Shown here: one piece after another, positions 1-64,000 of the stretch
How the letters are laid out: every line of letters begins with the position of its first letter
How positions within the stretch are numbered: the first letter of the stretch is position 1
DNA from: Pseudorhodoplanes sp.
Lineage (GTDB): Bacteria > Pseudomonadota > Alphaproteobacteria > Rhizobiales > Xanthobacteraceae
Length of the DNA: 64,000 nt
Direction of reading: 5' to 3'
Assembly (NCBI GenBank): GCA_032027085.1
Contig: JAVSMS010000001.1
Location: 4,441,730 to 4,505,729, forward strand
Position numbers and translations under genes: made by a program
Notes under the pieces: generated by a model
The model's input: the letters and a program-made list of their open reading frames with translations, nothing else
Database searches by the model: none
What the model was told of the DNA's origin: nothing

Positions 1-353
1 CCAGCGGCTTCACCATCAATGCGCAAGGCCAGGTGTTTGTCACGCCGGTCGGCACGACCACGCCGACGCAGATCGGCCAGCTCGAACTTGCCATCTTCAT
101 CAACAAGGCCGGCCTGCAAGGCATCGGCGACAACCTCTATCTGGAAACGCCGGCCTCCGGCACGCCGCAAACCGGTCAGCCGCAAGCGCTCGGCTATGGC
201 AGCCTGCTGCAAGGCAATCTCGAACAGGCGAATGTTGAGGCGGTCAGCGAGATTTCCGATCTGATCGCGGCGCAACGCGCCTACGAGATGAACGCCAAGG
301 TCATCTCCGCCACCGACCAGATGCTGCAATCCACCACCGGCATGATGCGCTGA
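1..353 (+). CDS. flgG: Flagellar distal rod protein FlgG, C-terminal part (5' end outside window)
   Basis: The last 116 codons of a flagellar rod/hook family protein, read in frame from base 3. FlgG forms the distal rod that carries the hook through the P and L rings. The C-terminal helix carries the family signature: a QANVEAV segment, then LIAAQRAYEMN and a final ADQML-like stretch, here TDQMLQ. The order flgG-flgA-flgH fits a rod/ring operon of the Caulobacter and Bradyrhizobium type. The stop is 12 bases before the flgA start, so the two are probably co-transcribed. FlgF shares this C-terminus, but the flgA neighbour favours FlgG. Confidence 0.9.
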   Translation, partial: SGFTINAQGQVFVTPVGTTTPTQIGQLELAIFINKAGLQGIGDNLYLETPASGTPQTGQPQALGYGSLLQGNLEQANVEAVSEISDLIAAQRAYEMNAKVISATDQMLQSTTGMMR

Positions 354-365
354 GGAGCACGAGCC

Positions 366-1385
366 ATGATCCGAGCAGTCACAACCGCGCTCTTCCTCAC
401 ACTCACCGCCACCGCCTCGGCGCAACAGACCGGCGCCGCTGCCCCGCTGGCACCGGCGCTGCGTAGCGACGTGCTCGCGACCAGCGAGATCGTGCGCATC
501 GGCGACCTTGTCGACAACGCCGGCGCGGCGGCCTCGATCCCAGTCTTTCGGGCTCCCGATCTCGGACAGACCGGAAGCGTCTCCGTGGCGCGCGTGACCG
601 AGGCGCTGCGCGCCCATAATGTCTTCGCCATTGATACCCGCGGCCTAACCGAAGTCACCGTCACGCGGGTGAGCCGGGCCATCGGCACCAAGGAAATCCA
701 GGACCACCTCGCGCGGATCATCGCGACCCGCTATGGGCTGCGCGATCCCGAGAATCTAAGCGTGACCTTCGATCGTGAGTTCCGCACGCTTCATGTCGAT
801 CCAAAAGCGGCGGCTGATCTCAATGTATCACGGCTGTCGTTCGACACCCGCAGCGGACGGTTCGACGCTGTCCTGGAGATCAGCGGGAGCTCCGCGGCGG
901 GCCGCATTCCCATGCGGTTTACGGGCGCGGCGATCGAGACAACCGCAGCAGCCGTCGTCATCCGGCCGATCGCGCGCGGCGACGTGCTCCGCGAATCCGA
1001 CATCGCCATCGAGCGCCGGCCGCGGACCGAAATTTCGAGCGACGCGGTGCGCGATCCGCAAGGCGCGATCGGCCTGGCGGCACGCCACACCATCAAGGCC
1101 GGCCAGATCATTCGCCGCGCCGACCTCGCAAAGCCCGAGCTCGTGCATCGCAACGAACCGGTGATCATCGTCTTCGAGCAGCCGGGCCTGATGCTGACCT
1201 TGCGCGGCAAGGCGCTGGATTCAGGAGCAGAAGGCGACACGGTGAATGTCCTTAATCTGCAATCGAAAAAGACGCTGCAAGCGGTCGTGAGCGGCTCCAA
1301 CCGCGTGATGGTTGTCTCCACAACGCCGCGCGCGACCACAAACATCGCCTCGATTTCTCATCCCGTTATTTCGGCGCGCCGCTAA
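366..1385 (+). CDS. flgA: Flagellar P-ring assembly chaperone FlgA
   Basis: 339 residues. An N-terminal signal peptide (about residues 1-20, ending ASAQ) directs it to the periplasm, where FlgA helps FlgI subunits form the P ring. A SAF-type domain lies at about residues 196-258 (IRPIARGDVL, then GLAARHTIKAGQ), followed by the C-terminal FlgA core to about residue 335. The ATG is preceded by GAGGAG within the flgG stop region, which supports this start. It lies between flgG and flgH with short gaps (12 and 17 bases), indicating one operon. The roughly 130 residues before the SAF domain are normal for long alphaproteobacterial FlgA. Confidence 0.92.
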   Translation: MIRAVTTALFLTLTATASAQQTGAAAPLAPALRSDVLATSEIVRIGDLVDNAGAAASIPVFRAPDLGQTGSVSVARVTEALRAHNVFAIDTRGLTEVTVTRVSRAIGTKEIQDHLARIIATRYGLRDPENLSVTFDREFRTLHVDPKAAADLNVSRLSFDTRSGRFDAVLEISGSSAAGRIPMRFTGAAIETTAAAVVIRPIARGDVLRESDIAIERRPRTEISSDAVRDPQGAIGLAARHTIKAGQIIRRADLAKPELVHRNEPVIIVFEQPGLMLTLRGKALDSGAEGDTVNVLNLQSKKTLQAVVSGSNRVMVVSTTPRATTNIASISHPVISARR

Positions 1386-1402
1386 AGAGCGAGTGAGGTC
1401 TT

Positions 1403-2164
1403 ATGTTGTACCGAGCCAATCCATCGCCGCTTCTGCGTTCGGCCGTATGCGGTCTGGCGCTCACCTCGCTGCTGTCGGGATGCGCGGCGCTCGACCGCCT
1501 GAAACTGATCGGCGAACAGCCACCGCTGTCGGCGATTGAAAATCCGACTGCGGCTCCGGGCTACAAGCCGGTGCAGATGCCGATGCCGATGCCGCAACCG
1601 GCCTCCTACAATCCGAACTCGCTGTGGCGAAACGGCTCGCGCGCCTTCTTCAAGGATCAGCGCGCGCATCAGGTCGGCGACATCCTCACCGTCAAGGTCA
1701 AGATCACCGACAAGGCGACCGTCGAAAACGAGACCTCGCGCAGCCGCAAGAACTCGGAGGACTCCGGCGTCGACAATTTCTTCGGCAAGACGAAGCTGCC
1801 GATTTTCGACAAGGTCAACATCCCCGGCAAAATCCTGACGGCGGATTCGACCGGCTCCAGCGAAGGCAAGGGTTCAATCGACCGCAAGGACGAGATCACG
1901 ACGAATGTCGCCGGTGTCGTGACCCAGGTGCTGCCGAACGGCAATCTCGTGCTTGAAGGCAAACAGGAGATCCGCATCAACTATGAAGTGCGGGAACTGA
2001 TTGTCGCCGGCATCGTCCGTCCAGAGGATATCGAAAGCGACAACACCATCGACTCGACGAAGATCGCGCAGGCGCGCATTGCCTATGGCGGCCGCGGCCA
2101 GATTACCGATGTGCAGCAGCCGCGTTACGGCCAGCAGGTGCTTGACATCATCTTGCCGTTCTGA
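1403..2164 (+). CDS. flgH: Flagellar L-ring lipoprotein FlgH
   Basis: 253 residues. The lipobox LLSGC puts the lipidated cysteine at residue 27, so the protein is an outer-membrane lipoprotein. The body has the FlgH features: an SLWRNGSRAFFKDQRA segment after a Pro/Met linker, VGDILTVKVKI, and a late GIVRPEDIE segment followed by DVQQPRYGQQ. It forms the outer-membrane bushing of the flagellar rod. It follows flgA after 17 bases. A strong hairpin downstream (2243-2276) suggests this is the last gene of the flgG-flgA-flgH unit. Confidence 0.95.
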   Translation: MLYRANPSPLLRSAVCGLALTSLLSGCAALDRLKLIGEQPPLSAIENPTAAPGYKPVQMPMPMPQPASYNPNSLWRNGSRAFFKDQRAHQVGDILTVKVKITDKATVENETSRSRKNSEDSGVDNFFGKTKLPIFDKVNIPGKILTADSTGSSEGKGSIDRKDEITTNVAGVVTQVLPNGNLVLEGKQEIRINYEVRELIVAGIVRPEDIESDNTIDSTKIAQARIAYGGRGQITDVQQPRYGQQVLDIILPF

Positions 2165-2242
2165 CGACCGCGCTCCTCCTCCCGTCGGAGGTCAACGAGC
2201 TCCCACGCCGCTCCATCGTGCGCAATGGAACGGCGGTCACGA

Positions 2243-2284
2243 CGCGGCCTCCGGCAGCTCCCCGCCGGAGGCCGCGATCATTTT
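2243..2284 (+). terminator. Probable terminator after flgH
   Basis: A perfect 13-base-pair stem (2243-2255 with 2264-2276, arms CGCGGCCTCCGGC / GCCGGAGGCCGCG) with an 8-base loop, followed by ATCATTTT. It lies between the convergent flgH and dksA-like genes. The T-run is short, so termination is likely but not certain. Confidence 0.6.
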
Positions 2285-2321
2285 GGAAAGCGGCCTGGGA
2301 AATTCGCGCTACATACCCCGT

Positions 2322-2381
2322 TCATTTCCCGCGCAGGCGGGAATGAAGCTTTGCCGGGCTGGTCCCCGCTTTCGCGGGGAC
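2322..2381. repeat. Two adjacent REP-like palindromes
   Basis: Two inverted repeats stand side by side: 2322-2346 (TCATTTCCCGC / GGCGGGAATGA) and 2362-2381 (GTCCCCGC-TTTC-GCGGGGAC, perfect). Palindromes of this kind are scattered between genes in Bradyrhizobium-type genomes. Related ones occur at 57381-57459 and 61643-61663 in this window. Confidence 0.55.
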
Positions 2382-2417
2382 GAACGGAAGGCTGATGCAA
2401 CCTGATCGGAATGAACT

Positions 2418-2834
2418 CTAATCGTCCCGGTAAACGCGCTCGCGCCGCTCGTGGCGCTCCTGGGCTTCGACCGACAGGGTAGCAATCGGACGCGCTTCCA
2501 GCCGCTTCAGCGAGATCGGCTCGCCGGTTTCCTCGCAATAGCCGTAAGTTCCATCATCAATGCGCTGCAAGGCGGCGTCGATCTTGGCGATCAGCTTGCG
2601 CTGACGGTCGCGGGCCCGCAGCTCAATGGCTCGGTCGGTCTCTGAACTAGCCCGGTCGGCCAGATCCGGATGATTCTGGTTCTCGTCCTGGAGATGCTGA
2701 AGGGTTTCCTTGGCTTCCTTCAGAATGTCGTCCTTCCAGGCCAGGAGCTTGGCGCGGAAATAGTCCCGCTGCCTTTCGTTCATGAAAGGCTCCTTCTCGG
2801 ACGGCCGATACTCTTTGGTCTTGTCCGAAGGCAT
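2418..2834 (-). CDS. dksA: DksA/TraR-family RNA polymerase-binding protein with a degenerate zinc finger
   Basis: 138 residues from an ATG preceded by GGGAG at 8 bases; a longer reading from 2867 lacks a better start. A helical coiled-coil N-terminal half (NERQRDYFRAKLLAWKDDI) and the GTYGYCEETGEPI / LKRLEARP block identify the DksA family, which binds RNA polymerase in the stringent response. Only the first of the four zinc cysteines remains; the other three positions are Thr, Ser and Ala. DksA forms with fewer cysteines are known and can work without zinc. It lies downstream of fliX on the same strand and next to flgH, as in Caulobacter, as I recall. Confidence 0.85.
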   Translation of the reverse strand: MPSDKTKEYRPSEKEPFMNERQRDYFRAKLLAWKDDILKEAKETLQHLQDENQNHPDLADRASSETDRAIELRARDRQRKLIAKIDAALQRIDDGTYGYCEETGEPISLKRLEARPIATLSVEAQERHERRERVYRDD

Positions 2835-2999
2835 TCCGTACTCCCGTATTCCCGTTAGCCGGTCCATCGCCCCTGTAAGGGGCTGGCTTATAGCCTTGGA
2901 GGGAGGGGGCCGACAACTGCCATTTATACGGTCCGCCGCGCCGGAACGTTTACGCGCAAACCATTGAAATCCGCATGATTTGGAGATTCGGGCGGCCGG

Positions 3000-3416
3000 C
3001 TAACGGCGCGTCATTTTGGCTATTTCGACCTCGACCCGCAGGTCGATTTCCGCCAGCACGGAATCCAGGCCCAGTTCCCCGGTGCCCTGCTTCAGGTCCG
3101 CCGAAAGGGCCCGGAGGCGGCCAAGAAGGGCGGGGTCGAGGTGCCCGCCAAGCAAACCGAGCTTGACCTCGTCCAGGACATCAAGCGCGCGTCGCCCGCG
3201 ACCGACCGCACGGCGGCGACGCTCGGTTGCGTCCTCCACTCCCTGAAGGGCGACCAGGGCGTCGATGCCGCCAAGACTACGCACCGCTGCGGCCGAGTTG
3301 GGGGTCCGGGCGCCCTCGCCTTCGTCCAGCCGGAAGGCACCGGATGCCGCGCGGCGCGGCGCCTGGCTCTCGCGGGCCAAAGCAGTGGAACCGGGTCCGT
3401 AGATGCGCATCGGCAT
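3000..3416 (-). CDS. fliX: Flagellar assembly regulator FliX
   Basis: 138 residues from the ATG at 3416, or 136 from the ATG at 3410, which gives the FliX-like start MRIYGPGS. FliX is a small alphaproteobacterial protein that couples basal-body completion to FlbD, the sigma-54 activator of late flagellar genes. The Arg-rich middle, then ALVALQG and a C-terminal DVLDEVKLGLLGG segment followed by two helices, fit the family. It is divergent from flgI, the Caulobacter arrangement. No Shine-Dalgarno is visible. A perfect CtrA-type box lies 18 bases upstream, which would place a CtrA-driven start of transcription at or near the start codon. Confidence 0.85.
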   Translation of the reverse strand: MPMRIYGPGSTALARESQAPRRAASGAFRLDEGEGARTPNSAAAVRSLGGIDALVALQGVEDATERRRRAVGRGRRALDVLDEVKLGLLGGHLDPALLGRLRALSADLKQGTGELGLDSVLAEIDLRVEVEIAKMTRR

Positions 3417-3434
3417 GACACTGGGCCGTTATGG

Positions 3435-3449
3435 TTAACCGCCCGTTAA
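3435..3449. promoter_or_regulatory. CtrA-type box (TTAA-N7-TTAA) at fliX
   Basis: A perfect TTAA-CCGCCCG-TTAA followed by C, matching the established CtrA full site TTAA-N7-TTAAC. It lies in the fliX-flgI intergenic region, 18 bases before the fliX ATG. Early flagellar genes such as fliX are CtrA targets in Caulobacter. Binding here is inferred. Confidence 0.65.
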
Positions 3450-3454
3450 CACAG

Positions 3455-3510
3455 GGCAAAAGCTGCCGGGCCACGGCAAGGATTGCAGACTAGCCGAGGC
3501 CGGTATTGCC
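3455..3510. promoter_or_regulatory. Tandem FlbD/ftr-like dyads upstream of flgI
   Basis: Three spaced dyads share the plan GGCA-N5-TGCC: 3455-3467 (perfect, right flank GGGC), 3475-3487 (GGCA/TGCA) and 3498-3510 (GGCC/TGCC). They lie 55-110 bases upstream of a sigma-54-type promoter, where an enhancer-binding protein would bind. The same dyad stands upstream of flgE (16141-16159). Assignment to FlbD rests on the FliX context and on my memory of ftr sites. Confidence 0.5.
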
Positions 3511-3564
3511 CGCACTGGATTCAAAACATCAGCATTCACAAGGCATTAATTTCGGCCGGCGCAT

Positions 3565-3580
3565 TGGCACGGCATTCGCA
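3565..3580 (+). promoter_or_regulatory. Sigma-54 promoter of flgI operon
   Basis: TGGCACGGCATTCGCA matches the -24/-12 consensus TGGCACG-N4-TTGCW with one mismatch (TCGCA). It lies 66 bases before the flgI ATG. The flgE promoter at 16042-16057 has the same form and nearly the same distance to its gene. Confidence 0.65.
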
Positions 3581-3645
3581 TCATTCCTGTTGGCATGCTG
3601 CCTTGTGGGAGCTTGGGAGCGTGCCGGACGAAGGCGGGGAGCCTG

Positions 3646-4764
3646 ATGATGCGACGACTGAGTAGATGGATCGCGGTGAGCGGGGTCGCAGCTTTGCTGC
3701 TGCTCCAGGCCTGGCCGGCGCAAGCGACATCGCGCATCAAGGACCTCGCCAATATCGAGGGCGTGCGCCAGAACCAGCTGATCGGCTATGGCCTCGTCGT
3801 CGGCCTGAACGGCACCGGCGACACGCTCAACAACATCCCTTTCACCAAGCAGTCGCTGCAGGCGATGCTCGAACGTCTCGGCGTGAATGTCCGCGGCGCG
3901 CAGATGCGCACCGGCAACGTCGCCGCCGTGATGGTGACTGCCAACCTCCCCGCCTTCGGCACGCAAGGTACCCGCATCGACGTGACGGTGTCGGCGCTGG
4001 GTGACGCGAAAAGCCTGCAGGGCGGCACGCTGCTGGTCACCCCGCTGCTCGGCGCCGACGGCAATGTGTATGCGGTCGGACAGGGCTCGGTCGCCATCGG
4101 TGGCTTCGAGGCTGAAGGCCAGGCGGCGAAGATCGTGCGCGGCGTGCCGACCGTCGGCCGGATCGCCAATGGCGCGATCATCGAGCGCGAGATCGACTTC
4201 CAGCTCAACCGCCTCAACCAGATCCGGCTCGCCCTGCGCAATGCCGACTTCACCACTGCGAAACGCATCGCCGCCGCGATCAACGACTATATCGGCGCGC
4301 CGACCGCAGAGCCGCTCGACGCCTCCACCGTCCAGCTCACTTTGCCCGGCAAATCCGACACCAACATGGTGGCGCTGTTGACCGAGATCGAGCAATTGCA
4401 GGTCGAGCCCGATCTCGCCGCCAAGATCATCATCGACGAGCGTTCCGGCGTCATCGTGATGGGCCGCGATGTGCGCGTCTCCACCGTCGCCGTGGCGCAA
4501 GGCAATCTGACGGTGACGATTTCGGAATCGCCGCAGGTCAGCCAGCCGGCGCCGTTCTCGCAAGGGCGGACCCGCGTCGTGCCGCGCACCAATGTCCGCG
4601 CATCGGAGGACGGCTCCAAGCTGGCGCTGGTGCAGGAAGGCGTGTCGCTGCAGCAACTGGTCGATGGTCTCAATGCGCTCGGGATCGGCCCGCGCGACCT
4701 GATCACCATCCTGCAGGCGATCAAGGCGGCCGGGGCTCTGCAGGCCGATATCGAGGTGATGTGA
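3646..4764 (+). CDS. flgI: Flagellar P-ring protein FlgI
   Basis: 372 residues. The start at 3646 is preceded by GGGGA at 5 bases and gives a clean signal peptide cleaved after AQA (residue 27); an upstream ATG at 3595 would bury it. Family signatures are clear: KDLANIEGVRQNQLIGYGLV, GLNGTGD, then a late DERSGVIVMGRDVRVS and a C-terminal GIGPRDLITILQAIK segment. FlgI forms the periplasmic P ring around the rod, aided by FlgA. It heads the flgI-flgJ-flgN operon, with the last base of its stop shared with the next ATG. Confidence 0.96.
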   Translation: MMRRLSRWIAVSGVAALLLLQAWPAQATSRIKDLANIEGVRQNQLIGYGLVVGLNGTGDTLNNIPFTKQSLQAMLERLGVNVRGAQMRTGNVAAVMVTANLPAFGTQGTRIDVTVSALGDAKSLQGGTLLVTPLLGADGNVYAVGQGSVAIGGFEAEGQAAKIVRGVPTVGRIANGAIIEREIDFQLNRLNQIRLALRNADFTTAKRIAAAINDYIGAPTAEPLDASTVQLTLPGKSDTNMVALLTEIEQLQVEPDLAAKIIIDERSGVIVMGRDVRVSTVAVAQGNLTVTISESPQVSQPAPFSQGRTRVVPRTNVRASEDGSKLALVQEGVSLQQLVDGLNALGIGPRDLITILQAIKAAGALQADIEVM

Positions 4765-5120
4765 TGGCGGCCTCGATCACCACGCCCATTCCGACCTCCA
4801 CCGCGGCCTATGGCTACAACATGGCCTCGGCCGTCGCGCCGGCCGCTCTCGCCAAGGCGCGCAACGCGAAAGCGCGCGAGCAGGCGCAGGACTTCGAAGC
4901 CATGTTCCTGAACCAGATGTTCAGCCAGATGTTCACGAGCATGGAAGGCGAAGGCCCCTTCGGCGGCGGCAAGGAAGTCGGAATCTGGCGCTCATTCCTC
5001 ACCGACGAATATGCGAAATCCTTTGCCAAGAAGGGCGGCATCGGCCTTGCCGATCATGTCTATCGCTCGCTGATGCAACAGCAGGAAATCGCCCCCGCAA
5101 AATCCGGAGCCGCGATGTGA
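4764..5120 (+). CDS. flgJ: Rod-binding protein FlgJ, N-terminal-type only (no muramidase domain)
   Basis: 118 residues from the ATG overlapping the flgI stop (TGATG), so translationally coupled; a GTG three bases earlier is a less likely start. The rod-binding core is visible: QAQDFEAMFLNQMF, then EGPFGGGKEVGIWRSFLTDEYAK and GGIGLADHVYRSLM. FlgJ of enteric bacteria has a second, peptidoglycan-cleaving domain that is absent here, as is usual in alphaproteobacteria, where a separate lytic enzyme does that job. It probably caps the growing rod in the periplasm. Its stop overlaps the GTG of the next gene. Confidence 0.85.
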   Translation: MAASITTPIPTSTAAYGYNMASAVAPAALAKARNAKAREQAQDFEAMFLNQMFSQMFTSMEGEGPFGGGKEVGIWRSFLTDEYAKSFAKKGGIGLADHVYRSLMQQQEIAPAKSGAAM

Positions 5121-5572
5121 CAACCGCGCAAGCCCCCGTCCCCGACGCCGGCAAGCTGATCATGCATCTGACCGGCGTCATGGCCGACATCATCACCATC
5201 GTCGAGCACGAAACCGAGCTTGTCCGCGCCGGCAAGCTGACCGAGGCGGCCAAGCTGGAGCCGGCCAAGACCGCGCTCGCGCAGCAATACATGGCAACGG
5301 CGAACATCCTTCAGGGGCAAAAGCCTCTGCTGGCCAAGGCCGCGCCCGATCAGCTTGACGCGCTGCGCCGCCGGCATGACGAGTTTCACGCGCTGCTGCA
5401 GATCAATCTGACGGTGCTCGCCACCGCGCATGCGGTGTCGGAAGGCATCATGCGCGGCGTGTCCGCCGAACTCGCCCGCAAGTCCGCGCCGCAGACTTAT
5501 GGCGCCAGCGGACAGCATTCGGCGCCGAGCCCGAGCGCGGCGCAGCCACTCGCGGTGAGCCGGGTTCTATGA
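5117..5572 (+). CDS. FlgN-like flagellar export chaperone
   Basis: 151 residues, starting with GTG inside the flgJ stop (ATGTGAC), so coupled to it. The protein is almost wholly helical: a first helix DAGKLIMHLTGVMADI, a second with EHETELVRAGKLTEAA, then a long helix over RRRHDEFHALLQ, ending in a flexible Ser/Ala/Pro tail. This is the layout of FlgN, the cytoplasmic chaperone of the hook-associated proteins FlgK and FlgL, both of which are encoded nearby. Sequence similarity within the family is low, so the call leans on fold, size and position. Confidence 0.65.
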   Translation: MTTAQAPVPDAGKLIMHLTGVMADIITIVEHETELVRAGKLTEAAKLEPAKTALAQQYMATANILQGQKPLLAKAAPDQLDALRRRHDEFHALLQINLTVLATAHAVSEGIMRGVSAELARKSAPQTYGASGQHSAPSPSAAQPLAVSRVL

Positions 5573-5580
5573 CTCTTTAT

Positions 5581-5707
5581 TTCCTCTCCCATTCACGGGG
5601 CGAGGACAGGCAGGTCCGAGCCCGGTGAAGGGCATTGCACGGCCCCTCATCCGGCTTCCTCATTTCATTCGGAAGCCGTCCTCTCCCCGCGCAGCGGGGA
5701 CAGGTGA
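5581..5707. repeat. REP/BIME-like intergenic repeat
   Basis: The stretch downstream of flgN has GC-rich complementary arms of a type common in related genomes (CCTCTCCC, CGGGGCGAGGACAGG, CCCCTCATCCGGCTTCC, GGAAGCCGTCCTCTCCCCGC, GCGGGGACAGG). Fragments of similar type appear near 28110-28175 and 38360-38395. I see no coding potential. Confidence 0.4.
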
Positions 5708-5715
5708 AGCACCCG

Positions 5716-5730
5716 CTAACAGGCGGTTAA
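5716..5730. promoter_or_regulatory. Near-match CtrA-type box (CTAA-N7-TTAA)
   Basis: CTAA-CAGGCGG-TTAA differs from the CtrA full site by one base and lies 90 bases upstream of the small gene at 5821. One-mismatch sites are much less specific than perfect ones, so support is weak. Confidence 0.3.
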
Positions 5731-5820
5731 TGCAATTGGCGTAGTGTCCAGGTGAGTTCGCGCACGAGTTGATCGTGTATCCGTCCCGTTTTCACGCGAC
5801 AGCGTTCCGGGGAGGTGAGC

Positions 5821-6174
5821 ATGGACTCCAGTTTCACCATCAAGCCGCGCGACACGATTTCGCGGGTCGGGATCGGCCGCAGCAGCATCGTTCGCACCGA
5901 GCTTGCGCCCTCGCAAAGCGTGAGCGCCGCAAAGCCGCTCGCCGACACGCATGTGCCGCTCGCCGAAGGCAGCGGCCGCGAGCCGGTGATCAATCCACAG
6001 GCGCAGGCGCTGCTCAGCCGGGAGCAGGAAGAGCGGTCCAAACGCGCAAAACGGGCGGCGGACGAGGCGCTGTTGCGGCAGCGGGCCTATGGACACGCGG
6101 CACCTGTGCAAGACGCCGCGCACCATGATGAACACCATGAGAGCCAGGATCCGCACGCCGATATCGAAGTATAA
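5821..6174 (+). CDS. Small uncharacterised protein of the flagellar locus
   Basis: 117 residues. The ATG has an excellent ribosome binding site (GGGGAGGTG, 3 bases away), which strongly supports translation. I do not recognise a family. The protein is hydrophilic and seems largely disordered, with no signal peptide or membrane segment. It has a helical Glu/Arg/Ala stretch at about residues 62-90 (ALLSREQEERSKRAKRAADE) and a His-rich acidic tail (AAHHDEHHESQ). It stands alone between the flgI operon and the first flagellin, with its own upstream region, so a flagellar role (adaptor, regulator or secreted factor) is possible but unproven. Confidence 0.7.
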   Translation: MDSSFTIKPRDTISRVGIGRSSIVRTELAPSQSVSAAKPLADTHVPLAEGSGREPVINPQAQALLSREQEERSKRAKRAADEALLRQRAYGHAAPVQDAAHHDEHHESQDPHADIEV

Positions 6175-6198
6175 TTTAACAGCCGCTTTCCGGCGTCG

Positions 6199-6213
6199 TT
6201 AACACGACCCTAA
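6199..6213. promoter_or_regulatory. Near-match CtrA-type box upstream of flagellin 1
   Basis: TTAA-CACGACC-CTAA, one base off the CtrA full site, lies 193 bases before the flagellin 1 ATG in an AT-richer leader region (6175-6405). I could not assign a clear -35/-10 or sigma-54 promoter in this leader. Confidence 0.3.
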
Positions 6214-6384
6214 ACGGCTTTTCGGTCGCCGGTTTTTATCGAGCGATTCAAACACTCTGCAAACGCTCAATCAAATTTAACGCAACGCGCAAACGCGCGC
6301 TTAAGCATCCTTTTTTACGCGGTCTTACGCGGGCCCGTGCGATCAAGGCGCCGATCCGAAACGGATCAAGAAGAAACATCGTTC

Positions 6385-6399
6385 AAACCAGAAAGGTTT
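6385..6399 (+). promoter_or_regulatory. Hairpin over the flagellin 1 ribosome binding site
   Basis: AAACC-AGAAA-GGTTT forms a 5-base-pair hairpin whose loop and 3' arm contain the only Shine-Dalgarno-like run (GAAAGG) before the ATG at 6406. The same 11-base core, ACCAGAAAGGT, returns as the centre of the hairpin just after the stop codon (7942-7960). FlbT acts on flagellin mRNA leaders in Caulobacter, so this is a candidate target. Confidence 0.45.
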
Positions 6400-6405
6400 C
6401 GTACA

Positions 6406-7920
6406 ATGGCGTCCAATATCACCCTCTCGGCTGGCGTTCGGCAGAACCTGCTTTCGCTGCAGAACACCGCCTCGTTGATGGCCACCACGCAGAACCGTCT
6501 TGCCACCGGCAAGAAGGTCAACTCGGCCCTCGACAACCCGACCAACTTCTTCACCTCCGCTTCGCTGCAAGGCCGCGCCTCCGACATGGGTGCGCTGCTC
6601 GACGCGATGTCGAACGGCATCAAGACCCTGGAAGCCGCCGACAACGGCCTCTCCGCGATCACCAAGACCGTCGAGTCGATGCAGTCCACGCTGCGTCAGG
6701 CCCGCCAGGACAAGTCGTTCAAGTCGGATTCCTACACGGTCACCATCTCGGCTCCGACCGGCGCCGAAGACCTGGAATTCACCGGCGGTTCGGTCGGCGC
6801 CACCCCGGTCGCCGTCAACCTGACCACCAGCGTCAACACGCTGGGCGGCGGCGCCTTCACGGCCGTCGACTTCACCAACGGCGGCAACAACAACGGCTCG
6901 ATCGACTTCAGCATCACCGCCAATGGCGGCGCGGTGCAGGCGATCTCGATCACCTATGCCGAAGCCAATGCGGCTGCCGCCGACGCCTCGGCAGTAACCG
7001 CCGACGAACTGGTCGATCTCATCAATACCGAGCTGACAGCGGCCAACGTCGCCGCTACTGCGTCGGTTGATGGCAGCGGCCAGATCGACATCGTCTCCGA
7101 CAGTGCCGACGGAAATACCGCCAACGTCACCATCTCCAACTTCGCGGCCACCAACGGCGCAGCCGGCTCAGGCCTCGCCGACGGTACCGGCACCGACGCC
7201 TATACCGCCAAGTCGGTGGATACGCTGGTCAACGAAATCAACGCCAATGTTTCCTTCATCGACAAGATCCGCGCCTCCAACGACAACGGCAAGCTGCGCA
7301 TCGAGAACCTCTCGACCGCGGACCTGACCATCACCGGTATCAACGCCGCGACGGGCGTCGTCAACGGCGGTGCTACCACGGATGTCATCGGACCCAACGA
7401 TGTTCGCCGCAACCTGGTCAAGCAGTTCAACGAACTGCGCGACCAGCTCAACAAGCTGGCGGACGATGCCTCCTTCAACGGCGTCAACCTCTTGCGCGGC
7501 GACAAGCTGAAGATCACCTTCAACGAGACCGGCACCTCGACCATGGAGATCCAGGCCAAGACGCCGGCCGGTGTTGCCACCTCGATCAACGCCTCGAACC
7601 TCAGCATCGCCTATGCTGTCGATGCCGATTTCGACAGCGACACGGTGCTGGACAGCCGCCTCGACACCCTGCAGACGGCGCTCAACACGCTGCGCTCGCA
7701 GTCGTCGTCCTTCGGCTCGAACCTGTCGATCGTGCAGAACCGCCAGGACTTCACGAAGTCGATGATCAACACGCTGGAAACCGGAGCCGACAACCTCGTC
7801 CTCGCCGATTCCAACGAGGAAGGCGCCAACCTGCTCGCCCTGCAGACCCGCCAGCAGCTGTCCACGACGGCTCTGTCGCTGTCCGCCCAGGCCGACCAGG
7901 CGGTGCTGCGTCTGTTCTAA
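6406..7920 (+). CDS. Flagellin (copy 1)
   Basis: 504 residues starting MASNITLSAGVRQNLLSLQN, the D0/D1 start of flagellins, and ending QADQAVLRLF. The conserved N-terminal domain runs to about residue 110 and the C-terminal one from about 375; the middle is a variable, Ala/Thr/Asn-rich exposed region. The protein is exported by the flagellar type III system and polymerises into the filament. It has no signal peptide. It lies in tandem with copy 2, which has the same length and nearly identical ends, so this is a recent-looking duplication. The start was chosen by homology; the upstream in-frame start at 6337 is not flagellin-like. Confidence 0.95.
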   Translation: MASNITLSAGVRQNLLSLQNTASLMATTQNRLATGKKVNSALDNPTNFFTSASLQGRASDMGALLDAMSNGIKTLEAADNGLSAITKTVESMQSTLRQARQDKSFKSDSYTVTISAPTGAEDLEFTGGSVGATPVAVNLTTSVNTLGGGAFTAVDFTNGGNNNGSIDFSITANGGAVQAISITYAEANAAAADASAVTADELVDLINTELTAANVAATASVDGSGQIDIVSDSADGNTANVTISNFAATNGAAGSGLADGTGTDAYTAKSVDTLVNEINANVSFIDKIRASNDNGKLRIENLSTADLTITGINAATGVVNGGATTDVIGPNDVRRNLVKQFNELRDQLNKLADDASFNGVNLLRGDKLKITFNETGTSTMEIQAKTPAGVATSINASNLSIAYAVDADFDSDTVLDSRLDTLQTALNTLRSQSSSFGSNLSIVQNRQDFTKSMINTLETGADNLVLADSNEEGANLLALQTRQQLSTTALSLSAQADQAVLRLF

Positions 7921-7941
7921 GACCAGGACAGCTTCCAATCC

Positions 7942-8009
7942 GAAGACCAGAAAGGTCTTCTGAACGCAGGCGGCGGAGCTCGAAAGGGCTCCGCCGCTTG
8001 TGTTTGTTT
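7942..8009 (+). terminator. Double hairpin terminator after flagellin 1
   Basis: The first hairpin is 7942-7960 (GAAGACC-AGAAA-GGTCTTC). The second, at 7970-7997, has a perfect 10-base-pair stem (GCGGCGGAGC / GCTCCGCCGC) followed by a T-rich tail (TTGTGTTTGTTT). The second is a good intrinsic terminator. The first repeats the core of the hairpin at the start of the gene. Confidence 0.8.
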
Positions 8010-8013
8010 CGCA

Positions 8014-8028
8014 TTAACGAATTGTTAA
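8014..8028. promoter_or_regulatory. CtrA-type box upstream of flagellin 2
   Basis: A perfect TTAA-CGAATTG-TTAA followed by C, 93 bases before the flagellin 2 ATG and directly after the terminator of flagellin 1. This fits a separate promoter for the second flagellin. Confidence 0.55.
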
Positions 8029-8121
8029 CTCTTTTTTTACCAGCCATTAGGGTTACCAGAAGATTATCAAGCCAAGCGCGTCGCGTTGAATCGCCCGCAT
8101 TCAATTAAGGGAAGGCTTGTC

Positions 8122-9636
8122 ATGGCTAGTGATGTCGTCCTGTCGGCTGGCGTCCGGCAAAATCTTTTGTCGCTGCAGAACACGGCGAGCCTGATGGCGA
8201 CCACGCAGAACCGGCTTGCCACGGGCAAAAAGGTCAACACTGCCCTCGACAACCCGACCAACTTCTTCACCTCCGCTGCGCTCAAAAGCCGCGCCGGGGA
8301 CCTGAGCGCCCTGCTCGATTCGATGTCAAACGGCATCAAGACCCTGGAAGCCGCCGATAACGGCATCACGGCCATCACCAAGACCATCGAGCAGATGCAG
8401 TCGACCCTGCGGCAGGCCCGCCAGGACAAGTCATTCAAGTCGACGTCCTATACCGTCGATGTGGGCGCTACGCCGGCCGGAACCGAGCAGATCAGCTTTT
8501 CCGGCGGCTCCGTCGGCACGACTCCGATCGCTGCCGATCTCACCACCGCCGTATCAACACTCGCCGCCGGCGCCTACACCAACATCGATTTCACCAACGC
8601 CGGCGCCAATGACGGCTCGATCACGTTCAACATCGCCGTCAATGGCGGCACGGCTGCGGCAATTTCCGTAACCCATGCCGACGTTGTCGCGGCCGGCGGC
8701 ACACCCGCCGCGACAACCGCGACGCAACTGATGGGCATCCTCAACACCAAGCTCGCCGCAGCCAATGTCGATGCAACCGTCACGGTCGCCGGCGGCAACC
8801 TGGTCTTCACCGCAGATCGTGCCGACAGCAGCGTCGCCGACCTGACGATCAGCGGCTTTACGGCCGCCAACGGCGCGACCGGATCCGGCATCGCCAATGC
8901 CAGCGGCACCGACGGCGCCTTCGAGGCCAAGACCGTGGACGCGCTGGTCTCTCACATCAACACGGCCTTCGCCGGCCAGATCCGCGCCGCCAATGACAAT
9001 GGCCGTCTGCGTATTGAAAATCTGTCGACGGCCGACCTCACGATTGCCGGATACAATACGACGGACGGGATACTCGACGGCGCAGCGACGACCGCGACCA
9101 TCGGCGGCAACACCGTCCGTGCCAACTTCGTCACCCAGTTCAACGGCTATATCGACCAGCTCAACAAGCTGTCGGACGACGCCTCGTTCAACGGCGTCAA
9201 CCTGCTGCGCGGCGACAAGCTGAAAATCACCTTCAACGAGGCCGGCACCTCCACCATCGAGATTCTGGCCAAGGATGCCTCCGGCAACGCCATCGCAATA
9301 AACACCTCAACGCTTGGCATCCTGCAGGCGACCAATCCGCAATTCGACAGCGACGACACGATCGATGCGCGCCTGACCGTGCTCGGCGACGCGCTGGCCA
9401 ATCTGCGCGCGCAAGGTTCGGCCTTCGGCTCCAATCTCTCGATCGTGCAGAACCGCCAGACCTTCACCAAGGCGATGATCAACACGCTGGAAACCGGCGC
9501 CGACAACCTGGTGCTGGCGGATTCCAACGAGGAAGGCGCCAACATGCTGGCCCTGCAGACGCGCCAGCAGCTGTCCACGACGGCCTTGTCGCTGTCCGCT
9601 CAGGCCGACCAGGCGGTGCTGCGGCTCTTCGGGTAA
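8122..9636 (+). CDS. Flagellin (copy 2)
   Basis: 504 residues, the same length as copy 1. The first 110 or so residues and the last 100 are close to copy 1, while the exposed middle differs. It starts MASDVVLSAGVRQNLL and ends AVLRLFG. The ATG at 8122 follows AAGGGAAGG at a proper distance. Filaments with several flagellins are usual in this group. It has its own terminator on both sides and a perfect CtrA-type box upstream, so it is probably controlled apart from copy 1. Confidence 0.95.
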   Translation: MASDVVLSAGVRQNLLSLQNTASLMATTQNRLATGKKVNTALDNPTNFFTSAALKSRAGDLSALLDSMSNGIKTLEAADNGITAITKTIEQMQSTLRQARQDKSFKSTSYTVDVGATPAGTEQISFSGGSVGTTPIAADLTTAVSTLAAGAYTNIDFTNAGANDGSITFNIAVNGGTAAAISVTHADVVAAGGTPAATTATQLMGILNTKLAAANVDATVTVAGGNLVFTADRADSSVADLTISGFTAANGATGSGIANASGTDGAFEAKTVDALVSHINTAFAGQIRAANDNGRLRIENLSTADLTIAGYNTTDGILDGAATTATIGGNTVRANFVTQFNGYIDQLNKLSDDASFNGVNLLRGDKLKITFNEAGTSTIEILAKDASGNAIAINTSTLGILQATNPQFDSDDTIDARLTVLGDALANLRAQGSAFGSNLSIVQNRQTFTKAMINTLETGADNLVLADSNEEGANMLALQTRQQLSTTALSLSAQADQAVLRLFG

Positions 9637-9664
9637 GGCTTCCGAGTTCGTTAAAAAAACTTCC

Positions 9665-9694
9665 ACGGCGGGGCCAAAAACCCCGCCGTTTTAC
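9665..9694 (+). terminator. Terminator after flagellin 2
   Basis: A perfect 9-base-pair stem ACGGCGGGG / CCCCGCCGT (9665-9673, 9681-9689), loop CCAAAAA, then TTTA. Confidence 0.85.
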
Positions 9695-9704
9695 ATTTGG
9701 TTAA
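9690..9704. promoter_or_regulatory. Near-match CtrA-type box upstream of flbT
   Basis: TTTA-CATTTGG-TTAA, one base off the CtrA full site, 45 bases upstream of flbT and overlapping the tail of the preceding terminator. Support is weak on its own. Confidence 0.3.
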
Positions 9705-9749
9705 CCATGTTCCTCAACGATGGCGCCTCGTGGAAAATGGGAGACAACC

Positions 9750-10184
9750 ATGGCCCTCAAGGTCGAACTGAAGCCGGGCGAGCGCATCCTGATCGGCGAA
9801 AGCGTCATCACCAATGGCGACCAGCGCACCCGCTTCCTGGTCGAGGGCATGGCGCCGATCCTGCGCGAAAAAGACATCATGACCGCCAAGCACGCCGACA
9901 CGCCGGCCAAGCGCATCTATCTTGCGGTTCAATTAATGTACATTTCCGGCGATCCGATGAAACATCATCAAGTCTATTTTAGCCTGATGCAGGATATCCT
10001 GCAGGCCGCCCCCTCAACCGGCAAGTACATCGCCAACATCAACAATCAAATCTTAACGGGCGATCTGTACAAGGCTTTGAAATCAGCCAAGAAACTGATC
10101 GAATACGAGCAGGAGCTTCTCCAACATGCAACAGGCGGCGCAGGCTTACGGAGCGGTGGCAAAGCAGATCGCCAATCCGCGTGA
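9750..10184 (+). CDS. flbT: Flagellin post-transcriptional regulator FlbT
   Basis: 144 residues from the ATG at 9750, which follows GGGAG; the upstream start at 9720 has no such site. FlbT features: LKPGERILIGESVI near the start, then KHADTPAKRIYLAVQLMYI and the FSLMQDI region. In Caulobacter FlbT binds the 5' leader of flagellin mRNA and destabilises it until the hook is complete. It lies just after the two flagellins and overlaps flaF by 59 bases in another frame, so the pair is tightly coupled. Confidence 0.93.
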   Translation: MALKVELKPGERILIGESVITNGDQRTRFLVEGMAPILREKDIMTAKHADTPAKRIYLAVQLMYISGDPMKHHQVYFSLMQDILQAAPSTGKYIANINNQILTGDLYKALKSAKKLIEYEQELLQHATGGAGLRSGGKADRQSA

Positions 10185-10491
10185 TCTCGAATCAAGTCTG
10201 TTGCTGAAAGCCGCGGCGAAATTGCAGGCCATCCATGACAACTGGGAGGCCGAGCGCGGCAATCTCTACGACGCGCTGCTTTACAATCGCAAGCTCTGGA
10301 TCGTGTTCATGACCTCGGCGACCAGCAAGGACAATCCGCTGCCCGCCGAAATCCGCCAGAACATTGCCAATCTCGGCATCTTCATCATGAACCAGACCGT
10401 GGCGATCACCGAAAAGCCGGCGCCGGAACGGCTGAAGGTGCTGATCAACATCAATCGCGAGATCGCCGCCGGACTGCGCAGCGCGGCCTGA
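10126..10491 (+). CDS. flaF: Flagellar biosynthesis regulator FlaF
   Basis: 121 residues. It starts MQQAAQAYGAVAKQIANPRDLE, the FlaF N-terminus, and has the central NLYDALLYNRKLWIVFM block. FlaF promotes flagellin production and works with FlbT in alphaproteobacteria. The start lies within the 3' end of flbT, behind GGAG at about 8 bases; the 59-base overlap is longer than a simple ATGA coupling. A hairpin follows that serves both this gene and the convergent flgL. Confidence 0.93.
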   Translation: MQQAAQAYGAVAKQIANPRDLESSLLLKAAAKLQAIHDNWEAERGNLYDALLYNRKLWIVFMTSATSKDNPLPAEIRQNIANLGIFIMNQTVAITEKPAPERLKVLININREIAAGLRSAA

Positions 10492-10511
10492 GTTGCCGCC
10501 CGCGAAATGCA

Positions 10512-10540
10512 AAAGCCCACGCTGAAGCGTGGCTTTGTCT
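10512..10540. terminator. Bidirectional terminator between flaF and flgL
   Basis: AAAGCCCACGC-TGAA-GCGTGGCTTT pairs with one bulged C and is flanked by A-rich and T-rich ends, suitable for both convergent transcripts. Confidence 0.7.
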
Positions 10541-10557
10541 TTGACGCCTGTTCTTTC

Positions 10558-12057
10558 CTAGATGTAGTTGATGATGCTGGTCTGGTAGAGCATCGACGTG
10601 GCCCGCAGCGAGGCTTCCAGCCGGGTCTGCAGGGTGAGAATCTTGGCTGCCACTTCTTCGGTGGAAACGCCTTCGACGCCCTGCAACAGATCTTCCAGCG
10701 CCGCCTTGGTCTCGGTATGGCGCTCCTTGGCGGCGCCCATGGAGGTCTGGGCGCCGACGAGCTCCGCCTGAATCATTTCCACGCTCTCCGTGCCGGGTGG
10801 AACGCCAAGCGCCAGGCCCAGCCGTTCGGACAATTCCGTGCTCTTGAGCTGGATATCGGGATCCATTTCCGACAGCGGCATCACTGCCATGACGGCAATG
10901 TGCTGCAATTGCCAGCGGATGCCTTGCTCGTTGGCGCGCAGGCCGTACGACACGCTGATCGCCTGGTCGACCCGCGCCGTCGCCGTCGAGCGCGCGGACT
11001 GCGCGCCGGCTTCGCCGGTATACCAGAACACGGTGTTGGCCGGCGTACCTGCGAGGAGACCGGTCGCGGAGTCAAAAGGGGGACCGTCCACGCGCATCGG
11101 CGGGTTGGCCGCGTCCATGTTGAAGTATTCATCCGCGGCCTTGATCGCCGAAGCGGCGGCCAGCGAGGTATTCGCGAGAGTCGTGAGCGCGCCGGTCAGC
11201 GCTGTCTGCATGTTGGCGGCTGTGACATCGGAGGTCGCGCCAATGGTGAACTCGCCTGCGCCGGGGGTCGCCGAGGTGGTCGCGGTCAGCGTGATCGTTT
11301 CGAGTGAGCCATCAGGCAGGGTGAACGTAAATTTGACCTGCTCGCCCGCATTCGGATTGGTTGCACCGACATCGACGGACATGGCCGGCGGCATGCCGGC
11401 CGGAGGGGACACGGTCGAGCCAGTCAGGGACGAGGTGATATTTGCGAGCTTGAAGCCGAAAATGGAGGGCGCCGCGTCCTCTGCAACCTGAACTGATGTC
11501 ACGGTCGGCGCCGTGATGTCCAGACGTCCCAGGCCAGTAGCGCCGCGATCCGCCTGGTTGCGCTCCGAAATGATCTGCTGCAACCCGGCGCGGACGCCGT
11601 CGCCATACAGCACATTGTTCATCGAGTCGACGGCCGACGTGTCGCTGGCCAGGCCGGAAAAGATGTAGCGATCGCCAACCTGGGTGTTGAGCAGACCGAT
11701 GATTTCGTCGACGGCGTTCTTCGCGGTTTCCTTTGCGGTGGTGCGCTGGATCGACGAGTTGATCTGTCCTGATACCGCCTTCATCTCGCGGCCGAGTTCT
11801 GCAATGCGCGTCAATGCTGCATCGGCAATATCGACGCGCACGCCGACATTGCCGATGGTGTCATTGTAGCTGCCGATCGCAGCGAGCTGCGAGCGCAGGC
11901 CAACCGTCAGACCGCGATCAAGACCAAGTCCCGCGTAAGTGTCGGATCTCTTGCCCGTCGCCATCTGCCGCTGCAGGTCGCCGAGCTGGGTGCGCATGTC
12001 GACCAGCGACTGCACCATCAGCAATGACCGGGCTCCGATTCCGCCGATGCTACTCAT
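10558..12057 (-). CDS. flgL: Flagellar hook-filament junction protein FlgL
   Basis: 499 residues. Flagellin-like N-terminal helix (LMVQSLVDMRTQLGDLQRQM, then ATGKRSDTYAGLGLDRG) and a short C-terminal helix. FlgL (HAP3) joins hook-associated protein FlgK to the filament. It is longer than the enteric form (about 317) because of a middle insertion rich in Ala/Thr/Gly, which is normal in this group. The ATG follows GAGGACAGG. It is third in the flgE-flgK-flgL operon, 7 bases after flgK. Confidence 0.92.
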   Translation of the reverse strand: MSSIGGIGARSLLMVQSLVDMRTQLGDLQRQMATGKRSDTYAGLGLDRGLTVGLRSQLAAIGSYNDTIGNVGVRVDIADAALTRIAELGREMKAVSGQINSSIQRTTAKETAKNAVDEIIGLLNTQVGDRYIFSGLASDTSAVDSMNNVLYGDGVRAGLQQIISERNQADRGATGLGRLDITAPTVTSVQVAEDAAPSIFGFKLANITSSLTGSTVSPPAGMPPAMSVDVGATNPNAGEQVKFTFTLPDGSLETITLTATTSATPGAGEFTIGATSDVTAANMQTALTGALTTLANTSLAAASAIKAADEYFNMDAANPPMRVDGPPFDSATGLLAGTPANTVFWYTGEAGAQSARSTATARVDQAISVSYGLRANEQGIRWQLQHIAVMAVMPLSEMDPDIQLKSTELSERLGLALGVPPGTESVEMIQAELVGAQTSMGAAKERHTETKAALEDLLQGVEGVSTEEVAAKILTLQTRLEASLRATSMLYQTSIINYI

Positions 12058-12064
12058 CCTGTCC

Positions 12065-13924
12065 TCACATATTCATCAGCGTGTCGAGCATCTCCTTGAC
12101 CGTCGACATCACCCGCGCGTTGGCGCCATAGGCTGTCTGGAGATTCAGGAGATGCGCCATTTCAACATCGACATTGACCGCAGCCGCCTCGGAAAAGCGC
12201 TCTTGCAGCGCGTTCACAACGACCTCCTGGCCTGCTGCCAGATTGGTCGCATTCTCGGCCGCCGCTCCCTGAAAACCGATCACCTGGCGCATGTAGGACG
12301 TGAGCGAACCGGAAAACGGGTTGTTCAACGCCCCGATGCCGGCGGAGGGCGAATAGGTCAGCGAAGCGCTGATCACCTGGTTGTAGATAAAGTTCGGCCG
12401 TGTGGCGTCTCCGCTCTCAGTCCCGGCCTGGTAGTTGACCAGGTTGGACGGGTCCGACAGCAACGCCGAATTGACGGAAATCCGACCGGCGAAGCCAAGG
12501 CTTTGCGGCCCCAGCGAGTTGAACGCACCGGAAAAAGGCAGTCCTGCGTCGGTGAAGAACGGCAAAGCGCCGGTTCCGCTGTTGAATGCGGTCAGCGTCC
12601 GCGTTCCGCCCACCGCATCGACATTGGATGTGTTGCCCGCGCCGTCGTCCACGATCCGCAGCGTATTTCCGGCCGGATTCGAGAAAACGACCTGACCGTT
12701 GAAATGGCTGGTCAACGCTGTCGCGACGGCGGCCATCCCGCCGGAGAAATCAACGCCGATGACTTCGTCATTCGGATCCGAGGTGGCGTCGTTCGAGAGC
12801 GGCAGCGCCTCCGGATCGTCGACCCGAATGATGCTGACCTTGCGCTGCTGGCCAGACATCACGTCCGTATAGGTCAGGTTGATGACATTGCCCGGAAGCA
12901 TGCCCGTTGTGTCGATGTCGAAACCGCTTGGCGGACCGGCGACAGCCGTCGTCGGCATCGCGATACTCGATAACGACGAGGCCATGGCCGACGCAATCTG
13001 GTCGAGCTGTGCCTGGGCCTGCACCAGAATGTCGTCGCGCAGCTCCAGATAGGCGGCCATCTCGCCGGACCGGATCGACTTGCTGGCGATCAGATCCATG
13101 GGGCTGGCGGTGGATGACGTCAGGGTTAGCGTGCCCACGGTCCGCTTAGCGGGATCAGGGTCCCATTTCGCTTCCGCGGTGACCGTGCCCTGCGCGTCGA
13201 ATCCGATCTGCGCGGCATCGACGCCAACCAGCTGGATACCGGAGCCCGTGAAAATATTGATCTGGTTGTTGTCGCCCTGCAGCACGCGGATGTCCATCAG
13301 GTGCGAGAGCTCGTCGATATACGCGTCGCGCTGATCCATCAGGGTTGCTGTGGCCGCGTCCTTGGCGTTGTTGCTCGACAATTGCCGGTTGATCGCGGCG
13401 ACCTGCTGCATGGCGTTGTTGGCGCGCGCGACCGAGTCCGACAGACCAAGCTCCGCGTCGCTGCGCAGGCTCTGAATCTGGTTGCTCATGCTGTTGAGTT
13501 GCTGCGTCAGCACCTGCGCCAGGTTCAGCGTGGTGGTGCGCGCCGTCACCGAATCCGGGCTGGTGCTCAGCGCCTGCAGCGATGTCGTAAAGTTGTTGAA
13601 CGCGGTTTCCAGCGTCGAATCCGCGCCAGGTTCGCCGAAGATGCTTTGGATGCGCGAATAATATTCGGCCCGCATCGTCGCGTAAGTGCCGCCAGAAACC
13701 TCGGCGCGCAACTGACGCTGCACATACTGATCGAGTTCGCGGTTGATCGAGGCGATGCGGACGCTGACGCCATTGGCGCCGGCGGCGGTGGTGACCTGGG
13801 CAGCCGTCTTGCGGACATAACCGGGCGTCTCTGCATTGGCAACGTTCGAAGCAACCAGCGCCAGCGAGGACTGGGTAATCCGCAGTCCGGCCACCGATGT
13901 CGCCAGGGCCTGTGAGAGACTCAT
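12065..13924 (-). CDS. flgK: Flagellar hook-associated protein FlgK
   Basis: 619 residues. Starts MSLSQALATSVAGLRITQSS and has SNVANAETPGYVRK, the rod/hook N-terminal signature. The C-terminal helix NVDVEMAHLLNLQTAYGANARV is the matching D0 end. FlgK (HAP1) sits between hook and FlgL. It lies 32 bases after flgE and 7 before flgL, on the same strand. FlgN, its likely chaperone, is encoded at 5117. Confidence 0.94.
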   Translation of the reverse strand: MSLSQALATSVAGLRITQSSLALVASNVANAETPGYVRKTAAQVTTAAGANGVSVRIASINRELDQYVQRQLRAEVSGGTYATMRAEYYSRIQSIFGEPGADSTLETAFNNFTTSLQALSTSPDSVTARTTTLNLAQVLTQQLNSMSNQIQSLRSDAELGLSDSVARANNAMQQVAAINRQLSSNNAKDAATATLMDQRDAYIDELSHLMDIRVLQGDNNQINIFTGSGIQLVGVDAAQIGFDAQGTVTAEAKWDPDPAKRTVGTLTLTSSTASPMDLIASKSIRSGEMAAYLELRDDILVQAQAQLDQIASAMASSLSSIAMPTTAVAGPPSGFDIDTTGMLPGNVINLTYTDVMSGQQRKVSIIRVDDPEALPLSNDATSDPNDEVIGVDFSGGMAAVATALTSHFNGQVVFSNPAGNTLRIVDDGAGNTSNVDAVGGTRTLTAFNSGTGALPFFTDAGLPFSGAFNSLGPQSLGFAGRISVNSALLSDPSNLVNYQAGTESGDATRPNFIYNQVISASLTYSPSAGIGALNNPFSGSLTSYMRQVIGFQGAAAENATNLAAGQEVVVNALQERFSEAAAVNVDVEMAHLLNLQTAYGANARVMSTVKEMLDTLMNM

Positions 13925-13956
13925 GTCCTGTCCTCAGGCGTTACGCGACATGCCAA

Positions 13957-15972
13957 TCAGCGCAGCATGTTCAGAAGGTCCTGGACCATCTGGTTCGCTG
14001 TAGTGATGACGCGGGTATTTGACGAATAGGCCTGCTGCGTCACGATCAGCTTGGTGAATTCGTCGGCGATGTCGGTGTTGGAGCCTTCCAGCGAGGAGCC
14101 GACGATCTTGCCGGAGGCGCCATAGGTCGGCGCGCCGGATTCGTCGGTCACCTCGAAGGCGCCGCCATCGATGCGCTTGAGGAAATTCGCGCCGTTGAAG
14201 TCAGCGAGCGTGATTTCGGCCAGGTCGATGGTGCGGCCGTTTGAGTAGCTGCCGACCACGCGGCCCTTGTCGCTCACCGCAACCGTCTGCAACTCGCCGG
14301 CGGCGTAGCCGTTCTGCGTCAGCAGGTTGACCTTGACGGTGCCGTTGGCGTCGGAGAATTGCGTGATGCCGCCGGCGCCGTGCACAACCTGGACGTTGCC
14401 GAGGCTGATGCCGTCGACCGTGACGTTGTTGAGCGCAAGCGTGGCGATCAGCGGATTCATTTGGCCATTGGCGCCGAATGTGTAGTTCACGCCCGCATTG
14501 CGCCACGCCACATCGGTGCCCGTCGCTGTTGAACTTTCTTGATAGAACAGGTTCCAGGTATCGGTGCCGCCGGTCGAGGCGCTGTCCACCTTGGCCCAGC
14601 GCAGCTGGATGTTTACGGGCGAGCCGGAAATGTCATAGGCGGTGATCGCGCCGCCGCCGATCGAATTATCGATGAAGGTCGACAAGTCATTGCCGACCAC
14701 CGTGCCGTTGGACGGCAGTCCGGTCAGCGTCTGGATGCCGAAATTCTGCGGGCTGACGGTACCGCCGATGGTGATGACATCGGTCATGTTGCCGGCGTTG
14801 ATCGTGATATTGCCGCCGGCGCCCACCGAGGCGGTGCCATAAAGTGGTGGCATGGCGCCGAGCGCAGTGGCCAGTTCAGCGAGTGTCGATACTTCGCCAC
14901 CGCCGGTGCCAAATGTGATGGTGTAGGTCGGGTTGCCTCCGATGGTGATGTCCAAAGTCTGACCTTGCGCCGCCATATTCTGAGTCAGGATATTGGTGGC
15001 GTTGGTGGTGCCGATCGAAATGCCGAGTTCGGTCAGAAGCTGCGCCGGCGGCGTGCCGCCGATGGTGATGTTGGTATCCGCTGCGGCGCCGCCGGTCGTG
15101 GTGAGGACCAGCCTGCCGCCGACAATCGACGCATCAATCGGGATCGCCGCGCCGCCCATGGCAGTATCAATCGCCAATTCAATATCGGCCGGCGTATCGC
15201 CGGCTGCGAAGTTGACGTTGGTGCCATTGATCGTCAGGGTGCCGGCGGCACCCGCACTGAGGGTGGCCGGCAATGCGGTGGATCCCGTCAACGTCGCAGC
15301 TGCGTCAAGCAGGATGGTGGCGCCGGAGCCGAGAATGCGCGCGGGCTGCGGCGGACCCGCAACCGGGTTCGCCTGAAACGCCGCAGGATTGAGCACCTCG
15401 GAGCCGACCACGTCTTCATCGTAGTCCGCCGTATGCGGCGTGCGCGCCAGGTTCGCGCGATATTCGATCTGGGTCGTGGGCTGCGCCGGCAGGAAGTCGT
15501 TCTGGAATTGCAGGAGCGTCGGCACGCTGCCGACGAGATTGCCGGTCGTGGAGTCGACGGGGATGCCCATCAGATAATAGCCGGCGCCGTTGACCAGATA
15601 GCCGTTCTTGTCGACCTGGAAGTCGCCGCGGCGGGTGTAGTTCTCGACGCCGGCAAAGACCGGATTGTTGTCGACGAAATTGTCCGGCTTCTGCACCACG
15701 AAGAAGCCGTCGCCGTTGATCGCCATGAAGGTGCCGATTGAGGCGCTCTGGATGTCGCCCTGCACCGTGATGGTCGAGCGGGAATTCGCCACCACCGAAC
15801 CGGCGAGCTGTTTGGAGGGGATGTTTTCAGGAATGAGGTCGACGAAGCTGGTGTCCTGGCGCTTGAACGCGGTCGTCTGCGAGTTCGCGATGTTGCCGGA
15901 CACGTTCTCGAGCGCGAAAGATTGTGCGCGCATGCCGGTGACGGCGGTGCTGAGAGCGCCGAAGATACCCAT
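13957..15972 (-). CDS. flgE: Flagellar hook protein FlgE
   Basis: 671 residues from an ATG preceded by GGAGGGATGTA. This start gives MGIFGALSTAVTGMRAQS and NVSGNIANSQTTAFKR, the FlgE N-terminus; the longer frame to 16080 is not conserved in type. The GDGFFVV motif and the C-terminal TKLIVTQQAYSSNTRVIT helix complete the family marks. The centre (about residues 230-430) is long, with Thr/Gly/Asn-rich beta repeats of the flagellin-IN kind (TLTINGTNVNF, LDITIGGNPTYTI). FlgE forms the hook. A sigma-54-type promoter and FlbD-like dyad lie upstream. Confidence 0.95.
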   Translation of the reverse strand: MGIFGALSTAVTGMRAQSFALENVSGNIANSQTTAFKRQDTSFVDLIPENIPSKQLAGSVVANSRSTITVQGDIQSASIGTFMAINGDGFFVVQKPDNFVDNNPVFAGVENYTRRGDFQVDKNGYLVNGAGYYLMGIPVDSTTGNLVGSVPTLLQFQNDFLPAQPTTQIEYRANLARTPHTADYDEDVVGSEVLNPAAFQANPVAGPPQPARILGSGATILLDAAATLTGSTALPATLSAGAAGTLTINGTNVNFAAGDTPADIELAIDTAMGGAAIPIDASIVGGRLVLTTTGGAAADTNITIGGTPPAQLLTELGISIGTTNATNILTQNMAAQGQTLDITIGGNPTYTITFGTGGGEVSTLAELATALGAMPPLYGTASVGAGGNITINAGNMTDVITIGGTVSPQNFGIQTLTGLPSNGTVVGNDLSTFIDNSIGGGAITAYDISGSPVNIQLRWAKVDSASTGGTDTWNLFYQESSTATGTDVAWRNAGVNYTFGANGQMNPLIATLALNNVTVDGISLGNVQVVHGAGGITQFSDANGTVKVNLLTQNGYAAGELQTVAVSDKGRVVGSYSNGRTIDLAEITLADFNGANFLKRIDGGAFEVTDESGAPTYGASGKIVGSSLEGSNTDIADEFTKLIVTQQAYSSNTRVITTANQMVQDLLNMLR

Positions 15973-16041
15973 TACATCCCTCCAGAGCGGCCGGGGCGGC
16001 CATCCCGGAAAAAGCCAAGGCCGCGCAATCACGCCTTGCAT

Positions 16042-16057
16042 CGCAAGTCGCGTGCCA
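16042..16057 (-). promoter_or_regulatory. Sigma-54 promoter of the flgE-flgK-flgL operon
   Basis: On the minus strand TGGCACGCGACTTGCG matches TGGCACG-N4-TTGCW except for the last base. It lies 70 bases before the flgE ATG, close to the 66 bases seen at flgI. Hook genes depend on sigma-54 in Caulobacter. Confidence 0.75.
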
Positions 16058-16140
16058 CAAAAATTACTTTTTATTTTCAATAGCTTATATGATACAAGGA
16101 GGTAGAAGGATCGCTTGGTACTGGCGCCAAAATGCCTAGT

Positions 16141-16159
16141 CCCGGCAGGTTTTGCCGGG
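16141..16159. promoter_or_regulatory. FlbD/ftr-like dyad upstream of flgE (may also end msrB)
   Basis: CCCGGCA-GGTTT-TGCCGGG is a perfect 7-base-pair dyad. Its centre is about 93 bases upstream of the flgE sigma-54 promoter, and it has the same GGCA-N5-TGCCGGGC plan as the flgI upstream site. It also lies just past the msrB stop, but no T-run follows on that strand, so an enhancer site is the better reading. Confidence 0.55.
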
Positions 16160-16191
16160 CAGATATTTACGTTCCGCCTACGTATTGCGGC

Positions 16192-16692
16192 TCAGGCCGC
16201 CCGGTCGGGCTTAAACTTCAGCGCCACGCCGTTCATGCAATAGCGTAGCCCGGTCGGCCTCGGTCCGTCGTCGAACACATGGCCGAGATGGCCACCGCAG
16301 CGACGGCAATGCACTTCGGTGCGGGTCATGAACAGCGAGCGGTCGACTTGAGTGCCGACCGCCTCGGGCAGCACATCGTAGAAGCTTGGCCATCCCGTGC
16401 CACTTTCATATTTCGTCGCGGAGGAGAACAGCGGCAGGTCGCAGCCGGCGCACGAATACACCCCTTTGCGCTTTTCCTGATTCAGCGCACTTGTTCCCGG
16501 CCGTTCGGTGCCGTGCTCGCGCAGCACATAGTATTGTGGAGCCGTGAGCAGCTTCTTCCATTCATCCGCCGATTTGGCGATCTCGAACGACTTCGTCTTT
16601 TCCGCCCGAGCGTCACCGCTCAGCCAGCGGGCGCCCAGAACGGCCGCACCGGCACCGGCTAACAGCATTGCGGCTTTGCGTCTGGTCTGCAT
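16192..16692 (-). CDS. msrB: Exported peptide-methionine (R)-S-oxide reductase MsrB
   Basis: 166 residues. The catalytic cysteine is in RYCMN (C152). Two CxxC pairs (C81/C84 and C129/C132) bind structural zinc. It reduces the R epimer of methionine sulfoxide. The N-terminus (TRRKAAMLLAGAGAAVLG) has twin arginines followed by a hydrophobic stretch, a Tat-like or membrane-anchor leader, so the enzyme probably works in the periplasm. It lies 25 bases after msrA, forming a two-gene operon. Confidence 0.9.
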   Translation of the reverse strand: MQTRRKAAMLLAGAGAAVLGARWLSGDARAEKTKSFEIAKSADEWKKLLTAPQYYVLREHGTERPGTSALNQEKRKGVYSCAGCDLPLFSSATKYESGTGWPSFYDVLPEAVGTQVDRSLFMTRTEVHCRRCGGHLGHVFDDGPRPTGLRYCMNGVALKFKPDRAA

Positions 16693-16717
16693 GGCACTCT
16701 CCTGTATGTGCCGCTCG

Positions 16718-17329
16718 TCAGTGCGTCGCCTTGCCCCAAATCTGCTCGAGTCGCTGATCGCGTCCGCAATTCCAGCGGTAGAATTTATATTTGGCCGGAT
16801 TCTTCAGATAGAAGTCCTGGTGATAATCCTCAGCCGGATAGAATTTCGTCGCCAGCACGATCTCGGTCTGGATCAGCAGGCTGAATTTCCCCGAAGCTTC
16901 CAACTCTTTCTTCGATTTTTCGGCAAGCTTCAATTGCGCCGCGTCATGCACGAAAATCGCCGTGCGATACATGTCGCCGGTATCGCAGAATTGCCGATCC
17001 TTGGCGAAGGGATCGATATTGTGCCAGAAGACGTCGAGCAGTTTCTCGTAAGAGACCTTGCCCGCATCAAAGACGATCTCGACCGCTTCCGCATGACCGG
17101 TGCCGCCGCGCGACACCTGCTGATAGGTCGGGTTCGCTACCTTGCCGCCGATATAGCCCGACATGGTGGAGATCACGCCGTCGACCTTGTCGAAATCGGC
17201 CTCAACACACCAGAAGCAGCCGCCGGCGAAGGTAGCTTTAGCGGTCTTCGGAGAATCGGATTGCGCCGCGGCGGCGGCGCCGGTCACAGCCACGGCCGCG
17301 AACACCAGAATGGAAGTCCATCGACGCAT
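16718..17329 (-). CDS. msrA: Exported peptide-methionine (S)-S-oxide reductase MsrA
   Basis: 203 residues. The catalytic GGCFWC motif has C38 as nucleophile, followed by GYIGG and a GGTGHAEAVEI block. A Sec-type signal peptide (MRRWTSILVF, then an Ala-rich stretch) precedes the domain, so this MsrA is predicted to be exported, unlike the usual cytoplasmic enzyme. It reduces the S epimer and pairs with MsrB just downstream, giving a complete extracytoplasmic repair set. The ATG is preceded by AGGACAG. Confidence 0.92.
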   Translation of the reverse strand: MRRWTSILVFAAVAVTGAAAAAQSDSPKTAKATFAGGCFWCVEADFDKVDGVISTMSGYIGGKVANPTYQQVSRGGTGHAEAVEIVFDAGKVSYEKLLDVFWHNIDPFAKDRQFCDTGDMYRTAIFVHDAAQLKLAEKSKKELEASGKFSLLIQTEIVLATKFYPAEDYHQDFYLKNPAKYKFYRWNCGRDQRLEQIWGKATH

Positions 17330-17529
17330 CGTCTGTCCTGCTTCTGATCAACACCGATCGCAGCGGCATTGCTCCATATTCGCAAGACCAGCCTAGCGCG
17401 TTTTCGCGAGCCCCTCACGCATGCTCACATTCCCGCGACCGCCCTGAAAGCCCATGAATTGCGACCTTCTTGCCCTCCCCGGCCGCTCTGACTAGTGTCC
17501 GGCCCGGCATCAGACGGGATTACCAAAAT

Positions 17530-18375
17530 ATGCGTTTTGAAGGCACCAAAGGCTATGTGGCAACCGACGATCTGAAGGTTGCAGTGAATGCCGCAGTGGC
17601 GCTGGAACGGCCGCTGCTGGTGAAGGGTGAGCCCGGCACGGGAAAGACCGTGCTGGCACTGGAAATCGCCAAGGCGATCGGCGCGCCGCTGATCGAGTGG
17701 CATGTGAAATCCACCACCAAGGCGCAACAGGGCCTCTATGAATATGACGCGGTGTCGCGCCTGCGCGACAGCCAGCTCGGCGACGAGCGCGTGAAGGACA
17801 TCCGCAATTACATCAAGCGCGGGAAATTGTGGGACTCGTTCGTCTCGGACGAACGACCGGTGCTGCTGATCGACGAGATCGACAAGGCCGATATCGAGTT
17901 CCCGAACGACCTGCTGCAGGAACTCGACCGGATGGAATTCTTCGTCTACGAGACCGGCGAGACCGTGAAGGCACGGCGCCGCCCGATCGTGGTCATCACC
18001 TCGAACAACGAGAAGGAGTTGCCCGACGCCTTCCTGCGCCGCTGCTTCTTCCACTATATCCGCTTTCCCGACGCCGACACCATGCGCGCCATCGTCGATG
18101 TGCATTTTCCCGGCATCAAGCAGCGGCTGGTCGCGGAAGCGCTGAAGCTGTTCTATGAAATCCGCGATGTGCCCGGCCTGAAGAAAAAGCCGTCGACCTC
18201 CGAACTGCTCGACTGGCTCAAGCTATTGATGGTCGAAGATATCGGGCCGGACACCCTGCGCGAGCGCGATCCGAAAAAGCTGATTCCGCCGCTGCATGGC
18301 GCGCTGCTTAAGAACGAGCAGGATGTGCATCTGTTCGAGCGGCTGGCGTTCATGGCCAGACGTGATGGGCGTTGA
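17530..18375 (+). CDS. MoxR-family AAA+ ATPase
   Basis: 281 residues from the ATG at 17530; an in-frame ATG at 17470 would add residues unlike the family. Walker A is GEPGTGKT (33-40) and Walker B LLIDEIDKAD (about 112-121). The sensor region ITSNNEKELPDAFLRRC follows. MoxR ATPases remodel or mature partner proteins and usually work with a VWA-domain protein. The likely partner is the CoxE-type VWA protein at 36067-37239, about 18 kb away rather than adjacent. The convergent FAD oxidoreductase ends 15 bases downstream. Confidence 0.9.
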   Translation: MRFEGTKGYVATDDLKVAVNAAVALERPLLVKGEPGTGKTVLALEIAKAIGAPLIEWHVKSTTKAQQGLYEYDAVSRLRDSQLGDERVKDIRNYIKRGKLWDSFVSDERPVLLIDEIDKADIEFPNDLLQELDRMEFFVYETGETVKARRRPIVVITSNNEKELPDAFLRRCFFHYIRFPDADTMRAIVDVHFPGIKQRLVAEALKLFYEIRDVPGLKKKPSTSELLDWLKLLMVEDIGPDTLRERDPKKLIPPLHGALLKNEQDVHLFERLAFMARRDGR

Positions 18376-18390
18376 CGGCGAACAGCCGGC

Positions 18391-19872
18391 TCATGTCTTG
18401 TCAGAGGGCCCGTTAGGCCGCCCGTTCCGCACAGGTTTGCGCGGCTGCGGTCTTTTGCGTGCGGCCTGTTCGGCGCGATTGTCCCGCACCCGCTGGCGCA
18501 GATCGCCGGCAGCGGGCTTGTTCTTTTTCTCGACAGGACGCGCGACCTTCTTTACGTCGTGCTGACGTTCCCGTTCGGCCTTGCGCGAGGCGCGCGCCGC
18601 GAGGCGTTCCTGCGTCCTGCGGGTCCAATAGAAAATCTGTGCGAACGTGCGCCCCAGCGCGCCGCCGGCCCAGATCAATTCGAACGGCAGGAACAGCCGC
18701 CAAGCGGTATCGCCCTCGACAATGGCGCGCGCGATCATGTTGCCGGCCATCGCTGTCGTGTTCAGTCCATGTCCGCCGAAACCGCTGGCAAGCCAGACCG
18801 CATTGGTGACCTCGCCAATCTGAGGCATGCGATGCACAGCGTTCCCGAGCGTGCCGGTCCAGGCATACTCGATCTCGACATCACCAAGCTGTGGAAAGAC
18901 ACGCCGGATGTCGCGCCGCAATCCCTTGGCAAAGCGCCAGGGGTCGGCATTCCATGTCGCCATGCGGCCGGACCAGACCAGCCGGTCCTCCACGACGCGG
19001 TAATGATTGTCGGCCCAGTCGGTGTCCGACACCGAGCCGCGCCAGGCTATGGCCTCTGCCAGCTTGTCCGGATCCAGCGGCTTGGTTGTGATCACATAAG
19101 TGCGCACCGGCAGAATGGTCTGCGCGATGTCCGGCATCACAGAGCCAAGATGCGCATTGCCGGCGAGCACGATATGCGCGGCGCGAACGCGCGCCTGCGA
19201 CGTCGCGACCCGCTTGCGTACGCCGGCAGGATCGATCGACAAGGCGGGTGTGTTCTCGCATATGCGCGCGCCTGCGTCTTCGGCAAGCTTGGCCAGCATG
19301 AGCGCATAATTGAGCGGCTGAATGTTGAACGCGTCCCGATATCCGATCGCCTGGAAATAATACGGCGTCTTCAGCAAGGTACGCACTTGCTCAGTCGCCA
19401 GAATGTCGACCTCGGCGCCGAGGTCGCGAAGCAATGCCCATTCCGACTGCACGGTTTTCGCACGGTCGATTTTTGAAACATGGAGCCAGCCGTCGCTGGC
19501 CTGGACGGGGATGTCGTTTTCCTCGATTGTCTGCCGCACGTAATCGAGACCGGCCTTCGACAGCGCCCAAAGAGCGCGCGCATGCTCGATCCCGACACGC
19601 TCGACAATGCGTCCCGGCGCTTGCGCAAATCCCGGCAGGACGAAACCTGTATTGCGGCTGGAGGCGTTCCAGGCAATGCGACTCGCCTCCAGCACGATCA
19701 CCGACCATCCGCGACGCGCGATCTCTCGCGCCACCGTCAGACCGGCAAGTCCGCCTCCGATCACGCAGACATCGACATCGGCATCCACAGTCAACGGCGC
19801 CCGCGGCGGCGGCAAAGCCGCCGTCGCTGCGAACAGGCTCGATCCGTAGATCGCAATGTCCGGATTGCTCAT
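18391..19872 (-). CDS. FAD-dependent amine/amino-acid oxidoreductase (DAO family) with basic C-terminal extension
   Basis: 493 residues. The dinucleotide-binding motif GGGLAGLT lies at about 39-46, with the ribose-binding Glu in VIVLEAS. The SSRNTGFVLPG segment and the late WLASGFGGHGLNTT block are typical of DAO-type oxidases related to PuuB/OrdL. The substrate cannot be told; it is likely an amine or amino acid. The last 90 residues are unusual: an aromatic/hydrophobic patch (LFLPFELIWAGGALG) and then a strongly basic Lys/Arg/Pro tail. The start ATG at 19872 is divergent from sixA, 87 bases away. Confidence 0.8.
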   Translation of the reverse strand: MSNPDIAIYGSSLFAATAALPPPRAPLTVDADVDVCVIGGGLAGLTVAREIARRGWSVIVLEASRIAWNASSRNTGFVLPGFAQAPGRIVERVGIEHARALWALSKAGLDYVRQTIEENDIPVQASDGWLHVSKIDRAKTVQSEWALLRDLGAEVDILATEQVRTLLKTPYYFQAIGYRDAFNIQPLNYALMLAKLAEDAGARICENTPALSIDPAGVRKRVATSQARVRAAHIVLAGNAHLGSVMPDIAQTILPVRTYVITTKPLDPDKLAEAIAWRGSVSDTDWADNHYRVVEDRLVWSGRMATWNADPWRFAKGLRRDIRRVFPQLGDVEIEYAWTGTLGNAVHRMPQIGEVTNAVWLASGFGGHGLNTTAMAGNMIARAIVEGDTAWRLFLPFELIWAGGALGRTFAQIFYWTRRTQERLAARASRKAERERQHDVKKVARPVEKKNKPAAGDLRQRVRDNRAEQAARKRPQPRKPVRNGRPNGPSDKT

Positions 19873-19959
19873 GGAAAGGCCGGAATGGCGCCAATATCCG
19901 TCACGATCTCGCATGCTAAAGTTGGTAAAACAAGTCTTCGTACCTCGCAGGTCCCGCTC

Positions 19960-20484
19960 ATGCGCCGCCTCATGCTGCTTCGCCATGCAAAATCCGACCG
20001 ATCGCAGAACGGCCAACGCGACCATGACCGCGATCTCGCCGCGCGTGGGCGGGCGGCAGCGCCGCAAATTGGCGCCTATCTGGCGGAGCGCGCCCTGGTC
20101 CCCGATTGTGTTCTGGTCTCGACGGCACGGCGGACACGAGAGACTTGGAAGCTTGTGGCGGCCGCCCTGCCCGGAGCTCCGAAAGCCCGTTTCGATGAGC
20201 GCATCTATGAGGCGGACCCGGACGACATCCTGGACGCGATCCGCGCGACGCCGGCATCGTGCCAATGCCTGCTGGTGATCGGTCACAATCCCGGGCTGCA
20301 GGAACTGGCTTTGCTGCTGGCCAGCGATGGAAGCCAGAACGATCTCCACAGCCTGGCCGAAAAATTTCCGACCGCCGGCCTTGCCGTCTTCGATGTGCCG
20401 ATCGACGACTGGGCCGATCTGCGCAGCCATACCGGCCGCCTCGATTCTTTCATCACGCCCCGCGCGCTCAGCGAAAAGATCTGA
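19960..20484 (+). CDS. SixA-type histidine phosphatase
   Basis: 174 residues. LMLLRHAKSD carries the catalytic His of the RHxxS form of the histidine-phosphatase family. The partner Arg is in ARRTRETW and the second catalytic His in VIGHNPGL. SixA in E. coli removes phosphate from phosphohistidine domains; other members act on small phosphates, so the substrate is open. It is divergent from the FAD oxidoreductase and 78 bases before the universal stress gene. The longer frame from 19480 is antisense to the neighbour and was not used. Confidence 0.85.
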   Translation: MRRLMLLRHAKSDRSQNGQRDHDRDLAARGRAAAPQIGAYLAERALVPDCVLVSTARRTRETWKLVAAALPGAPKARFDERIYEADPDDILDAIRATPASCQCLLVIGHNPGLQELALLLASDGSQNDLHSLAEKFPTAGLAVFDVPIDDWADLRSHTGRLDSFITPRALSEKI

Positions 20485-20562
20485 TCCGCGACACCGAATC
20501 CCCTCTCCTCGCCGCCTTTGCCGTGGCAATATGCCCGGCGGCAATCCTGAGAGGAGGGCACG

Positions 20563-20988
20563 GTGTTCAAGACGATTCTGGTCCCGGTCGATCTCGCCGA
20601 ACCCGAACTTGCCAAGCCGGCCATTGACACCGCCTGCGCAATGGCGCGCGCCTCCTCCGGCTCGGTCAGGCTGATCAATGTCCTGCCGATGACCCCGGTG
20701 ATGCTTGCAGAATATGTCCCCCCGGATTTCGACGTGCAGCAGCGCAAGTCGGCCGAAGAAGGACTGATCGCGCTGGCGCGCGATTGCGGTCTCGGCGACA
20801 AGCACGTGTCAACCGTCGTCCGCCAAGGCGGCATTTATCATGAGGTCATCGAAGAGGCGAAAGCACTTCCGGCGGATCTCATCGTGATGACGTCGCACCG
20901 GCCGGACATGCGCAGCTATTTTCTGGGCTCCAATGCCGGCCACATGGTGCGCTATGCGACCTGCTCGGTGCTGGTGCTGCGAAACTAG
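20563..20988 (+). CDS. Universal stress protein (UspA family)
   Basis: 141 residues, GTG start behind an excellent GAGGAGGG. Starts MFKTILVPVDLAE and ends with the ATP-binding-type loop GSNAGHMVRYATCSVLVLR, where G-x2-G-x9-S can be seen. Proteins of this type help survive starvation, oxidants or energy loss. Alone or with sixA in a short transcription unit. Its stop overlaps by 4 bases that of the convergent membrane-protein gene. Confidence 0.9.
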   Translation: MFKTILVPVDLAEPELAKPAIDTACAMARASSGSVRLINVLPMTPVMLAEYVPPDFDVQQRKSAEEGLIALARDCGLGDKHVSTVVRQGGIYHEVIEEAKALPADLIVMTSHRPDMRSYFLGSNAGHMVRYATCSVLVLRN

Positions 20989-21596
20989 CCTTTCGATCTG
21001 GGAAGTACATTTTCCGGAATGGCCGTTGCGGCGTAGCGGCCGGGGCGATTGCGCCGGAAAAATCCGCCGATCTGCCACAGCAGCAGCGCGAAAAATCCCA
21101 CCAGAAACAGTGTCGCGGCCCAGGAATTCTGCCGCAACGCACTGACCAGCAGCGCGACAATGCCGATCGCAAGCGCTGCAAAGACGACGAACCCCGGCCA
21201 ATACAGAAAAGGATGCGTGCCTGCGTCCAGCAATGGATTGGACTTTGCGGCAGCGATCCGCTGATGCAACGCGACGATGAAATCTCGATAGGGCTGATCC
21301 TGCCGCCGCTGTTCGGCGATGCCATGCCAGGATGTGGATGCGATGGTCAGCTTGGGCGCGCCCGGCGCCCATATCTCGGCGATGAACCGATAGGATTGCA
21401 TCGTCGCCGGCCGGAATGACAAACGGACCCGCCGAATGTCGCGGTAGAAGATCTCGCCCTGCCGGCGGCCGATGACCCAGACCAGCCGGTCGGGGTCGAG
21501 CCGGAATTCCCAGGGCGCCCCCATCAGCGACGCCTTGTAGGCATAGGCGGGAGTTGCGGCTACCGCGCTATCGGACGTGTCCTCTACCTGACCCAT
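20985..21596 (-). CDS. Uncharacterised membrane protein with two transmembrane segments
   Basis: 203 residues from the ATG at 21596 (AAAGGGTTGG upstream). I do not recognise a named family. The first 130 residues are soluble and beta-rich, with a run that looks like a PH-type sheet (WEFRLDPDRLVWVIGRR, FYRDIRRVRLSFRP). Two hydrophobic helices follow (PGFVVFAALAIGIVALLVSA and TLFLVGFFALLLWQIGGFF) with a basic end. It is divergent from the crescentin-like gene and shares the 314-base region with the CtrA-type box, so it may also respond to that site. Confidence 0.7.
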   Translation of the reverse strand: MGQVEDTSDSAVAATPAYAYKASLMGAPWEFRLDPDRLVWVIGRRQGEIFYRDIRRVRLSFRPATMQSYRFIAEIWAPGAPKLTIASTSWHGIAEQRRQDQPYRDFIVALHQRIAAAKSNPLLDAGTHPFLYWPGFVVFAALAIGIVALLVSALRQNSWAATLFLVGFFALLLWQIGGFFRRNRPGRYAATAIPENVLPRSKG

Positions 21597-21910
21597 TCCA
21601 ACCCTTTGACCCGCCCCCAAAGCCGAGGCATCCCCTCAAGAGAGTCGCTTCCACCAACCCCTAGCCGGGCTGTTAGCCCAGCGCTGTGGATAAGCAAAGC
21701 TCGGTTTTCCCTTGGATTCGCCGCAGGGAAAGCGGTCGCCGGTAGCCGGCTGCCTCCCGGTGCGCCGTTAACCTTAACAAGATATTAAAAAATACCGCGC
21801 CGTGCCCGATTTGTACTAGGAATCCCATGGGGCGGGCACAGCCAGAACAAGCCGGGCTTTCCGGCGCGGTTGTCGCGCAGTGACTTGTTGTGTCGGTTAG
21901 GGGGTTGAAC
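21597..21910. other. Divergent intergenic region with CtrA-type box
   Basis: 314 bases without a gene between the membrane-protein start and the crescentin-like start. The right half is AT-rich around GTTAACCTTAACAAGATATT and holds the perfect CtrA-type box. No other clear element was seen. Confidence 0.5.
21774..21788. promoter_or_regulatory. CtrA-type box upstream of crescentin-like gene
   Basis: A perfect TTAA-CAAGATA-TTAA, with an extra TTAACC half-site 7 bases before it. It lies 122 bases upstream of the ATG at 21911. Confidence 0.55.
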
Positions 21911-23443
21911 ATGAAGAGGCTTACGGGGTTATTTGGACGAACCGCACATTCCAACGGCAGCGCAAGTTCAGCGCTTGCAGATACGGCATCGCAGCCGCCG
22001 GTCACCATTCAATCGCCAATCGACGAAGCCGGCCTTGAGAATCTCGGCAGCCGCATCGGCGCCGCCAACGAAGGCTTGCGCGGACTGCTGATCGAAGCCT
22101 CCCGCAAATTCGAGGAACTCGACGCGCTGAAGTCGACATTCGGCAATATCGTCACCCCCGTCGGCGATATGCTGCGCGAACTCGAGCAGGAAAAGTCGCA
22201 GAACGCGAGTCTGCGCAATCTGCTGGCCGAAGTGCGATCCAACCTCGACGCATTGCGCGCCGAGCACGTCCAGACCGAAAAAGAGCGCGCCACGCTCAAG
22301 CAGGACAACACCCTGCTGCGGCAGGAAATCGGCGCCGTCCGTCAAGAAGCGCAAGCGCTGGATTCGGTGCGCGCGCAACTGGCCGACGAAGTCACGGCCC
22401 AGCACAGTCAGATCGTTCAGCTCGAGCGGCAACTCAGCGCCGAAACCACGCAGCATCGGGCGCTTGCGGACGCGCATCGGCAATTGACCGATGAAATTCA
22501 GGCCGCCGACAAGAAAGCGGTGCGTCTCGAGGCGGATATTCGCGGCCTGCAGGAAAAGCTCGTCCTGACAGACGAGGAGAGGCAGTCGCTGCAGACCTCG
22601 CTGGATCAGAGCATCGCAGACGCCTCGCGCGTGGCGCGCCGTCTGAGTGAAACGGAAACTCTTCTGGGCAACGCCCGCAGCAAGATCAGCGATCTGGAAG
22701 CGGCCGTCACCAATGGCGAAGCCGAACGCAATGCACTGCAGCTCCGCTTTGACGAGGCGAACGAGCAGCACCAGACTGAAACATCCGCCCTGTCAAACCG
22801 TCTGGGCTCGGTGCAGTCGCGCGCGGCGGCTTCGGAAAAACTGCTCGCCGAGGTGCGGCAGGCGCTTGCGGAGCGCACCGAGGAAAGCCGGGAATGGGAG
22901 CGCAAGGCAACGGAGGCAGAAACCGCGCGCATCACAACCGAAAAGAAGCTGCAACAGATCGAAGCCGACAACGAGGCTTTGGAGCAGCAGCTTGCCGAGC
23001 TGACCCAATCGCGCGCGACGCTGATGGAACGCTCCAGTGCAGTCAGCAAGACCTTGAAGCAGCGCGAAGCGGCGCTGGCCCGCGCCGAGGAAAAGAACGC
23101 CGCACTCGCCGAGCGCGTCAAGCAGCTTGAAAGCGATCACTACGTACTGCGCGAGGCCGACGAAAAGCGTCTGGCAGAACTCAATGCCACCCTCAGCCGC
23201 GAGCGCATGGCCCGCGCCGTCGCCGAAGGTGCACTGGCCTCCTCGCGCCGCGACTTCGCTCGTGTCCAGCAGGAAATCGCCAACATCAATACGCAAAAGA
23301 CAGTGAAAACGGCGCAAACTCCGGCAACGCTGGCAAAACGGGTCAAATCCAATTTTGGCAAGACCCCTGCCCCAACCAGCGAGCCTGCCTCGAAAAGCCG
23401 GAACCCCAAGAAGCCGGCCGAGGATCAAGTCGCGAAGAACTGA
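21911..23443 (+). CDS. Crescentin-like coiled-coil protein A
   Basis: 510 residues, ATG behind GGGGG. A short N-terminal head (MKRLTGLFGRT, then Ser/Ala-rich) leads into a motif NEGLRGLLIEASRKFEELD with TFGNIVTPVGDML. The rest, to about residue 470, is one long coiled coil rich in Glu, Gln, Ala and Arg, followed by a basic Lys/Pro tail. This head-rod-tail plan resembles intermediate-filament-like crescentin and related alphaproteobacterial scaffolds that set cell curvature or width. It is a clear paralogue of the protein at 26563 (NEx-LR-LLIEA-x-K-x-x-ELD and a shared RER-x4-AEGAL end). Function is inferred from architecture. Confidence 0.7.
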   Translation: MKRLTGLFGRTAHSNGSASSALADTASQPPVTIQSPIDEAGLENLGSRIGAANEGLRGLLIEASRKFEELDALKSTFGNIVTPVGDMLRELEQEKSQNASLRNLLAEVRSNLDALRAEHVQTEKERATLKQDNTLLRQEIGAVRQEAQALDSVRAQLADEVTAQHSQIVQLERQLSAETTQHRALADAHRQLTDEIQAADKKAVRLEADIRGLQEKLVLTDEERQSLQTSLDQSIADASRVARRLSETETLLGNARSKISDLEAAVTNGEAERNALQLRFDEANEQHQTETSALSNRLGSVQSRAAASEKLLAEVRQALAERTEESREWERKATEAETARITTEKKLQQIEADNEALEQQLAELTQSRATLMERSSAVSKTLKQREAALARAEEKNAALAERVKQLESDHYVLREADEKRLAELNATLSRERMARAVAEGALASSRRDFARVQQEIANINTQKTVKTAQTPATLAKRVKSNFGKTPAPTSEPASKSRNPKKPAEDQVAKN

Positions 23444-23466
23444 TCAGATTGTTGCCCAGCCAGCAA

Positions 23467-23494
23467 ACGGCGCCGGCCAGGCCGGCGCCGTTTT
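23467..23494 (+). terminator. Terminator after coiled-coil gene A
   Basis: A perfect 11-base-pair stem ACGGCGCCGGC / GCCGGCGCCGT with a 3-base loop, then TTTTCGTTT. It also lies close to the end of the convergent ferritin-like gene. Confidence 0.85.
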
Positions 23495-23503
23495 CGTTTG
23501 TGA

Positions 23504-24010
23504 TCAGCTTGCCGCCTTGCGATTGACTTTGCTCTCGGCGACCGAGGTCAGCTTCTTGTCCGCGGCCTTTTCCTCCTCCAGCGTCTTTTGCAGGATTGTG
23601 GCGCAATCATCGCGGCCCAGTTGATGTGCCCACGCGACCAGCGTTCCATAGCGCGTGATTTCGTAGTGCTCGACGGCCTGCGCCGCAGCGATGATCGCCG
23701 CATCGAGAACTTCCTTATCGTCGACTTCGCCGGCAATCTCATCGGCTTCTTCGATGATGCCGTCGATGGCCGGACAATCCACGCCCTGCGGCTGCGTGCC
23801 ATGCAGCTTGAAAACCTGTTCGAGGCGCGCGACGTGGTTTTTTGTTTCCTCGAGATGGCTTTTCAAGCCCTTCGACAAATCCTTGTCGGAAACTTTCTCG
23901 ATCATGTCGGGCAGGGATTTCAGGATCTGGTTCTCGGCGTAATAAATGTCCTGGAGCGTGTGGACAAAGAGATCGTCCATGTTCTTGATGTCGGCAGAAA
24001 ACAGGCCCAT
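23504..24010 (-). CDS. Ferritin-like YciE/DUF892 protein
   Basis: 168 residues from the ATG at 24010 (AAGGAACC upstream). Helical-bundle protein with LQDIYYAENQILKSLPDM, then LEETKNHVARLEQVF and a late AAAQAVEHYEITRYGTL helix. The Glu and His residues spaced on these helices form the di-iron-type site of the family. YciE-type proteins are linked to stress and stationary phase; the exact reaction is unknown. It is convergent with coiled-coil gene A. Confidence 0.88.
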   Translation of the reverse strand: MGLFSADIKNMDDLFVHTLQDIYYAENQILKSLPDMIEKVSDKDLSKGLKSHLEETKNHVARLEQVFKLHGTQPQGVDCPAIDGIIEEADEIAGEVDDKEVLDAAIIAAAQAVEHYEITRYGTLVAWAHQLGRDDCATILQKTLEEEKAADKKLTSVAESKVNRKAAS

Positions 24011-24243
24011 GACCGGTTCCTTTCTGTTTGCAGTCTGGATTTGCGTTGAAGGCAAGAAGCGATTGAGCACTTCCCGTGCCGATCAACGTGCTCGCCCCAC
24101 CAGCGTTCCGGCGCCGCGTTCGATATCGTGGAACCTCCGGCGCCATGCTGCGTTTTGCATTGCAGCGCAATTCAGGACCGAACCCGATGTCGCCGTTCCC
24201 TACCCGCGCGTCGCAATGCCGACGCAATGCCTATTATTGCCGG

Positions 24244-24414
24244 ATGCTCGCGATTGACGCGATCAGCACCGCCGACCGCGTCTGTCTGAGGACCATGCAG
24301 CGCGCGTGGCTGGCGCTGGCAGAAAACGAAGACTGGCTGAACGGCATGGCGACCGGCGAGATATCACCAGGAGCAATCCGACATGGCCCGCACATCCCGC
24401 AGCCAAAGATCTGA
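24244..24414 (+). CDS. Possible small protein, uncertain
   Basis: 56 residues if read from the ATG at 24244 (MLAIDAISTADRVCL, then RTMQRAWLALAENEDWLNGM). The Trp-containing helix looks protein-like and the frame runs into the start of the next gene with a 32-base overlap. The start could be further upstream (24076). There is no clear ribosome binding site. The 24011-24243 stretch before it holds no other feature I can support. Confidence 0.3.
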   Translation: MLAIDAISTADRVCLRTMQRAWLALAENEDWLNGMATGEISPGAIRHGPHIPQPKI

Positions 24415-24673
24415 CTTCATCACCACCATCACCGACACAATAGCCAGCCATCCGCGGCTCAGCGCCGCGGTCGCATTTCAGATGGGCGTGCTGCTGGGCC
24501 AGGCGATGAATAACCGCACGGGCACAATGAGGGCGCTGCGGCGGGGCATCGAAGCGGCACCAGGCGCGCTCGCCTCCGCCTTGCCGGACTTCGGCTTTTT
24601 CGACAGCAAGACCCCGCAGCCGACGCCAAAACGCCGCCGCAAAACGTCGCGCCGGCGTCGTCGGAAAGGCTGA
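24383..24673 (+). CDS. Small basic protein, uncharacterised
   Basis: 96 residues with AGGAG upstream of the ATG. The first two thirds form helices with a mildly hydrophobic stretch (LSAAVAFQMGVLLGQAM). The C-terminus is very basic (KRRRKTSRRRRRK), suggesting contact with nucleic acid or membrane. No known family recognised. Antisense frames here are shadows. Confidence 0.55.
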   Translation: MARTSRSQRSDFITTITDTIASHPRLSAAVAFQMGVLLGQAMNNRTGTMRALRRGIEAAPGALASALPDFGFFDSKTPQPTPKRRRKTSRRRRRKG

Positions 24674-24777
24674 TTGCGGCATTGAACCTTCCTCGAGCGG
24701 GCCGCGACAAACGATCATCGCAACGGCAATGGCGGGGCGTGTCTTGCCATGCTCACTCGTTTGAAAGGTGAATTGCC

Positions 24778-25098
24778 ATGAAACTCGCTTCCCTCACTCT
24801 CGCCGCCGTGATCGCTGCCACGTCACTGACCGCGCCGGCCTTCGCCGCCGGCAAAGGTTCGGGCATCGCCGCATCGCAGACGGAAGAATTCTCCGCCTCA
24901 AAGAAAAAACGCGTCTACTCGCCCTTCTACAGATATGTCGATCCCTATACGGGCGAAGTGATTACGCGATATCGCCCCGATTATCTGGTCCCGTCGAATG
25001 ATTTCGACGGCGGCTATTATGCCGGCGAATATGCTTACCGTCGGGCGCTCGGCCAATGCGTCGAGGATCTCGGCTACGGTCGCTTCAAGGGCTGCTGA
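24778..25098 (+). CDS. Small secreted protein, paralogue 1 (QC-x-DLGYGRF-x-C)
   Basis: 106 residues. A signal peptide (MKLASLTLAAVIAATS, cleavage after AFA at about residue 22) is followed by a Tyr/Arg/Pro-rich mature chain and a C-terminal motif GQCVEDLGYGRFKGC. The two cysteines could form a disulfide. The next gene (25253) ends in the same motif, so the two are tandem paralogues. RBS AAAGG upstream. Function unknown; likely periplasmic or secreted. Confidence 0.75.
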   Translation: MKLASLTLAAVIAATSLTAPAFAAGKGSGIAASQTEEFSASKKKRVYSPFYRYVDPYTGEVITRYRPDYLVPSNDFDGGYYAGEYAYRRALGQCVEDLGYGRFKGC

Positions 25099-25121
25099 TC
25101 ATCCGGCATCGCGAGTAGAAG

Positions 25122-25142
25122 GCGGACCTTCGGGTCCGCTTT
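25122..25142 (+). terminator. Terminator after secreted paralogue 1
   Basis: GCGGACC-TTCG-GGTCCGC perfect stem with a stable UUCG loop, then TTTC. It separates the two secreted-protein genes into two transcripts. Confidence 0.75.
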
Positions 25143-25252
25143 CATCGCATGCCTGCCGCGTGTTTTGACACGTAGGCGTGACTCGCCATCCTGCTCGTCC
25201 ATGTCTAGTTTGGCTGTGACAAGACATGAGAGTGGACAAACGAGAGGTCACG

Positions 25253-25561
25253 ATGATGTTGCGCTTGGCATCCTGCTTCTGCGCGGCCGCGTTGCTGGCA
25301 ATCCCGGTTTCGGCAGCAGCGAGCGATGTCGCATCGGGACTGCATCAGGTCGACGAATGGTCATCGGCCAGCAAGCCAAAACGCAAGCGCGCGGTTACCG
25401 TCTATCCTGATTATTATCCGCCCTATCGATATGGCTGGCGCGGCGCCGATCCCTCCTTCGATCAGGACGGGCGGCCCTATCGCAATCCGTTCCCCGGCCA
25501 ATGCATGGTCGATCTGGGCTACGGCCGCTTCGAAAGCTGCGACCAGGTCGGCGGACGCTGA
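25253..25561 (+). CDS. Small secreted protein, paralogue 2 (QC-x-DLGYGRF-x-C)
   Basis: 102 residues from the ATG at 25253, behind GAGAGG. Signal peptide with cleavage near VSAAAS, then a Lys/Arg patch (SKPKRKRAVTV), a Tyr/Pro-rich middle and the C-terminal GQCMVDLGYGRFESC. It matches paralogue 1 in layout and end motif but differs in the middle. In-frame ATG at 25226 would hide the signal peptide. Function unknown. Confidence 0.75.
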   Translation: MMLRLASCFCAAALLAIPVSAAASDVASGLHQVDEWSSASKPKRKRAVTVYPDYYPPYRYGWRGADPSFDQDGRPYRNPFPGQCMVDLGYGRFESCDQVGGR

Positions 25562-25576
25562 CTGCTTACGCGATAA

Positions 25577-25603
25577 AAAAGCCGGCCATCGCGGCCGGCT
25601 TTT
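25577..25603. terminator. Bidirectional terminator
   Basis: AAAAGCCGGCC-ATCGC-GGCCGGCTTTT, a perfect stem with A and T ends between convergent genes ending at 25561 and 25627. Confidence 0.85.
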
Positions 25604-25626
25604 CGTAATCAGCTTGGCGGCGGGAA

Positions 25627-26085
25627 TTAGCCGCGCTTTTTGCCCTTCGGCCGATCCCAGCCGTAATAATCAAACCAGTAGTTCATCGCCCAGCCGCCGA
25701 CGAACGGCACAACGCAGTTCGCGGTCGACACAAACACTTCGCGCTGAGTCAGCGGGCGGTTCACGACAATCGTGCCGACGATCGGCGACACCGCCATGCA
25801 GCCGATGGTGGCGGCACCATAGGCGAAGCCCGAATTGCTGACCGAGCCGAAGGTCTGCGCGCTGTCCTTGATCGCGAAATAGGCGCCGGTGGCGGCACCG
25901 CCGACAACGAGATTTGAGGTGGCGAGACGGGGGTCACGGACGGTCCAGGGACCGGTCCACCAATAGGCCCACGGCGCGGCCGGAGTGACGACGACTTTCG
26001 CCTTCTTCTTCGCAGCTTCCGCTGTACCGCCCATCAACATGAGGGCTGCGGCGAGCGCCGCGAAAACAGTACCGATTCTCTTCAT
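25627..26085 (-). CDS. Exported small protein with hydrophobic segments
   Basis: 152 residues from the ATG at 26085 behind AGGGGGG. Signal peptide (MKRIGTVFAALAAALMLM, cleavage after AEA), then a Lys-rich linker, a Trp-rich patch (WAYWWTGPW) and two Gly/Ala-rich hydrophobic stretches (LVVGGAATGAYFAI; AATIGCMAVSPIVGTIVV). Three-Trp/Tyr C-terminus ending in a basic tail (PKGKKRG). Probably an envelope protein. No family recognised. Confidence 0.65.
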   Translation of the reverse strand: MKRIGTVFAALAAALMLMGGTAEAAKKKAKVVVTPAAPWAYWWTGPWTVRDPRLATSNLVVGGAATGAYFAIKDSAQTFGSVSNSGFAYGAATIGCMAVSPIVGTIVVNRPLTQREVFVSTANCVVPFVGGWAMNYWFDYYGWDRPKGKKRG

Positions 26086-26562
26086 AAACCCCCCTTTGCT
26101 GCCGGTCGGTAGGGAGCCGGTCAGACAGGACTGAATCGGCGGACAGCCCGCCGATTTCGGCGGCAGTTTGAGAATATTTGCATGCCGAAGTCGAGCCGGG
26201 TTCCATGCGTTTTTCACAAGTGTTGCAGCTAAACCACGGTTTTGCCGGCCTTTTGCCTCCCCCTGCCCGGGTCCGATCTGCGGTCCTGCATGTCCAGCCC
26301 GGCACGGACAGCGGACACATCGCCCGCCGTCAACACTGCGAATCACCGTGCCTGCAACGTCCGAATGCGGTCGCGTTGGTCAGGCTGCCCGCCGGAGACA
26401 ATGCAGCGGTGACTCGCATCCACAAATGCCGCGCACAACGGCCCTCGCCGCTGCGAACTTCTATCCACGGTTCCTGCGCTTTCAGCTAGGCTATGCGAAG
26501 GTATAAGTGATTCGAGCAGCGTCGCTTCGGCCGGGCGGATACGGCGCAGGAGACTTGCACAC
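26086..26562. other. 477-base gene-free stretch
   Basis: Upstream of both the exported protein (minus strand) and coiled-coil gene B (plus strand). It holds a perfect hairpin ATCGGCGG-ACAGC-CCGCCGAT (26135-26155), which on the minus strand lies in the leader of the exported protein. Short frames are present on both strands, but none has a convincing start. No CtrA-type box here, unlike upstream of coiled-coil gene A. Confidence 0.4.
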
Positions 26563-28047
26563 ATGAGCAAATTCGGGGGCTTTCTCGGCCGGAAAGCGGA
26601 GGCGGCGGGCGCAGACAATGCGTCGGCCAATAATGTTCCGGACAATGTCGAAAGACTTCCGCTGCGCGCTGAGGCCGGCGAGACCGAACCGATAGCTGCG
26701 ATCATCAACGGCAAGGATCTCGATATCGACGACGAATTGTTCTCGCCGCTGGCGATCCAGCTCGGCGAGGAGAACGAGTCGGTGCGCAATCTCCTGATCG
26801 AGGCCACCAACAAGATACGCGAGCTCGATTCCATCCGCGACGCCTTCGGCAAGCTGGTCGAACCGGTCAGCAAGACGCTGAAAGCCTATGAGCAGGAAAA
26901 GAGCGAAAAGCTCTCGCTGCAATCCACCCTCGCCGAGTTGCGCAACGCCTACAACAAGACGCGCGGCGAACTGGCGGCCTATGAGAAGAAATCGGCGGCG
27001 CTGGAGACTGAATGCATCCGCCTGCGGCAGGATTTCTCGGTGACGCAGCAGAATTTGCGCACCGCCGAAGCCACCAAGACCGAGCAGGCGGTGGAACTGC
27101 AGAACCATCGTGCCGCCATTGCCGAACTCGACCGTCGCCTCAAGCACGAGATCGCCGAGCGCGAATCCTTCCGCGAGGAGCATCGCCGGCTGGGCGACCG
27201 CCTCGCCGCCGCCGATAAGCGCATCGTGCAGCTCGAATCCGAAGGCGACACGGCGCGCCAGAAGCTGGTCGTGGCCGAACGCGAAAAGGCAACGCTGCAA
27301 TCCAATTTCGACAATGCCAGCGCCGAGACGGCACGGCTGTCGCGCAAGATCGTCGAGTCCGAAAACACCGTCGCCGCGATGCAGGGACGCGTGCGCCAGA
27401 TCGAGGTGAATTTCACCGAACTCAGCGCCGACCGCGCCCGCATCGCGCAGGCGCTGGACGAGGAGCGGCAGCGTCACCAGAACGAGAGCCGCGCCCAACA
27501 GGCGCGCCTCGAGGCGCTCCAGACACGCGCCATCACCACCGAGAAGCTGCTCGACGAGGCGCGCGCCGCCTTGCTCGCGCGCGCCGAGGAAATCCGCACC
27601 TTCGAACGCCGCTCGATTGAAGCGAATTTGACGCGCAACGCCCTGGAAAGCCGGCTGAGCGAGATGCAGAACGCGGAAGCGCAACGCAATGCCGAGCTGA
27701 ACGATGCCGAACAGGCGCGCATGGCGCTGAACGAGCGCGTCGCGGCCCTGACCAAGGCGGTGAAGACCCGCGAAACCGCACTCGCGCGCGCAGAAGAGCG
27801 CATCGCCATGCTCAGCGACCGCGTCTCGCGGCTGGAAAGCGAGTTGCAGGCCAACAGCTACGGCGCCGAGAAGCAGATCGAGGAACTCACCTCCGCTCTG
27901 CAGCGCGAACGCGCCGAACGGGCGATGGCGGAAGGTGCGCTGGAAACCGGGCGCCGCGATCTCGCCCGTCTTCTGCGCGAAGTCGCGGCCCTGCAGCAGG
28001 ACCGCGCCAACGGCGAGCTCGATCCGCGCTTCTTCACCGCGGCGTAA
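26563..28047 (+). CDS. Crescentin-like coiled-coil protein B
   Basis: 494 residues, AGGAG upstream. The head (MSKFGGFLGRKAE, then an acidic linker) is followed by NESVRNLLIEATNKIRELDSI and FGKLVEPVSKTLKAYEQEK, the same block as in protein A. A coiled coil then runs nearly to the end, closing with RERAERAMAEGALETGRRDLARLL. It is a paralogue of 21911-23443 separated by about 3 kb of unrelated genes. A shape-determining or polar scaffold role is plausible by analogy to crescentin. The long antisense frame opposite (26491-28362) is an artefact of codon bias. Confidence 0.7.
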   Translation: MSKFGGFLGRKAEAAGADNASANNVPDNVERLPLRAEAGETEPIAAIINGKDLDIDDELFSPLAIQLGEENESVRNLLIEATNKIRELDSIRDAFGKLVEPVSKTLKAYEQEKSEKLSLQSTLAELRNAYNKTRGELAAYEKKSAALETECIRLRQDFSVTQQNLRTAEATKTEQAVELQNHRAAIAELDRRLKHEIAERESFREEHRRLGDRLAAADKRIVQLESEGDTARQKLVVAEREKATLQSNFDNASAETARLSRKIVESENTVAAMQGRVRQIEVNFTELSADRARIAQALDEERQRHQNESRAQQARLEALQTRAITTEKLLDEARAALLARAEEIRTFERRSIEANLTRNALESRLSEMQNAEAQRNAELNDAEQARMALNERVAALTKAVKTRETALARAEERIAMLSDRVSRLESELQANSYGAEKQIEELTSALQRERAERAMAEGALETGRRDLARLLREVAALQQDRANGELDPRFFTAA

Positions 28048-28075
28048 GCGACATTCGTTTCGGGGTTGGGGCAAG

Positions 28076-28110
28076 TCGCCGGGCGCAAGCCCGGCGATTT
28101 TGTTTTTTGG
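28076..28110 (+). terminator. Terminator after coiled-coil gene B
   Basis: TCGCCGGGC-GCAA-GCCCGGCGA perfect stem with a GCAA tetraloop, then TTTTGTTTTTT. Confidence 0.9.
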
Positions 28111-28373
28111 TTTTCCTCTCCCCGCCCTGCCGGAAGTCGGAAGGAGGTGGCGAGCAGCGGAGCTGCCAGCCGAATGATGAGGCGCTCCAAAAGACACGTG
28201 CCGGTGAGACGCTCCCACCCGCCGGCCTCTTGCTAATGCTTCGGGTCGCCCCTGCGACAGCGGGAACCCATATTCCAAAGCGCATCTGTGGTCATGGACC
28301 CGCTTGTGCGGAGGCGACTTTTCGCCCGCATGGAGCGAGGAGGAATGTGGGATTGCAAACAAGCGATGATGCA

Positions 28374-28402
28374 GCCCGGATTTCGCTTCGCTCCATCCGG
28401 GC
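28374..28402. repeat. REP-like palindrome
   Basis: GCCCGGAT-N13-ATCCGGGC, inverted repeat just before the helicase gene. Sequences of this type, with TTCGCTTCGCTCC-like centres, are common interspersed elements in Bradyrhizobium relatives (from memory). Confidence 0.5.
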
Positions 28403-28444
28403 TCCGGACTAGAAGGGCAAGTGCCGATTCACTGAAGACCCCCA

Positions 28445-29554
28445 ATGCCCAGCTTCCCTCCGCAACAGGACACCGCGCTGAAAGCCGTCTCCGCCTGGCT
28501 GAATGACAAGCCGGGAGTGAGCGCGCCGCAGACCTTTCGCCTTTTCGGCTATGCCGGCACCGGCAAGACCACACTGGCGCGCCACATCGCCGACGAAGCC
28601 GACGGCAAGGTGCTGTTCGCCGCCTTCACCGGCAAGGCGGCGCAGGTGATGCGGCAGAAGGGCTGCTACAACGCCTCCACCATCCACAGCCTCATCTACA
28701 AGCCGCGCGATCTGATGGACGAAGTTCCAAGCTTCGAATTGTGGGACGATGCCCCCGCCTCGAAAGCGAAGCTCATCATCATCGACGAATGTTCGATGGT
28801 GGATGCCGAACTCGGGCGCGATCTGCTCTCCTTCGGGGTGCCGCTCTTGGTGCTCGGCGATCCGGCGCAGTTGCCGCCGATCCAGGGCGGCGGTTTCTTC
28901 ACCAACGCCGAGCCTGACGCCATGCTGACCGAGGTGCACCGGCAGGCGAAGGACGATCCGATCGTGCGGCTCTCCATGGATATCCGCGAAGGCCGCGCGC
29001 TCGCGCCCGGCAACTATGGCGAGACACATGTTGTGACGAAGAGTGCGCTCGATCCGCAGCGCGTGATCGACGCCGAGCAGGTGCTGGTCGGACGCAACAA
29101 CACGCGGCGCGCCTACAACCTGCGCCTGCGAGAGCGGCGCGGCATTGAAGACCCCTTGCCCGTCTCCGGCGATCGCCTCGTGTGTCTGCGCAACAACCGC
29201 AAGAAGGGCTTGTTCAATGGCGGGCTGTGGACCGTGCGCGAGCGCGGTGGACGCAAGACCGGGCTGATGACGATGCGGCTGCGGCCCGAGGGCTCGGTCG
29301 GCACGCGCGGTATCAAGGTGACGGTGCGGCCGGAATGCTTTCTCGGCGGCATCGAGGACTTCGAGTGGAGCCAGCGCAAGCCATATGACGAGTTCGATTA
29401 CGGCTATGTGCTGACCGTGCACAAAGCGCAGGGCTCGCAATGGGACGATGTGGTCCTGTTTGACGAATCCTTCGCCTTCCAGGACAGCCGCACGCAATGG
29501 CTCTATACCGGGATCACGCGGGCGGCGAAGAAGCTGACGCTTGTGCTCGCCTAG
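28445..29554 (+). CDS. RecD/Dda-like superfamily 1B DNA helicase
   Basis: 369 residues, short for a helicase. Motif I is GYAGTGKTT (about 35-43), motif II IIIDECSMVD, motif III LVLGDPAQLPPI, motif V HKAQGSQWDDV and motif VI LYTGITRAAK. The set and order fit SF1B enzymes such as RecD and phage Dda, which move 5' to 3'. There is no RecB/RecC partner nearby and no N-terminal domain of the RecD2 type, so it is a compact stand-alone helicase. Weak ribosome binding site. Independent of its neighbours. Confidence 0.85.
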   Translation: MPSFPPQQDTALKAVSAWLNDKPGVSAPQTFRLFGYAGTGKTTLARHIADEADGKVLFAAFTGKAAQVMRQKGCYNASTIHSLIYKPRDLMDEVPSFELWDDAPASKAKLIIIDECSMVDAELGRDLLSFGVPLLVLGDPAQLPPIQGGGFFTNAEPDAMLTEVHRQAKDDPIVRLSMDIREGRALAPGNYGETHVVTKSALDPQRVIDAEQVLVGRNNTRRAYNLRLRERRGIEDPLPVSGDRLVCLRNNRKKGLFNGGLWTVRERGGRKTGLMTMRLRPEGSVGTRGIKVTVRPECFLGGIEDFEWSQRKPYDEFDYGYVLTVHKAQGSQWDDVVLFDESFAFQDSRTQWLYTGITRAAKKLTLVLA

Positions 29555-29633
29555 TGCAAGGCACATCCTTCCGATTGATCATCGGGATTCCCCTCAAAGG
29601 CCTGTTAGAGTTACCTTCCAATCAGGGACTCAG

Positions 29634-31475
29634 ATGGCCGCCGAACCGCAAAATACCGAACTGATCCAGGTCGTGGCACTGCTTGCCGCCGGTGTCGTGT
29701 CAGTGCCGATCTTCAAGCGGCTCGGGCTCGGCTCCGTGCTCGGCTACCTCACGGCCGGCCTGATCATCGGCCCCTACGGCCTGAAGCTATTTTCCGACCC
29801 GCAGGCGATCCTGCATGTCGCCGAACTCGGTGTGGTGATGTTCCTGTTCGTGATCGGGCTGGAGATGCAGCCCTCGCGGCTGTGGTCCCTGCGCGGCGAT
29901 ATTTTCGGGCTCGGCGCAGCACAGGTTCTGGTCTGCGGTGCATTGCTCACCGCGCTCGGGATCGCGGCGGGTTTTCCGCCCGCGGCCGCCTTCATCGCCG
30001 CCATGGGCTTCGTGCTCACCTCAACCGCCATCGTGATGCAGATTCTCGACGAACGCGGCATCACCTCGACCGAACGCGGGCAGCGCATGGTGTCGATCCT
30101 GCTACTCGAGGATCTGGCAATCGTGCCGCTGCTGGCGCTGGTGGCGCTATTGTCGCCGAGCGCGGCGGCAGCCGGCGGCGGCTTTCACTGGCAAACCATC
30201 GCCATTGCGCTCGGCTCGCTCGCGGCCTTGGTGCTGGCGGGACGCTATCTGCTCAATCCGATGTTTCGTTTGCTCGCCGACGCGCATGCGCGCGAAGTAT
30301 TGACCGCCGCGGCACTATTGGTAGTGCTGGGATCGGCGCTGGCGATGCAGCTCGGCGGCCTGTCGATGGCAATGGGCGCGTTTCTCGCCGGCGTGCTGCT
30401 GTCCGAATCGACGTTCCGCCACCAACTCGAGGCGGACATCGAGCCGTTCCGAGGCATCCTGCTGGGACTATTTTTTCTCAGCGTCGGCATGTCGCTCGAC
30501 CTCTCGGTGATGGCGGCGAACTGGCAGATCATCCTGCTCGCCGTGTTCAGCTATATGCTGACGAAAGCCGCCGGCATCTTTGCGGTGGCGCGGCTGTTCC
30601 GCGCCTCGCAGCGCGAGTCCATCTACCGCGCGGCTTTGTTCGCGCAGGGCGGCGAATTCGCCTTCGTGCTTTATGCCGCCGCGACCTCCGCGGGAATTTT
30701 CGACGCCCGCATCAATGCGATCCTGACCGCGACCATCATCGTCTCCATGGCGCTGACGCCGATCGGCCTGATCGTTCTCACCCGTCTGCTGCCGAAAGCA
30801 CGCCAATCCATGGAGGGCGTCGAGGAAGCCAACAATCTCGCCGGCAATATCCTCATCATCGGTTTCGGCCGCTTCGGACAGGTGGTGAGCCAGTGGTTCC
30901 TCGCGCGCGGCTGCGACATCGCCATCATCGATACCGACACCGACATGATCCGCAGCGCCGCCGATTTCGGCTTCAAGATCTATTACGGCGACGGCACGCG
31001 GCTCGACGTGCTACGCGCCTCAGGCGCCGGCGAGGCCAGGATGATCGCGGTCTGCATCGACGACCGGCGGGCGGCGAACAAGATTCTAGAACTCGCCAAG
31101 GCGGAATTTCCGCTGGCGCAAATTCTGGTGCGCTCCTTCGACCGCGAACACGCGCTCGAACTGATCCACGCCGGCGTCGATTACCAGATCCGCGAATTGT
31201 TCGGCTCGGCGATGGCCTTCGGCGAGGAAGCCTTGCGGCGCCTGGAGGTGCCCAAGGACGAGGTGGCCGAGATCGGCGAACGGTTGCGCCAGCGCGACGC
31301 CGAGCGGGTGTCACTGGAGGTCGCGGGCGGGCTGGCGGCCGGGAGGGCGCTGATCCAGGGCAATGTGCCGAAACCGACGCCGTTCACGCCTCCGAAACGC
31401 CCGGCGCGTCCGCTCAGCGAGGAAACCGCAAGCATCGCCGCATCGAAACCGGACGCCCCCTCCGACCCAGGTTGA
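29634..31475 (+). CDS. Kef-type cation/proton antiporter with RCK domain
   Basis: 613 residues from the ATG at 29634 (AGGGA upstream). About 12 membrane helices form a CPA2 exchanger (residues 8-390), with GPYGLKLF, VIGLEMQPS and a LLEDLAIVPL motif. A cytoplasmic TrkA-N/RCK domain follows, with Rossmann motif GFGRFGQVV and IDTDTDMI. KefB/C proteins let K+ out and H+ in under electrophile stress; related ones exchange Na+. The regulatory KefF/G partner is not seen nearby. The stop codon lies inside the FixK/FNR box of hemN. Confidence 0.88.
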   Translation: MAAEPQNTELIQVVALLAAGVVSVPIFKRLGLGSVLGYLTAGLIIGPYGLKLFSDPQAILHVAELGVVMFLFVIGLEMQPSRLWSLRGDIFGLGAAQVLVCGALLTALGIAAGFPPAAAFIAAMGFVLTSTAIVMQILDERGITSTERGQRMVSILLLEDLAIVPLLALVALLSPSAAAAGGGFHWQTIAIALGSLAALVLAGRYLLNPMFRLLADAHAREVLTAAALLVVLGSALAMQLGGLSMAMGAFLAGVLLSESTFRHQLEADIEPFRGILLGLFFLSVGMSLDLSVMAANWQIILLAVFSYMLTKAAGIFAVARLFRASQRESIYRAALFAQGGEFAFVLYAAATSAGIFDARINAILTATIIVSMALTPIGLIVLTRLLPKARQSMEGVEEANNLAGNILIIGFGRFGQVVSQWFLARGCDIAIIDTDTDMIRSAADFGFKIYYGDGTRLDVLRASGAGEARMIAVCIDDRRAANKILELAKAEFPLAQILVRSFDREHALELIHAGVDYQIRELFGSAMAFGEEALRRLEVPKDEVAEIGERLRQRDAERVSLEVAGGLAAGRALIQGNVPKPTPFTPPKRPARPLSEETASIAASKPDAPSDPG

Positions 31476-31485
31476 TACTAATCAA
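31472..31485. promoter_or_regulatory. FixK/FNR box upstream of hemN
   Basis: TTGAT-ACTA-ATCAA is a perfect match to the FNR/FixK consensus TTGAT-N4-ATCAA. It overlaps the stop of the antiporter gene and is centred 42 bases before the hemN ATG, so oxygen-limited activation of hemN is predicted. With the classic -41.5 position, transcription would start at about the ATG. Confidence 0.75.
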
Positions 31486-31520
31486 AGACCGGCGGCGGTC
31501 GCCCCGGCATATTGCTGCGC

Positions 31521-32849
31521 ATGACAGCCGACCTGACGCTGCTTGAGCGCAACGTTCCGCGCTACACCTCTTATCCTACGGCCCCGCATTTCTCGCCGCA
31601 GATCGGCGCCGAGCGTTATGCGGCCTGGCTCGCCGCGCTGCCAGCGGAAGCGACGCTGTCGCTCTATCTGCACGTGCCCTTCTGCGTCCAGCTTTGCCAT
31701 TATTGCGGCTGCAACACCAAGGCGACGCGGCAGCGCGGGCCGGTTGACGCCTATGCGGAACATCTGCTGGCGGAAATCAAGCTGATCGGGGCGCTCATCG
31801 GACCCCGCAAGGCGGTGCATCTGCATTGGGGCGGTGGCACGCCGTCGATCCTCGGCGAGGACTGGCTCCGGCGCGTCGTCGACGCTTTGGGCGAGGCCTT
31901 CGACCTGTCGGCGTTGAAGGAACACAATATCGAACTCGATCCGCGCCGCGTGACGAAACCGCTGGTCGCGGCGCTAAAGGAGATCGGCGTCAACCGCGCC
32001 AGTTTGGGCGTACAGGAATTCGCGCCGCATGTGCAGCAGGAGATCGGGCGAATCCAGCCTTTCGAACTGGTCGAGCGCGTTGTTGCGATGCTTCGCGAGG
32101 TCGGTATCGACCGACTCAATTTCGACCTGATGTATGGCTTGCCGAAACAAGGCCGCGCCGATGTCACGCGCAGCGCCGAGCGCGCGGTGTCGCTCAAACC
32201 GACACGTATCGCTCTGTTCGGCTATGCGCATGTGCCGTGGTTCAAGAAACACCAGGCGCTGATCAAGGAGGCCGACCTGCCCGGCCCGCAGGAGCGGCTG
32301 CGGCAGGCGCGCATCGCCGCCGACGTATTCGAAGACGCCGGCTATCAAAGCATCGGACTGGATCACTTCGCCTTTGCCGACGACGAACTTGCCATCGCCG
32401 CGCGCGAACAGCGGCTGCACCGCAATTTCCAGGGCTACACCACCGACCGCGCCGACGCGCTGATCGGACTCGGCGCCTCGGCGATTGGAAAGCTGCCGCA
32501 AGGTTTTGTGCAGAATGCGATCGATGCCGCCGGCTATTCGTGTGCGGTAGAGTCCGGGCGGCCGGCGACAGTGAAGGGAATTGCGCTGAATGACGACGAC
32601 AGGCTGCGCGCGACTCTGATCGAGCGGCTGATGTGCGATCTGCGTCTTGACCTGTCGCGCTTTGGGGGCGTCGCGCGGTTTCGCGATGAAATGAATACGC
32701 TCGTGCCGCTCGCCGATGCCGGACTGGTGAGCATTGACGATCAGACGATCGTGATCACCGATGCCGGGCGGCCGCTGGTCCGCCTCGCAGCCGCTGCGTT
32801 CGACACCTATCTACCGGCGAATCAGGCGCGGCATTCGCTGGCGGTCTGA
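31521..32849 (+). CDS. hemN: Oxygen-independent coproporphyrinogen III dehydrogenase (HemN)
   Basis: 442 residues. Radical-SAM motif FCVQLCHYCGC holds the 4Fe-4S cysteines C55, C59 and C62. VPRYTSYPTAP at the start is the true HemN signature that separates it from HemW, and LHWGGGTPS is present. It decarboxylates coproporphyrinogen III without oxygen in heme synthesis. The perfect FixK/FNR box fits its use in micro-oxic growth. The start at 31521 is chosen by homology; no Shine-Dalgarno is seen, which would fit a leaderless transcript. The 3' end overlaps a convergent small gene by 28 bases. Confidence 0.93.
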   Translation: MTADLTLLERNVPRYTSYPTAPHFSPQIGAERYAAWLAALPAEATLSLYLHVPFCVQLCHYCGCNTKATRQRGPVDAYAEHLLAEIKLIGALIGPRKAVHLHWGGGTPSILGEDWLRRVVDALGEAFDLSALKEHNIELDPRRVTKPLVAALKEIGVNRASLGVQEFAPHVQQEIGRIQPFELVERVVAMLREVGIDRLNFDLMYGLPKQGRADVTRSAERAVSLKPTRIALFGYAHVPWFKKHQALIKEADLPGPQERLRQARIAADVFEDAGYQSIGLDHFAFADDELAIAAREQRLHRNFQGYTTDRADALIGLGASAIGKLPQGFVQNAIDAAGYSCAVESGRPATVKGIALNDDDRLRATLIERLMCDLRLDLSRFGGVARFRDEMNTLVPLADAGLVSIDDQTIVITDAGRPLVRLAAAAFDTYLPANQARHSLAV

Positions 32850-33097
32850 TCCGCCTTCGTCTGCTCGAAGCGATCCGCATTCGGACAGAAAGCCGGCACA
32901 TGCGCGACCCGCACAGGCGCGCGTTGCAGCCAGTCATTGCAGATATCGCCGGCGCTGCAGCCTTGGCAGGTGCGGATGGCCGCAACGAGATCAAGACCGC
33001 GCCGACTCGTGGCGAAGCGGTCCATATTAATCCCGGCCCTGTCCATCATGGCTTGCATGCTGGACATCTTGCGTTCCAAACGATCGACGAAGGACAT
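32822..33097 (-). CDS. DUF6455-like small Cys-rich protein
   Basis: 91 residues from an ATG behind TTGGAG. Cysteines are arranged in a late block: RTCQGCSAGDICNDWL, then PAFCPNADRFEQ. This pattern occurs in a small alphaproteobacterial family of unknown role (DUF6455, from memory) and could bind metal or an iron-sulfur cluster. N-terminal helix with many Met residues (MSSMQAMMDRAGINMDRF). It overlaps the end of hemN tail to tail. Confidence 0.7.
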   Translation of the reverse strand: MSFVDRLERKMSSMQAMMDRAGINMDRFATSRRGLDLVAAIRTCQGCSAGDICNDWLQRAPVRVAHVPAFCPNADRFEQTKADQTASECRA

Positions 33098-33167
33098 GGC
33101 AGTCTCCAAGCCGTAGTCGGATGCAAGCTGCACCAATGGGTCGCAGCAATCCTTGATCCAGCGCAAG

Positions 33168-33629
33168 TCAGAATGTCGCGCGCTTCAGCCGCACGATGGC
33201 CTGGTCCAGCGCCGACAGGAACGCCGAACGGTCGCGCGGCGAGAACGGCTTCGGCCCGCCGGTGACGGCGCCAGCCGAGCGCAATTCGTCCATCAGATTG
33301 CGGGTGGCAAGCGTCAGGCCGATAGAGTCTTCGGTGAAGACGCGACCATTCGGCGCGATGACGCTGGCGCCCGCTTTGACGCCACGGCTGGCCAAGGGAA
33401 TGTCGGCGGTGACGACGATCTTGCCCGGCGCGGCGCGTTCGGCGATCCAGTTGTCGGCCTCGTCCATGCCGGCAGGCACAATCACCCGCTCGATCATCGG
33501 ATCGCACGGCACATTGATGAAGGAGTTGGAGACCACGAATACCTTCAATCCGTGCCGCGCCGCAACCTTATAGACCTCATTCTTCACCGGGCAGGCATCG
33601 GCGTCGACGTAGATTTCGATTGCTGTCAT
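33168..33629 (-). CDS. UPF0178 (DUF188, YaiI/YqxD) protein
   Basis: 153 residues from the ATG at 33629. Starts [23 protein letters not shown], the family signature, with Asp residues that may coordinate metal in a PIN-like fold. [23 protein letters not shown] follows and RFTEDSIG-like [11 protein letters not shown] later. The family is widespread; no biochemical role is settled. It is transcribed toward the DUF6455-like gene, 70 bases away. Confidence 0.88.
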
Positions 33630-33709
33630 CGCCGCGATATGACGGGATCGGGCGGCGGAGACAAGAGCCGCATGATGAACCTGCCCCAGCCAGAGCACGA
33701 CCCAAAACC

Positions 33710-34327
33710 ATGGTCATATCCACACGCATAGTCGCCGGCTGCCTAACCGCCATGATCCTGGCCGGGGCCGGGATACCAACCACCCACGCTTCCGACGATC
33801 CCCTCACCCGCATCGTCGCGCCGAAGGACGGCGCCGGCGCCTGCTACCGGCGCGTCTATGATGCCGCGCATCTGAAGCGCAACCCCAAACAGCAGACCAC
33901 CGACATCCTGCTCTCGTTCAAATATCAGGCCGACAAAGCCCATATCGAGCGCATCCTGCTAACACAGCGCGGCAATCAGCCTCCGCTCTATCTTGGCGGC
34001 GGCTGCGAATGGAGCCCCACCGCAAATATCGACACCTCCGGCAATCGCATGATCGCGACCTATACCAAGAACGCCGGTTATACCTGCATCGCGCTGACCG
34101 GACCCGGCTCCGCGGAAGAAGGCGGGGTTTTCCTCATCGATCTTTCGCCGGACGGCAAGAGCGTCACGCTGCATCTCGACGACCAGATTTATGCGATGCG
34201 CGGCGAGGACAAGCGCGGCGTCGGCAACTATGTGAAATTCGGTCGCGAGGATCGCGTGTTCAGGCTGACGCGCACGGACGACGCGGCTTGCCGTGCGCTG
34301 GAAGAGGCGTTGCCGGATTTGCCGTGA
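33710..34327 (+). CDS. Exported protein of unknown function
   Basis: 205 residues. Signal peptide ([18 protein letters not shown], cleavage after THA). The mature part looks beta-rich: [18 protein letters not shown], then CEWSPTAN, a middle [15 protein letters not shown] and [17 protein letters not shown]. Four or five cysteines ([24 protein letters not shown]) could make disulfides in the periplasm. No known family identified. Its start at 33710 was taken because it opens the signal peptide; the frame from 33620 overlaps the UPF0178 start. Confidence 0.65.
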
Positions 34328-34616
34328 GGAAAATTCAGTAGCCCTGCATGGAGCGCGGCAAAAATGTGGGGCCGATCGCAAGGCCGCGCGGCTTTGCGGT
34401 CTGTTGAGTGAGAATGCGATTGCACGCATCAACATTGCAGATGTGTAGAATGAGTCAGCCGCGAATGTATCGTCATCGCGCACGCGCAATCTAAAACATT
34501 TGCAAAAATGAATGTGCTGCATAAAGTAACTGACATTGCGCACCTCCTAGCCAACGAGCGGAGCGCATGCCGGCCGGTCGGCCAATTCCAAAAAAACTCA
34601 TCATGGAGTGAATGCG

Positions 34617-35936
34617 ATGCTCGATCGTCGCCGTTTCCTTGGTGCGTCGGCCGCGACCCTGGCTGCTGCACCGGCTTTTGCGCAACCCGCCGTCATCGGC
34701 ACCTCAACCGAGCTTATGCCCAGGGGCAACAGGCCGCGCGTCGTCATCGCCGGCGGCGGCTGGGGCGGGCTCACCGCCGCACGCCATCTGCGCGAACAGG
34801 CGCCCGATGCCGAAGTCGTCGTGCTGGAGCGCAATCCGGTCTTCTGGTCGTGCCCAATGAGCAACAAGTGGCTGATCGATGTCGTGGACACCGACTATCT
34901 GCTGCACGACATGCTGGCGCCGGCGCAGAAATACGGCTACCGGCTGGTGCAGACCGAGATCATCGGCATCGAGCGCGACAAGAAGCTGGTGCGCACCGCG
35001 CACGGCTCGCTTGCCTACGACTACCTGATCATCGCCGGCGGCATCCGCAACGCCTACGACGTCTGGTTCGGCAACGACCGCAGGGCGATCGACCAGACGC
35101 GGCAGTCATTCCCTTCCGCCTATATCCCCAACGCGGAGCACAAGGCGCTCAAGGAGAAGATCCGCAGCTTCAAGGGCGGCACCATCGTCATGACGCTGCC
35201 GCCACCGCCGCACCGCTGCCCGCCCTCGCCTTACGAGCGCGCCTGCGTCATGGCCTGGTATTTCAAGACCAACAAGATCCCGGCCAAGATCGTCATCCTC
35301 GATCCCAAGCCGCGTGTGATGCCGATTGGCGAAGGATTCAAGGCCGCGTTCCGCGAGCTTTATCCCGACATCATCCAGCACGTTCCGAATGCGGCCGTGA
35401 AAGAGGTCGATCCATTCAACAAGAAGATCGTCACGGCGGCCGGCGAATTCAAATTCGACGACGCCATCCTGATGCCGCCGCATCAGGCCTCCGACCTCGT
35501 CTGGCAGGCGGACCTGATCGGCAAAACGCCGGACGGCAAGCCGACCGGCTGGGCCGACATTCACCCGACCATGCTGCACGCGAAGAGCGACCAGAATGTC
35601 TACGTGATCGGCGACTCGATGGGTGCGGTGTCCAAGCAGTTCGGCCACTATCCCAAGAGCGGTCACGTCGCCAACTACATGGGCAAGATCGCAGCGACCT
35701 ATATCGCCCAGCGCATCGCCGGCAAGGAGGTCAAGGTGCTTCTGCCCGATAATCTGTGCTTCATGCTGGTGAACGGCTCGCCGCGCGAGGCGATCTCGGT
35801 GGAATTCTCCTACGAGCTTTTGCCCGACGGCACCATCAAGCAGACGCAGAACGACATCGACCTGCGCGTACCCGAGCTGCTCGACGAAGACTTCAAGTGG
35901 GCGCACCGCATGTTCAGCGACTTCCTGACGGTCTGA
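34617..35936 (+). CDS. Flavocytochrome c sulfide dehydrogenase-like flavoprotein
   Basis: 439 residues with a Tat leader (DRRRFLGASAATLAAAPAFA), so exported folded with its FAD. The Rossmann motif is VVIAGGGWGGLTAAR. SCPMSN (C79) and HRCPPSPYERA (C201) are the two cysteine motifs that form the redox disulfide of FccB-type sulfide dehydrogenases; both are kept. A C-terminal FCSD domain is visible. The FccA-type cytochrome partner is not next to it, nor are other sox genes, so its electron acceptor is unknown. Start ATG at 34617 behind GGAG. Confidence 0.82.
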   Translation: MLDRRRFLGASAATLAAAPAFAQPAVIGTSTELMPRGNRPRVVIAGGGWGGLTAARHLREQAPDAEVVVLERNPVFWSCPMSNKWLIDVVDTDYLLHDMLAPAQKYGYRLVQTEIIGIERDKKLVRTAHGSLAYDYLIIAGGIRNAYDVWFGNDRRAIDQTRQSFPSAYIPNAEHKALKEKIRSFKGGTIVMTLPPPPHRCPPSPYERACVMAWYFKTNKIPAKIVILDPKPRVMPIGEGFKAAFRELYPDIIQHVPNAAVKEVDPFNKKIVTAAGEFKFDDAILMPPHQASDLVWQADLIGKTPDGKPTGWADIHPTMLHAKSDQNVYVIGDSMGAVSKQFGHYPKSGHVANYMGKIAATYIAQRIAGKEVKVLLPDNLCFMLVNGSPREAISVEFSYELLPDGTIKQTQNDIDLRVPELLDEDFKWAHRMFSDFLTV

Positions 35937-35937
35937 G

Positions 35938-36029
35938 CACGATCCCGAAAAGCGGAAACCGTTTTTCGGGAAAGATCATGCGCGAACAGAAGGTCAAGCG
36001 GGATGACGATGCAGAGGAAATCATCCCGG
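35938..36029. repeat. Rhizobial palindromic repeat (CGAAAA type)
   Basis: CCCGAAAA-GCGGAAACC-G-TTTTTCGGG forms a hairpin, followed by AAAGATCATGCG and a second palindromic part (GGGATGACGATGCAG...ATCATCCC at about 36000-36029). This is a well-known type of interspersed repeat in rhizobial genomes, as I recall. It may also stop transcription of the flavoprotein gene. Confidence 0.6.
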
Positions 36030-36066
36030 CCTGAAAACGACATAATCGGTGCGGTGGCGGAAACGC

Positions 36067-37239
36067 CTACCGCACCAGTTCCCGCATCGCGCGGTCAAGC
36101 CCGTCCAGCGTCAGCGGATACATCCGCCCGCCCATGATCTGCCGCATCATGCGGATCGACTGCGTATAGTCCCATTCATTTTCCGGGACGGGATTGAGCC
36201 ACACGCAGGCCGGATAAGTGCGCGTGATCCGGTTCATCCAGATCTGCCCTGCTTCCTCGTTCATGTGCTCGACCGAGCCGCCGGGCGCTGCGATCTCGTA
36301 AGGCGACATCGAGGCATCGCCGACGAAGATCACCTTGTAGTCGTGCGGATAGGTGTGCATCACGTCGAAGGTCGGCGTGGTTTCCTGCCAGCGCCGTCCG
36401 TTCTCCTTCCACACACGCTCGTAAAGGCAATTGTGGAAGTAGAAATGCTCCATGTGCTTGAATTCCGCGCGCGCCGCAGAGAAGAGCTCCTCGGTCGCCT
36501 TGATGTGCCAGTCCATCGAGCCGCCGACATCGAAGAAGAGCAGCACCTTGATCGCATTGTGCCGCTCCGGCCGCATATGGATGTCCAAATATCCCTTGCG
36601 CGCGGTGCCCTTGATGGTGCCGTCGAGATCGAGCTCGTCCGGCGCGCCGGTACGCGCGAACTTGCGCAGACGGCGCAACGCCACCTTGATATTGCGGGTG
36701 CCAAGCTCGACGTCGTCGTCAAAGTCCTTGAATTCGCGCTTGTCCCAGACCTTCACGGCGCGGCGATGCCGGCTTTCCCCGCCAATGCGGATTCCCTCGG
36801 GGTTGTAGCCGGAGTTGCCGAAGGGAGACGTGCCGCCGGTGCCGATCCATTTGCTGCCGCCCTGGTGGCGCTCTTTCTGCTCGGCGAGCCGCTTCTTCAG
36901 AGTTTCCAACAGCTTATCGAGGCCGCCGAGCGCCTCGATCTGCTTCTTCTCTTCTTCCGTCAGATATTTCTCGGTCAGCTTGCGCAGCCATTCCTCCGGG
37001 ATTTCGGCGGCGGGCGCCTCCTCCATCAGGTCCAGACCGCGAAAGACATGGCCGAAGACGCGGTCGAACTTGTCGAGGTTGCGCTCGTCCTTCACCAGCA
37101 GGGCGCGGGACAGATAGTAAAAATCCTCGACCCGGCGCGAGGCGAGATCCGCCTGCATCGCCTCCATCAAACTGAGATATTCTCGCAGCGTCACCGGCAC
37201 GCCGGCGGATTTCAGCTCGCTGAAAAACGAAATAAGCAT
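36067..37239 (-). CDS. VWA-domain protein, CoxE-like
   Basis: 390 residues from the ATG at 37239, which gives MLISFFSELKSAGVPVT, the normal start of CoxE-type proteins. A von Willebrand A domain fills the C-terminal half, with metal-binding motif DVGGSM at 237-242 (D-x-G-x-S) and later TYPHDYKVIFVGDASM. The middle is charged. Such proteins pair with MoxR ATPases to mature enzymes or remodel complexes. The likely partner is the MoxR gene at 17530, far away here. The frame continues upstream to 37476 but that part is Pro/Arg-rich and unlikely to be translated. Confidence 0.85.
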   Translation of the reverse strand: MLISFFSELKSAGVPVTLREYLSLMEAMQADLASRRVEDFYYLSRALLVKDERNLDKFDRVFGHVFRGLDLMEEAPAAEIPEEWLRKLTEKYLTEEEKKQIEALGGLDKLLETLKKRLAEQKERHQGGSKWIGTGGTSPFGNSGYNPEGIRIGGESRHRRAVKVWDKREFKDFDDDVELGTRNIKVALRRLRKFARTGAPDELDLDGTIKGTARKGYLDIHMRPERHNAIKVLLFFDVGGSMDWHIKATEELFSAARAEFKHMEHFYFHNCLYERVWKENGRRWQETTPTFDVMHTYPHDYKVIFVGDASMSPYEIAAPGGSVEHMNEEAGQIWMNRITRTYPACVWLNPVPENEWDYTQSIRMMRQIMGGRMYPLTLDGLDRAMRELVR

Positions 37240-37655
37240 GCCGGCAACATCGTCCTGTTGCACCGCAGCGTCAAGCGACGCGGTTATGCGCCTGTCAAAT
37301 GCGGTGGGTGCGGATTCGACGGGCGGTCCGGGTGGCGACCCCCCTGGTGCGGCACCCATTCCGGCCGCCGGCGGCGACCGCCGTCGCAAACGCGAACGCG
37401 CCTTTTCGCTCGGGTCGTCGCCGATGCGGCCCGGCAGATGGGGGTGGATGACCGACGCAGTGGATGCAGCGCACAATTAATGGGATTCCCCAAAGCCGCA
37501 ACAAACGGGGGATTGGCGGCACCCCTAAACGGCGCGCCACAGCGGCTTATCGGGCAAACAGGAACTCCGTTCAAATTCTATCGAATGGGGTCGATGAATC
37601 TTAACCCGACATTTTAGGGTTTTGTCGCAGTGCGGCATTGAAGTTTCTCCGGCAC
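37240..37655. other. Gene-free stretch between VWA and PilZ genes
   Basis: 416 bases upstream of both divergent genes. An open frame continues from the VWA gene into it but has biased, non-conserved-looking composition. Near 37602 there is TTAA-N7-TTTT, which is not a good CtrA site. I see no other element. Confidence 0.35.
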
Positions 37656-38318
37656 ATGAGTCCCATCACACGACGGGCTCCGATGCCAGATCAGGCGATC
37701 CTCACCGCAGAAGACGTCGCTTTTGTCGACCGGCGCAGCGTTTTCACGACTGCGAGCATCGCCGGCCGATATTGGATCGCCAACAAGCGGAATCTGCGCG
37801 CCGAGCGCCGCGAATTCGCCTGTCGCACGCTTCGAATCTCGCCGCATTCGATCGCATTGACGGGGCCGGTCAAAGGCCCTGTCGGCGAACGGGTGATCGC
37901 GCATTTTGACGAAATCGGAAAGCTGGAAGGACGGATCATCCGGCTGATCCCGGAAGGCTTCGTCATGAGCGTGATGATGCCCGACGACCGCCGCGCCCGC
38001 CTCGCTGCCAAGATCGACTGGCTTGACAAGCACAGGCATTACCGACTGCCGGACGACCGCAAGCACAAGCGGATGATCCCGAAGAACCCACATTCCACTA
38101 TTCTGCTCGCCGACGGCACGGTCATGGGCTGCTTCGTGATCGACATGTCGGTTTCCGGCGTTGCGGTGTCGGCCGATATCACACCGCAACTGGGCGATGT
38201 GCTCGCCGTCGGCAAGATCATTGGCCGCGTAGCGCGGCTCTTCCCAGAAGGTTTTGCGATGCGATTTGTCGAATTGCAGGATCCCGCCCTGCTTGAGCCG
38301 CGGCTGATCCAGTCGTGA
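37656..38318 (+). CDS. PilZ-domain protein, probably two tandem PilZ folds
   Basis: 220 residues from the ATG at 37656; an alternative ATG lies at 37683. The second half has the PilZ motif DMSVSGVAVSA (D-x-S-x-x-G) after a basic stretch RKHKRMIPK. The first half repeats the layout (RREFACRTLRISPHSIALTGP, then GKLEGRIIRLIPEGFVM, mirrored later by GRVARLFPEGFAM). PilZ proteins bind cyclic di-GMP and control motility, adhesion or polysaccharide. The first copy lacks the D-x-S-x-x-G, so it may not bind ligand. It stands alone. Confidence 0.82.
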   Translation: MSPITRRAPMPDQAILTAEDVAFVDRRSVFTTASIAGRYWIANKRNLRAERREFACRTLRISPHSIALTGPVKGPVGERVIAHFDEIGKLEGRIIRLIPEGFVMSVMMPDDRRARLAAKIDWLDKHRHYRLPDDRKHKRMIPKNPHSTILLADGTVMGCFVIDMSVSGVAVSADITPQLGDVLAVGKIIGRVARLFPEGFAMRFVELQDPALLEPRLIQS

Positions 38319-38455
38319 TGGCGCCTGCCCGCTAAGCCATCTTGGCAGTGCACAGCCGCTCACCCGGCCCTCTCCCCGTAAACAGGGCGGGAGGAAGAAG
38401 CGCGTGCCGCCCCCATATTTCTGCCCAAAGCACCGTGCTAAGCGATGGATATTGT

Positions 38456-38465
38456 CCCCCCCCCC
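38456..38465 (+). repeat. C10 homopolymer tract at the start of the SGNH gene
   Basis: Ten consecutive C between the upstream in-frame ATG (38445) and the chosen ATG (38481). If translation starts at 38445 the tract is coding; if at 38481 it is in the leader, 15 bases before the ATG. Long homopolymers can change length by slippage. Confidence 0.8.
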
Positions 38466-38480
38466 GGAACCCCGCTTTCA

Positions 38481-40466
38481 ATGTTTCGCCCCCTGCTGAT
38501 CGCCGCTCTGCTCGTGTTTGCCGTGCCGGCGCTGGCGCAGACCAGTGTCGGGCCTGCGCCCGACAATGCACAGCGTCTCATTCCAGTGCCTGTGCCTGAC
38601 ACAGCCCCGCCCGGCTTCCGCATTGAGTGGGAGGTCAAGAACCGCTTCCGCCTGTTCAAAAACGAGGCCGATTTCCAGCGTCATGTCGCCGCCTCCCGCG
38701 GTGACGGCGTGCTCGCTGCCGAGCGGCGGCTGGCGCTGGCCAGCGACGGCCGCGGATGGGCGCGCGAGATGGTGGACAATCTGTGCGTCGACCAGTCCGG
38801 CCGCATCCCCGAATTCTGCCAGCGCGGCGGCGAACGTGAAAACTACATGGCCCCGGCGGACTATCCGGTCGGCGTTCTCGCGGCTGGCACTGTGCCGCCG
38901 GGCGCTTCCTGCGCGTGGAGCTTTGACGAGGGACAGAGCGCGCCGCGGCATGTGACCGTGCCCTGCGAAGAGGAAGTACGCCTGCGGGTGCGTGCCGGCA
39001 AGCCGACCGTTGCGGCGCTCGATGTTGGATTGCCGGACGGCACGGCGCAGCGCGTCACCGCCGACATTGTGGTGAAGGACGTGCTGATCGCCGGCATGGG
39101 CGACTCCATTGCGGCCGGCGAAGGCAATCCCGACCGCGCGGTGGCGCTTGACGACGGCGGCTTCTGCTATCGCCGTTTCCTGGCAGGCTCCACCAGCGAA
39201 TATTTCCGCCCTGGACGCGCCAATTTCCGCGGCAGCAAGGCCTGCGATCAGGGCTTCTCCGCCGGTAACACGTCGGCCGACTGGGCGAAGCTGAATGCGC
39301 GCTGGTGGAGCGCAACGTGTCATCGTTCGCTCTACGGCTACCAGCTGCGCGCAGCCCTGGCGCTCGCCATCGAGCAGCCGCATGTGGCCGTGACCTTCCT
39401 GCCGCTTGCCTGCTCCGGCTCGACGATCGATCTCGGCTTCTTCAATTCGCTTCGCGCGCGCGAATGCCCGCCCACTGGACATTGCACCACCAACAATCCC
39501 TCGCAGATGTCACGTCTGAGAGAGGCGATGGATCTTGCGCGCAAGCACGACAAGGAGCGCAAGCTCGATCTCGTGCTCCTCACCATCGGCGCCAATGACA
39601 TCTGGTTCGCGGGCCTTGTCGCCGACGTGATCATCGAGGCGCCGACCGAACGTACTTTGTTTGCCAAGGGCGGCATGATCATCGACGTGCCGGAGGCCGA
39701 GAAGATCCTCAACAACGACCTGCCCGGCGATTTCGCCAGGCTGCGCGCGGCACTGAAGCCCTTCGTTAGCGGCGATCTGTCGCGCGTCATCTTCGTCACC
39801 TATGGCAATCCGGCCCTGACGAATGGCGGACAAGTCTGTTCCGGCGGTCCAGGCGGCTTCGACGTGCATCCGGCCTTCAATGCCGACCCGGCGCGGCTGA
39901 AACGCGTCGCCGAATTCGTGGAGCGGAAATTCCTGCCGCGCATGCGATCGCTGGCCTTGTGCGAAGGCAAGAACTGCAAGGACACCGCGACCGAGCGCAT
40001 GACTTTCGTGGATTCGCATCAGGATGCTTTTGCCTACCACGGTTTCTGCGCGCGCGCGGAAACCGACCCACCTTTCGATCGTTCCTGCTTCACCGAGAAA
40101 GGCGACGGTTTTGAAAACAATCCCGCGGTCGCCGCCACCGACCCGATGAGGTGCGAGTTCCGCGCACGCGATTTCCGGCCTTATGCGCCGCGCGCGCGCT
40201 GGGTCCGCACTGCAAATGACAGCTATTTCACCGCCATGACCTTCCCGGAAGGCATTTCGCCGGTACTGCAGCCGAGCGATCTGCATGACGCGACCTGGGG
40301 CGCGACCTCGGCGGTCTACGGCGGCGCCATTCATCCCACGGCTGAAGGTCATGCTGCGATGGCCGATGCGGCATTGCCAGCCGTGCGCGGTCTGCTCGAA
40401 CTGCCGGCCCCGCCTGAAATTCGCATCGAGCCGCTGGCGCCGCTCAAGATTCCTGCGGCAGAGTAA
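38481..40466 (+). CDS. Exported SGNH-family hydrolase
   Basis: 661 residues. A clean signal peptide (MFRPLLIAALLVFAVPALAQ) supports the ATG at 38481. SGNH blocks can be seen: block I GMGDSIAAGEGN (about 204-215), block III TIGANDIWF (about 372) and block V GAIHPTAEGH (about 617), so Ser, Asn and His are present. The long N-terminal part before block I is beta-rich and probably binds substrate. Enzymes of this class are esterases or lipases; the substrate is unknown. Many cysteines fit an extracytoplasmic protein. Confidence 0.82.
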   Translation: MFRPLLIAALLVFAVPALAQTSVGPAPDNAQRLIPVPVPDTAPPGFRIEWEVKNRFRLFKNEADFQRHVAASRGDGVLAAERRLALASDGRGWAREMVDNLCVDQSGRIPEFCQRGGERENYMAPADYPVGVLAAGTVPPGASCAWSFDEGQSAPRHVTVPCEEEVRLRVRAGKPTVAALDVGLPDGTAQRVTADIVVKDVLIAGMGDSIAAGEGNPDRAVALDDGGFCYRRFLAGSTSEYFRPGRANFRGSKACDQGFSAGNTSADWAKLNARWWSATCHRSLYGYQLRAALALAIEQPHVAVTFLPLACSGSTIDLGFFNSLRARECPPTGHCTTNNPSQMSRLREAMDLARKHDKERKLDLVLLTIGANDIWFAGLVADVIIEAPTERTLFAKGGMIIDVPEAEKILNNDLPGDFARLRAALKPFVSGDLSRVIFVTYGNPALTNGGQVCSGGPGGFDVHPAFNADPARLKRVAEFVERKFLPRMRSLALCEGKNCKDTATERMTFVDSHQDAFAYHGFCARAETDPPFDRSCFTEKGDGFENNPAVAATDPMRCEFRARDFRPYAPRARWVRTANDSYFTAMTFPEGISPVLQPSDLHDATWGATSAVYGGAIHPTAEGHAAMADAALPAVRGLLELPAPPEIRIEPLAPLKIPAAE

Positions 40467-40756
40467 GCCCGTTCACCGCGGCAACGACCGTCCAAATAAC
40501 AAGCGCAACAATCCACGCCGCGGTCTGAGCAAGCCGATCCCCCTCCGCAGATGAAGACGCGCCCGGGCCGCCAGCCAGCGCGAGAACGCCCGCCGCATCA
40601 AGACCTCGACATCACCGTGCCGGGACAGCAGATCCCAATTCCCTCCCTCCGGCAAAATTCGCCTCCATCGCCAGGTCCATCGCCCGGCAATCTTGCGTCG
40701 AGCGTAAAATGAGGCAATTTTATTATTCTGATTGCTTTGATAAGAATTACTTTGAT

Positions 40757-41644
40757 ATGCGCAGTCTCAATCTCGACCAGCTCCGCACGCTGATGGAAGT
40801 CGTCGCGTTCGGCAGTTTCTCCGCAGCGGCGCGCAGCCTGCATCTCAGCCAGCCTGCCATCAGCCTGCAGATCCGCGAATTGGAAAGCCGCTTTGGGGTC
40901 GCGCTATTGCACCGGGTCGGCAAGCGCGCAACGGCCACGGCCGCCGGCCGCGATTTGATCGACCATGCGAGTCATCTGCTCGAAGCGGAATATCGTGCAC
41001 AAGCTGCGATGCGGCGACACAAGGAAGGGCGGCTTGGCCGCGTGCATATCGGCACCGGTGCGACCACACTCATTTATCTGCTGCCGCCGATCCTGCGCCG
41101 CTTGCGCACGGCCTATCCGGACATCGACATTGCGGTGACCACCGGCACGACTCCTGACATCACCGACAGGATGTTGAACGGGAGAATCGATCTCGGTCTG
41201 GTGACATTGCCGGTCGACGAGCGCGCCTTCAGTGTTCAACCGCTACGCAAGGATGCGTTGGTTGCCATTTTTCCCGTGAAGACAAAGAACGTGCCGGACA
41301 AAATCACGCCCGCGACCATCGCCAATGCCCCGCTGATCCTGGAGGATGCGCACGCCAATCACAGCCGGCTGGTCCGTGAATGGCTGCATGCGAAAGGCCT
41401 GGACGCGCGTCCGGCGATGGAATTGGACAGCATCGAGGCGATCAAGACCGTCGTGAGGGCCGGACTGGGAATATCGATCGTGCCCAGCCAGGCGGTGATG
41501 CAGGCGAAACGGGAATTCATCGTCCGCCGGCTTAGTCCGCCGCTGCAGTCTGCGCTCGCGCTCATCAATCGTCGCGACCGGCCTTTGGACGACGCCGCAA
41601 CGATCGTCATGAAGGAGTTGCGGGTCCTCGTATCGCGGAGATGA
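40757..41644 (+). CDS. LysR-family transcriptional regulator
   Basis: 295 residues from the ATG at 40757. The winged helix-turn-helix is at about residues 4-62 (LDQLRTLMEVVAFGSFSAAARSLHLSQPAIS). The effector-binding domain follows (GRVHIGTGATTLIYLLPPI). The start is chosen so that MRSLNLDQL opens the HTH; the frame runs further upstream but is AT-rich there. Upstream lies an inverted repeat ATTCT-N12-AGAAT, a possible self-regulatory site. The target gene is not clear; the nearest is the convergent ferredoxin reductase. Confidence 0.88.
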   Translation: MRSLNLDQLRTLMEVVAFGSFSAAARSLHLSQPAISLQIRELESRFGVALLHRVGKRATATAAGRDLIDHASHLLEAEYRAQAAMRRHKEGRLGRVHIGTGATTLIYLLPPILRRLRTAYPDIDIAVTTGTTPDITDRMLNGRIDLGLVTLPVDERAFSVQPLRKDALVAIFPVKTKNVPDKITPATIANAPLILEDAHANHSRLVREWLHAKGLDARPAMELDSIEAIKTVVRAGLGISIVPSQAVMQAKREFIVRRLSPPLQSALALINRRDRPLDDAATIVMKELRVLVSRR

Positions 41645-41659
41645 CGTCGGGACAGATTG

Positions 41660-42709
<1,050 letters not shown>

Positions 42710-43030
42710 TCAGGCCTGACGCTCGGGCGTATGCACAACAAGGCCGTCGAGCTCGTCGCTGACCTTGATCTGGCAGGACAGCCGCGAATTCGGCCGCACG
42801 TCAAAGCCGAAATCCAGCATGTCCTCTTCCATCGGCGAGGGCCCGCCCACCTTCTCGCGCCAGGCTTCGTCGATGTAGACGTGGCAGGTTGCGCAGGCGC
42901 AGGCGCCGCCGCATTCGGCCTCGATGCCCGGAATGGAATTCTTGATCGCGTTTTCCATCACCGTCGAACCATTTTCGGCCTCGACGGAACGGCTCTGACC
43001 TTGAAAGTCGATATAAGTGATTTTTGCCAT
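42710..43030 (-). CDS. 2Fe-2S ferredoxin (adrenodoxin/ISC type)
   Basis: 106 residues. Cluster ligands C40, C46 and C49 in [11 protein letters not shown], with the fourth in RLSCQI (about residue 86). The pattern C-x5-C-x2-C is that of vertebrate-type ferredoxins, which serve P450s, iron-sulfur assembly or other monooxygenases. C44 is extra. No P450 is in the window. It is first in a two-gene unit with the ferredoxin reductase. No strong ribosome binding site is visible. Confidence 0.92.
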
Positions 43031-43120
43031 GAATTAGAGTGCGGCTGACGGGAAAAGCCGGCCGAACGGACGGCTTCGCACCCTATATAGGCTCCAAAGC
43101 AACGGCGCCAGACGTTCGAT

Positions 43121-43516
43121 TTACCGAGACAATCGGTTCGCTTGCAGAAGATCGGCGATCACACGCCGCGCGTCTCCGATAGCAAGCGCGAGGCGGCTGA
43201 TGGAGCCGGAGAGATGAGCAGGATCGACGGCCTGTGCCGCTGTTTCAACGTCGAAGGCCGTCCGGGCGACCGACCAAGCGCCAATGCCGCGCGCCGAGCC
43301 TTTCAGCGTGTGTGCATAACCCGCGATGGCCGCCGGGCACGCGTCCTGCATCTTCACCAGCAGCATCTCGGCCTGGCGATCGAAAAGGCGCAGCACTTCG
43401 CGCTCGAGTTCGCGCTCGCCCAAGGTCATGCGCGACAGATGCTCGAGATCAATCGGCCGATCAACCGGCGACAGCGGCGGCGCAACAACGGGATCGACCA
43501 GCCCCATTTCGATCAT
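43121..43516 (-). CDS. Stand-alone Hpt (histidine phosphotransfer) protein
   Basis: 131 residues from the ATG at 43516 behind GGGAGG. The phosphorylatable His is H69 in AHTLKGSARGIG. Helices around it (EREVLRLFDRQAEMLLVKM and SVARTAFDVETAAQAV) form the Hpt bundle. Such proteins carry phosphate between hybrid kinases and response regulators. No kinase or regulator gene is adjacent, so its pathway is unknown; with CtrA-type sites nearby in the window a cell-cycle relay is a guess only. Confidence 0.88.
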   Translation of the reverse strand: MIEMGLVDPVVAPPLSPVDRPIDLEHLSRMTLGERELEREVLRLFDRQAEMLLVKMQDACPAAIAGYAHTLKGSARGIGAWSVARTAFDVETAAQAVDPAHLSGSISRLALAIGDARRVIADLLQANRLSR

Positions 43517-43726
43517 GGACAACCTCCCGGAGGCTCTCCGTCCTCCTTAGGAGCGCAGTTTGGCATCGGATCGACCAAAGCACGGTAAATACAAGGCCGC
43601 CTGTCCGGCTCCCCGTGCCGCTGGCTCCTGGCAAGGTTAAGAAAGTCTTGCCGGCCGGGCCGCTCCCCAAAAGCGGCACAGGGCTGCTAGGATAGATGAA
43701 GCAACCCACCCGCGGGGGACTGAAGC

Positions 43727-43984
43727 TTGCGCGACCTCTCCAATCTCATGATCTACACGGCGACCGACGGCCAAAGCTGGATCGCGGCGACCTCCTCTTC
43801 TCCGTTTTTCTGTCTGGAGGCCGGCTCCGAGCGCGAAGTGCTTGAGCTCGCCGCGCGCGCCCTGCGCTTCCACCAGGCGGCGGCGACGCGGGCGAGCCAG
43901 AACCAGGGGCGCGAACGGCAATTTCCGGGCTACACGATCCAGAACAGGGTCTCGGCGCGGGAACTGGCCATCGCGTATTGGTGA
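43727..43984 (+). CDS. Small uncharacterised protein, first of a coupled pair
   Basis: 85 residues if it starts with the TTG at 43727, which follows GGGGGA at 9 bases; an ATG at 43748 gives 78. The protein starts with MIYTATDGQSWIAATSS and has a helix EREVLELAARALRFHQ, then a basic stretch and IQNRVSARELAIAYW. I do not recognise it. The stop overlaps the next ATG (TGATG), so the two are translated together. Confidence 0.6.
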   Translation: MRDLSNLMIYTATDGQSWIAATSSSPFFCLEAGSEREVLELAARALRFHQAAATRASQNQGRERQFPGYTIQNRVSARELAIAYW

Positions 43985-44211
43985 TGGCGTCCTATTACGT
44001 CGAGATCCAGGGAATCTACGAGGAATTCCTGGAGTTTTCCGGTTATGTCCTGGTTGACGAGGACGCTGAATTCCAGCTTTTCGTCAAGAACGGTCAGGAA
44101 TATATCCTGCCGAAAAGCGGGCTTCGCTTCCTGCCGGTGGAAGCCAACGACGGCGACATGCGGCGTTCCCGACGCCGGGCCGTCCCAATTCCGCGTCCTG
44201 AGCGGGTCTAA
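43984..44211 (+). CDS. Small uncharacterised protein, second of a coupled pair
   Basis: 75 residues, ATG overlapping the previous stop. It is acidic and Tyr/Phe-rich at the start (YYVEIQGIYEEFLEFSGYV), then beta-like (AEFQLFVKNGQEYILP), with a basic tail (MRRSRRRAVPIP). No family recognised. The coupled two-gene layout resembles a toxin-antitoxin or small regulatory pair, but neither chain shows the motifs of a named system. Confidence 0.6.
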   Translation: MASYYVEIQGIYEEFLEFSGYVLVDEDAEFQLFVKNGQEYILPKSGLRFLPVEANDGDMRRSRRRAVPIPRPERV

Positions 44212-44278
44212 GCTACCAAGCACCGAACTACCTAAATACCGTTCCGCGACTGACTTTCTCCACGGCGGTTAACGATGA

Positions 44279-44293
44279 TTAAAACGAGCTTAA
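44279..44293. promoter_or_regulatory. CtrA-type box upstream of the giant helical gene
   Basis: A perfect TTAA-AACGAGC-TTAA followed by C, with a further TTAAC half-site 6 bases before it. It lies 181 bases upstream of the ATG at 44475. Confidence 0.6.
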
Positions 44294-44474
44294 CGCGCGC
44301 AGTTTTCATCGATATTGCCAGCGGATAGGATGTACGGCCCGTTGATGGATTTTGGCGGGCGATCTGATTGACGAAATTCACGGGGGCACCTGACAGCGCG
44401 CTGAATGCGGCCGATCTTGTTTGCGCGTGCGGTCTGCGGTCCTGGACATTTTGTAAAGTGAGGCGGCGAAGGAC

Positions 44475-47400
44475 ATGGCGAACACACCCAGGAAGGCCAA
44501 GGACCCGACCGAAGCGGCAATGGCAGCGATCCAGGACGCCTTGAAAGTCCGCGACGCCGTCGAAGCCAAATCGAAACCGGCGGCTGTGGCACCGCGTGCG
44601 GGGACTCCCGCCACCGTCCCGCCAGCCCCGCCAGTGGCTGCCTCGCCTGCCATGCGTGCCACGGCCTCGTCGAAGCCCGCCGAGGACGAATTGTTCGATG
44701 CGCCCCGCGCCCCAACGAGCGAGCCGGGACGTCCGGCCAATGACGACTGGAAGCCGGTCGGTGAATTGCTGCAATCCATGCAGCCGCGCGCCGCGCGCAA
44801 CACCTATATGATTGCCGGCATCGGCTCGGCCGTGTGGTGCGCCGCCGCGGCCCTGTTTCTGTCCCAGTACATGCCCGACCTGCGGGCCAATTTCGGACCC
44901 GCGATCTTCTCGCTGGCCGCCATCTTCATCCTGCCGGTGTCGCTGTTTTTCGTGCTCGCCAACATGGTCAACCGCTCGCGCGAAATGCGCCATATCGCGC
45001 AATCGATGGCGGAAGTCGCCATGCGCCTCGCCGAGCCGGAAACGGTCGCACGCGAATCCATCGTCACCGTCGGCCAGGCCATTCGCCGCGAAGTCGCGGC
45101 TATGGGCGACGGCGTCGAACGCGTGCTCGCGCGCGCGGCTGAACTGGAATCCATGGTGCAGAACGAAGTATCTGCGCTGGAACGCGCCTATAGCGACAAC
45201 GAGGCGCGCATCCGCGGGCTGCTCGATGATCTTGCCCGCCAGCGCGACAATCTGGTCGGGCAGGCCGAGCAGGTGCGGGACGCCATTGCCGGCGTGCACC
45301 TGAACCTCAACCAGGACATTACCGGCATCGCGGAAAATGTCGCTCAGCAGGTGGCCCACGCCGCGCAGCAGATCACCGGCAATTTGTCCGACAAGGGTGA
45401 GCACATCACCCTTGCGCTCGGACGCGCCGGCGACACCATGATGGACGCACTGGGCGAGCGCGGCGGCGACCTGCTGCAGCGGCTCGAGCGCACCAGCCTC
45501 GAAACCACCGCCTCGATCGCCGAGGTCACCAACCGCCTCAACTCGTTGCTCGAAACCGCCTCGGTGCGGACAACCTCATCAATCGCCGAGATCGCGGAAC
45601 GCCTCAATGCGACCATCGAGGCCGCTTCAGCGCAGTCGACCACGGCCATCGCCGACGCCGCCGGCCGCCTGAATGAATCGATGGACAATGCATCAGCGCA
45701 GCTCACGGCGAACCTGAACTTCAAGGCCGATCACATCGCCGAGGAGTTCGACGTGCTGTCGTCGAACCTCGCAGAGATGATGCAGTTGCGCCTGGCCAAT
45801 GTAACCAACGACTTCTCGCAGCGTTCCAAGACGATCGTCGACATCATGTCGGAGCGCGCCGAAGAGATCACGCTGAATTTCATGGAGAAGTCGGAGCGCA
45901 TCGGAAATGTGCTGATTGAAAAGTCCGAGCAGCTCACCACGGGGCTCTCCGAACACAGTGAGCGCCTGACCACCAACCTGACAGAGCATTCGGAACAGGT
46001 CACCAGCACGCTGTCCGAGCGCACGGAGCAGATCACTGTGAACATGATCGAGCGCTCGCAGCAGATCACGGAGGGGCTGATCGACCTCTCGAGCCGCGCG
46101 GCGGAAACCATTGCCACCCGCGGCGAGGAGGTCAATTCGACCATCAAGTCGACCGGCGACTCGCTGGTGCTTGATCTCAGCCTGCGCGGTGAGGATTTCG
46201 CCAATAAGATCGAGCAAACATCCAAGACCATCCACGAGACGATCGAAAGCCGACTGCAATCCTTCGAGGAAATCTTTGCGCATAACGGCGCCCAGCTCGC
46301 GGAAAAGGTTGGCAACGAATCCGCGACCCTTGGCAATCTGATCACCCGTCATCTCGGCGAATTCGATCGTACCGTCAAAACCTATGGTGGCGAACTGGTC
46401 GAGCGCATCGGTGAGCGAACCGACAAGATCACGACTGCGATGGAGGCACATATCGACAATTTCGATGGCCGCCTCTCCGCCAAGACCGAAGAATTTGCGG
46501 GCACGCTGCAGCAGCGCCTCGACCGTTTCGGCGAGGCGCTCGACGGGCGCACGCAGTCGCTGAATGAGGCCCTGGCCGGCCGCATCACCGACGTGGCGAA
46601 GACGGTCGCCGAAAGCGGCAAGGAAATCGTGTCCTCGATCAGCACACGTTCGGCGGAAATCACCACCGAACTGGAAGGCCGCCTCACTCGCTTCGAGGAG
46701 TTGTTGCTCGGCCGCACCACCGACGTGGCGCAGGAAATCGAGAATCGCGGCAAGGCGGCGGCAGACGCGATCAGCGCCTCGACCGACCACCTGCGCAATT
46801 CGACCCAGGATCTCGAGCGGATGCTGACCAGCGCCACGGCTAGCGCCACCGAGACGCTCAATGCCACCAGCACGACGATCGCTAACACATTGAACGAAAC
46901 GGCGGTCAGTACCAATGCCAAGCTCATTGAAGCGGCCAGGGTGACCAATGCCACGCTCGAGGAAGCATCTGCGAATGCGGGCAGCAAGGTGACCGAGGCG
47001 GCAACCAATGCCGCGGCATCACTGAGCAGCACCGGCACCGACATCAGCAATGTGCTGTCCAGCGCTTCGGCGGGCATCAGCAATGCGTTGAAGCAGAATG
47101 CTACTGATGTCGAACGTACCCTGCTCTCGGCCGCGGCCGAACTGACGCGCGTGTTCAACATCAATTCCTCGCCGCTCCTCGAATCGCTGTCGGGCAAGGC
47201 GCAGGCCTTCTCCTCTGAGATTGACCGCGCCGCCGGCGAAGCCGTCAAGGCGATCGAAAGCAAGGGCTTCGATTTCACCCGCGCCATGCTGGACAATTCC
47301 GGCGAATTGGCCCGCCTTATCAACGAGGCCGGCGAGAACGCCACCGGCCGGGTCAACGACACCTTCAACAATCTGCAGAACGCGGCACAGGCTGCGATCA

Positions 47401-49037
47401 ATCACTCGCAGCAAGCCGCGTCAGCCGCCGTGGCTGACATGATGGATGTCCACAACAAGCTGCGGAACGAATCGACCGGACTTTTCGAGCGTCTGCGCGA
47501 AGCCAACCTGCTCCTGCAGGAGGTGCTGACCGGGGCGCATGAGAACATGAGTTCGCTGGAGGGATCGCTCACCACGCGGCTCAACGAGTTCTCGACCGTG
47601 GTCAACGACATCACGGCGCGCACTGGTGCTGCGACCGACAGCGTGCATGTGCATCTTGACGCCTTCCGCAGCGAGACCGCACGCGTCCTGGAAAACCTGT
47701 CTGAGCTTGCCACGCAGTTCGATTCACATGGCCGGGTTCTGGTCGATGCCGTCGATCTCATCGACAAGAGCAACCGCCGCACCGAGGAAACCATGGGCGA
47801 GCGCAAGGCTGTGCTTGACACCCTGGTTACGACGCTGGACATGAAGACCGAGGATCTCGACCAGCGCCTTACCCGCTTCGCCTCGCTGCTCGACGAATCC
47901 ATGGAAGGCGCGGCCTCCCGGGCGCGCGAAATCGGCCGCATGATCGCGGAAACAAGTTCGCAGGGCAGCCAGACCATCTCCGAACAATTCGAGATGGTGC
48001 GGCAGAACACCGACGAAGAGCGCGCCCGCACGATCGAGAGCATGCGTGCCATCTACGAGCAGGCGACAGGTGACGCGCATGCCATGCTGCGCGACAGCAC
48101 GGAGCGTTTCGCCGAATTGCTGCAGAACATGCGCGACATGACGAATGAAATGCAGCGCGAAATGGATCAGACTCGCAACGAGCTGCGCCGCGGCATCCTC
48201 GAATTGCCGCAGGAAACCGCTGAGAACGCCGCGCAGATGCGCCGCGTGATCGTGGACCAGATTGAGGCGCTGGCGGAGCTCAACCGCATCGTGGCGCGCC
48301 ATGGCCGCAACGTCGAAATCGCCGCAGAGGCCCGCCGCGGCAGTGAGCCTGTCCTTGCAGTGGTGGGCGGACGCAACGAGGCGCCGGTCCGTCCGACCCG
48401 CGCGGCCGATCTGCCGCCGGCCCCGCCTTCCATTCCGCTGGCGGATGCTCCTCTTGCTCCCGCACCGGCGGCGCGCCGCACCGACGTGCCGCCACACGCA
48501 CCGGCCGCGCCCGCTCAGAACGCTCCGGGCGGCGGCTGGTTGTCTGACCTGCTGCACCGCGCGGGGGACGACGAACAACCGCAGGCTCGCGAGCGCGTGC
48601 CGGCTCCCCCGGCCCCGCGTGGCCGCGCGCCGGAACGCGCGCCCGAGCGTCCACACATGCATGCCCGAGCAGATGAGCGCATGCAGCGTGTCTCGATCGA
48701 GTCGCTCGATGCGCTCTCCGTCGATATCGCGCGGATGATCGACCACAACGCCGCGGTGCAGATGTGGGACCGCTACAATCGCGGCGATCGCACGGCTTTC
48801 GGGCGGCACCTCTATACACCGCACGGCCAGCGCGCCTTCGATGACATCCGCGCCCGCTATCGCGGCAACCGCGATTTCCGCGGAACAGTGGACCGCTACA
48901 TCGCCGAGTTTGAGCGCCTGCTCGACGAAGTCTCGCGCGACGAACGCGGCGGCCAGCAGATGGTCCGGACCTACCTGACCTCGGAAACCGGCAAGGTCTA
49001 CACCATGCTGGCGCACGCGTCGGGCCGCTTCGACTAA
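44475..49037 (+). CDS. Giant membrane-anchored helical protein, growth-pole-ring (GPR/RgsE)-like
   Basis: 1520 residues, ATG behind GAAGGAC. A cytoplasmic Ala/Pro-rich head (1-108) is followed by two membrane helices at about 111-131 and 141-164. About 1200 residues of continuous helix come next, with 22- and 11-residue repeats of the apolipoprotein kind, then a Pro-rich linker (1310-1390) and a folded C-terminal domain (about 1395-1520, ESLDALSVDIARMIDHNAAVQ). Agrobacterium GPR (about 2100 residues) and Sinorhizobium RgsE share this plan and form a ring needed for polar growth. The similarity is by architecture, recalled rather than aligned. A perfect CtrA-type box lies upstream and a strong terminator downstream. 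Confidence 0.6.
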   Translation: MANTPRKAKDPTEAAMAAIQDALKVRDAVEAKSKPAAVAPRAGTPATVPPAPPVAASPAMRATASSKPAEDELFDAPRAPTSEPGRPANDDWKPVGELLQSMQPRAARNTYMIAGIGSAVWCAAAALFLSQYMPDLRANFGPAIFSLAAIFILPVSLFFVLANMVNRSREMRHIAQSMAEVAMRLAEPETVARESIVTVGQAIRREVAAMGDGVERVLARAAELESMVQNEVSALERAYSDNEARIRGLLDDLARQRDNLVGQAEQVRDAIAGVHLNLNQDITGIAENVAQQVAHAAQQITGNLSDKGEHITLALGRAGDTMMDALGERGGDLLQRLERTSLETTASIAEVTNRLNSLLETASVRTTSSIAEIAERLNATIEAASAQSTTAIADAAGRLNESMDNASAQLTANLNFKADHIAEEFDVLSSNLAEMMQLRLANVTNDFSQRSKTIVDIMSERAEEITLNFMEKSERIGNVLIEKSEQLTTGLSEHSERLTTNLTEHSEQVTSTLSERTEQITVNMIERSQQITEGLIDLSSRAAETIATRGEEVNSTIKSTGDSLVLDLSLRGEDFANKIEQTSKTIHETIESRLQSFEEIFAHNGAQLAEKVGNESATLGNLITRHLGEFDRTVKTYGGELVERIGERTDKITTAMEAHIDNFDGRLSAKTEEFAGTLQQRLDRFGEALDGRTQSLNEALAGRITDVAKTVAESGKEIVSSISTRSAEITTELEGRLTRFEELLLGRTTDVAQEIENRGKAAADAISASTDHLRNSTQDLERMLTSATASATETLNATSTTIANTLNETAVSTNAKLIEAARVTNATLEEASANAGSKVTEAATNAAASLSSTGTDISNVLSSASAGISNALKQNATDVERTLLSAAAELTRVFNINSSPLLESLSGKAQAFSSEIDRAAGEAVKAIESKGFDFTRAMLDNSGELARLINEAGENATGRVNDTFNNLQNAAQAAINHSQQAASAAVADMMDVHNKLRNESTGLFERLREANLLLQEVLTGAHENMSSLEGSLTTRLNEFSTVVNDITARTGAATDSVHVHLDAFRSETARVLENLSELATQFDSHGRVLVDAVDLIDKSNRRTEETMGERKAVLDTLVTTLDMKTEDLDQRLTRFASLLDESMEGAASRAREIGRMIAETSSQGSQTISEQFEMVRQNTDEERARTIESMRAIYEQATGDAHAMLRDSTERFAELLQNMRDMTNEMQREMDQTRNELRRGILELPQETAENAAQMRRVIVDQIEALAELNRIVARHGRNVEIAAEARRGSEPVLAVVGGRNEAPVRPTRAADLPPAPPSIPLADAPLAPAPAARRTDVPPHAPAAPAQNAPGGGWLSDLLHRAGDDEQPQARERVPAPPAPRGRAPERAPERPHMHARADERMQRVSIESLDALSVDIARMIDHNAAVQMWDRYNRGDRTAFGRHLYTPHGQRAFDDIRARYRGNRDFRGTVDRYIAEFERLLDEVSRDERGGQQMVRTYLTSETGKVYTMLAHASGRFD
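45489..45686 (+). repeat. Three 22-residue repeats in the giant protein
   Basis: Three consecutive units, approximate position: TTASIAEVTNRLNSLLETAS, TTSSIAEIAERLNATIEAAS and STTAIADAAGRLNESMDNAS, each with two further residues. The 22-residue period (2 x 11) is that of apolipoprotein-like amphipathic helices. Confidence 0.7.
45849..46079 (+). repeat. Seven tandem 11-residue repeats in the giant protein
   Basis: Residues 459-535 are seven in-register units: SERAEEITLNF, MEKSERIGNVL, IEKSEQLTTGL, SEHSERLTTNL, TEHSEQVTSTL, SERTEQITVNM and IERSQQITEGL. The E-x-S-E-(R/Q)-(I/L/V)-T core is regular. Hendecad repeats give a straight or slightly right-handed coiled coil. Confidence 0.9.
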
Positions 49038-49052
49038 CCGGAAGACATCTTG

Positions 49053-49084
49053 AAAAAAGGCGCGCTGAAAAGCGCGCCTTTTTT
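49053..49084. terminator. Strong bidirectional terminator
   Basis: AAAAAAGGCGCGCT-GAAA-AGCGCGCCTTTTTT, a perfect 14-base-pair stem with a GAAA loop between the giant gene and the convergent AraC gene. Confidence 0.95.
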
Positions 49085-49898
49085 ATTTTGTGCGCCAGAG
49101 GCTCGGACTGACGCCCATCACCCGGCGGAAGCGTCGGTTGAACGTGGACAGATCGTCGAAGCCGGCCTCAAGCGCTATGGACGATATCGGCTCTTTCGTC
49201 CGACGAAGCCGGATTGCGGCGCGATGCAGGCGGGTGCGCAGCACATATTGATGCGGCGTCATCCCGACAATCTGCCGGAACACGCGCAGGAAATGATAAG
49301 CGCTCATGCCGGCCTGCCGCGCCATCTCGCCGAGCAAGAGGCGTGTTTCGACCTTCTCCTCGATGCAACGCAGGGCCTCAGTGATACGCCGCGCATCGCG
49401 CGATGTCGGCGACACGCGCGACGGCTTTCTGTCGGCCAGCGTCAGGGCGACCGCGCCGCAAAGGCGCAACGCGATTTCTTCCCAAGCTGCCGCATCCTTC
49501 TGGTCGCGCGCAGCCTCGGCTTCCGACAGAAGCGGAGCGAGTTCCGGCACGGGCGGCAGATGCGGAGTGTGGAAATCGATCTTGCGAATGCCCGGCAAGG
49601 CAGAGGCAACCGCCTCCAGCAGGCGCGGCGTGAAGTGAAACGACAGACAGCGGTCGCCGGTGGCGTGTTCATGCCCGCACTCGAAACAGGCGCCGGCATT
49701 GCCCAGCAGCAGCGCGCCGGGCGCAAGCACCGCCCCGCCCTGCCGCGTGCGGTACGCGAAGCTGCCGGACGTCACGATGGCGATGCAGGCCGCTTCGTGC
49801 CGTTCTTCGAATGGCCGGTCGCGCGGTCCCGCCGCGCAGATAACGTCATCCACCCGACAGTCGGGGCCCGATGCGAGGCACTGCGAGGTCACGCTCAT
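49083..49898 (-). CDS. AraC-family transcriptional regulator
   Basis: 271 residues from the ATG at 49898. The C-terminal 100 residues hold two helix-turn-helix units (LLGEMARQAGMSAYHFLRVF and ISSIALEAGFDDLSTFNRRFRRVMG). The N-terminal half is a cupin-like sensor domain (VTSGSFAYRTRQGGAVLAPG, then HEHATGDRCLSFHF). It is divergent from the gene at 49986 across 87 bases, which it probably regulates along with itself. Effector unknown. Confidence 0.88.
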   Translation of the reverse strand: MSVTSQCLASGPDCRVDDVICAAGPRDRPFEERHEAACIAIVTSGSFAYRTRQGGAVLAPGALLLGNAGACFECGHEHATGDRCLSFHFTPRLLEAVASALPGIRKIDFHTPHLPPVPELAPLLSEAEAARDQKDAAAWEEIALRLCGAVALTLADRKPSRVSPTSRDARRITEALRCIEEKVETRLLLGEMARQAGMSAYHFLRVFRQIVGMTPHQYVLRTRLHRAAIRLRRTKEPISSIALEAGFDDLSTFNRRFRRVMGVSPSLWRTK

Positions 49899-49985
49899 GC
49901 CTGAAGAATAGCAATTTTTCCCAAGCAAAACGCGCCGCCGCGGTCCAAAGTTCGCACGCTGTCAGATCGGCAAAGAGGCCACCGC

Positions 49986-50483
49986 ATGACCATTTCAGCA
50001 CCTTCCATTCACTGCCTGCATGCCCGCGGGCCGGCGTCGGATCGCGTTGAAAAGATGGGTCTTTACGGTTGGCTGATTGGAGACTGGGAAATGGATGGCA
50101 GCATCCATCTCGACAACGGCACCCTCCACAAGGGTTGCGGCGAGATCCATTTCGGCTGGGTGCTGGAGGGACGCGCAATCCAGGACGTGTGGATCTTTCC
50201 CGGCGCGTTCCATGGCACGACCCTGCGTGTCTACGATCCTGGCATCGACGCCTGGCACATCCTGTGGAGCGATCCGCTCAAGCAGTATTATACGCGGCAG
50301 ATCGGCCGCGCGCGCGGCAAGGATATCGTGCAGGAGGGCAAGCTGGAGGACGGCACGCTAATCCGTTGGAGCTTCACCGACATCACGCCCGATTCATTCC
50401 ACTGGTTCGGCGAACGCTCGCGGGACGGCGGCCCAAGCTGGGAATTGCAGGCGGAGTTCTTCGCGCGGCGGGTCAAACCTTAG
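49986..50483 (+). CDS. Uncharacterised beta-barrel-like protein
   Basis: 165 residues, no signal peptide. Beta-rich with many Trp (GLYGWLIGDWEMDGSI, GEIHFGWVLEGRAIQDVW, WHILWSDPLKQYY, SFHWFGERSRDG). The WLIGDWE start and alternating strands suggest a lipocalin/DUF1579-like barrel that could hold a small molecule. No catalytic motif is clear. Divergent from an AraC regulator, its likely controller. Confidence 0.7.
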   Translation: MTISAPSIHCLHARGPASDRVEKMGLYGWLIGDWEMDGSIHLDNGTLHKGCGEIHFGWVLEGRAIQDVWIFPGAFHGTTLRVYDPGIDAWHILWSDPLKQYYTRQIGRARGKDIVQEGKLEDGTLIRWSFTDITPDSFHWFGERSRDGGPSWELQAEFFARRVKP

Positions 50484-50498
50484 GCAGGCGTTAGGCTT

Positions 50499-51377
50499 TC
50501 ACTGCCGGCGGCGCCCGGACGCTGCCGTCCCATTGGCCGGCCGTCCGCCGCCAAAAATCAGGCGGGTCGGATTCGCATCGATATTCTTTACCGTGCGTTC
50601 GATCACGCCGAAGGTCCGACGACCGTCGGACACCAGCCCATCGATCTTCCTGTCGAGATTTTCGGCGACATTCCTGATCGCGCGCGCGGCCTGGGGAATC
50701 TCACCCTTGCCTTCCGCCCCGCCAATCATGGCGTCGATCCCGGCCATGATGCTGTCGACCTTCTCGGAGTTGCGTGAGAGCGCCGCGGTGAAATTCTCGA
50801 TATTGCGCAGCGAGGAATCGATCTTGTCTGAATTGCGCGCCAGCACGTCGGTGAAGGACTCGATGTTCTTCATCGAATTGCGGAAAGACTTCTCATTGTC
50901 GGCAATGAAGGTATCGATGCGGCGGATGGCTTCGCGCGCCGCCTGCATCAGATCCTGGCTGGCGCTCGACGTCGCCGTCAGCAGCGGCACATTCCCGTCG
51001 CGCAGCGTGACGGGCGCCGCGGCAGCGGCGCCGCCCTTGAGCGCCAAAACCGCAATACCGGTCAGACCCTGATAGTCGAGCGTAACCTCGGTGTCAGAGC
51101 GCACGGGCGTATTCTTGTCGATCGAGATGGTGGCCAGCGCCTGACGCGGGCTGTTCGGATCGAGCGACAGGGCCGTCACTTCGCCGACGCGAATGCCGTT
51201 GAACGACACCGTCGCGCCGGTGCGCAGCCCGCCGATCGGACCCTGGAAAGCGACGCGATATTCGGCGCGCTCGCCGGTGCCGCCGACATGATGGAACCAG
51301 TAGACGAAACCGAAGGCGCCCACGATCACCGCAAGGGTGAAGGCGCCGACGATAATGTAGTTGGCCCTGGTTTCCAT
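50499..51377 (-). CDS. mlaD: Lipid-transport MCE-domain protein MlaD
   Basis: 292 residues. One N-terminal membrane helix (NYIIVGAFTLAVIVGAFGFVY) anchors it to the inner membrane. A single MCE domain follows (about 40-115; AEYRVAFQGPIGGLRTGATV, FNGIRVGEVTAL). The C-terminal half is helical with repeated segments (FTDVLARNSDKIDSSLRNIEN, FTAALSRNSEKVDSIM). It is the periplasmic ring of the Mla-type phospholipid transporter. It is third in the mlaE-mlaF-mlaD operon, 10 bases after mlaF. MlaB and MlaC are not next to it; the STAS part is fused to MlaE. Confidence 0.9.
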   Translation of the reverse strand: METRANYIIVGAFTLAVIVGAFGFVYWFHHVGGTGERAEYRVAFQGPIGGLRTGATVSFNGIRVGEVTALSLDPNSPRQALATISIDKNTPVRSDTEVTLDYQGLTGIAVLALKGGAAAAAPVTLRDGNVPLLTATSSASQDLMQAAREAIRRIDTFIADNEKSFRNSMKNIESFTDVLARNSDKIDSSLRNIENFTAALSRNSEKVDSIMAGIDAMIGGAEGKGEIPQAARAIRNVAENLDRKIDGLVSDGRRTFGVIERTVKNIDANPTRLIFGGGRPANGTAASGRRRQ

Positions 51378-51387
51378 CCACCGCCCC

Positions 51388-52191
51388 TCACAAAGTGCCG
51401 CCGACCCGGGTGCGTTTGCCCCGGAAATAAGCCTTCAGCCACGGATGCTCCGACGCAAGCATGACCGACATCGGTCCCACAGCGATGATCTTGCCGTCAG
51501 CGAGAACGGCGATGCGATCGCAGACGGTGTGCAGGGAGTCGAGGTCATGCGTTACCATGAAAACGGTGAGTCCCAAAGTGCGTTGTAACGTCCTGATCAG
51601 GTTGTCGAATTCACCTGCGCTGATGGGATCAAGACCGGAGGTCGGCTCATCCAGGAAGACGATCTCCGGATCGAGCGCCAGTGCGCGCGCCAGCGCCACG
51701 CGCTTGATCATGCCGCCGGAGAGCTCGGACGGCATCTTGTTGCCGACATCAGGCGGCAGGCCGACCATCGCGAGCTTGGCATCGGCAACCTCGTCGCGCA
51801 GGCGCGGCGACAGATCGAGATATTCGCGCATCGGAAATTGCACGTTCTGGCGCACGTTGAGCGAGGAGAACAGCGCCCCCTGCTGAAACAGAATGCCCCA
51901 GTGGCGCTCGATCAACTGTTTCTGCAGATCCTGCGTGCTCGACAATTCGCGGCCGAACACTTCGATCGAGCCCGCGCGCGGCTGAATGAGGCCGATGATG
52001 GTCCGCAGCAGCACCGATTTTCCGGCGCCCGACGCACCGACGAAGCCGAGAATTTCCCCTTTCTTCACCTCGAAGCTGACGCCATCAAGAATGGTGCTGC
52101 GCCGGAAGCCGACCACAAGATCGCGCACGCGCAGCGCCACATCGTCCGGCGTGCCGCGTCTGACCAGGGATATTGCCTCTGCCAGCGACAT
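51388..52191 (-). CDS. mlaF: Lipid-transport ABC ATPase MlaF
   Basis: 267 residues. Walker A GASGAGKS (52-59), signature LSGGMIKRVALARAL and Walker B IVFLDEPTSGLDP are intact, with His in FMVTHDLDSL. It powers transfer of lipids between inner and outer membranes. The ATG lies 9 bases after the mlaE stop and it is followed by mlaD after 10 bases. The C-terminal basic end is usual for MlaF-type ATPases. Confidence 0.93.
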   Translation of the reverse strand: MSLAEAISLVRRGTPDDVALRVRDLVVGFRRSTILDGVSFEVKKGEILGFVGASGAGKSVLLRTIIGLIQPRAGSIEVFGRELSSTQDLQKQLIERHWGILFQQGALFSSLNVRQNVQFPMREYLDLSPRLRDEVADAKLAMVGLPPDVGNKMPSELSGGMIKRVALARALALDPEIVFLDEPTSGLDPISAGEFDNLIRTLQRTLGLTVFMVTHDLDSLHTVCDRIAVLADGKIIAVGPMSVMLASEHPWLKAYFRGKRTRVGGTL

Positions 52192-52200
52192 GATGGCCCG

Positions 52201-53340
52201 CTATTTGTCGATGGCGGCGAAGAACACCGCGAAGAAGCCGTCGAGCACGATCACGAGGAAGATCGATTTCACCACCGCCGCGGTCGTGTGCAGGCCGAGC
52301 GATTCCGCGCTGCCCTTGGTCTCGAGACCCTCAACGCAGGCGATGATGCCGATGATCAGCGCCATGAACGGCGCCTTGATCATGCCGACCATGAAATGAT
52401 CAAGGCTGATCGCCTCGCGCAGACGCTGAATGAAGACGTCGGGCGAAATTCCGCCATAGAGCGATGACACGAGGCCCGCGCCATAGAGCGCCGCAATTTC
52501 ACCGAGAAATGTGAGCATCGGCACCGCCAGCACCAGCGCGACGATGCGCGGCAGGATGAGGATGTGCACCGGATCGAAGCCCATGGTGCGCAAGGCGTCG
52601 ATCTCCTCGCGCATCTTCATCGAGCCGAGCTCGGCCGTGTAGGCGCTGCCGGAGCGGCCGGCCACCATCACGCAGACGATCAAGACGCCGATTTCGCGCA
52701 GCACCAGAATGCCGACCATGTCGACGACGAAAATGTCGGCGCCGAATCTGCGGAAATGGAAAATGCCCTGCTGCGCCAGGATCGCACCAATCAGGAACGT
52801 GATCAGCAGGATGATTGGCACCGCGCGCCAGCCGACGAGATCGATCTGATGCACCATCGAGGTCCAGCGGAATTTGTGCGGCCGGATGACGACGCGCAGG
52901 AAAGCGAGCGTGACCGCGCCAAACATTTGCGCGACCAGCAGCATCGAGCGGCCGATCTCGGCCATGTTGCGGCCGATGGTGGCGAGCCAGTTCAGCGGGT
53001 TGACGCTGAACATGCGCATTCGCGGCACAGGCGGGCGATCCGACGCGCGGTGGACGGTTTCGACCAGCGTGCGGAATTTGTCGGGAAGATTGCTGACCTG
53101 CGCCTTGCCGCCGCCCTCGCCCGCAGCGCGCACCAGCCGCTCGAGCAGCCAGGCACCATAGGTGTCGAGTTTTTCCACCTCTTTCATGTCGATATCGACA
53201 TGGCCGATCGGCGCGGCGGGACGCGCAGTCGTGCGCACGAGCGCTTCGAGCTCGGCGGCATTGTCGGCGGTCCAGGCACCGCCGGCCACAAGCTCAAGCC
53301 GCTCGCCGCTGACCTTGCCGGTGAGCAACGACACGTTCAC
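52201..53340 (-). CDS. mlaE: Lipid-transport permease MlaE fused to an N-terminal STAS (MlaB-like) domain
   Basis: 379 residues, GTG start behind GGAGAGG. Residues 1-100 form a STAS domain (HVDIDMKEVEKLDTYGAWLLERLV), which is a separate protein (MlaB) in E. coli. The rest is the MlaE permease with five or so helices, including GWRAVPIILLITFLIGAILA and ELGSMKMREEIDALRTMGFDP, the family signature. The fusion is common in alphaproteobacteria. It is the first gene of the operon. Confidence 0.93.
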   Translation of the reverse strand: MNVSLLTGKVSGERLELVAGGAWTADNAAELEALVRTTARPAAPIGHVDIDMKEVEKLDTYGAWLLERLVRAAGEGGGKAQVSNLPDKFRTLVETVHRASDRPPVPRMRMFSVNPLNWLATIGRNMAEIGRSMLLVAQMFGAVTLAFLRVVIRPHKFRWTSMVHQIDLVGWRAVPIILLITFLIGAILAQQGIFHFRRFGADIFVVDMVGILVLREIGVLIVCVMVAGRSGSAYTAELGSMKMREEIDALRTMGFDPVHILILPRIVALVLAVPMLTFLGEIAALYGAGLVSSLYGGISPDVFIQRLREAISLDHFMVGMIKAPFMALIIGIIACVEGLETKGSAESLGLHTTAAVVKSIFLVIVLDGFFAVFFAAIDK

Positions 53341-53476
53341 ATTCCTCTCCGTCCCATTTGCCCCGGACGGGCTCAGGCATCATGCCTTGAGGAAAACCGC
53401 ATTGAGTTCGCATACTTAACAGAGCCCCTTTGCGCCATCGAGCGTTCATTTACCAGCCGTTTACCAAGCCCCAATC

Positions 53477-54475
53477 ATGGTTAACCCCACAAAAATTCCG
53501 ATCCTTTCTGTGACCGTCGAACGCTGGCCGATTGCCGGCAGCTTCACCATCAGCCGCGGTGCCAAGACCGAAGCGCTGGTGGTGATTGCGGAACTTTCCG
53601 ATGGAACCGTCAGGGGTCGCGGGGAATGCGTGCCCTACGCCCGCTATGGGGAGAGCCCGGACAGCGTGGTGGCAGCGCTGGAGGCGGCAAGGCCGCAGAT
53701 TGCCGCCGGGCTGACGCGCAAGGCGCTGCAGACGGAAATGCTACCGGGGGCGGCCCGCAATGCCCTGGACTGCGCCTTCTGGGATCTTGAGGCCAAAAGA
53801 GCCAACCGGCCGGTCTGGCAACTGGCCGGCCTTCCGGCCCCCCGCCCTTTGACGACGGCTTTCACCATCTCGCTGGCAACGCCGGACAGCATGGCCCAGG
53901 CGGCGGCCGCGGCCGCCAGCCGCCCGCTCCTGAAAATCAAGCTGGGCGGCAACGGTGATCCGGCCCGAATCGCCGCCGTCCGCAATGCCGCACCGAAGGC
54001 GGAACTGATTGCCGACGCGAATGAGGGATGGAACCCGGACAATCTTTCGGAAAATCTCGCCGCTTGCGAACGGGCGGGCGTGACACTGGTCGAACAGCCC
54101 TTGCCGGCCAAGAACGATTCCGCGCTTTCAACCTTTGCGCGGCCCATTGCGGTCTGCGCCGATGAGAGCGTGCACGACCGAACCTCGCTTGCGGCGCTCG
54201 TTGGCAAATACGACGCCGTCAACATCAAGCTCGACAAGGCCGGCGGTCTCACCGAGGCGCTGATGATGGCAGAGGAAGCCGAGAAACTCGGCTTCCAGAT
54301 CATGGCCGGCTGCATGGTGGGGACTTCGCTGGCAATGGCGCCCGCGCTATTGCTCGCGCAACGCGCAAGATACGTCGATCTCGACGGACCATTGCTGCTT
54401 GCACGCGATCGCGACAACGGATTGCGCTTCGACGGCAGCCTGGTACATCCGCCCTCGCCAGCGTTGTGGGGCTGA
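53477..54475 (+). CDS. Dipeptide epimerase / N-acyl-amino-acid racemase (enolase superfamily)
   Basis: 332 residues. Enolase-type barrel with catalytic K-x-K (LKIKLGG, about 152-158), metal ligands in IADANEGW, LVEQPLP and CADES, and the second Lys in NIKLDKAGG. This pattern is that of L-Ala-D/L-Glu epimerases used in recycling of cell-wall peptides. Related alphaproteobacterial members (DgcA) racemise N-acetyl-D-Glu, and I cannot tell the two apart from sequence alone. Not in an operon with murein genes; an exported ClpP-like gene follows. Confidence 0.85.
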   Translation: MVNPTKIPILSVTVERWPIAGSFTISRGAKTEALVVIAELSDGTVRGRGECVPYARYGESPDSVVAALEAARPQIAAGLTRKALQTEMLPGAARNALDCAFWDLEAKRANRPVWQLAGLPAPRPLTTAFTISLATPDSMAQAAAAAASRPLLKIKLGGNGDPARIAAVRNAAPKAELIADANEGWNPDNLSENLAACERAGVTLVEQPLPAKNDSALSTFARPIAVCADESVHDRTSLAALVGKYDAVNIKLDKAGGLTEALMMAEEAEKLGFQIMAGCMVGTSLAMAPALLLAQRARYVDLDGPLLLARDRDNGLRFDGSLVHPPSPALWG

Positions 54476-54620
54476 GTTCCATCGCGCGTTAAGCGCTGTT
54501 GCAAAAAAGCGCACCGGCGCAAAAACGTACGCCCCCGTAAAAAACAGACTTGGCATCCTTCCGGCTTTCGCTTTAGCCTTTGCATAGGGACGGCCCGCAA
54601 TGGCAAGGGGGGTCGGAGGG

Positions 54621-55052
54621 ATGAAGTTACTAGGGGGGATTATCGGCGCTGTGTTTTTGGCGCTGATGGCAGGCGGCGCATCGGCGGCGGTGCGTATCTC
54701 GAATGACCCGGGCGGCCAGATCGGCCCCTATCTCGACAATTTCGCCATGGTCCGCAATTCCGGACAAAAGGTCATTATCGACGGCCCCTGTCTTTCGGCC
54801 TGCACGATGGTGCTCGGCATCGTTCCTCGCGACCGCATCTGCGTGACATCACGCGCCAAGCTTGGCTTTCACGCCGCGTGGAATCCGGTTGCGAATGGCA
54901 GGGTGGTGATGAGCCACGCCGGTACCAAGGCGCTGTGGGATATCTATCCGAGCCATATCCGTTCGTGGCTCAGTAAGCGCGGCGGCCTCAAGACGAAGAT
55001 GATCTATCTCAGCGGTTCTGAATTGTCGGCAATGTATCCGCCCTGCCGGTGA
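54621..55052 (+). CDS. Exported ClpP/crotonase-like protein
   Basis: 143 residues from the ATG at 54621. Signal peptide (MKLLGGIIGAVFLALMAGGA, cleavage after ASA). GPCLSACTMVLGIVPRDRICV and LGFHAAW match a periplasmic family with ClpP-like fold (COG3904-like, from memory), where Ser in the CLSAC motif would be the nucleophile. The chain is short (a third Asp is not obvious), so activity is uncertain. Two or three cysteines fit an oxidising compartment. Confidence 0.6.
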   Translation: MKLLGGIIGAVFLALMAGGASAAVRISNDPGGQIGPYLDNFAMVRNSGQKVIIDGPCLSACTMVLGIVPRDRICVTSRAKLGFHAAWNPVANGRVVMSHAGTKALWDIYPSHIRSWLSKRGGLKTKMIYLSGSELSAMYPPCR

Positions 55053-55061
55053 ACAGCGCAA

Positions 55062-56258
55062 TCAGAGGGCTGTCTTCCGTTTTGCAAATGTTGCGGCGAC
55101 AATCACGCCGCCCAGCGCGGCGATCATCGCCATCCCTGCGTAACCCGTGCTGCCGAATCTTTCGTAGAGAAATCCGGCGAGGCCCATGCTGACGCCGAGC
55201 AGAACGCCGCTCAGGATCGAGAAATAACCCTGCGCAGTCGCCGCGAAACGTTCCGGCGCACGATAGGCGATGTAACCGATCAGGCCGAGATGCGTGGCGC
55301 CGAAGGTCGCGGCGTGCAGGCCTTGCAGCAACGGCAATGTCCAGCCGGGCGGATCGAGTGCCATCACTGTCCAGCGGATGAGGCCGCCGGAGGCGCCGAT
55401 CAGCAGCAGCATCTGCGGTGCAAGCCACGGCGGCAGACGTCCCGACAGCGCGAACAGGACGATTTCAGCGATGACGCCGAGCGCCCACAGCAGGCCGATG
55501 GTGACGCCGTCGAAGCCCGCCGCTTTCCAGTCGATGGTGGAAAAGCCGTAATACAGGGCGTGGCTCGCCTGGATCAGGCCTGCGGCGGCAATCACGGCGA
55601 TGAACGCCGGATCGCGCCAGAGCGGGGCCGATGGCGCCTCGATGGCCGGCGGCGCTGCCGGCAACGGGACAAGGCGCAACGACACCAGGGCCGCCAACAC
55701 AGCGGAGGCCGCGATGGCCCAGATCAGATGCACGGGCTGAATGAGGTCGAGCAGGAAACCGGCGCCGAGATTGGCGGCAATGAAGGCGACCGAGCCCCAG
55801 AGCCGGATGCCGCCATACGACCCGCCGTGGATCTTCAGTCCCTTGAGAGCAAAGGCATCCGACAAGGCCACGATCGGCGTATGTGCGATCGAGGCGATGC
55901 TGACCGCGGCCAGGATGGCCAGCGCGCCATTGGTGAAGCCGACGGCGATATACCCGGCGGCCGCGGCGATGGCAGCCCCAACCAGCGTTTCTCGCAGCCC
56001 GCCGTGCCGGTCGGCGATCCGGGTCAGGAGCGGCACCGCCACCACCCGGACAAAGGCCGGCGCCGCCAACACGATTCCGATCTGGGCGGCGTCCAACCCC
56101 TTGGCTTCGAGCCAGAGCGGAAAAAAAGGCAACTGAATGCCGATCAGCACAAAATAAGCCGCATAGAAGGCCGACAGGCGGGCGGCGAAACCGCTGGTGG
56201 ATAACTTGGTGGGAACGGGCATGCGGGCGGTCGGGCGCTTGGAAGCTTCTGTCTGCAT
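55062..56258 (-). CDS. MFS transporter, HcaT/phenylpropionate-type
   Basis: 398 residues with about 12 membrane helices. The start of the membrane part (FYAAYFVLIGIQLPFFPLWL) and LLTRIADRHGGLRET loop fit the MFS_1_like family (YcaD/HcaT), which includes putative permeases for aromatic acids and nucleosides. Substrate unknown. The gene starts 21 bases from the divergent gene at 56280, so the two must share or overlap promoters. Confidence 0.85.
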   Translation of the reverse strand: MQTEASKRPTARMPVPTKLSTSGFAARLSAFYAAYFVLIGIQLPFFPLWLEAKGLDAAQIGIVLAAPAFVRVVAVPLLTRIADRHGGLRETLVGAAIAAAAGYIAVGFTNGALAILAAVSIASIAHTPIVALSDAFALKGLKIHGGSYGGIRLWGSVAFIAANLGAGFLLDLIQPVHLIWAIAASAVLAALVSLRLVPLPAAPPAIEAPSAPLWRDPAFIAVIAAAGLIQASHALYYGFSTIDWKAAGFDGVTIGLLWALGVIAEIVLFALSGRLPPWLAPQMLLLIGASGGLIRWTVMALDPPGWTLPLLQGLHAATFGATHLGLIGYIAYRAPERFAATAQGYFSILSGVLLGVSMGLAGFLYERFGSTGYAGMAMIAALGGVIVAATFAKRKTAL

Positions 56259-56279
56259 GCGTAGCTTCGGACGCAGCCA

Positions 56280-57368
56280 ATGTCAGACGAAAAACGGGCG
56301 CTGACCCGGCATTCCGCGCCGCCCAGCGAGGCGGACTACGAGGCAATCCTTGCCGCGGTCATGGAGACGGGCCGCGGGCGTTGGTTTTTGCACGAATTCG
56401 CCCAGCGCAACCGCCATGCCGAGACCCGCGGGGTGCTTACGGCCATCCAGAAAATCGAAGGAATCCTGCGGGCGCAGGGCGGCGATATCGCGGAGGCCCC
56501 GCCTCACCCGGCTGCCAGTCAGATCGCCACCGCCATCGCGCGGGCGCAGGAAATGGTGGCGACCTCATCGGGAAGCGACGACGCGCACGCCTTCGACAAT
56601 GTTGTGCAATCGTTGGAAACCGCGCAGGTCCGCATGCGCGGGGTCTATAGCAGGCTGCGCGACGCCGCGGTCGCCTTGCGGGAAGAAGGCGGCCACAGCC
56701 GCATCTGCAACGACCTCGACCGCCAAGTGCGCGATCTCGACGCGGGCTGCGCGCAGATCGAGGATGCGTCGGGCGATATCCGCATTCTGACCGCGGTGCT
56801 GAAGGAGATCGAGAGTCTTGCCGGCGAAGCGCCGGTGCCGGCCAGCGTGGCGCCTGCGCCTGAAGCAAATCCTGTCCCGGAAGCGCTGGTGGTCACGCCG
56901 GTCGCGGTGCCGCCGCAGCCACAGAATGACCCGGTCGAGACCGGCATCATGGTCTCCGACACGATCACTCTCGACGAACTGGAAGCCTGCATCGCGGAAT
57001 TTGAGGAGAGCGAGCCGGAGATTGCGACTGCGCGCGAACCCGTTGAAACAGCAGCCATTGAACCGCTTGCCATTGAACCGCTTGCCATTGAAACGCCGGC
57101 CAGTGTCATCGCGGCGACCAATCTTCCGGCCCACAAGACGATCGAGCCGGACGCGCTGATTCAATCCGATCCGGCCGAATTTCTATTGGAGCCGTTGCCG
57201 GAAACGCAGGCACCGCAATCGCTTGCGCCCGAACTTGGTGAATCCGCGCTCGCGGCCGTACCCGAATTGACAATTGCAGAAAGAAAACCGTTGCAACTGG
57301 ATTCCTTCGATCCGCTGGCACCGCTGCGGGCGCTGAGCGACGAGGAAAGGATCGCGCTGTTCAGTTGA
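56280..57368 (+). CDS. Uncharacterised protein with helical N-terminus and Pro/Glu-rich C-terminus
   Basis: 362 residues. N-terminal ETGRGRWFLHEFAQRNRHAET is a strong conserved-looking segment seen in rhizobial proteins. A helical bundle follows to about residue 185 (QVRDLDAGCAQIEDASGDIR). The rest is disordered, rich in Pro, Ala and Glu, with a repeated AIEPL unit. The bundle recalls CheZ-like phosphatases in layout, but I do not see the expected active-site motif clearly. Function open. Confidence 0.65.
   Translation: MSDEKRALTRHSAPPSEADYEAILAAVMETGRGRWFLHEFAQRNRHAETRGVLTAIQKIEGILRAQGGDIAEAPPHPAASQIATAIARAQEMVATSSGSDDAHAFDNVVQSLETAQVRMRGVYSRLRDAAVALREEGGHSRICNDLDRQVRDLDAGCAQIEDASGDIRILTAVLKEIESLAGEAPVPASVAPAPEANPVPEALVVTPVAVPPQPQNDPVETGIMVSDTITLDELEACIAEFEESEPEIATAREPVETAAIEPLAIEPLAIETPASVIAATNLPAHKTIEPDALIQSDPAEFLLEPLPETQAPQSLAPELGESALAAVPELTIAERKPLQLDSFDPLAPLRALSDEERIALFS
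57054..57092 (+). repeat. 15-base in-frame tandem repeat
   Basis: The unit GCCATTGAACCGCTT is present twice and then 9 bases of a third copy, coding for AIEPL-AIEPL-AIE in the disordered part of the protein above. Copy number may vary between strains. Confidence 0.85.
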
Positions 57369-57380
57369 TGACTTCCGTCA

Positions 57381-57459
57381 TGCCCGCGCTTGTCGCGGGC
57401 ATTCACGTCCTTAAGACTGAGCAAGCATCGCAGACGTGGATGGCGGGCAAGCCCGGCCA
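57381..57459. repeat. REP-like palindromes
   Basis: TGCCCGCG-CTTGT-CGCGGGCA (57381-57401, perfect) and an imperfect TGGCGGGC-AA-GCCCGGCCA (57441-57459) lie between the convergent genes. Confidence 0.6.
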
Positions 57460-57470
57460 TGACGGTGACA

Positions 57471-58460
57471 TCAGGCCGCAATCAACCGGCAAAACAGGTC
57501 CGGATCGACATTGCCGCCGGAGAGCACTGCAACCACGACCTTGCCTTTGACGTCGAGTTTGCCGGCGAGCAGGGCCGCGAGTCCGATAGCGCCGCCCGGC
57601 TCCACCACGAGCTTCAGCTCGCGCCAGGCGAAGGCTACCGCGCGGCCGACCTCCTCGTCGGTCGCGGTTACCCCCTGCCCGATCAGTTTCGACGTGATCG
57701 GGAATGTCAGTTCGCCCGGCCGCTCGGTCATCAATGAATCGCAGATGGTGCCGCTCATGCGTGCATTCTTTTCGCGCTGTCCGCTCCTGAACGAGCGCAG
57801 CGTATCGTCGAAGCCGTCCGGCTCGGCGGTGTAAAAGATCGTTTCCGGAATCTGCGTTTTCATCGCCAGCGAGATGCCGGCCGCGAGCCCGCCGCCCGAG
57901 GCACCGATGACGGCGAGATCGGGCTTGAGGCCAAGTTTGGTGAGGTCCTCGATGATTTCGAGTCCCGCCGTGCCCTGCCCCGCGATCACAAACGGATCGT
58001 CGAAGGGCGGCACCAGAGTCGCGCCGCGCTCCTGCATGATTCTTTTCGCGATGCCGGCGCGGTCTTCACTGTCGCGGTCATACAGCACGACTTCGGCGCC
58101 GAGCGCCGCGGTGCGCTCGCGCTTGGGCCGCGGCGCATCGGCCGGCATCACAATCACCGCCGGCATGCCGAGCAGCTTTGCCGCGGCCGCCACGCCCTGT
58201 GCATGATTGCCCGACGAGTAGGCCACGACACCCGCCGCGCGCTGCTCCGCTGGGATGGACGAGCATTTGTTGTAGGCGCCGCGGAATTTGAAAGCACCCA
58301 TGCGCTGCAGGGTTTCCGCTTTCAGAAACACATGCGCATCGAGAAGGTCATCAAGCGCCGGAGAATTGATCAGCGGCGTGCGGATAGCGACACCATGCAG
58401 CCGCTTGGCGGCGGCTTCGATGTCGGAGAACTGGGGCGGATTTCGCGTTTCGATGTTCAT
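57471..58460 (-). CDS. Threonine/serine dehydratase-like PLP enzyme, no regulatory domain
   Basis: 329 residues from the ATG at 58460. The PLP lysine is K58 in GAFKFRGAYN; the phosphate loop is ASGGGLAAG. SSGNHAQGVAAAAKLLG is the fold-type II dehydratase signature. The C-terminal ACT domain of biosynthetic IlvA is absent, so this is a catabolic-type threonine dehydratase, serine racemase or hydroxyaspartate dehydratase. It is the first of a run of minus-strand genes; no obvious pathway partner. Confidence 0.88.
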   Translation of the reverse strand: MNIETRNPPQFSDIEAAAKRLHGVAIRTPLINSPALDDLLDAHVFLKAETLQRMGAFKFRGAYNKCSSIPAEQRAAGVVAYSSGNHAQGVAAAAKLLGMPAVIVMPADAPRPKRERTAALGAEVVLYDRDSEDRAGIAKRIMQERGATLVPPFDDPFVIAGQGTAGLEIIEDLTKLGLKPDLAVIGASGGGLAAGISLAMKTQIPETIFYTAEPDGFDDTLRSFRSGQREKNARMSGTICDSLMTERPGELTFPITSKLIGQGVTATDEEVGRAVAFAWRELKLVVEPGGAIGLAALLAGKLDVKGKVVVAVLSGGNVDPDLFCRLIAA

Positions 58461-58559
58461 ACCGAACGGTAGCGCCGCTTCGGACTGGACTGCAAGCGAT
58501 CCCCGTCTGGGCCTCCCCTTCAGGGAGGTAACGGCGGATATGCCGCTCAACTCCCAAAG

Positions 58560-59486
58560 CTACCCCGCCTGCGCATCCCAGAGCGCCTCGATGCGGCGGC
58601 GGAAGGCTTTCGGCGATTCCGCAAACAGCCGCGCCGCCACCTTCGACGCCGGCTTCACATATTCAGCCTCCTGATACGCGATCAGCGGGGCGAGCTTGGA
58701 GCGCCAGGGCGCCAGCGGCTGATGCGGCATTGTCAGGTGCGTCAGCACCACCAGATCCTGATAGCGGCCGAGCCGGTTGCGCAGCCGTTGCGCCTCGTCG
58801 ACCCAGATGCGGCCGAGCCGCGGCCAGGCCGGCTCGATCAATTCCATCTGATAGCGATGCTCCACCACGCGACGGCGCAATTCGTGCAATTCGTCGGGCG
58901 TCGCAGCCGACCAGTCCTTCGGCAAGGCCTGCCGCGCCCGGCGATAGGTCTCCGCCAGGCGCCCGGCCAGATCGGAAAAGGTCAACGGATGCAGCGCCCA
59001 GTGCGAGACATAATAGGAGGCCGCGGTGATGTAGTCGGAGAATTGCTGGCGCGTCTCCTCATCCCAGATTTTCGCTTCCTTGTCCGCGCGCAGCTCTTCC
59101 AGCCGCCGATAGATCGCGACGAGATTCTGCGGCGACAGGGTCGGCGGCAGATCGTAGGTGCCGGCGATGGTATCGTGAAACGCGTCGATCGCCGATTGCG
59201 CGTCGCGCGCCACCGTCAGGCGCCGCGCCAGCAGACGCGCATCGTCGCGCAGCGACTGGTGCTGATCGGCGAGAAACGGCGACAGCATTTTCAGGAATGC
59301 GCGCCATTGCTTCATCGCGCGGCGGATGTCGTGCACCACGACCTTGTCGTCGAGAGTCCTGTCTTCGAGAATCTCGTGCGCCTGTTTCAGAAGATGCGCG
59401 GCAATCGCCTGCAACGTCTCGCCGACCGGCTTGCCCGGCTTCAAGGCAGGCTGCTCGTTCATCGGGCTGGGGGTATCTTGTTCCAT
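58560..59486 (-). CDS. CHAD-domain protein
   Basis: 308 residues from the ATG at 59486; a GTG at 59507 is also possible. CHAD marks: VHDIRRAMKQWRAFLKML and a second half with ELHELRRRVVEHRYQMELI, helices rich in conserved His, Arg and Lys that form a basic channel. CHAD domains bind polyphosphate and are often next to polyphosphate or VTC/CYTH enzymes. No CYTH domain is seen here. Function probably polyphosphate-linked. Confidence 0.85.
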   Translation of the reverse strand: MEQDTPSPMNEQPALKPGKPVGETLQAIAAHLLKQAHEILEDRTLDDKVVVHDIRRAMKQWRAFLKMLSPFLADQHQSLRDDARLLARRLTVARDAQSAIDAFHDTIAGTYDLPPTLSPQNLVAIYRRLEELRADKEAKIWDEETRQQFSDYITAASYYVSHWALHPLTFSDLAGRLAETYRRARQALPKDWSAATPDELHELRRRVVEHRYQMELIEPAWPRLGRIWVDEAQRLRNRLGRYQDLVVLTHLTMPHQPLAPWRSKLAPLIAYQEAEYVKPASKVAARLFAESPKAFRRRIEALWDAQAG

Positions 59487-59551
59487 CGGCTGAGGCCAAT
59501 GCTGCACATCAAACCGGAACCTGTCCAGCTGGACTCAGCCACGCCGAAACT

Positions 59552-60349
59552 TTAGGCAGCGCGCGCCGGCACGAGACGGGACATGTTGATGCGCTGCGGC
59601 GGCTCCGCCGCCCAGTGAATGATTTCAAAGCGGCCATCGTGATGCTCGGCGATGGCGGTGCAATTCTCGACCCAGTCGCCGCAATTCACATAGCGGATGC
59701 CGAAATCGTCGTGGATCGCGGCATGGTGGATGTGTCCGCAGACAATTCCGTCGACCTCATGCTTGCGCGCGCCGGCGACCAGAGCCTTTTCATATTCTCC
59801 GATAAATGACACCGCATTCTTGACCTTGAGCTTCGCCCATTGCGACAGCGACCAATAGCCAAGGCCGCAGGCACGGCGGATGTTGTTGAAGACGCGGTTG
59901 AGGACAATGGCGAAATCGTAGGCCTTGTCGCCGAGCAGAGCGAGCCAGCGCGCCTGTGTCACCACGAGATCAAAGTGGTCGCCATGCACCACGAGATAGC
60001 GTCGGGCGTCAGCAGCGACATGCACGGCCTGTTCGACCACCTCGATGCCGCCGAAGTGGCTGCCGTAATAATCACGGAGAAATTCATCGTGGTTCCCCGG
60101 AATATAGACGATGCGCGTGCCCTTGCGCGCCTTGCGCAGAATCTTCTGCACCACGTCATTGTGCGATTGCGGCCAGAACCAGCTCGATTTCAGCGCCCAG
60201 CCGTCGACGATGTCGCCGACGAGGTAAATTGTGTCGGCGTCGTGATGGCGCAGGAAATCGAGCATTTTGCCAGCCTGGCAGCCGCGCGCGCCGAGATGCA
60301 GATCGGACAAGAACAGGGTTCGGAAATGCCGAGGGCTGGTATGGGTCAT
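59552..60349 (-). CDS. LpxH-like metallophosphatase (UDP-2,3-diacylglucosamine diphosphatase family)
   Basis: 265 residues from the ATG at 60349. Calcineurin-type metal motifs in order: LSDLHLG, VGDIVDGW, PGNHDEF, VVHGDHFD and GHIHHA. This set with ALKSSWFWPQ is typical of LpxH/YbbF-related membrane phosphatases in alphaproteobacteria, which may act in lipid A or other lipid pyrophosphate cleavage. It is divergent from the lipid glycosyltransferase-like gene at 60487, across 137 bases. Confidence 0.82.
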   Translation of the reverse strand: MTHTSPRHFRTLFLSDLHLGARGCQAGKMLDFLRHHDADTIYLVGDIVDGWALKSSWFWPQSHNDVVQKILRKARKGTRIVYIPGNHDEFLRDYYGSHFGGIEVVEQAVHVAADARRYLVVHGDHFDLVVTQARWLALLGDKAYDFAIVLNRVFNNIRRACGLGYWSLSQWAKLKVKNAVSFIGEYEKALVAGARKHEVDGIVCGHIHHAAIHDDFGIRYVNCGDWVENCTAIAEHHDGRFEIIHWAAEPPQRINMSRLVPARAA

Positions 60350-60486
60350 CAGCAACCGCGAACACCATTGTCGTGCGTCATGCGCCGCTCATGCCAGATA
60401 TCCATTGCGGTTTGATGACAAGGGCTTGGGCGGCTTTCCTGATCAATGTCATCACCTCGTCATCGCGTCCCGTTACGCGTTGACGG

Positions 60487-61620
60487 ATGACAGCCGCACT
60501 CCTCGCCGCCGTTGCATTCGCAATCATTGCATCGGCTCTGCACCTCGCCAGCATCGCCACAGCCGTCTGGCGCTGTCGACAGGCCACACATCACATTCCG
60601 GCGCCGGCGCATGCGGAAGCCGTCAGCATGGTGATTCCGGTCTGCGGGCTGGACAATTACGCCGAGGACACGCTGCGCTCAGCCTTCCGGCTGGATTATC
60701 CGCGCTACGAATTGCTGTTCTGTGCGGCGCGGACGGATGACGCCGCCCTACCCGTCGTGCGACGGCTGATGGCGGAACATCCCTGGATCGACGCCCGCAT
60801 TCTGATCGGCAACGAACGCATCAGCGAGAACCCGAAGCTCAACAACGTATTCAAGGGCTGGCGCGAAGCACGCTTTGACTGGATCATGATGCCGGACAGC
60901 AATGTGCTGATGCCACGCGACTATCTGCAGCGGTCGCTGTCGCATTTCACACCCGATACCGGACTTGTCTGCTCGCCGCCGCTCGGCTGCCTGCCGGACG
61001 GCTTCTGGGCTGAACTCGAATGCGCGTTCCTCAACACTTACCAGGCGCGCTGGCAATATTTTGCGGATGCGGCCGGTTTCGGGTTCGCGCAGGGCAAGAC
61101 CATGCTCTGGCGGCGCGATCTGATCGAAAAAGCAGGCGGCGTTCGCGCGCTCGGCCTTGAGGCGGCGGAAGACGCGGCCTCGACCAAGATCGTGCGCCGG
61201 CTCGGCCTGCGCGTGCGCCTCGTCGAGCCGCCGGTGCGACAGCCGCTGGGCCTTCGTTCGATGAAGGATGTCTGGAAGCGGCAGCGGCGCTGGGCGCGGC
61301 TGCGGCGCGCGAGTTTCCCGCTTTATTTTGTGCCGGAGATTCTGTCCGGTTCGCTGGCGCCGCTTGCGGCGGTCCTTTTCGTCGCCCGACAGTTCGAGGT
61401 AGCGCTGCTCGGCGCCGCGCTGCTGTTTGCCATGGCGTGGTATGGCGCCGAGATGATGCTGCTGGTCAAGACCGGATGGCATGTCTCCCGCCACTCGCTG
61501 ACCTGCGCCATCTTGCGCGACCTGATGCTGCCGGTCCTCTATGTGAATGCCTGGGGCGGCAGCCGCTTCGAATGGCGCGGCCACAACATGCGCGCGGTTG
61601 AAGGGACGAGGTGGTTATAG
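60487..61620 (+). CDS. Ceramide-glucosyltransferase-like (GT21/HpnI-like) glycosyltransferase
   Basis: 377 residues. One N-terminal membrane helix (LLAAVAFAIIASALHLASIA), a GT-A domain with AARTDD, PDSN and the late WKRQRRWARL motif ((Q/R)-x-x-R-W), and two or three C-terminal membrane helices. This is the D1-D2-D3-(Q/R)xxRW layout of GT21, which includes ceramide glucosyltransferases and the hopanoid enzyme HpnI. Either lipid could be the acceptor. It stands divergent from the LpxH-like gene; hopanoid genes are not seen nearby. Confidence 0.78.
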   Translation: MTAALLAAVAFAIIASALHLASIATAVWRCRQATHHIPAPAHAEAVSMVIPVCGLDNYAEDTLRSAFRLDYPRYELLFCAARTDDAALPVVRRLMAEHPWIDARILIGNERISENPKLNNVFKGWREARFDWIMMPDSNVLMPRDYLQRSLSHFTPDTGLVCSPPLGCLPDGFWAELECAFLNTYQARWQYFADAAGFGFAQGKTMLWRRDLIEKAGGVRALGLEAAEDAASTKIVRRLGLRVRLVEPPVRQPLGLRSMKDVWKRQRRWARLRRASFPLYFVPEILSGSLAPLAAVLFVARQFEVALLGAALLFAMAWYGAEMMLLVKTGWHVSRHSLTCAILRDLMLPVLYVNAWGGSRFEWRGHNMRAVEGTRWL

Positions 61621-61642
61621 GCTTCAATCCTCTCCGCTGTCA

Positions 61643-61663
61643 TGCCCCCGAAAAAGCGGGGCA
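61643..61663. repeat. REP-like palindrome
   Basis: TGCCCC-CGAAAAAGC-GGGGCA between the glycosyltransferase and LysE genes. Related to the repeats at 2322-2381 and 57381-57459. Confidence 0.5.
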
Positions 61664-61775
61664 TCCAGTACACACCGAGAGCGCGGTGATTGCTGGATCG
61701 CCCAATCAAAAATCGGCTTGGCCGACTTTTGCTCGGGTAAACCAGAGACCGGGCGCGGGCATGACAAATGATCGG

Positions 61776-62369
61776 TCAGACAAACAACAACCCGACCGAC
61801 AACGCCACCAGAGCCGCCATCGTGTAATTGAACACGCGCCGCGAGCGTTCCGATTTCAGCAGCCGGCCGATGGCGACGCCGAACAAGCAATAGACGACGA
61901 CCGAGCCTGTCGTGGCGACGGCGAAGATCGCGACAATCAGCGCGAGCTCGATATTCAGCCGCGCGCCGCCGGTGGTGAATGCGGTGACCACAGTGGCGGC
62001 GACCACCAAGCCCTTCACATTCACCCACTGGAACAGCGCCGCTTCGAGAAAGGTGAGCGGCCGCGAATTGCCCTCCACAGCGGCGGGATCGCCCGCCGTC
62101 GCGATGCGCCAGGCGAGATAGAGCAGATAGATCACGCCGACAATGCGCAAGGCCGCATGCAAGGCCGGATAGAGCGCGAAGATCTGGCCGAGGCCCAGCC
62201 CGAAGGCGACCAGCAGCACCGCAAATCCCACGCTGACGCCCGCCATATGCGGGAGCGAACGAGCGAAACCGAAGGCCTGGCCGGAGGCCGTGACCATCAC
62301 GTTGTTCGGGCCGGGAGTGAAGGATCCCGCAATGGCGAACAAAGCCAGCGGCAGTAGATTGTCCAGCAT
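61776..62369 (-). CDS. LysE/RhtB-family amino-acid exporter
   Basis: 197 residues from the ATG at 62369. Six membrane helices with the family start PLALFAIAGSFTPGPNNVMV. VKGLVVAATVV and FLEAALFQWVNVK (the conserved FQWxNPK-type segment) follow. Exports amino acids or homoserine lactone-like compounds; the substrate is unknown. No clear ribosome binding site. Divergent from the SDR gene. Confidence 0.9.
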   Translation of the reverse strand: MLDNLLPLALFAIAGSFTPGPNNVMVTASGQAFGFARSLPHMAGVSVGFAVLLVAFGLGLGQIFALYPALHAALRIVGVIYLLYLAWRIATAGDPAAVEGNSRPLTFLEAALFQWVNVKGLVVAATVVTAFTTGGARLNIELALIVAIFAVATTGSVVVYCLFGVAIGRLLKSERSRRVFNYTMAALVALSVGLLFV

Positions 62370-62512
62370 CTGAAAAGGAAGCCCATGTGGCGCGCGGCCG
62401 AGGTAAATAATCTTGGCCGTGGCTGTTGCCGGACATAATATGCGCGGCTCGGCGCAGTGCCTAGCGCCCTGCTCCGTCATGCCCGCCATGACGCATTCAA
62501 GAAGGATTTGGG

Positions 62513-63292
62513 ATGGATCTCGGTATCAAGGGCCGCAAGGCGATCGTCTGCGCGTCAAGCCGCGGGCTCGGCTATGGCTGCGCCATGGCGCTGGCGCGCG
62601 AGGGCGTCGAGGTGGTGCTGAACGGGCGCGACGAAAAGCGGCTGGCGCAAGCCGCCGACGAAATCGCCAAGGCCACGGGCGCTAGGATCATTCCGGTCGC
62701 AGCGGATGTGGCTAGCCCTGAGGGCCAGAAAGCCCTGTTCGCCGCCTGCCCGGAGCCGGACATTCTGGTCAACAACAACGCCGGCCCGCCTTTCCGCGAT
62801 TTCCGCAAATTGACGCGCGAGCAGATGCTGGAAGGGGTGACCGCCAACATGGTGGTGGCGATCGAACTCATTCAGAAAGCGATCGATCCGATGATGGCGA
62901 AGAAATTCGGCCGCATTGTCAACATCACCTCCGGCACGGTCAAGATGCCGCTGGCAGGCCTCGATCTCTCCTCCGGCGCACGCGCGGGGCTGACCGCGTT
63001 TCTCGCCGGCGTCGCGCGTTCGGTCGCGGCCTCGAACGTGACCATCAACTTCCTCTTGCCGGGCGCCTTCGATACCGACCGCCTGCGCTCCAATATCGAA
63101 AACAATGCGAAAAAACAGAATATCAGTTTCGATCAGGCCAAGGCGAACCGCATCGCATCAGTGCCGGCCAAGCGCTTCGGCACAGCGGATGAATTCGGCG
63201 CGGCCTGTGCATTCCTCTGCTCCGCGCAGGCCGGCTATCTCACCGGCCAGAACATCCTGATCGACGGCGGCGTCTTCCCGGCGGCATTCTGA
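62513..63292 (+). CDS. Short-chain dehydrogenase/reductase with replaced catalytic Tyr and Lys
   Basis: 259 residues, AGAAGGATTTGGG upstream. Cofactor motif ASSRGLGYG replaces TGxxxGxG, and NNNAG is present. At the place of Y-x-x-x-K the chain has S-S-G-A-R (LSSGARAG), so both Tyr and Lys of the active site are changed; the preceding Ser (NITS) remains. Relatives with this LSxGAR form are frequent in rhizobia and actinobacteria, mostly called FabG-like. Reductase activity by the usual mechanism is doubtful. Confidence 0.88.
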   Translation: MDLGIKGRKAIVCASSRGLGYGCAMALAREGVEVVLNGRDEKRLAQAADEIAKATGARIIPVAADVASPEGQKALFAACPEPDILVNNNAGPPFRDFRKLTREQMLEGVTANMVVAIELIQKAIDPMMAKKFGRIVNITSGTVKMPLAGLDLSSGARAGLTAFLAGVARSVAASNVTINFLLPGAFDTDRLRSNIENNAKKQNISFDQAKANRIASVPAKRFGTADEFGAACAFLCSAQAGYLTGQNILIDGGVFPAAF

Positions 63293-63302
63293 CGAACGCC
63301 GC

Positions 63303-63710
63303 TCAATTCGCCGGCACGATCATTTTGCCGATCGGCCAGAGTGCGAGGCCGGCGAGCTTCAGATGCGCCCAGGCGAACGGGATGCCGATGATGGTGATCG
63401 CAAGCCCAATCGCGGTAATCACATGCGCGAGCGCAAGCCACCAGCCGGCCAGGACGAACCAGATGATGTTACCGATCACGCCGAGCGGGCCGGTGCCAAT
63501 ATCCTCGCGACCGGTATAGACATCGCGCGAGACCACCGTCTGGCCGAAAGGCAGAAAGGTGTAGATGCCGATATTGAAGGCCGCGCGCGCCCAAGGCAGG
63601 CCAACAATGGTGATGGCCATGATCGCTCCGGCAATGAACCATCCGACCGCCATCCATAGGCCGCCGAATACGATCCACAGGATGTTGAGCAGCAGTGAGA
63701 AGAATGACAT
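63303..63710 (-). CDS. yccF: YccF-domain membrane protein
   Basis: 135 residues from the ATG at 63710. Two similar halves each with a membrane pair: LLLNILWIVFGGLWMAVGWF / ITIVGLPWARAAFNI and GNIIWFVLAGWWLALAH / ITIIGIPFAWAHLKLA. The repeated ITI(V/I)G(L/I)P motif is the YccF signature. Function unknown. Convergent with the SDR gene, 10 bases between stops. Confidence 0.92.
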   Translation of the reverse strand: MSFFSLLLNILWIVFGGLWMAVGWFIAGAIMAITIVGLPWARAAFNIGIYTFLPFGQTVVSRDVYTGREDIGTGPLGVIGNIIWFVLAGWWLALAHVITAIGLAITIIGIPFAWAHLKLAGLALWPIGKMIVPAN

Positions 63711-63819
63711 CGCCAGACACTCAATTGTAGCAAATTGCAAGGACGGCGGCCGCCTGCCCTGTTTTCACAAGCTAGCAGCAATCCCGCATCCCGTCGCACA
63801 CAACCGCACGAAGGCGGTG

Positions 63820-64000
63820 TCAGCATGCTTTCGCGGCAGCTGCAACGGCTTTGACAATTTCCGCAGTGTCGGGGAAATGGCCCTGCACGCGCTTGGCCAC
63901 GACCTGGCCGCCGACCCGCACCTCGAGGATGCCGCCCCCGCCAAGACAACGGAAGGATTTAAATCTTATGAGATGATCGACTTGCGCATTCACCCGTTGC
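63820..64000 (-). CDS. Rdx-like (SelW/SelT/SelH-type) protein, C-terminal part, 5' end outside window
   Basis: An open frame of 59 codons plus stop running out of the window. The end reads CLGGGGILEVRVGGQVVAKR, then GHFPDTAEIVKAVAAAAKAC, which fits the C-terminal half of the Rdx family (GxGGxxEVxVxG...FPxxxEI). The redox C-x-x-C would be further upstream, outside the window. The 109 bases between it and yccF hold nothing I can support. Confidence 0.5.
   Translation of the reverse strand, partial: QRVNAQVDHLIRFKSFRCLGGGGILEVRVGGQVVAKRVQGHFPDTAEIVKAVAAAAKAC

Follow-up and report, generated by a model that had tools for sequence, protein, structure and literature searches.

In Agrobacterium tumefaciens, the growth pole ring protein GPR is a polypeptide of 2,115 amino acids with two N-terminal membrane helices, an apolipoprotein-like helical rod, a Pro-rich stretch and an essential C-terminus, known from its ring at the growing pole and from the round cells that its depletion produces (PMC8262873). 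Its counterpart in Sinorhizobium meliloti, RgsE (SMc00190), has 2,089 amino acids; homologues of RgsE are reported in all Rhizobiales families, and distant ones in Emcibacterales and Rhodospirillales (PMC7327166). A CtrA-type promoter in front of the scaffold gene would bear on how the MreB-less Rhizobiales switch polar growth on at the right time. The CtrA consensus is TTAA-N7-TTAAC (PMC7200025). Caulobacter sites with another spacing are reported to bind CtrA weakly, and one verified S. meliloti CtrA site is spaced by 6 nt, the motif search in that study having been confined to 7 nt (PMC3616915). A CtrA-depletion strain exists for S. meliloti Rm1021 (PMC4433202).

We describe here a gpr/rgsE orthologue in a 64-kb stretch of Pseudorhodoplanes sp. 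DNA (hereafter the window). The family to which it belongs has been described before, and the gene itself is an unremarkable member. The newer part, and the interesting one, is its promoter.

Results

A GPR/RgsE-type protein with an 11-residue-repeat rod

The gene (44475..49037, + strand; ORF call and homology) encodes 1520 amino acids from an ATG start. A Kyte-Doolittle scan places two membrane helices at aa 110-131 (44802..44867) and aa 138-168 (44886..44978). These are followed on the same strand by a helical rod at aa 189-1244 (45039..48206), a Pro-rich linker at aa 1292-1393 (48348..48653) and a conserved C-terminal domain at about aa 1405-1520 (48687..49034), which is predicted to be all-helical and has no Pfam model. 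The initial annotation had described a 1520-codon gene with this same succession of parts, and the open reading frame and the hydropathy and proline scans agree with it; the long repetitive helix is likewise there, at 1,050-1,100 residues rather than the 1200 then given.

Between aa 188 and 1245 the product contains a single proline (aa 900). Hydrophobic residues of the rod recur with a period of 3.66, at a power 158 times the median, and the self-identity of the rod is highest when it is shifted by 11, 22 or 44 residues. Thus, the repeat is one of 11 residues, a hendecad, and not a heptad. If it formed one extended helix, the rod of ~1,055 residues would measure ~155 nm, by arithmetic at 0.15 nm per residue. 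Pfam family PF01442 matches the product with 126.6 bits (cut-off 90); at E <= 0.001 it matches no other frame in the genome, and every single stretch of the match is below the cut-off. NCBIfam matches to the anti-phage protein ZorA were weak (25.9 bits against a cut-off of 190; 72 bits for the S. meliloti relative) and were set aside as coiled-coil similarity. For the C-terminal domain, AlphaFold returned a model of six helices with a mean pLDDT of 70.5. The best match of this domain had an E of 1.5 among PDB folds and of 0.18 among PDB sequences, and no Pfam family matched; beyond its being predicted as helical, nothing was learned about its fold.

Orthology, length and gene neighbourhood

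Across the order, the last 146 residues were matched in 190 of 199 genomes (that of the window among them), as a single copy in each matched genome except one with two (G002). Within family f24 (hereafter the family), 99 of the 101 genomes have a match, one of them (G275) with a second, short one. The membrane-proximal 186 residues were matched in 156 of 160 genomes of the order, including all 139 with at least 90% completeness and at most 5% contamination. Named genomes were scanned with a query profile led by a sequence of family f24. The best 80 of 565 relatives, on which all counts of named loci below are based, are by title mostly Rhizobiaceae, some being titled just "Rhizobiales bacterium", and include several Agrobacterium species and S. 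meliloti 4H41, whose protein has 2094 aa against the 2,089 aa reported for RgsE. BLASTP comparisons with six named proteins from Sinorhizobium, Agrobacterium and Rhizobium gave 43-48% identity over the N part and 51-57% over the C part, whether or not low-complexity segments were masked, and in the reciprocal search with the S. meliloti C part gpr was the sole match in the genome.

Divergently from gpr, on the - strand, lie genes for an Hpt-domain protein (43121..43522) and a 2Fe-2S ferredoxin (Fer2; 42710..43030), both assigned by Pfam. Counted on the strand opposite to gpr, they are found in 76 and 77, respectively, of the best 80 named loci; their position directly upstream was confirmed in six printed loci and, for hpt, in 64 measured loci. 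S. meliloti 4H41 combines homologous N (46%) and C (52-57%) parts with ferredoxin and Hpt neighbours, and A. pusense likewise has homologous N and C parts and the same neighbours. Two small + strand ORFs, putatively coding, separate hpt from the promoter boxes in the window. An ORF of 75 aa (43984-44211, + strand) between hpt and the gpr promoter has no Pfam match and is absent from the best 80 named loci.

Because both the N and the C part match, usually in single copy, and because ferredoxin and Hpt neighbours are common, we regard it as certain from these sequence comparisons that the gene is the GPR/RgsE orthologue. A GPR/RgsE homologue is what had been proposed initially, and the similarity now found in both the C-terminal domain and the membrane region, together with the reciprocal search with the C-terminal domain, upholds that proposal. 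The accompanying idea of a lineage with a shorter version holds up less well. Three other genomes of the same genus have open frames of 1450, 1232 and 1855, and frames range from ~1,140 to 2,690 across the family, where still shorter ones may be cut at contig ends. The length of gpr is therefore labile, and 1520 residues, as against 2,115 in GPR and 2,089 in RgsE, are weak grounds for setting a lineage apart.

Overlapping TTAA boxes upstream of gpr

The TTAA-N7-TTAA pair on which the initial annotation based its proposal of CtrA control is exact (44279..44293) and lies 181 bp before the gpr ATG, with its downstream TTAA at 44290-44293. Absent from that annotation is a further TTAA at 44269, which brings the half-sites to three and creates a TTAA-N6-TTAA box overlapping the N7 pair. 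This core box, TTAACGATGATTAA (44269..44282, + strand), is a putative CtrA site located 206 bp before the ATG and ~750 bp from hpt. It is followed on the + strand by a putative -35-like hexamer, TTTTCA (44303..44308), a poor match of the kind expected in activator-dependent promoters, and by a -10-like hexamer, TAGGAT (44326..44331), which is spaced 17 nt from the former and 43 nt from the box; the transcript would be predicted to begin at about 44338.

Family loci were drawn from 97 family matches, 7 of them outside the fetched set. Eight loci with no tblastn hit were left out of the N6 and N7 counts (L127 lacks its 5' end), and a rescan of 7 left-out family loci found the box in 1. The search covered 500 bp upstream in 83 family and 79 named loci. 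It found the N6 box in 64 loci of either set and the N7 box in 36 and 26, respectively; the 14-mer TTAACGATGATTAA itself is exact in 56 of the 83 family loci. When both sets were pooled (162 upstream regions), spacing 6 was counted 128 times, spacing 7 62 times and TTAA-N8-TTAA not at all; the AATT controls gave 1 at N6 (AATT-N6-AATT) and 2 at spacing 7. Counts were also raised at spacings 15-17 (15, 26 and 42), probably through the outer half-sites. Thus, the best-conserved box is TTAACGATGATTAA with its N6 spacing, and not the N7 pair at 44279-44293, whose completing half-site is often TTAC instead of TTAA in other loci.

What surrounds the box is conserved as well. Of the 64 boxed family loci, 59 have a third TTA at N6/7 and 56 have TAGGAT 30-60 nt downstream, in 49 cases separated from the box by 42 or 43 nt. 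An alignment of 63 boxed loci shows conservation of the same block, with a TTTCAT -35-like hexamer 17 nt before TAGGAT, and the inner CGATGA of the box is nearly invariant within the family. The N6 box is missing in 19 of the 83 family loci; in 20 family loci without it, TTAACGAT still falls in columns that are at least 95% conserved.

We then turned to 65 loci representing 35 other families, picked across families from 160 genomes of the order. A perfect N7 box is present in 13, a perfect N6 box in 4 and either in 14 (10 of the 35 families), leaving 51 with neither; an order-wide perfect box, which had been expected, is refuted by these numbers. With at most one mismatch, TTAAC-N6-TTAA (a half-site spacing of 7) was found in 28 of the 65. 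Dinucleotide shuffling, with 10 runs per spacing, gave a mean of 1.2 and a maximum of 2 here; the reversed pattern reached 4, and counts at the remaining spacings from 3 to 11 were 2-12. At the same tolerance, the N6 box reached 12, not far above the 7 of its reversed control, and spacings 3 and 9 gave 12 and 10 against 2.8 and 2.9 in shuffles; the excess at spacings such as 3 and 9 probably stems from common single TTAAC half-sites. N7 is thus the commonest spacing in other families, and its count with at most one mismatch is the only one clearly exceeding all controls. Outside the order, a perfect N7 box stands upstream in 1 of 20 relatives. Together, these results indicate a box that is common to several families yet decaying.

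The complete genome (4.97 Mb) holds 23 N7 and 9 N6 sites, against 33 and 36 for the reversed patterns, and by count neither motif is over-represented; one of the 9 N6 sites is TTAACGATGATTAA. Judged informally from these site counts, chance seems unlikely to place two overlapping boxes in a single promoter. It is because of its conservation upstream of orthologues, and not because of any genome count, that we take the box to be more than a chance occurrence.

CtrA and its candidate sites in the genome

CtrA is encoded in the genome (G000:C1:684023-684628; 424 bits to NF045991, cut-off 350), with a one-mismatch box upstream of ctrA itself. By mechanical ORF calls, 20 of the 23 N7 sites are intergenic. 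With Pfam on 20 of the 36 flanking proteins, eleven sites were found to adjoin FlgI/FliX, flagellin, CheA, an MCP, FliO, a DUF1153 protein that we take to be SciP, a sigma-70 factor, a DivIC-family protein, a class A PBP, a crescentin-like protein and gpr; the boxes beside the class A PBP, the DivIC-family protein and the sigma-70 factor are at L179 2006, L185 2044 and L171 2029. Other named neighbours are outer-membrane proteins, a NUDIX protein, an M3 peptidase, a DUF1465 protein and a phage terminase. Four of the 23 sites fall within the window (3435, 8014, 21774 and 44279), two of them inside a flagellar cluster (FlgI/FliX and flagellin).

The half-sites upstream of gpr are of the TTAA-N7-TTAAC type described for CtrA-dependent promoters (PMC7200025, PMC3616915, PMC4433202). 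Those promoters have N7 spacing (PMC7200025), whereas the best-conserved pair here has N6 spacing and an invariant inner sequence. With a TTAA-N7-TTAA(C) box near the -35, conserved upstream of orthologues, and CtrA present in the genome, a link to CtrA is likely, and both the conservation of the box and the genome context give good reason to propose control of gpr by CtrA. The direct tie between polar growth and the cell-cycle master regulator that was first read from the N7 pair would follow from such control. SMc00190 goes unmentioned in the main text of the CtrA paper on S. meliloti. Where a motif search was limited to 7 nt (PMC3616915), this limit could account for an absence of RgsE from the list, if it is absent. 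In the literature passages covered, we found no statement of CtrA control of GPR, RgsE or SMc00190.

Relatives outside the order

A profile of the C-terminal domain matched 141 of 385 genomes sampled class-wide; of these 141, 5 belong to the order. When 20 relatives outside the order were viewed whole, all had the C-terminal domain; N-terminal hydrophobic segments numbered at least two in 16, with one long segment in 2, a single short one in 1 and none in 1, and the membrane-proximal part matched (E < 0.001) in 8. Rod periods were 3.65-3.67 in 79 of the best 80 named order members (the 80th is incomplete) and 3.53-3.62 in the 20 outside. The uniform 11-residue rod, its period taken from the window and the 79 named proteins, and the CtrA-type box look like traits of the order. 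A search of the genome for MreB gave two partial matches over the cut-off, in frames of 670 and 467 aa, which by their length we read as other actin-fold proteins. We therefore see no convincing MreB in the genome, in keeping with growth at a pole.

Discussion

We consider it probable that the gene makes a GPR/RgsE scaffold that organises polar growth, under an old CtrA-type promoter. The membrane hairpin would anchor the scaffold in the inner membrane, from which the straight rod of 11-residue repeats would reach into the cytoplasm and end in the conserved helical domain. Judging from its counterparts in Agrobacterium and Sinorhizobium, the scaffold would assemble at the growing pole and organise wall synthesis there. 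CtrA, binding to TTAACGATGATTAA-N7-TTAAC just upstream of the weak -35, would turn on a promoter whose -10 is TAGGAT, and the scaffold would thus be produced in a defined window of the cell cycle. Pole localisation, CtrA occupancy, activation and timing are what we infer from the plan, the orthology and the promoter geometry. The conserved CtrA-type promoter before a growth-ring scaffold would then connect the cell-cycle regulator with the growth machinery by a specific link that is easy to test.

Could the rod bind lipids instead, as an apolipoprotein does? The PF01442 match above cut-off speaks for such a role, which we nevertheless hold to be unlikely: of four rod stretches profiled, three are strongly hydrophobic at only two of the 11 positions (the fourth, aa 1101-1240, shows no clear register), and so narrow a stripe would fit a hendecad coiled coil, and hence a structural rod, better. 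Another reading concerns the role of the whole protein. TipN of Caulobacter is a membrane-anchored helical pole scaffold. The present protein can be likened to it by plan only, and a similarity of GPR to TipN has been noted (PMC8546619). That the protein of Pseudorhodoplanes sp. is a general polarity scaffold of this sort, rather than a dedicated growth ring, would suit the spread of its C-terminal domain through 141 of 385 class genomes and the two or more N-terminal segments in 16 of the 20 relatives outside the order. It is made improbable by the distinct rod of the order, by the lack of a convincing MreB and by the membrane-proximal match in just 8 of those 20.

The promoter, too, can be read in other ways. 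The gene may be GPR and its box be read by a different regulator, of the OmpR family or one recognising AT-rich sites, with CtrA a weak or occasional binder. The N6 spacing of the core, an inner CGATGA conserved beyond what CtrA would need and the occurrence of the 14-mer only once among the genome's own N6 sites all point that way; the prevalence of N7 in other families, the TTAAC half-sites shared with CtrA boxes and the further N7 sites flanking flagellar and cell-cycle genes point back to CtrA and leave another regulator with little likelihood. One candidate for that role, CenR, has the motif TGA-N8-TGA (PMC9275681), which, read by eye, is absent from 44269-44340. Alternatively, the box might be the promoter of the divergent hpt and not of gpr. 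In 64 named loci its median distances to the estimated hpt start and to the gpr ATG are indeed 126 bp and 356 bp, respectively, and in S. meliloti 4H41 the N6 box, at -379, is nearer hpt than it is in the window. In the window, however, the two small ORFs intervene and the box is much the closer to gpr (206 bp against ~750 bp), and a TAGGAT -10 at a fixed distance points toward gpr, which makes this reading very unlikely for the present locus; among the named loci, most of which are from Rhizobiaceae, it may act for hpt or for both genes.

Beyond a CtrA-driven growth scaffold at this locus, we offer a more tentative proposal, which we would call possible but doubtful. GPR may derive from a class-wide alphaproteobacterial scaffold made of a membrane hairpin, a helical rod and the unnamed C-terminal domain, with the uniform 11-residue rod and the CtrA-driven promoter gained at the base of the Rhizobiales-type order. 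CtrA control would then be an ancestral wire that links outgrowth of the new pole with the cell cycle and that motif lists have overlooked because its best box is spaced by 6 nt, and rod length, which varies severalfold between species, might set the size of the ring. A possible origin of the scaffold is indicated by its C-terminal domain, which is class-wide and has no Pfam model.

Two further observations were made in passing. The extended helix of 1,700 aa is given as 600 nm in PMC8262873; at 0.15 nm per residue it would come to ~255 nm, near the reported 200-nm ring. Finally, the window contains a gene for a crescentin-type rod (21774-23440; 517 aa; PF19220, 194.5 bits, cut-off 100) with a perfect TTAA-N7-TTAA 101 bp upstream, possibly a second CtrA-linked shape scaffold.
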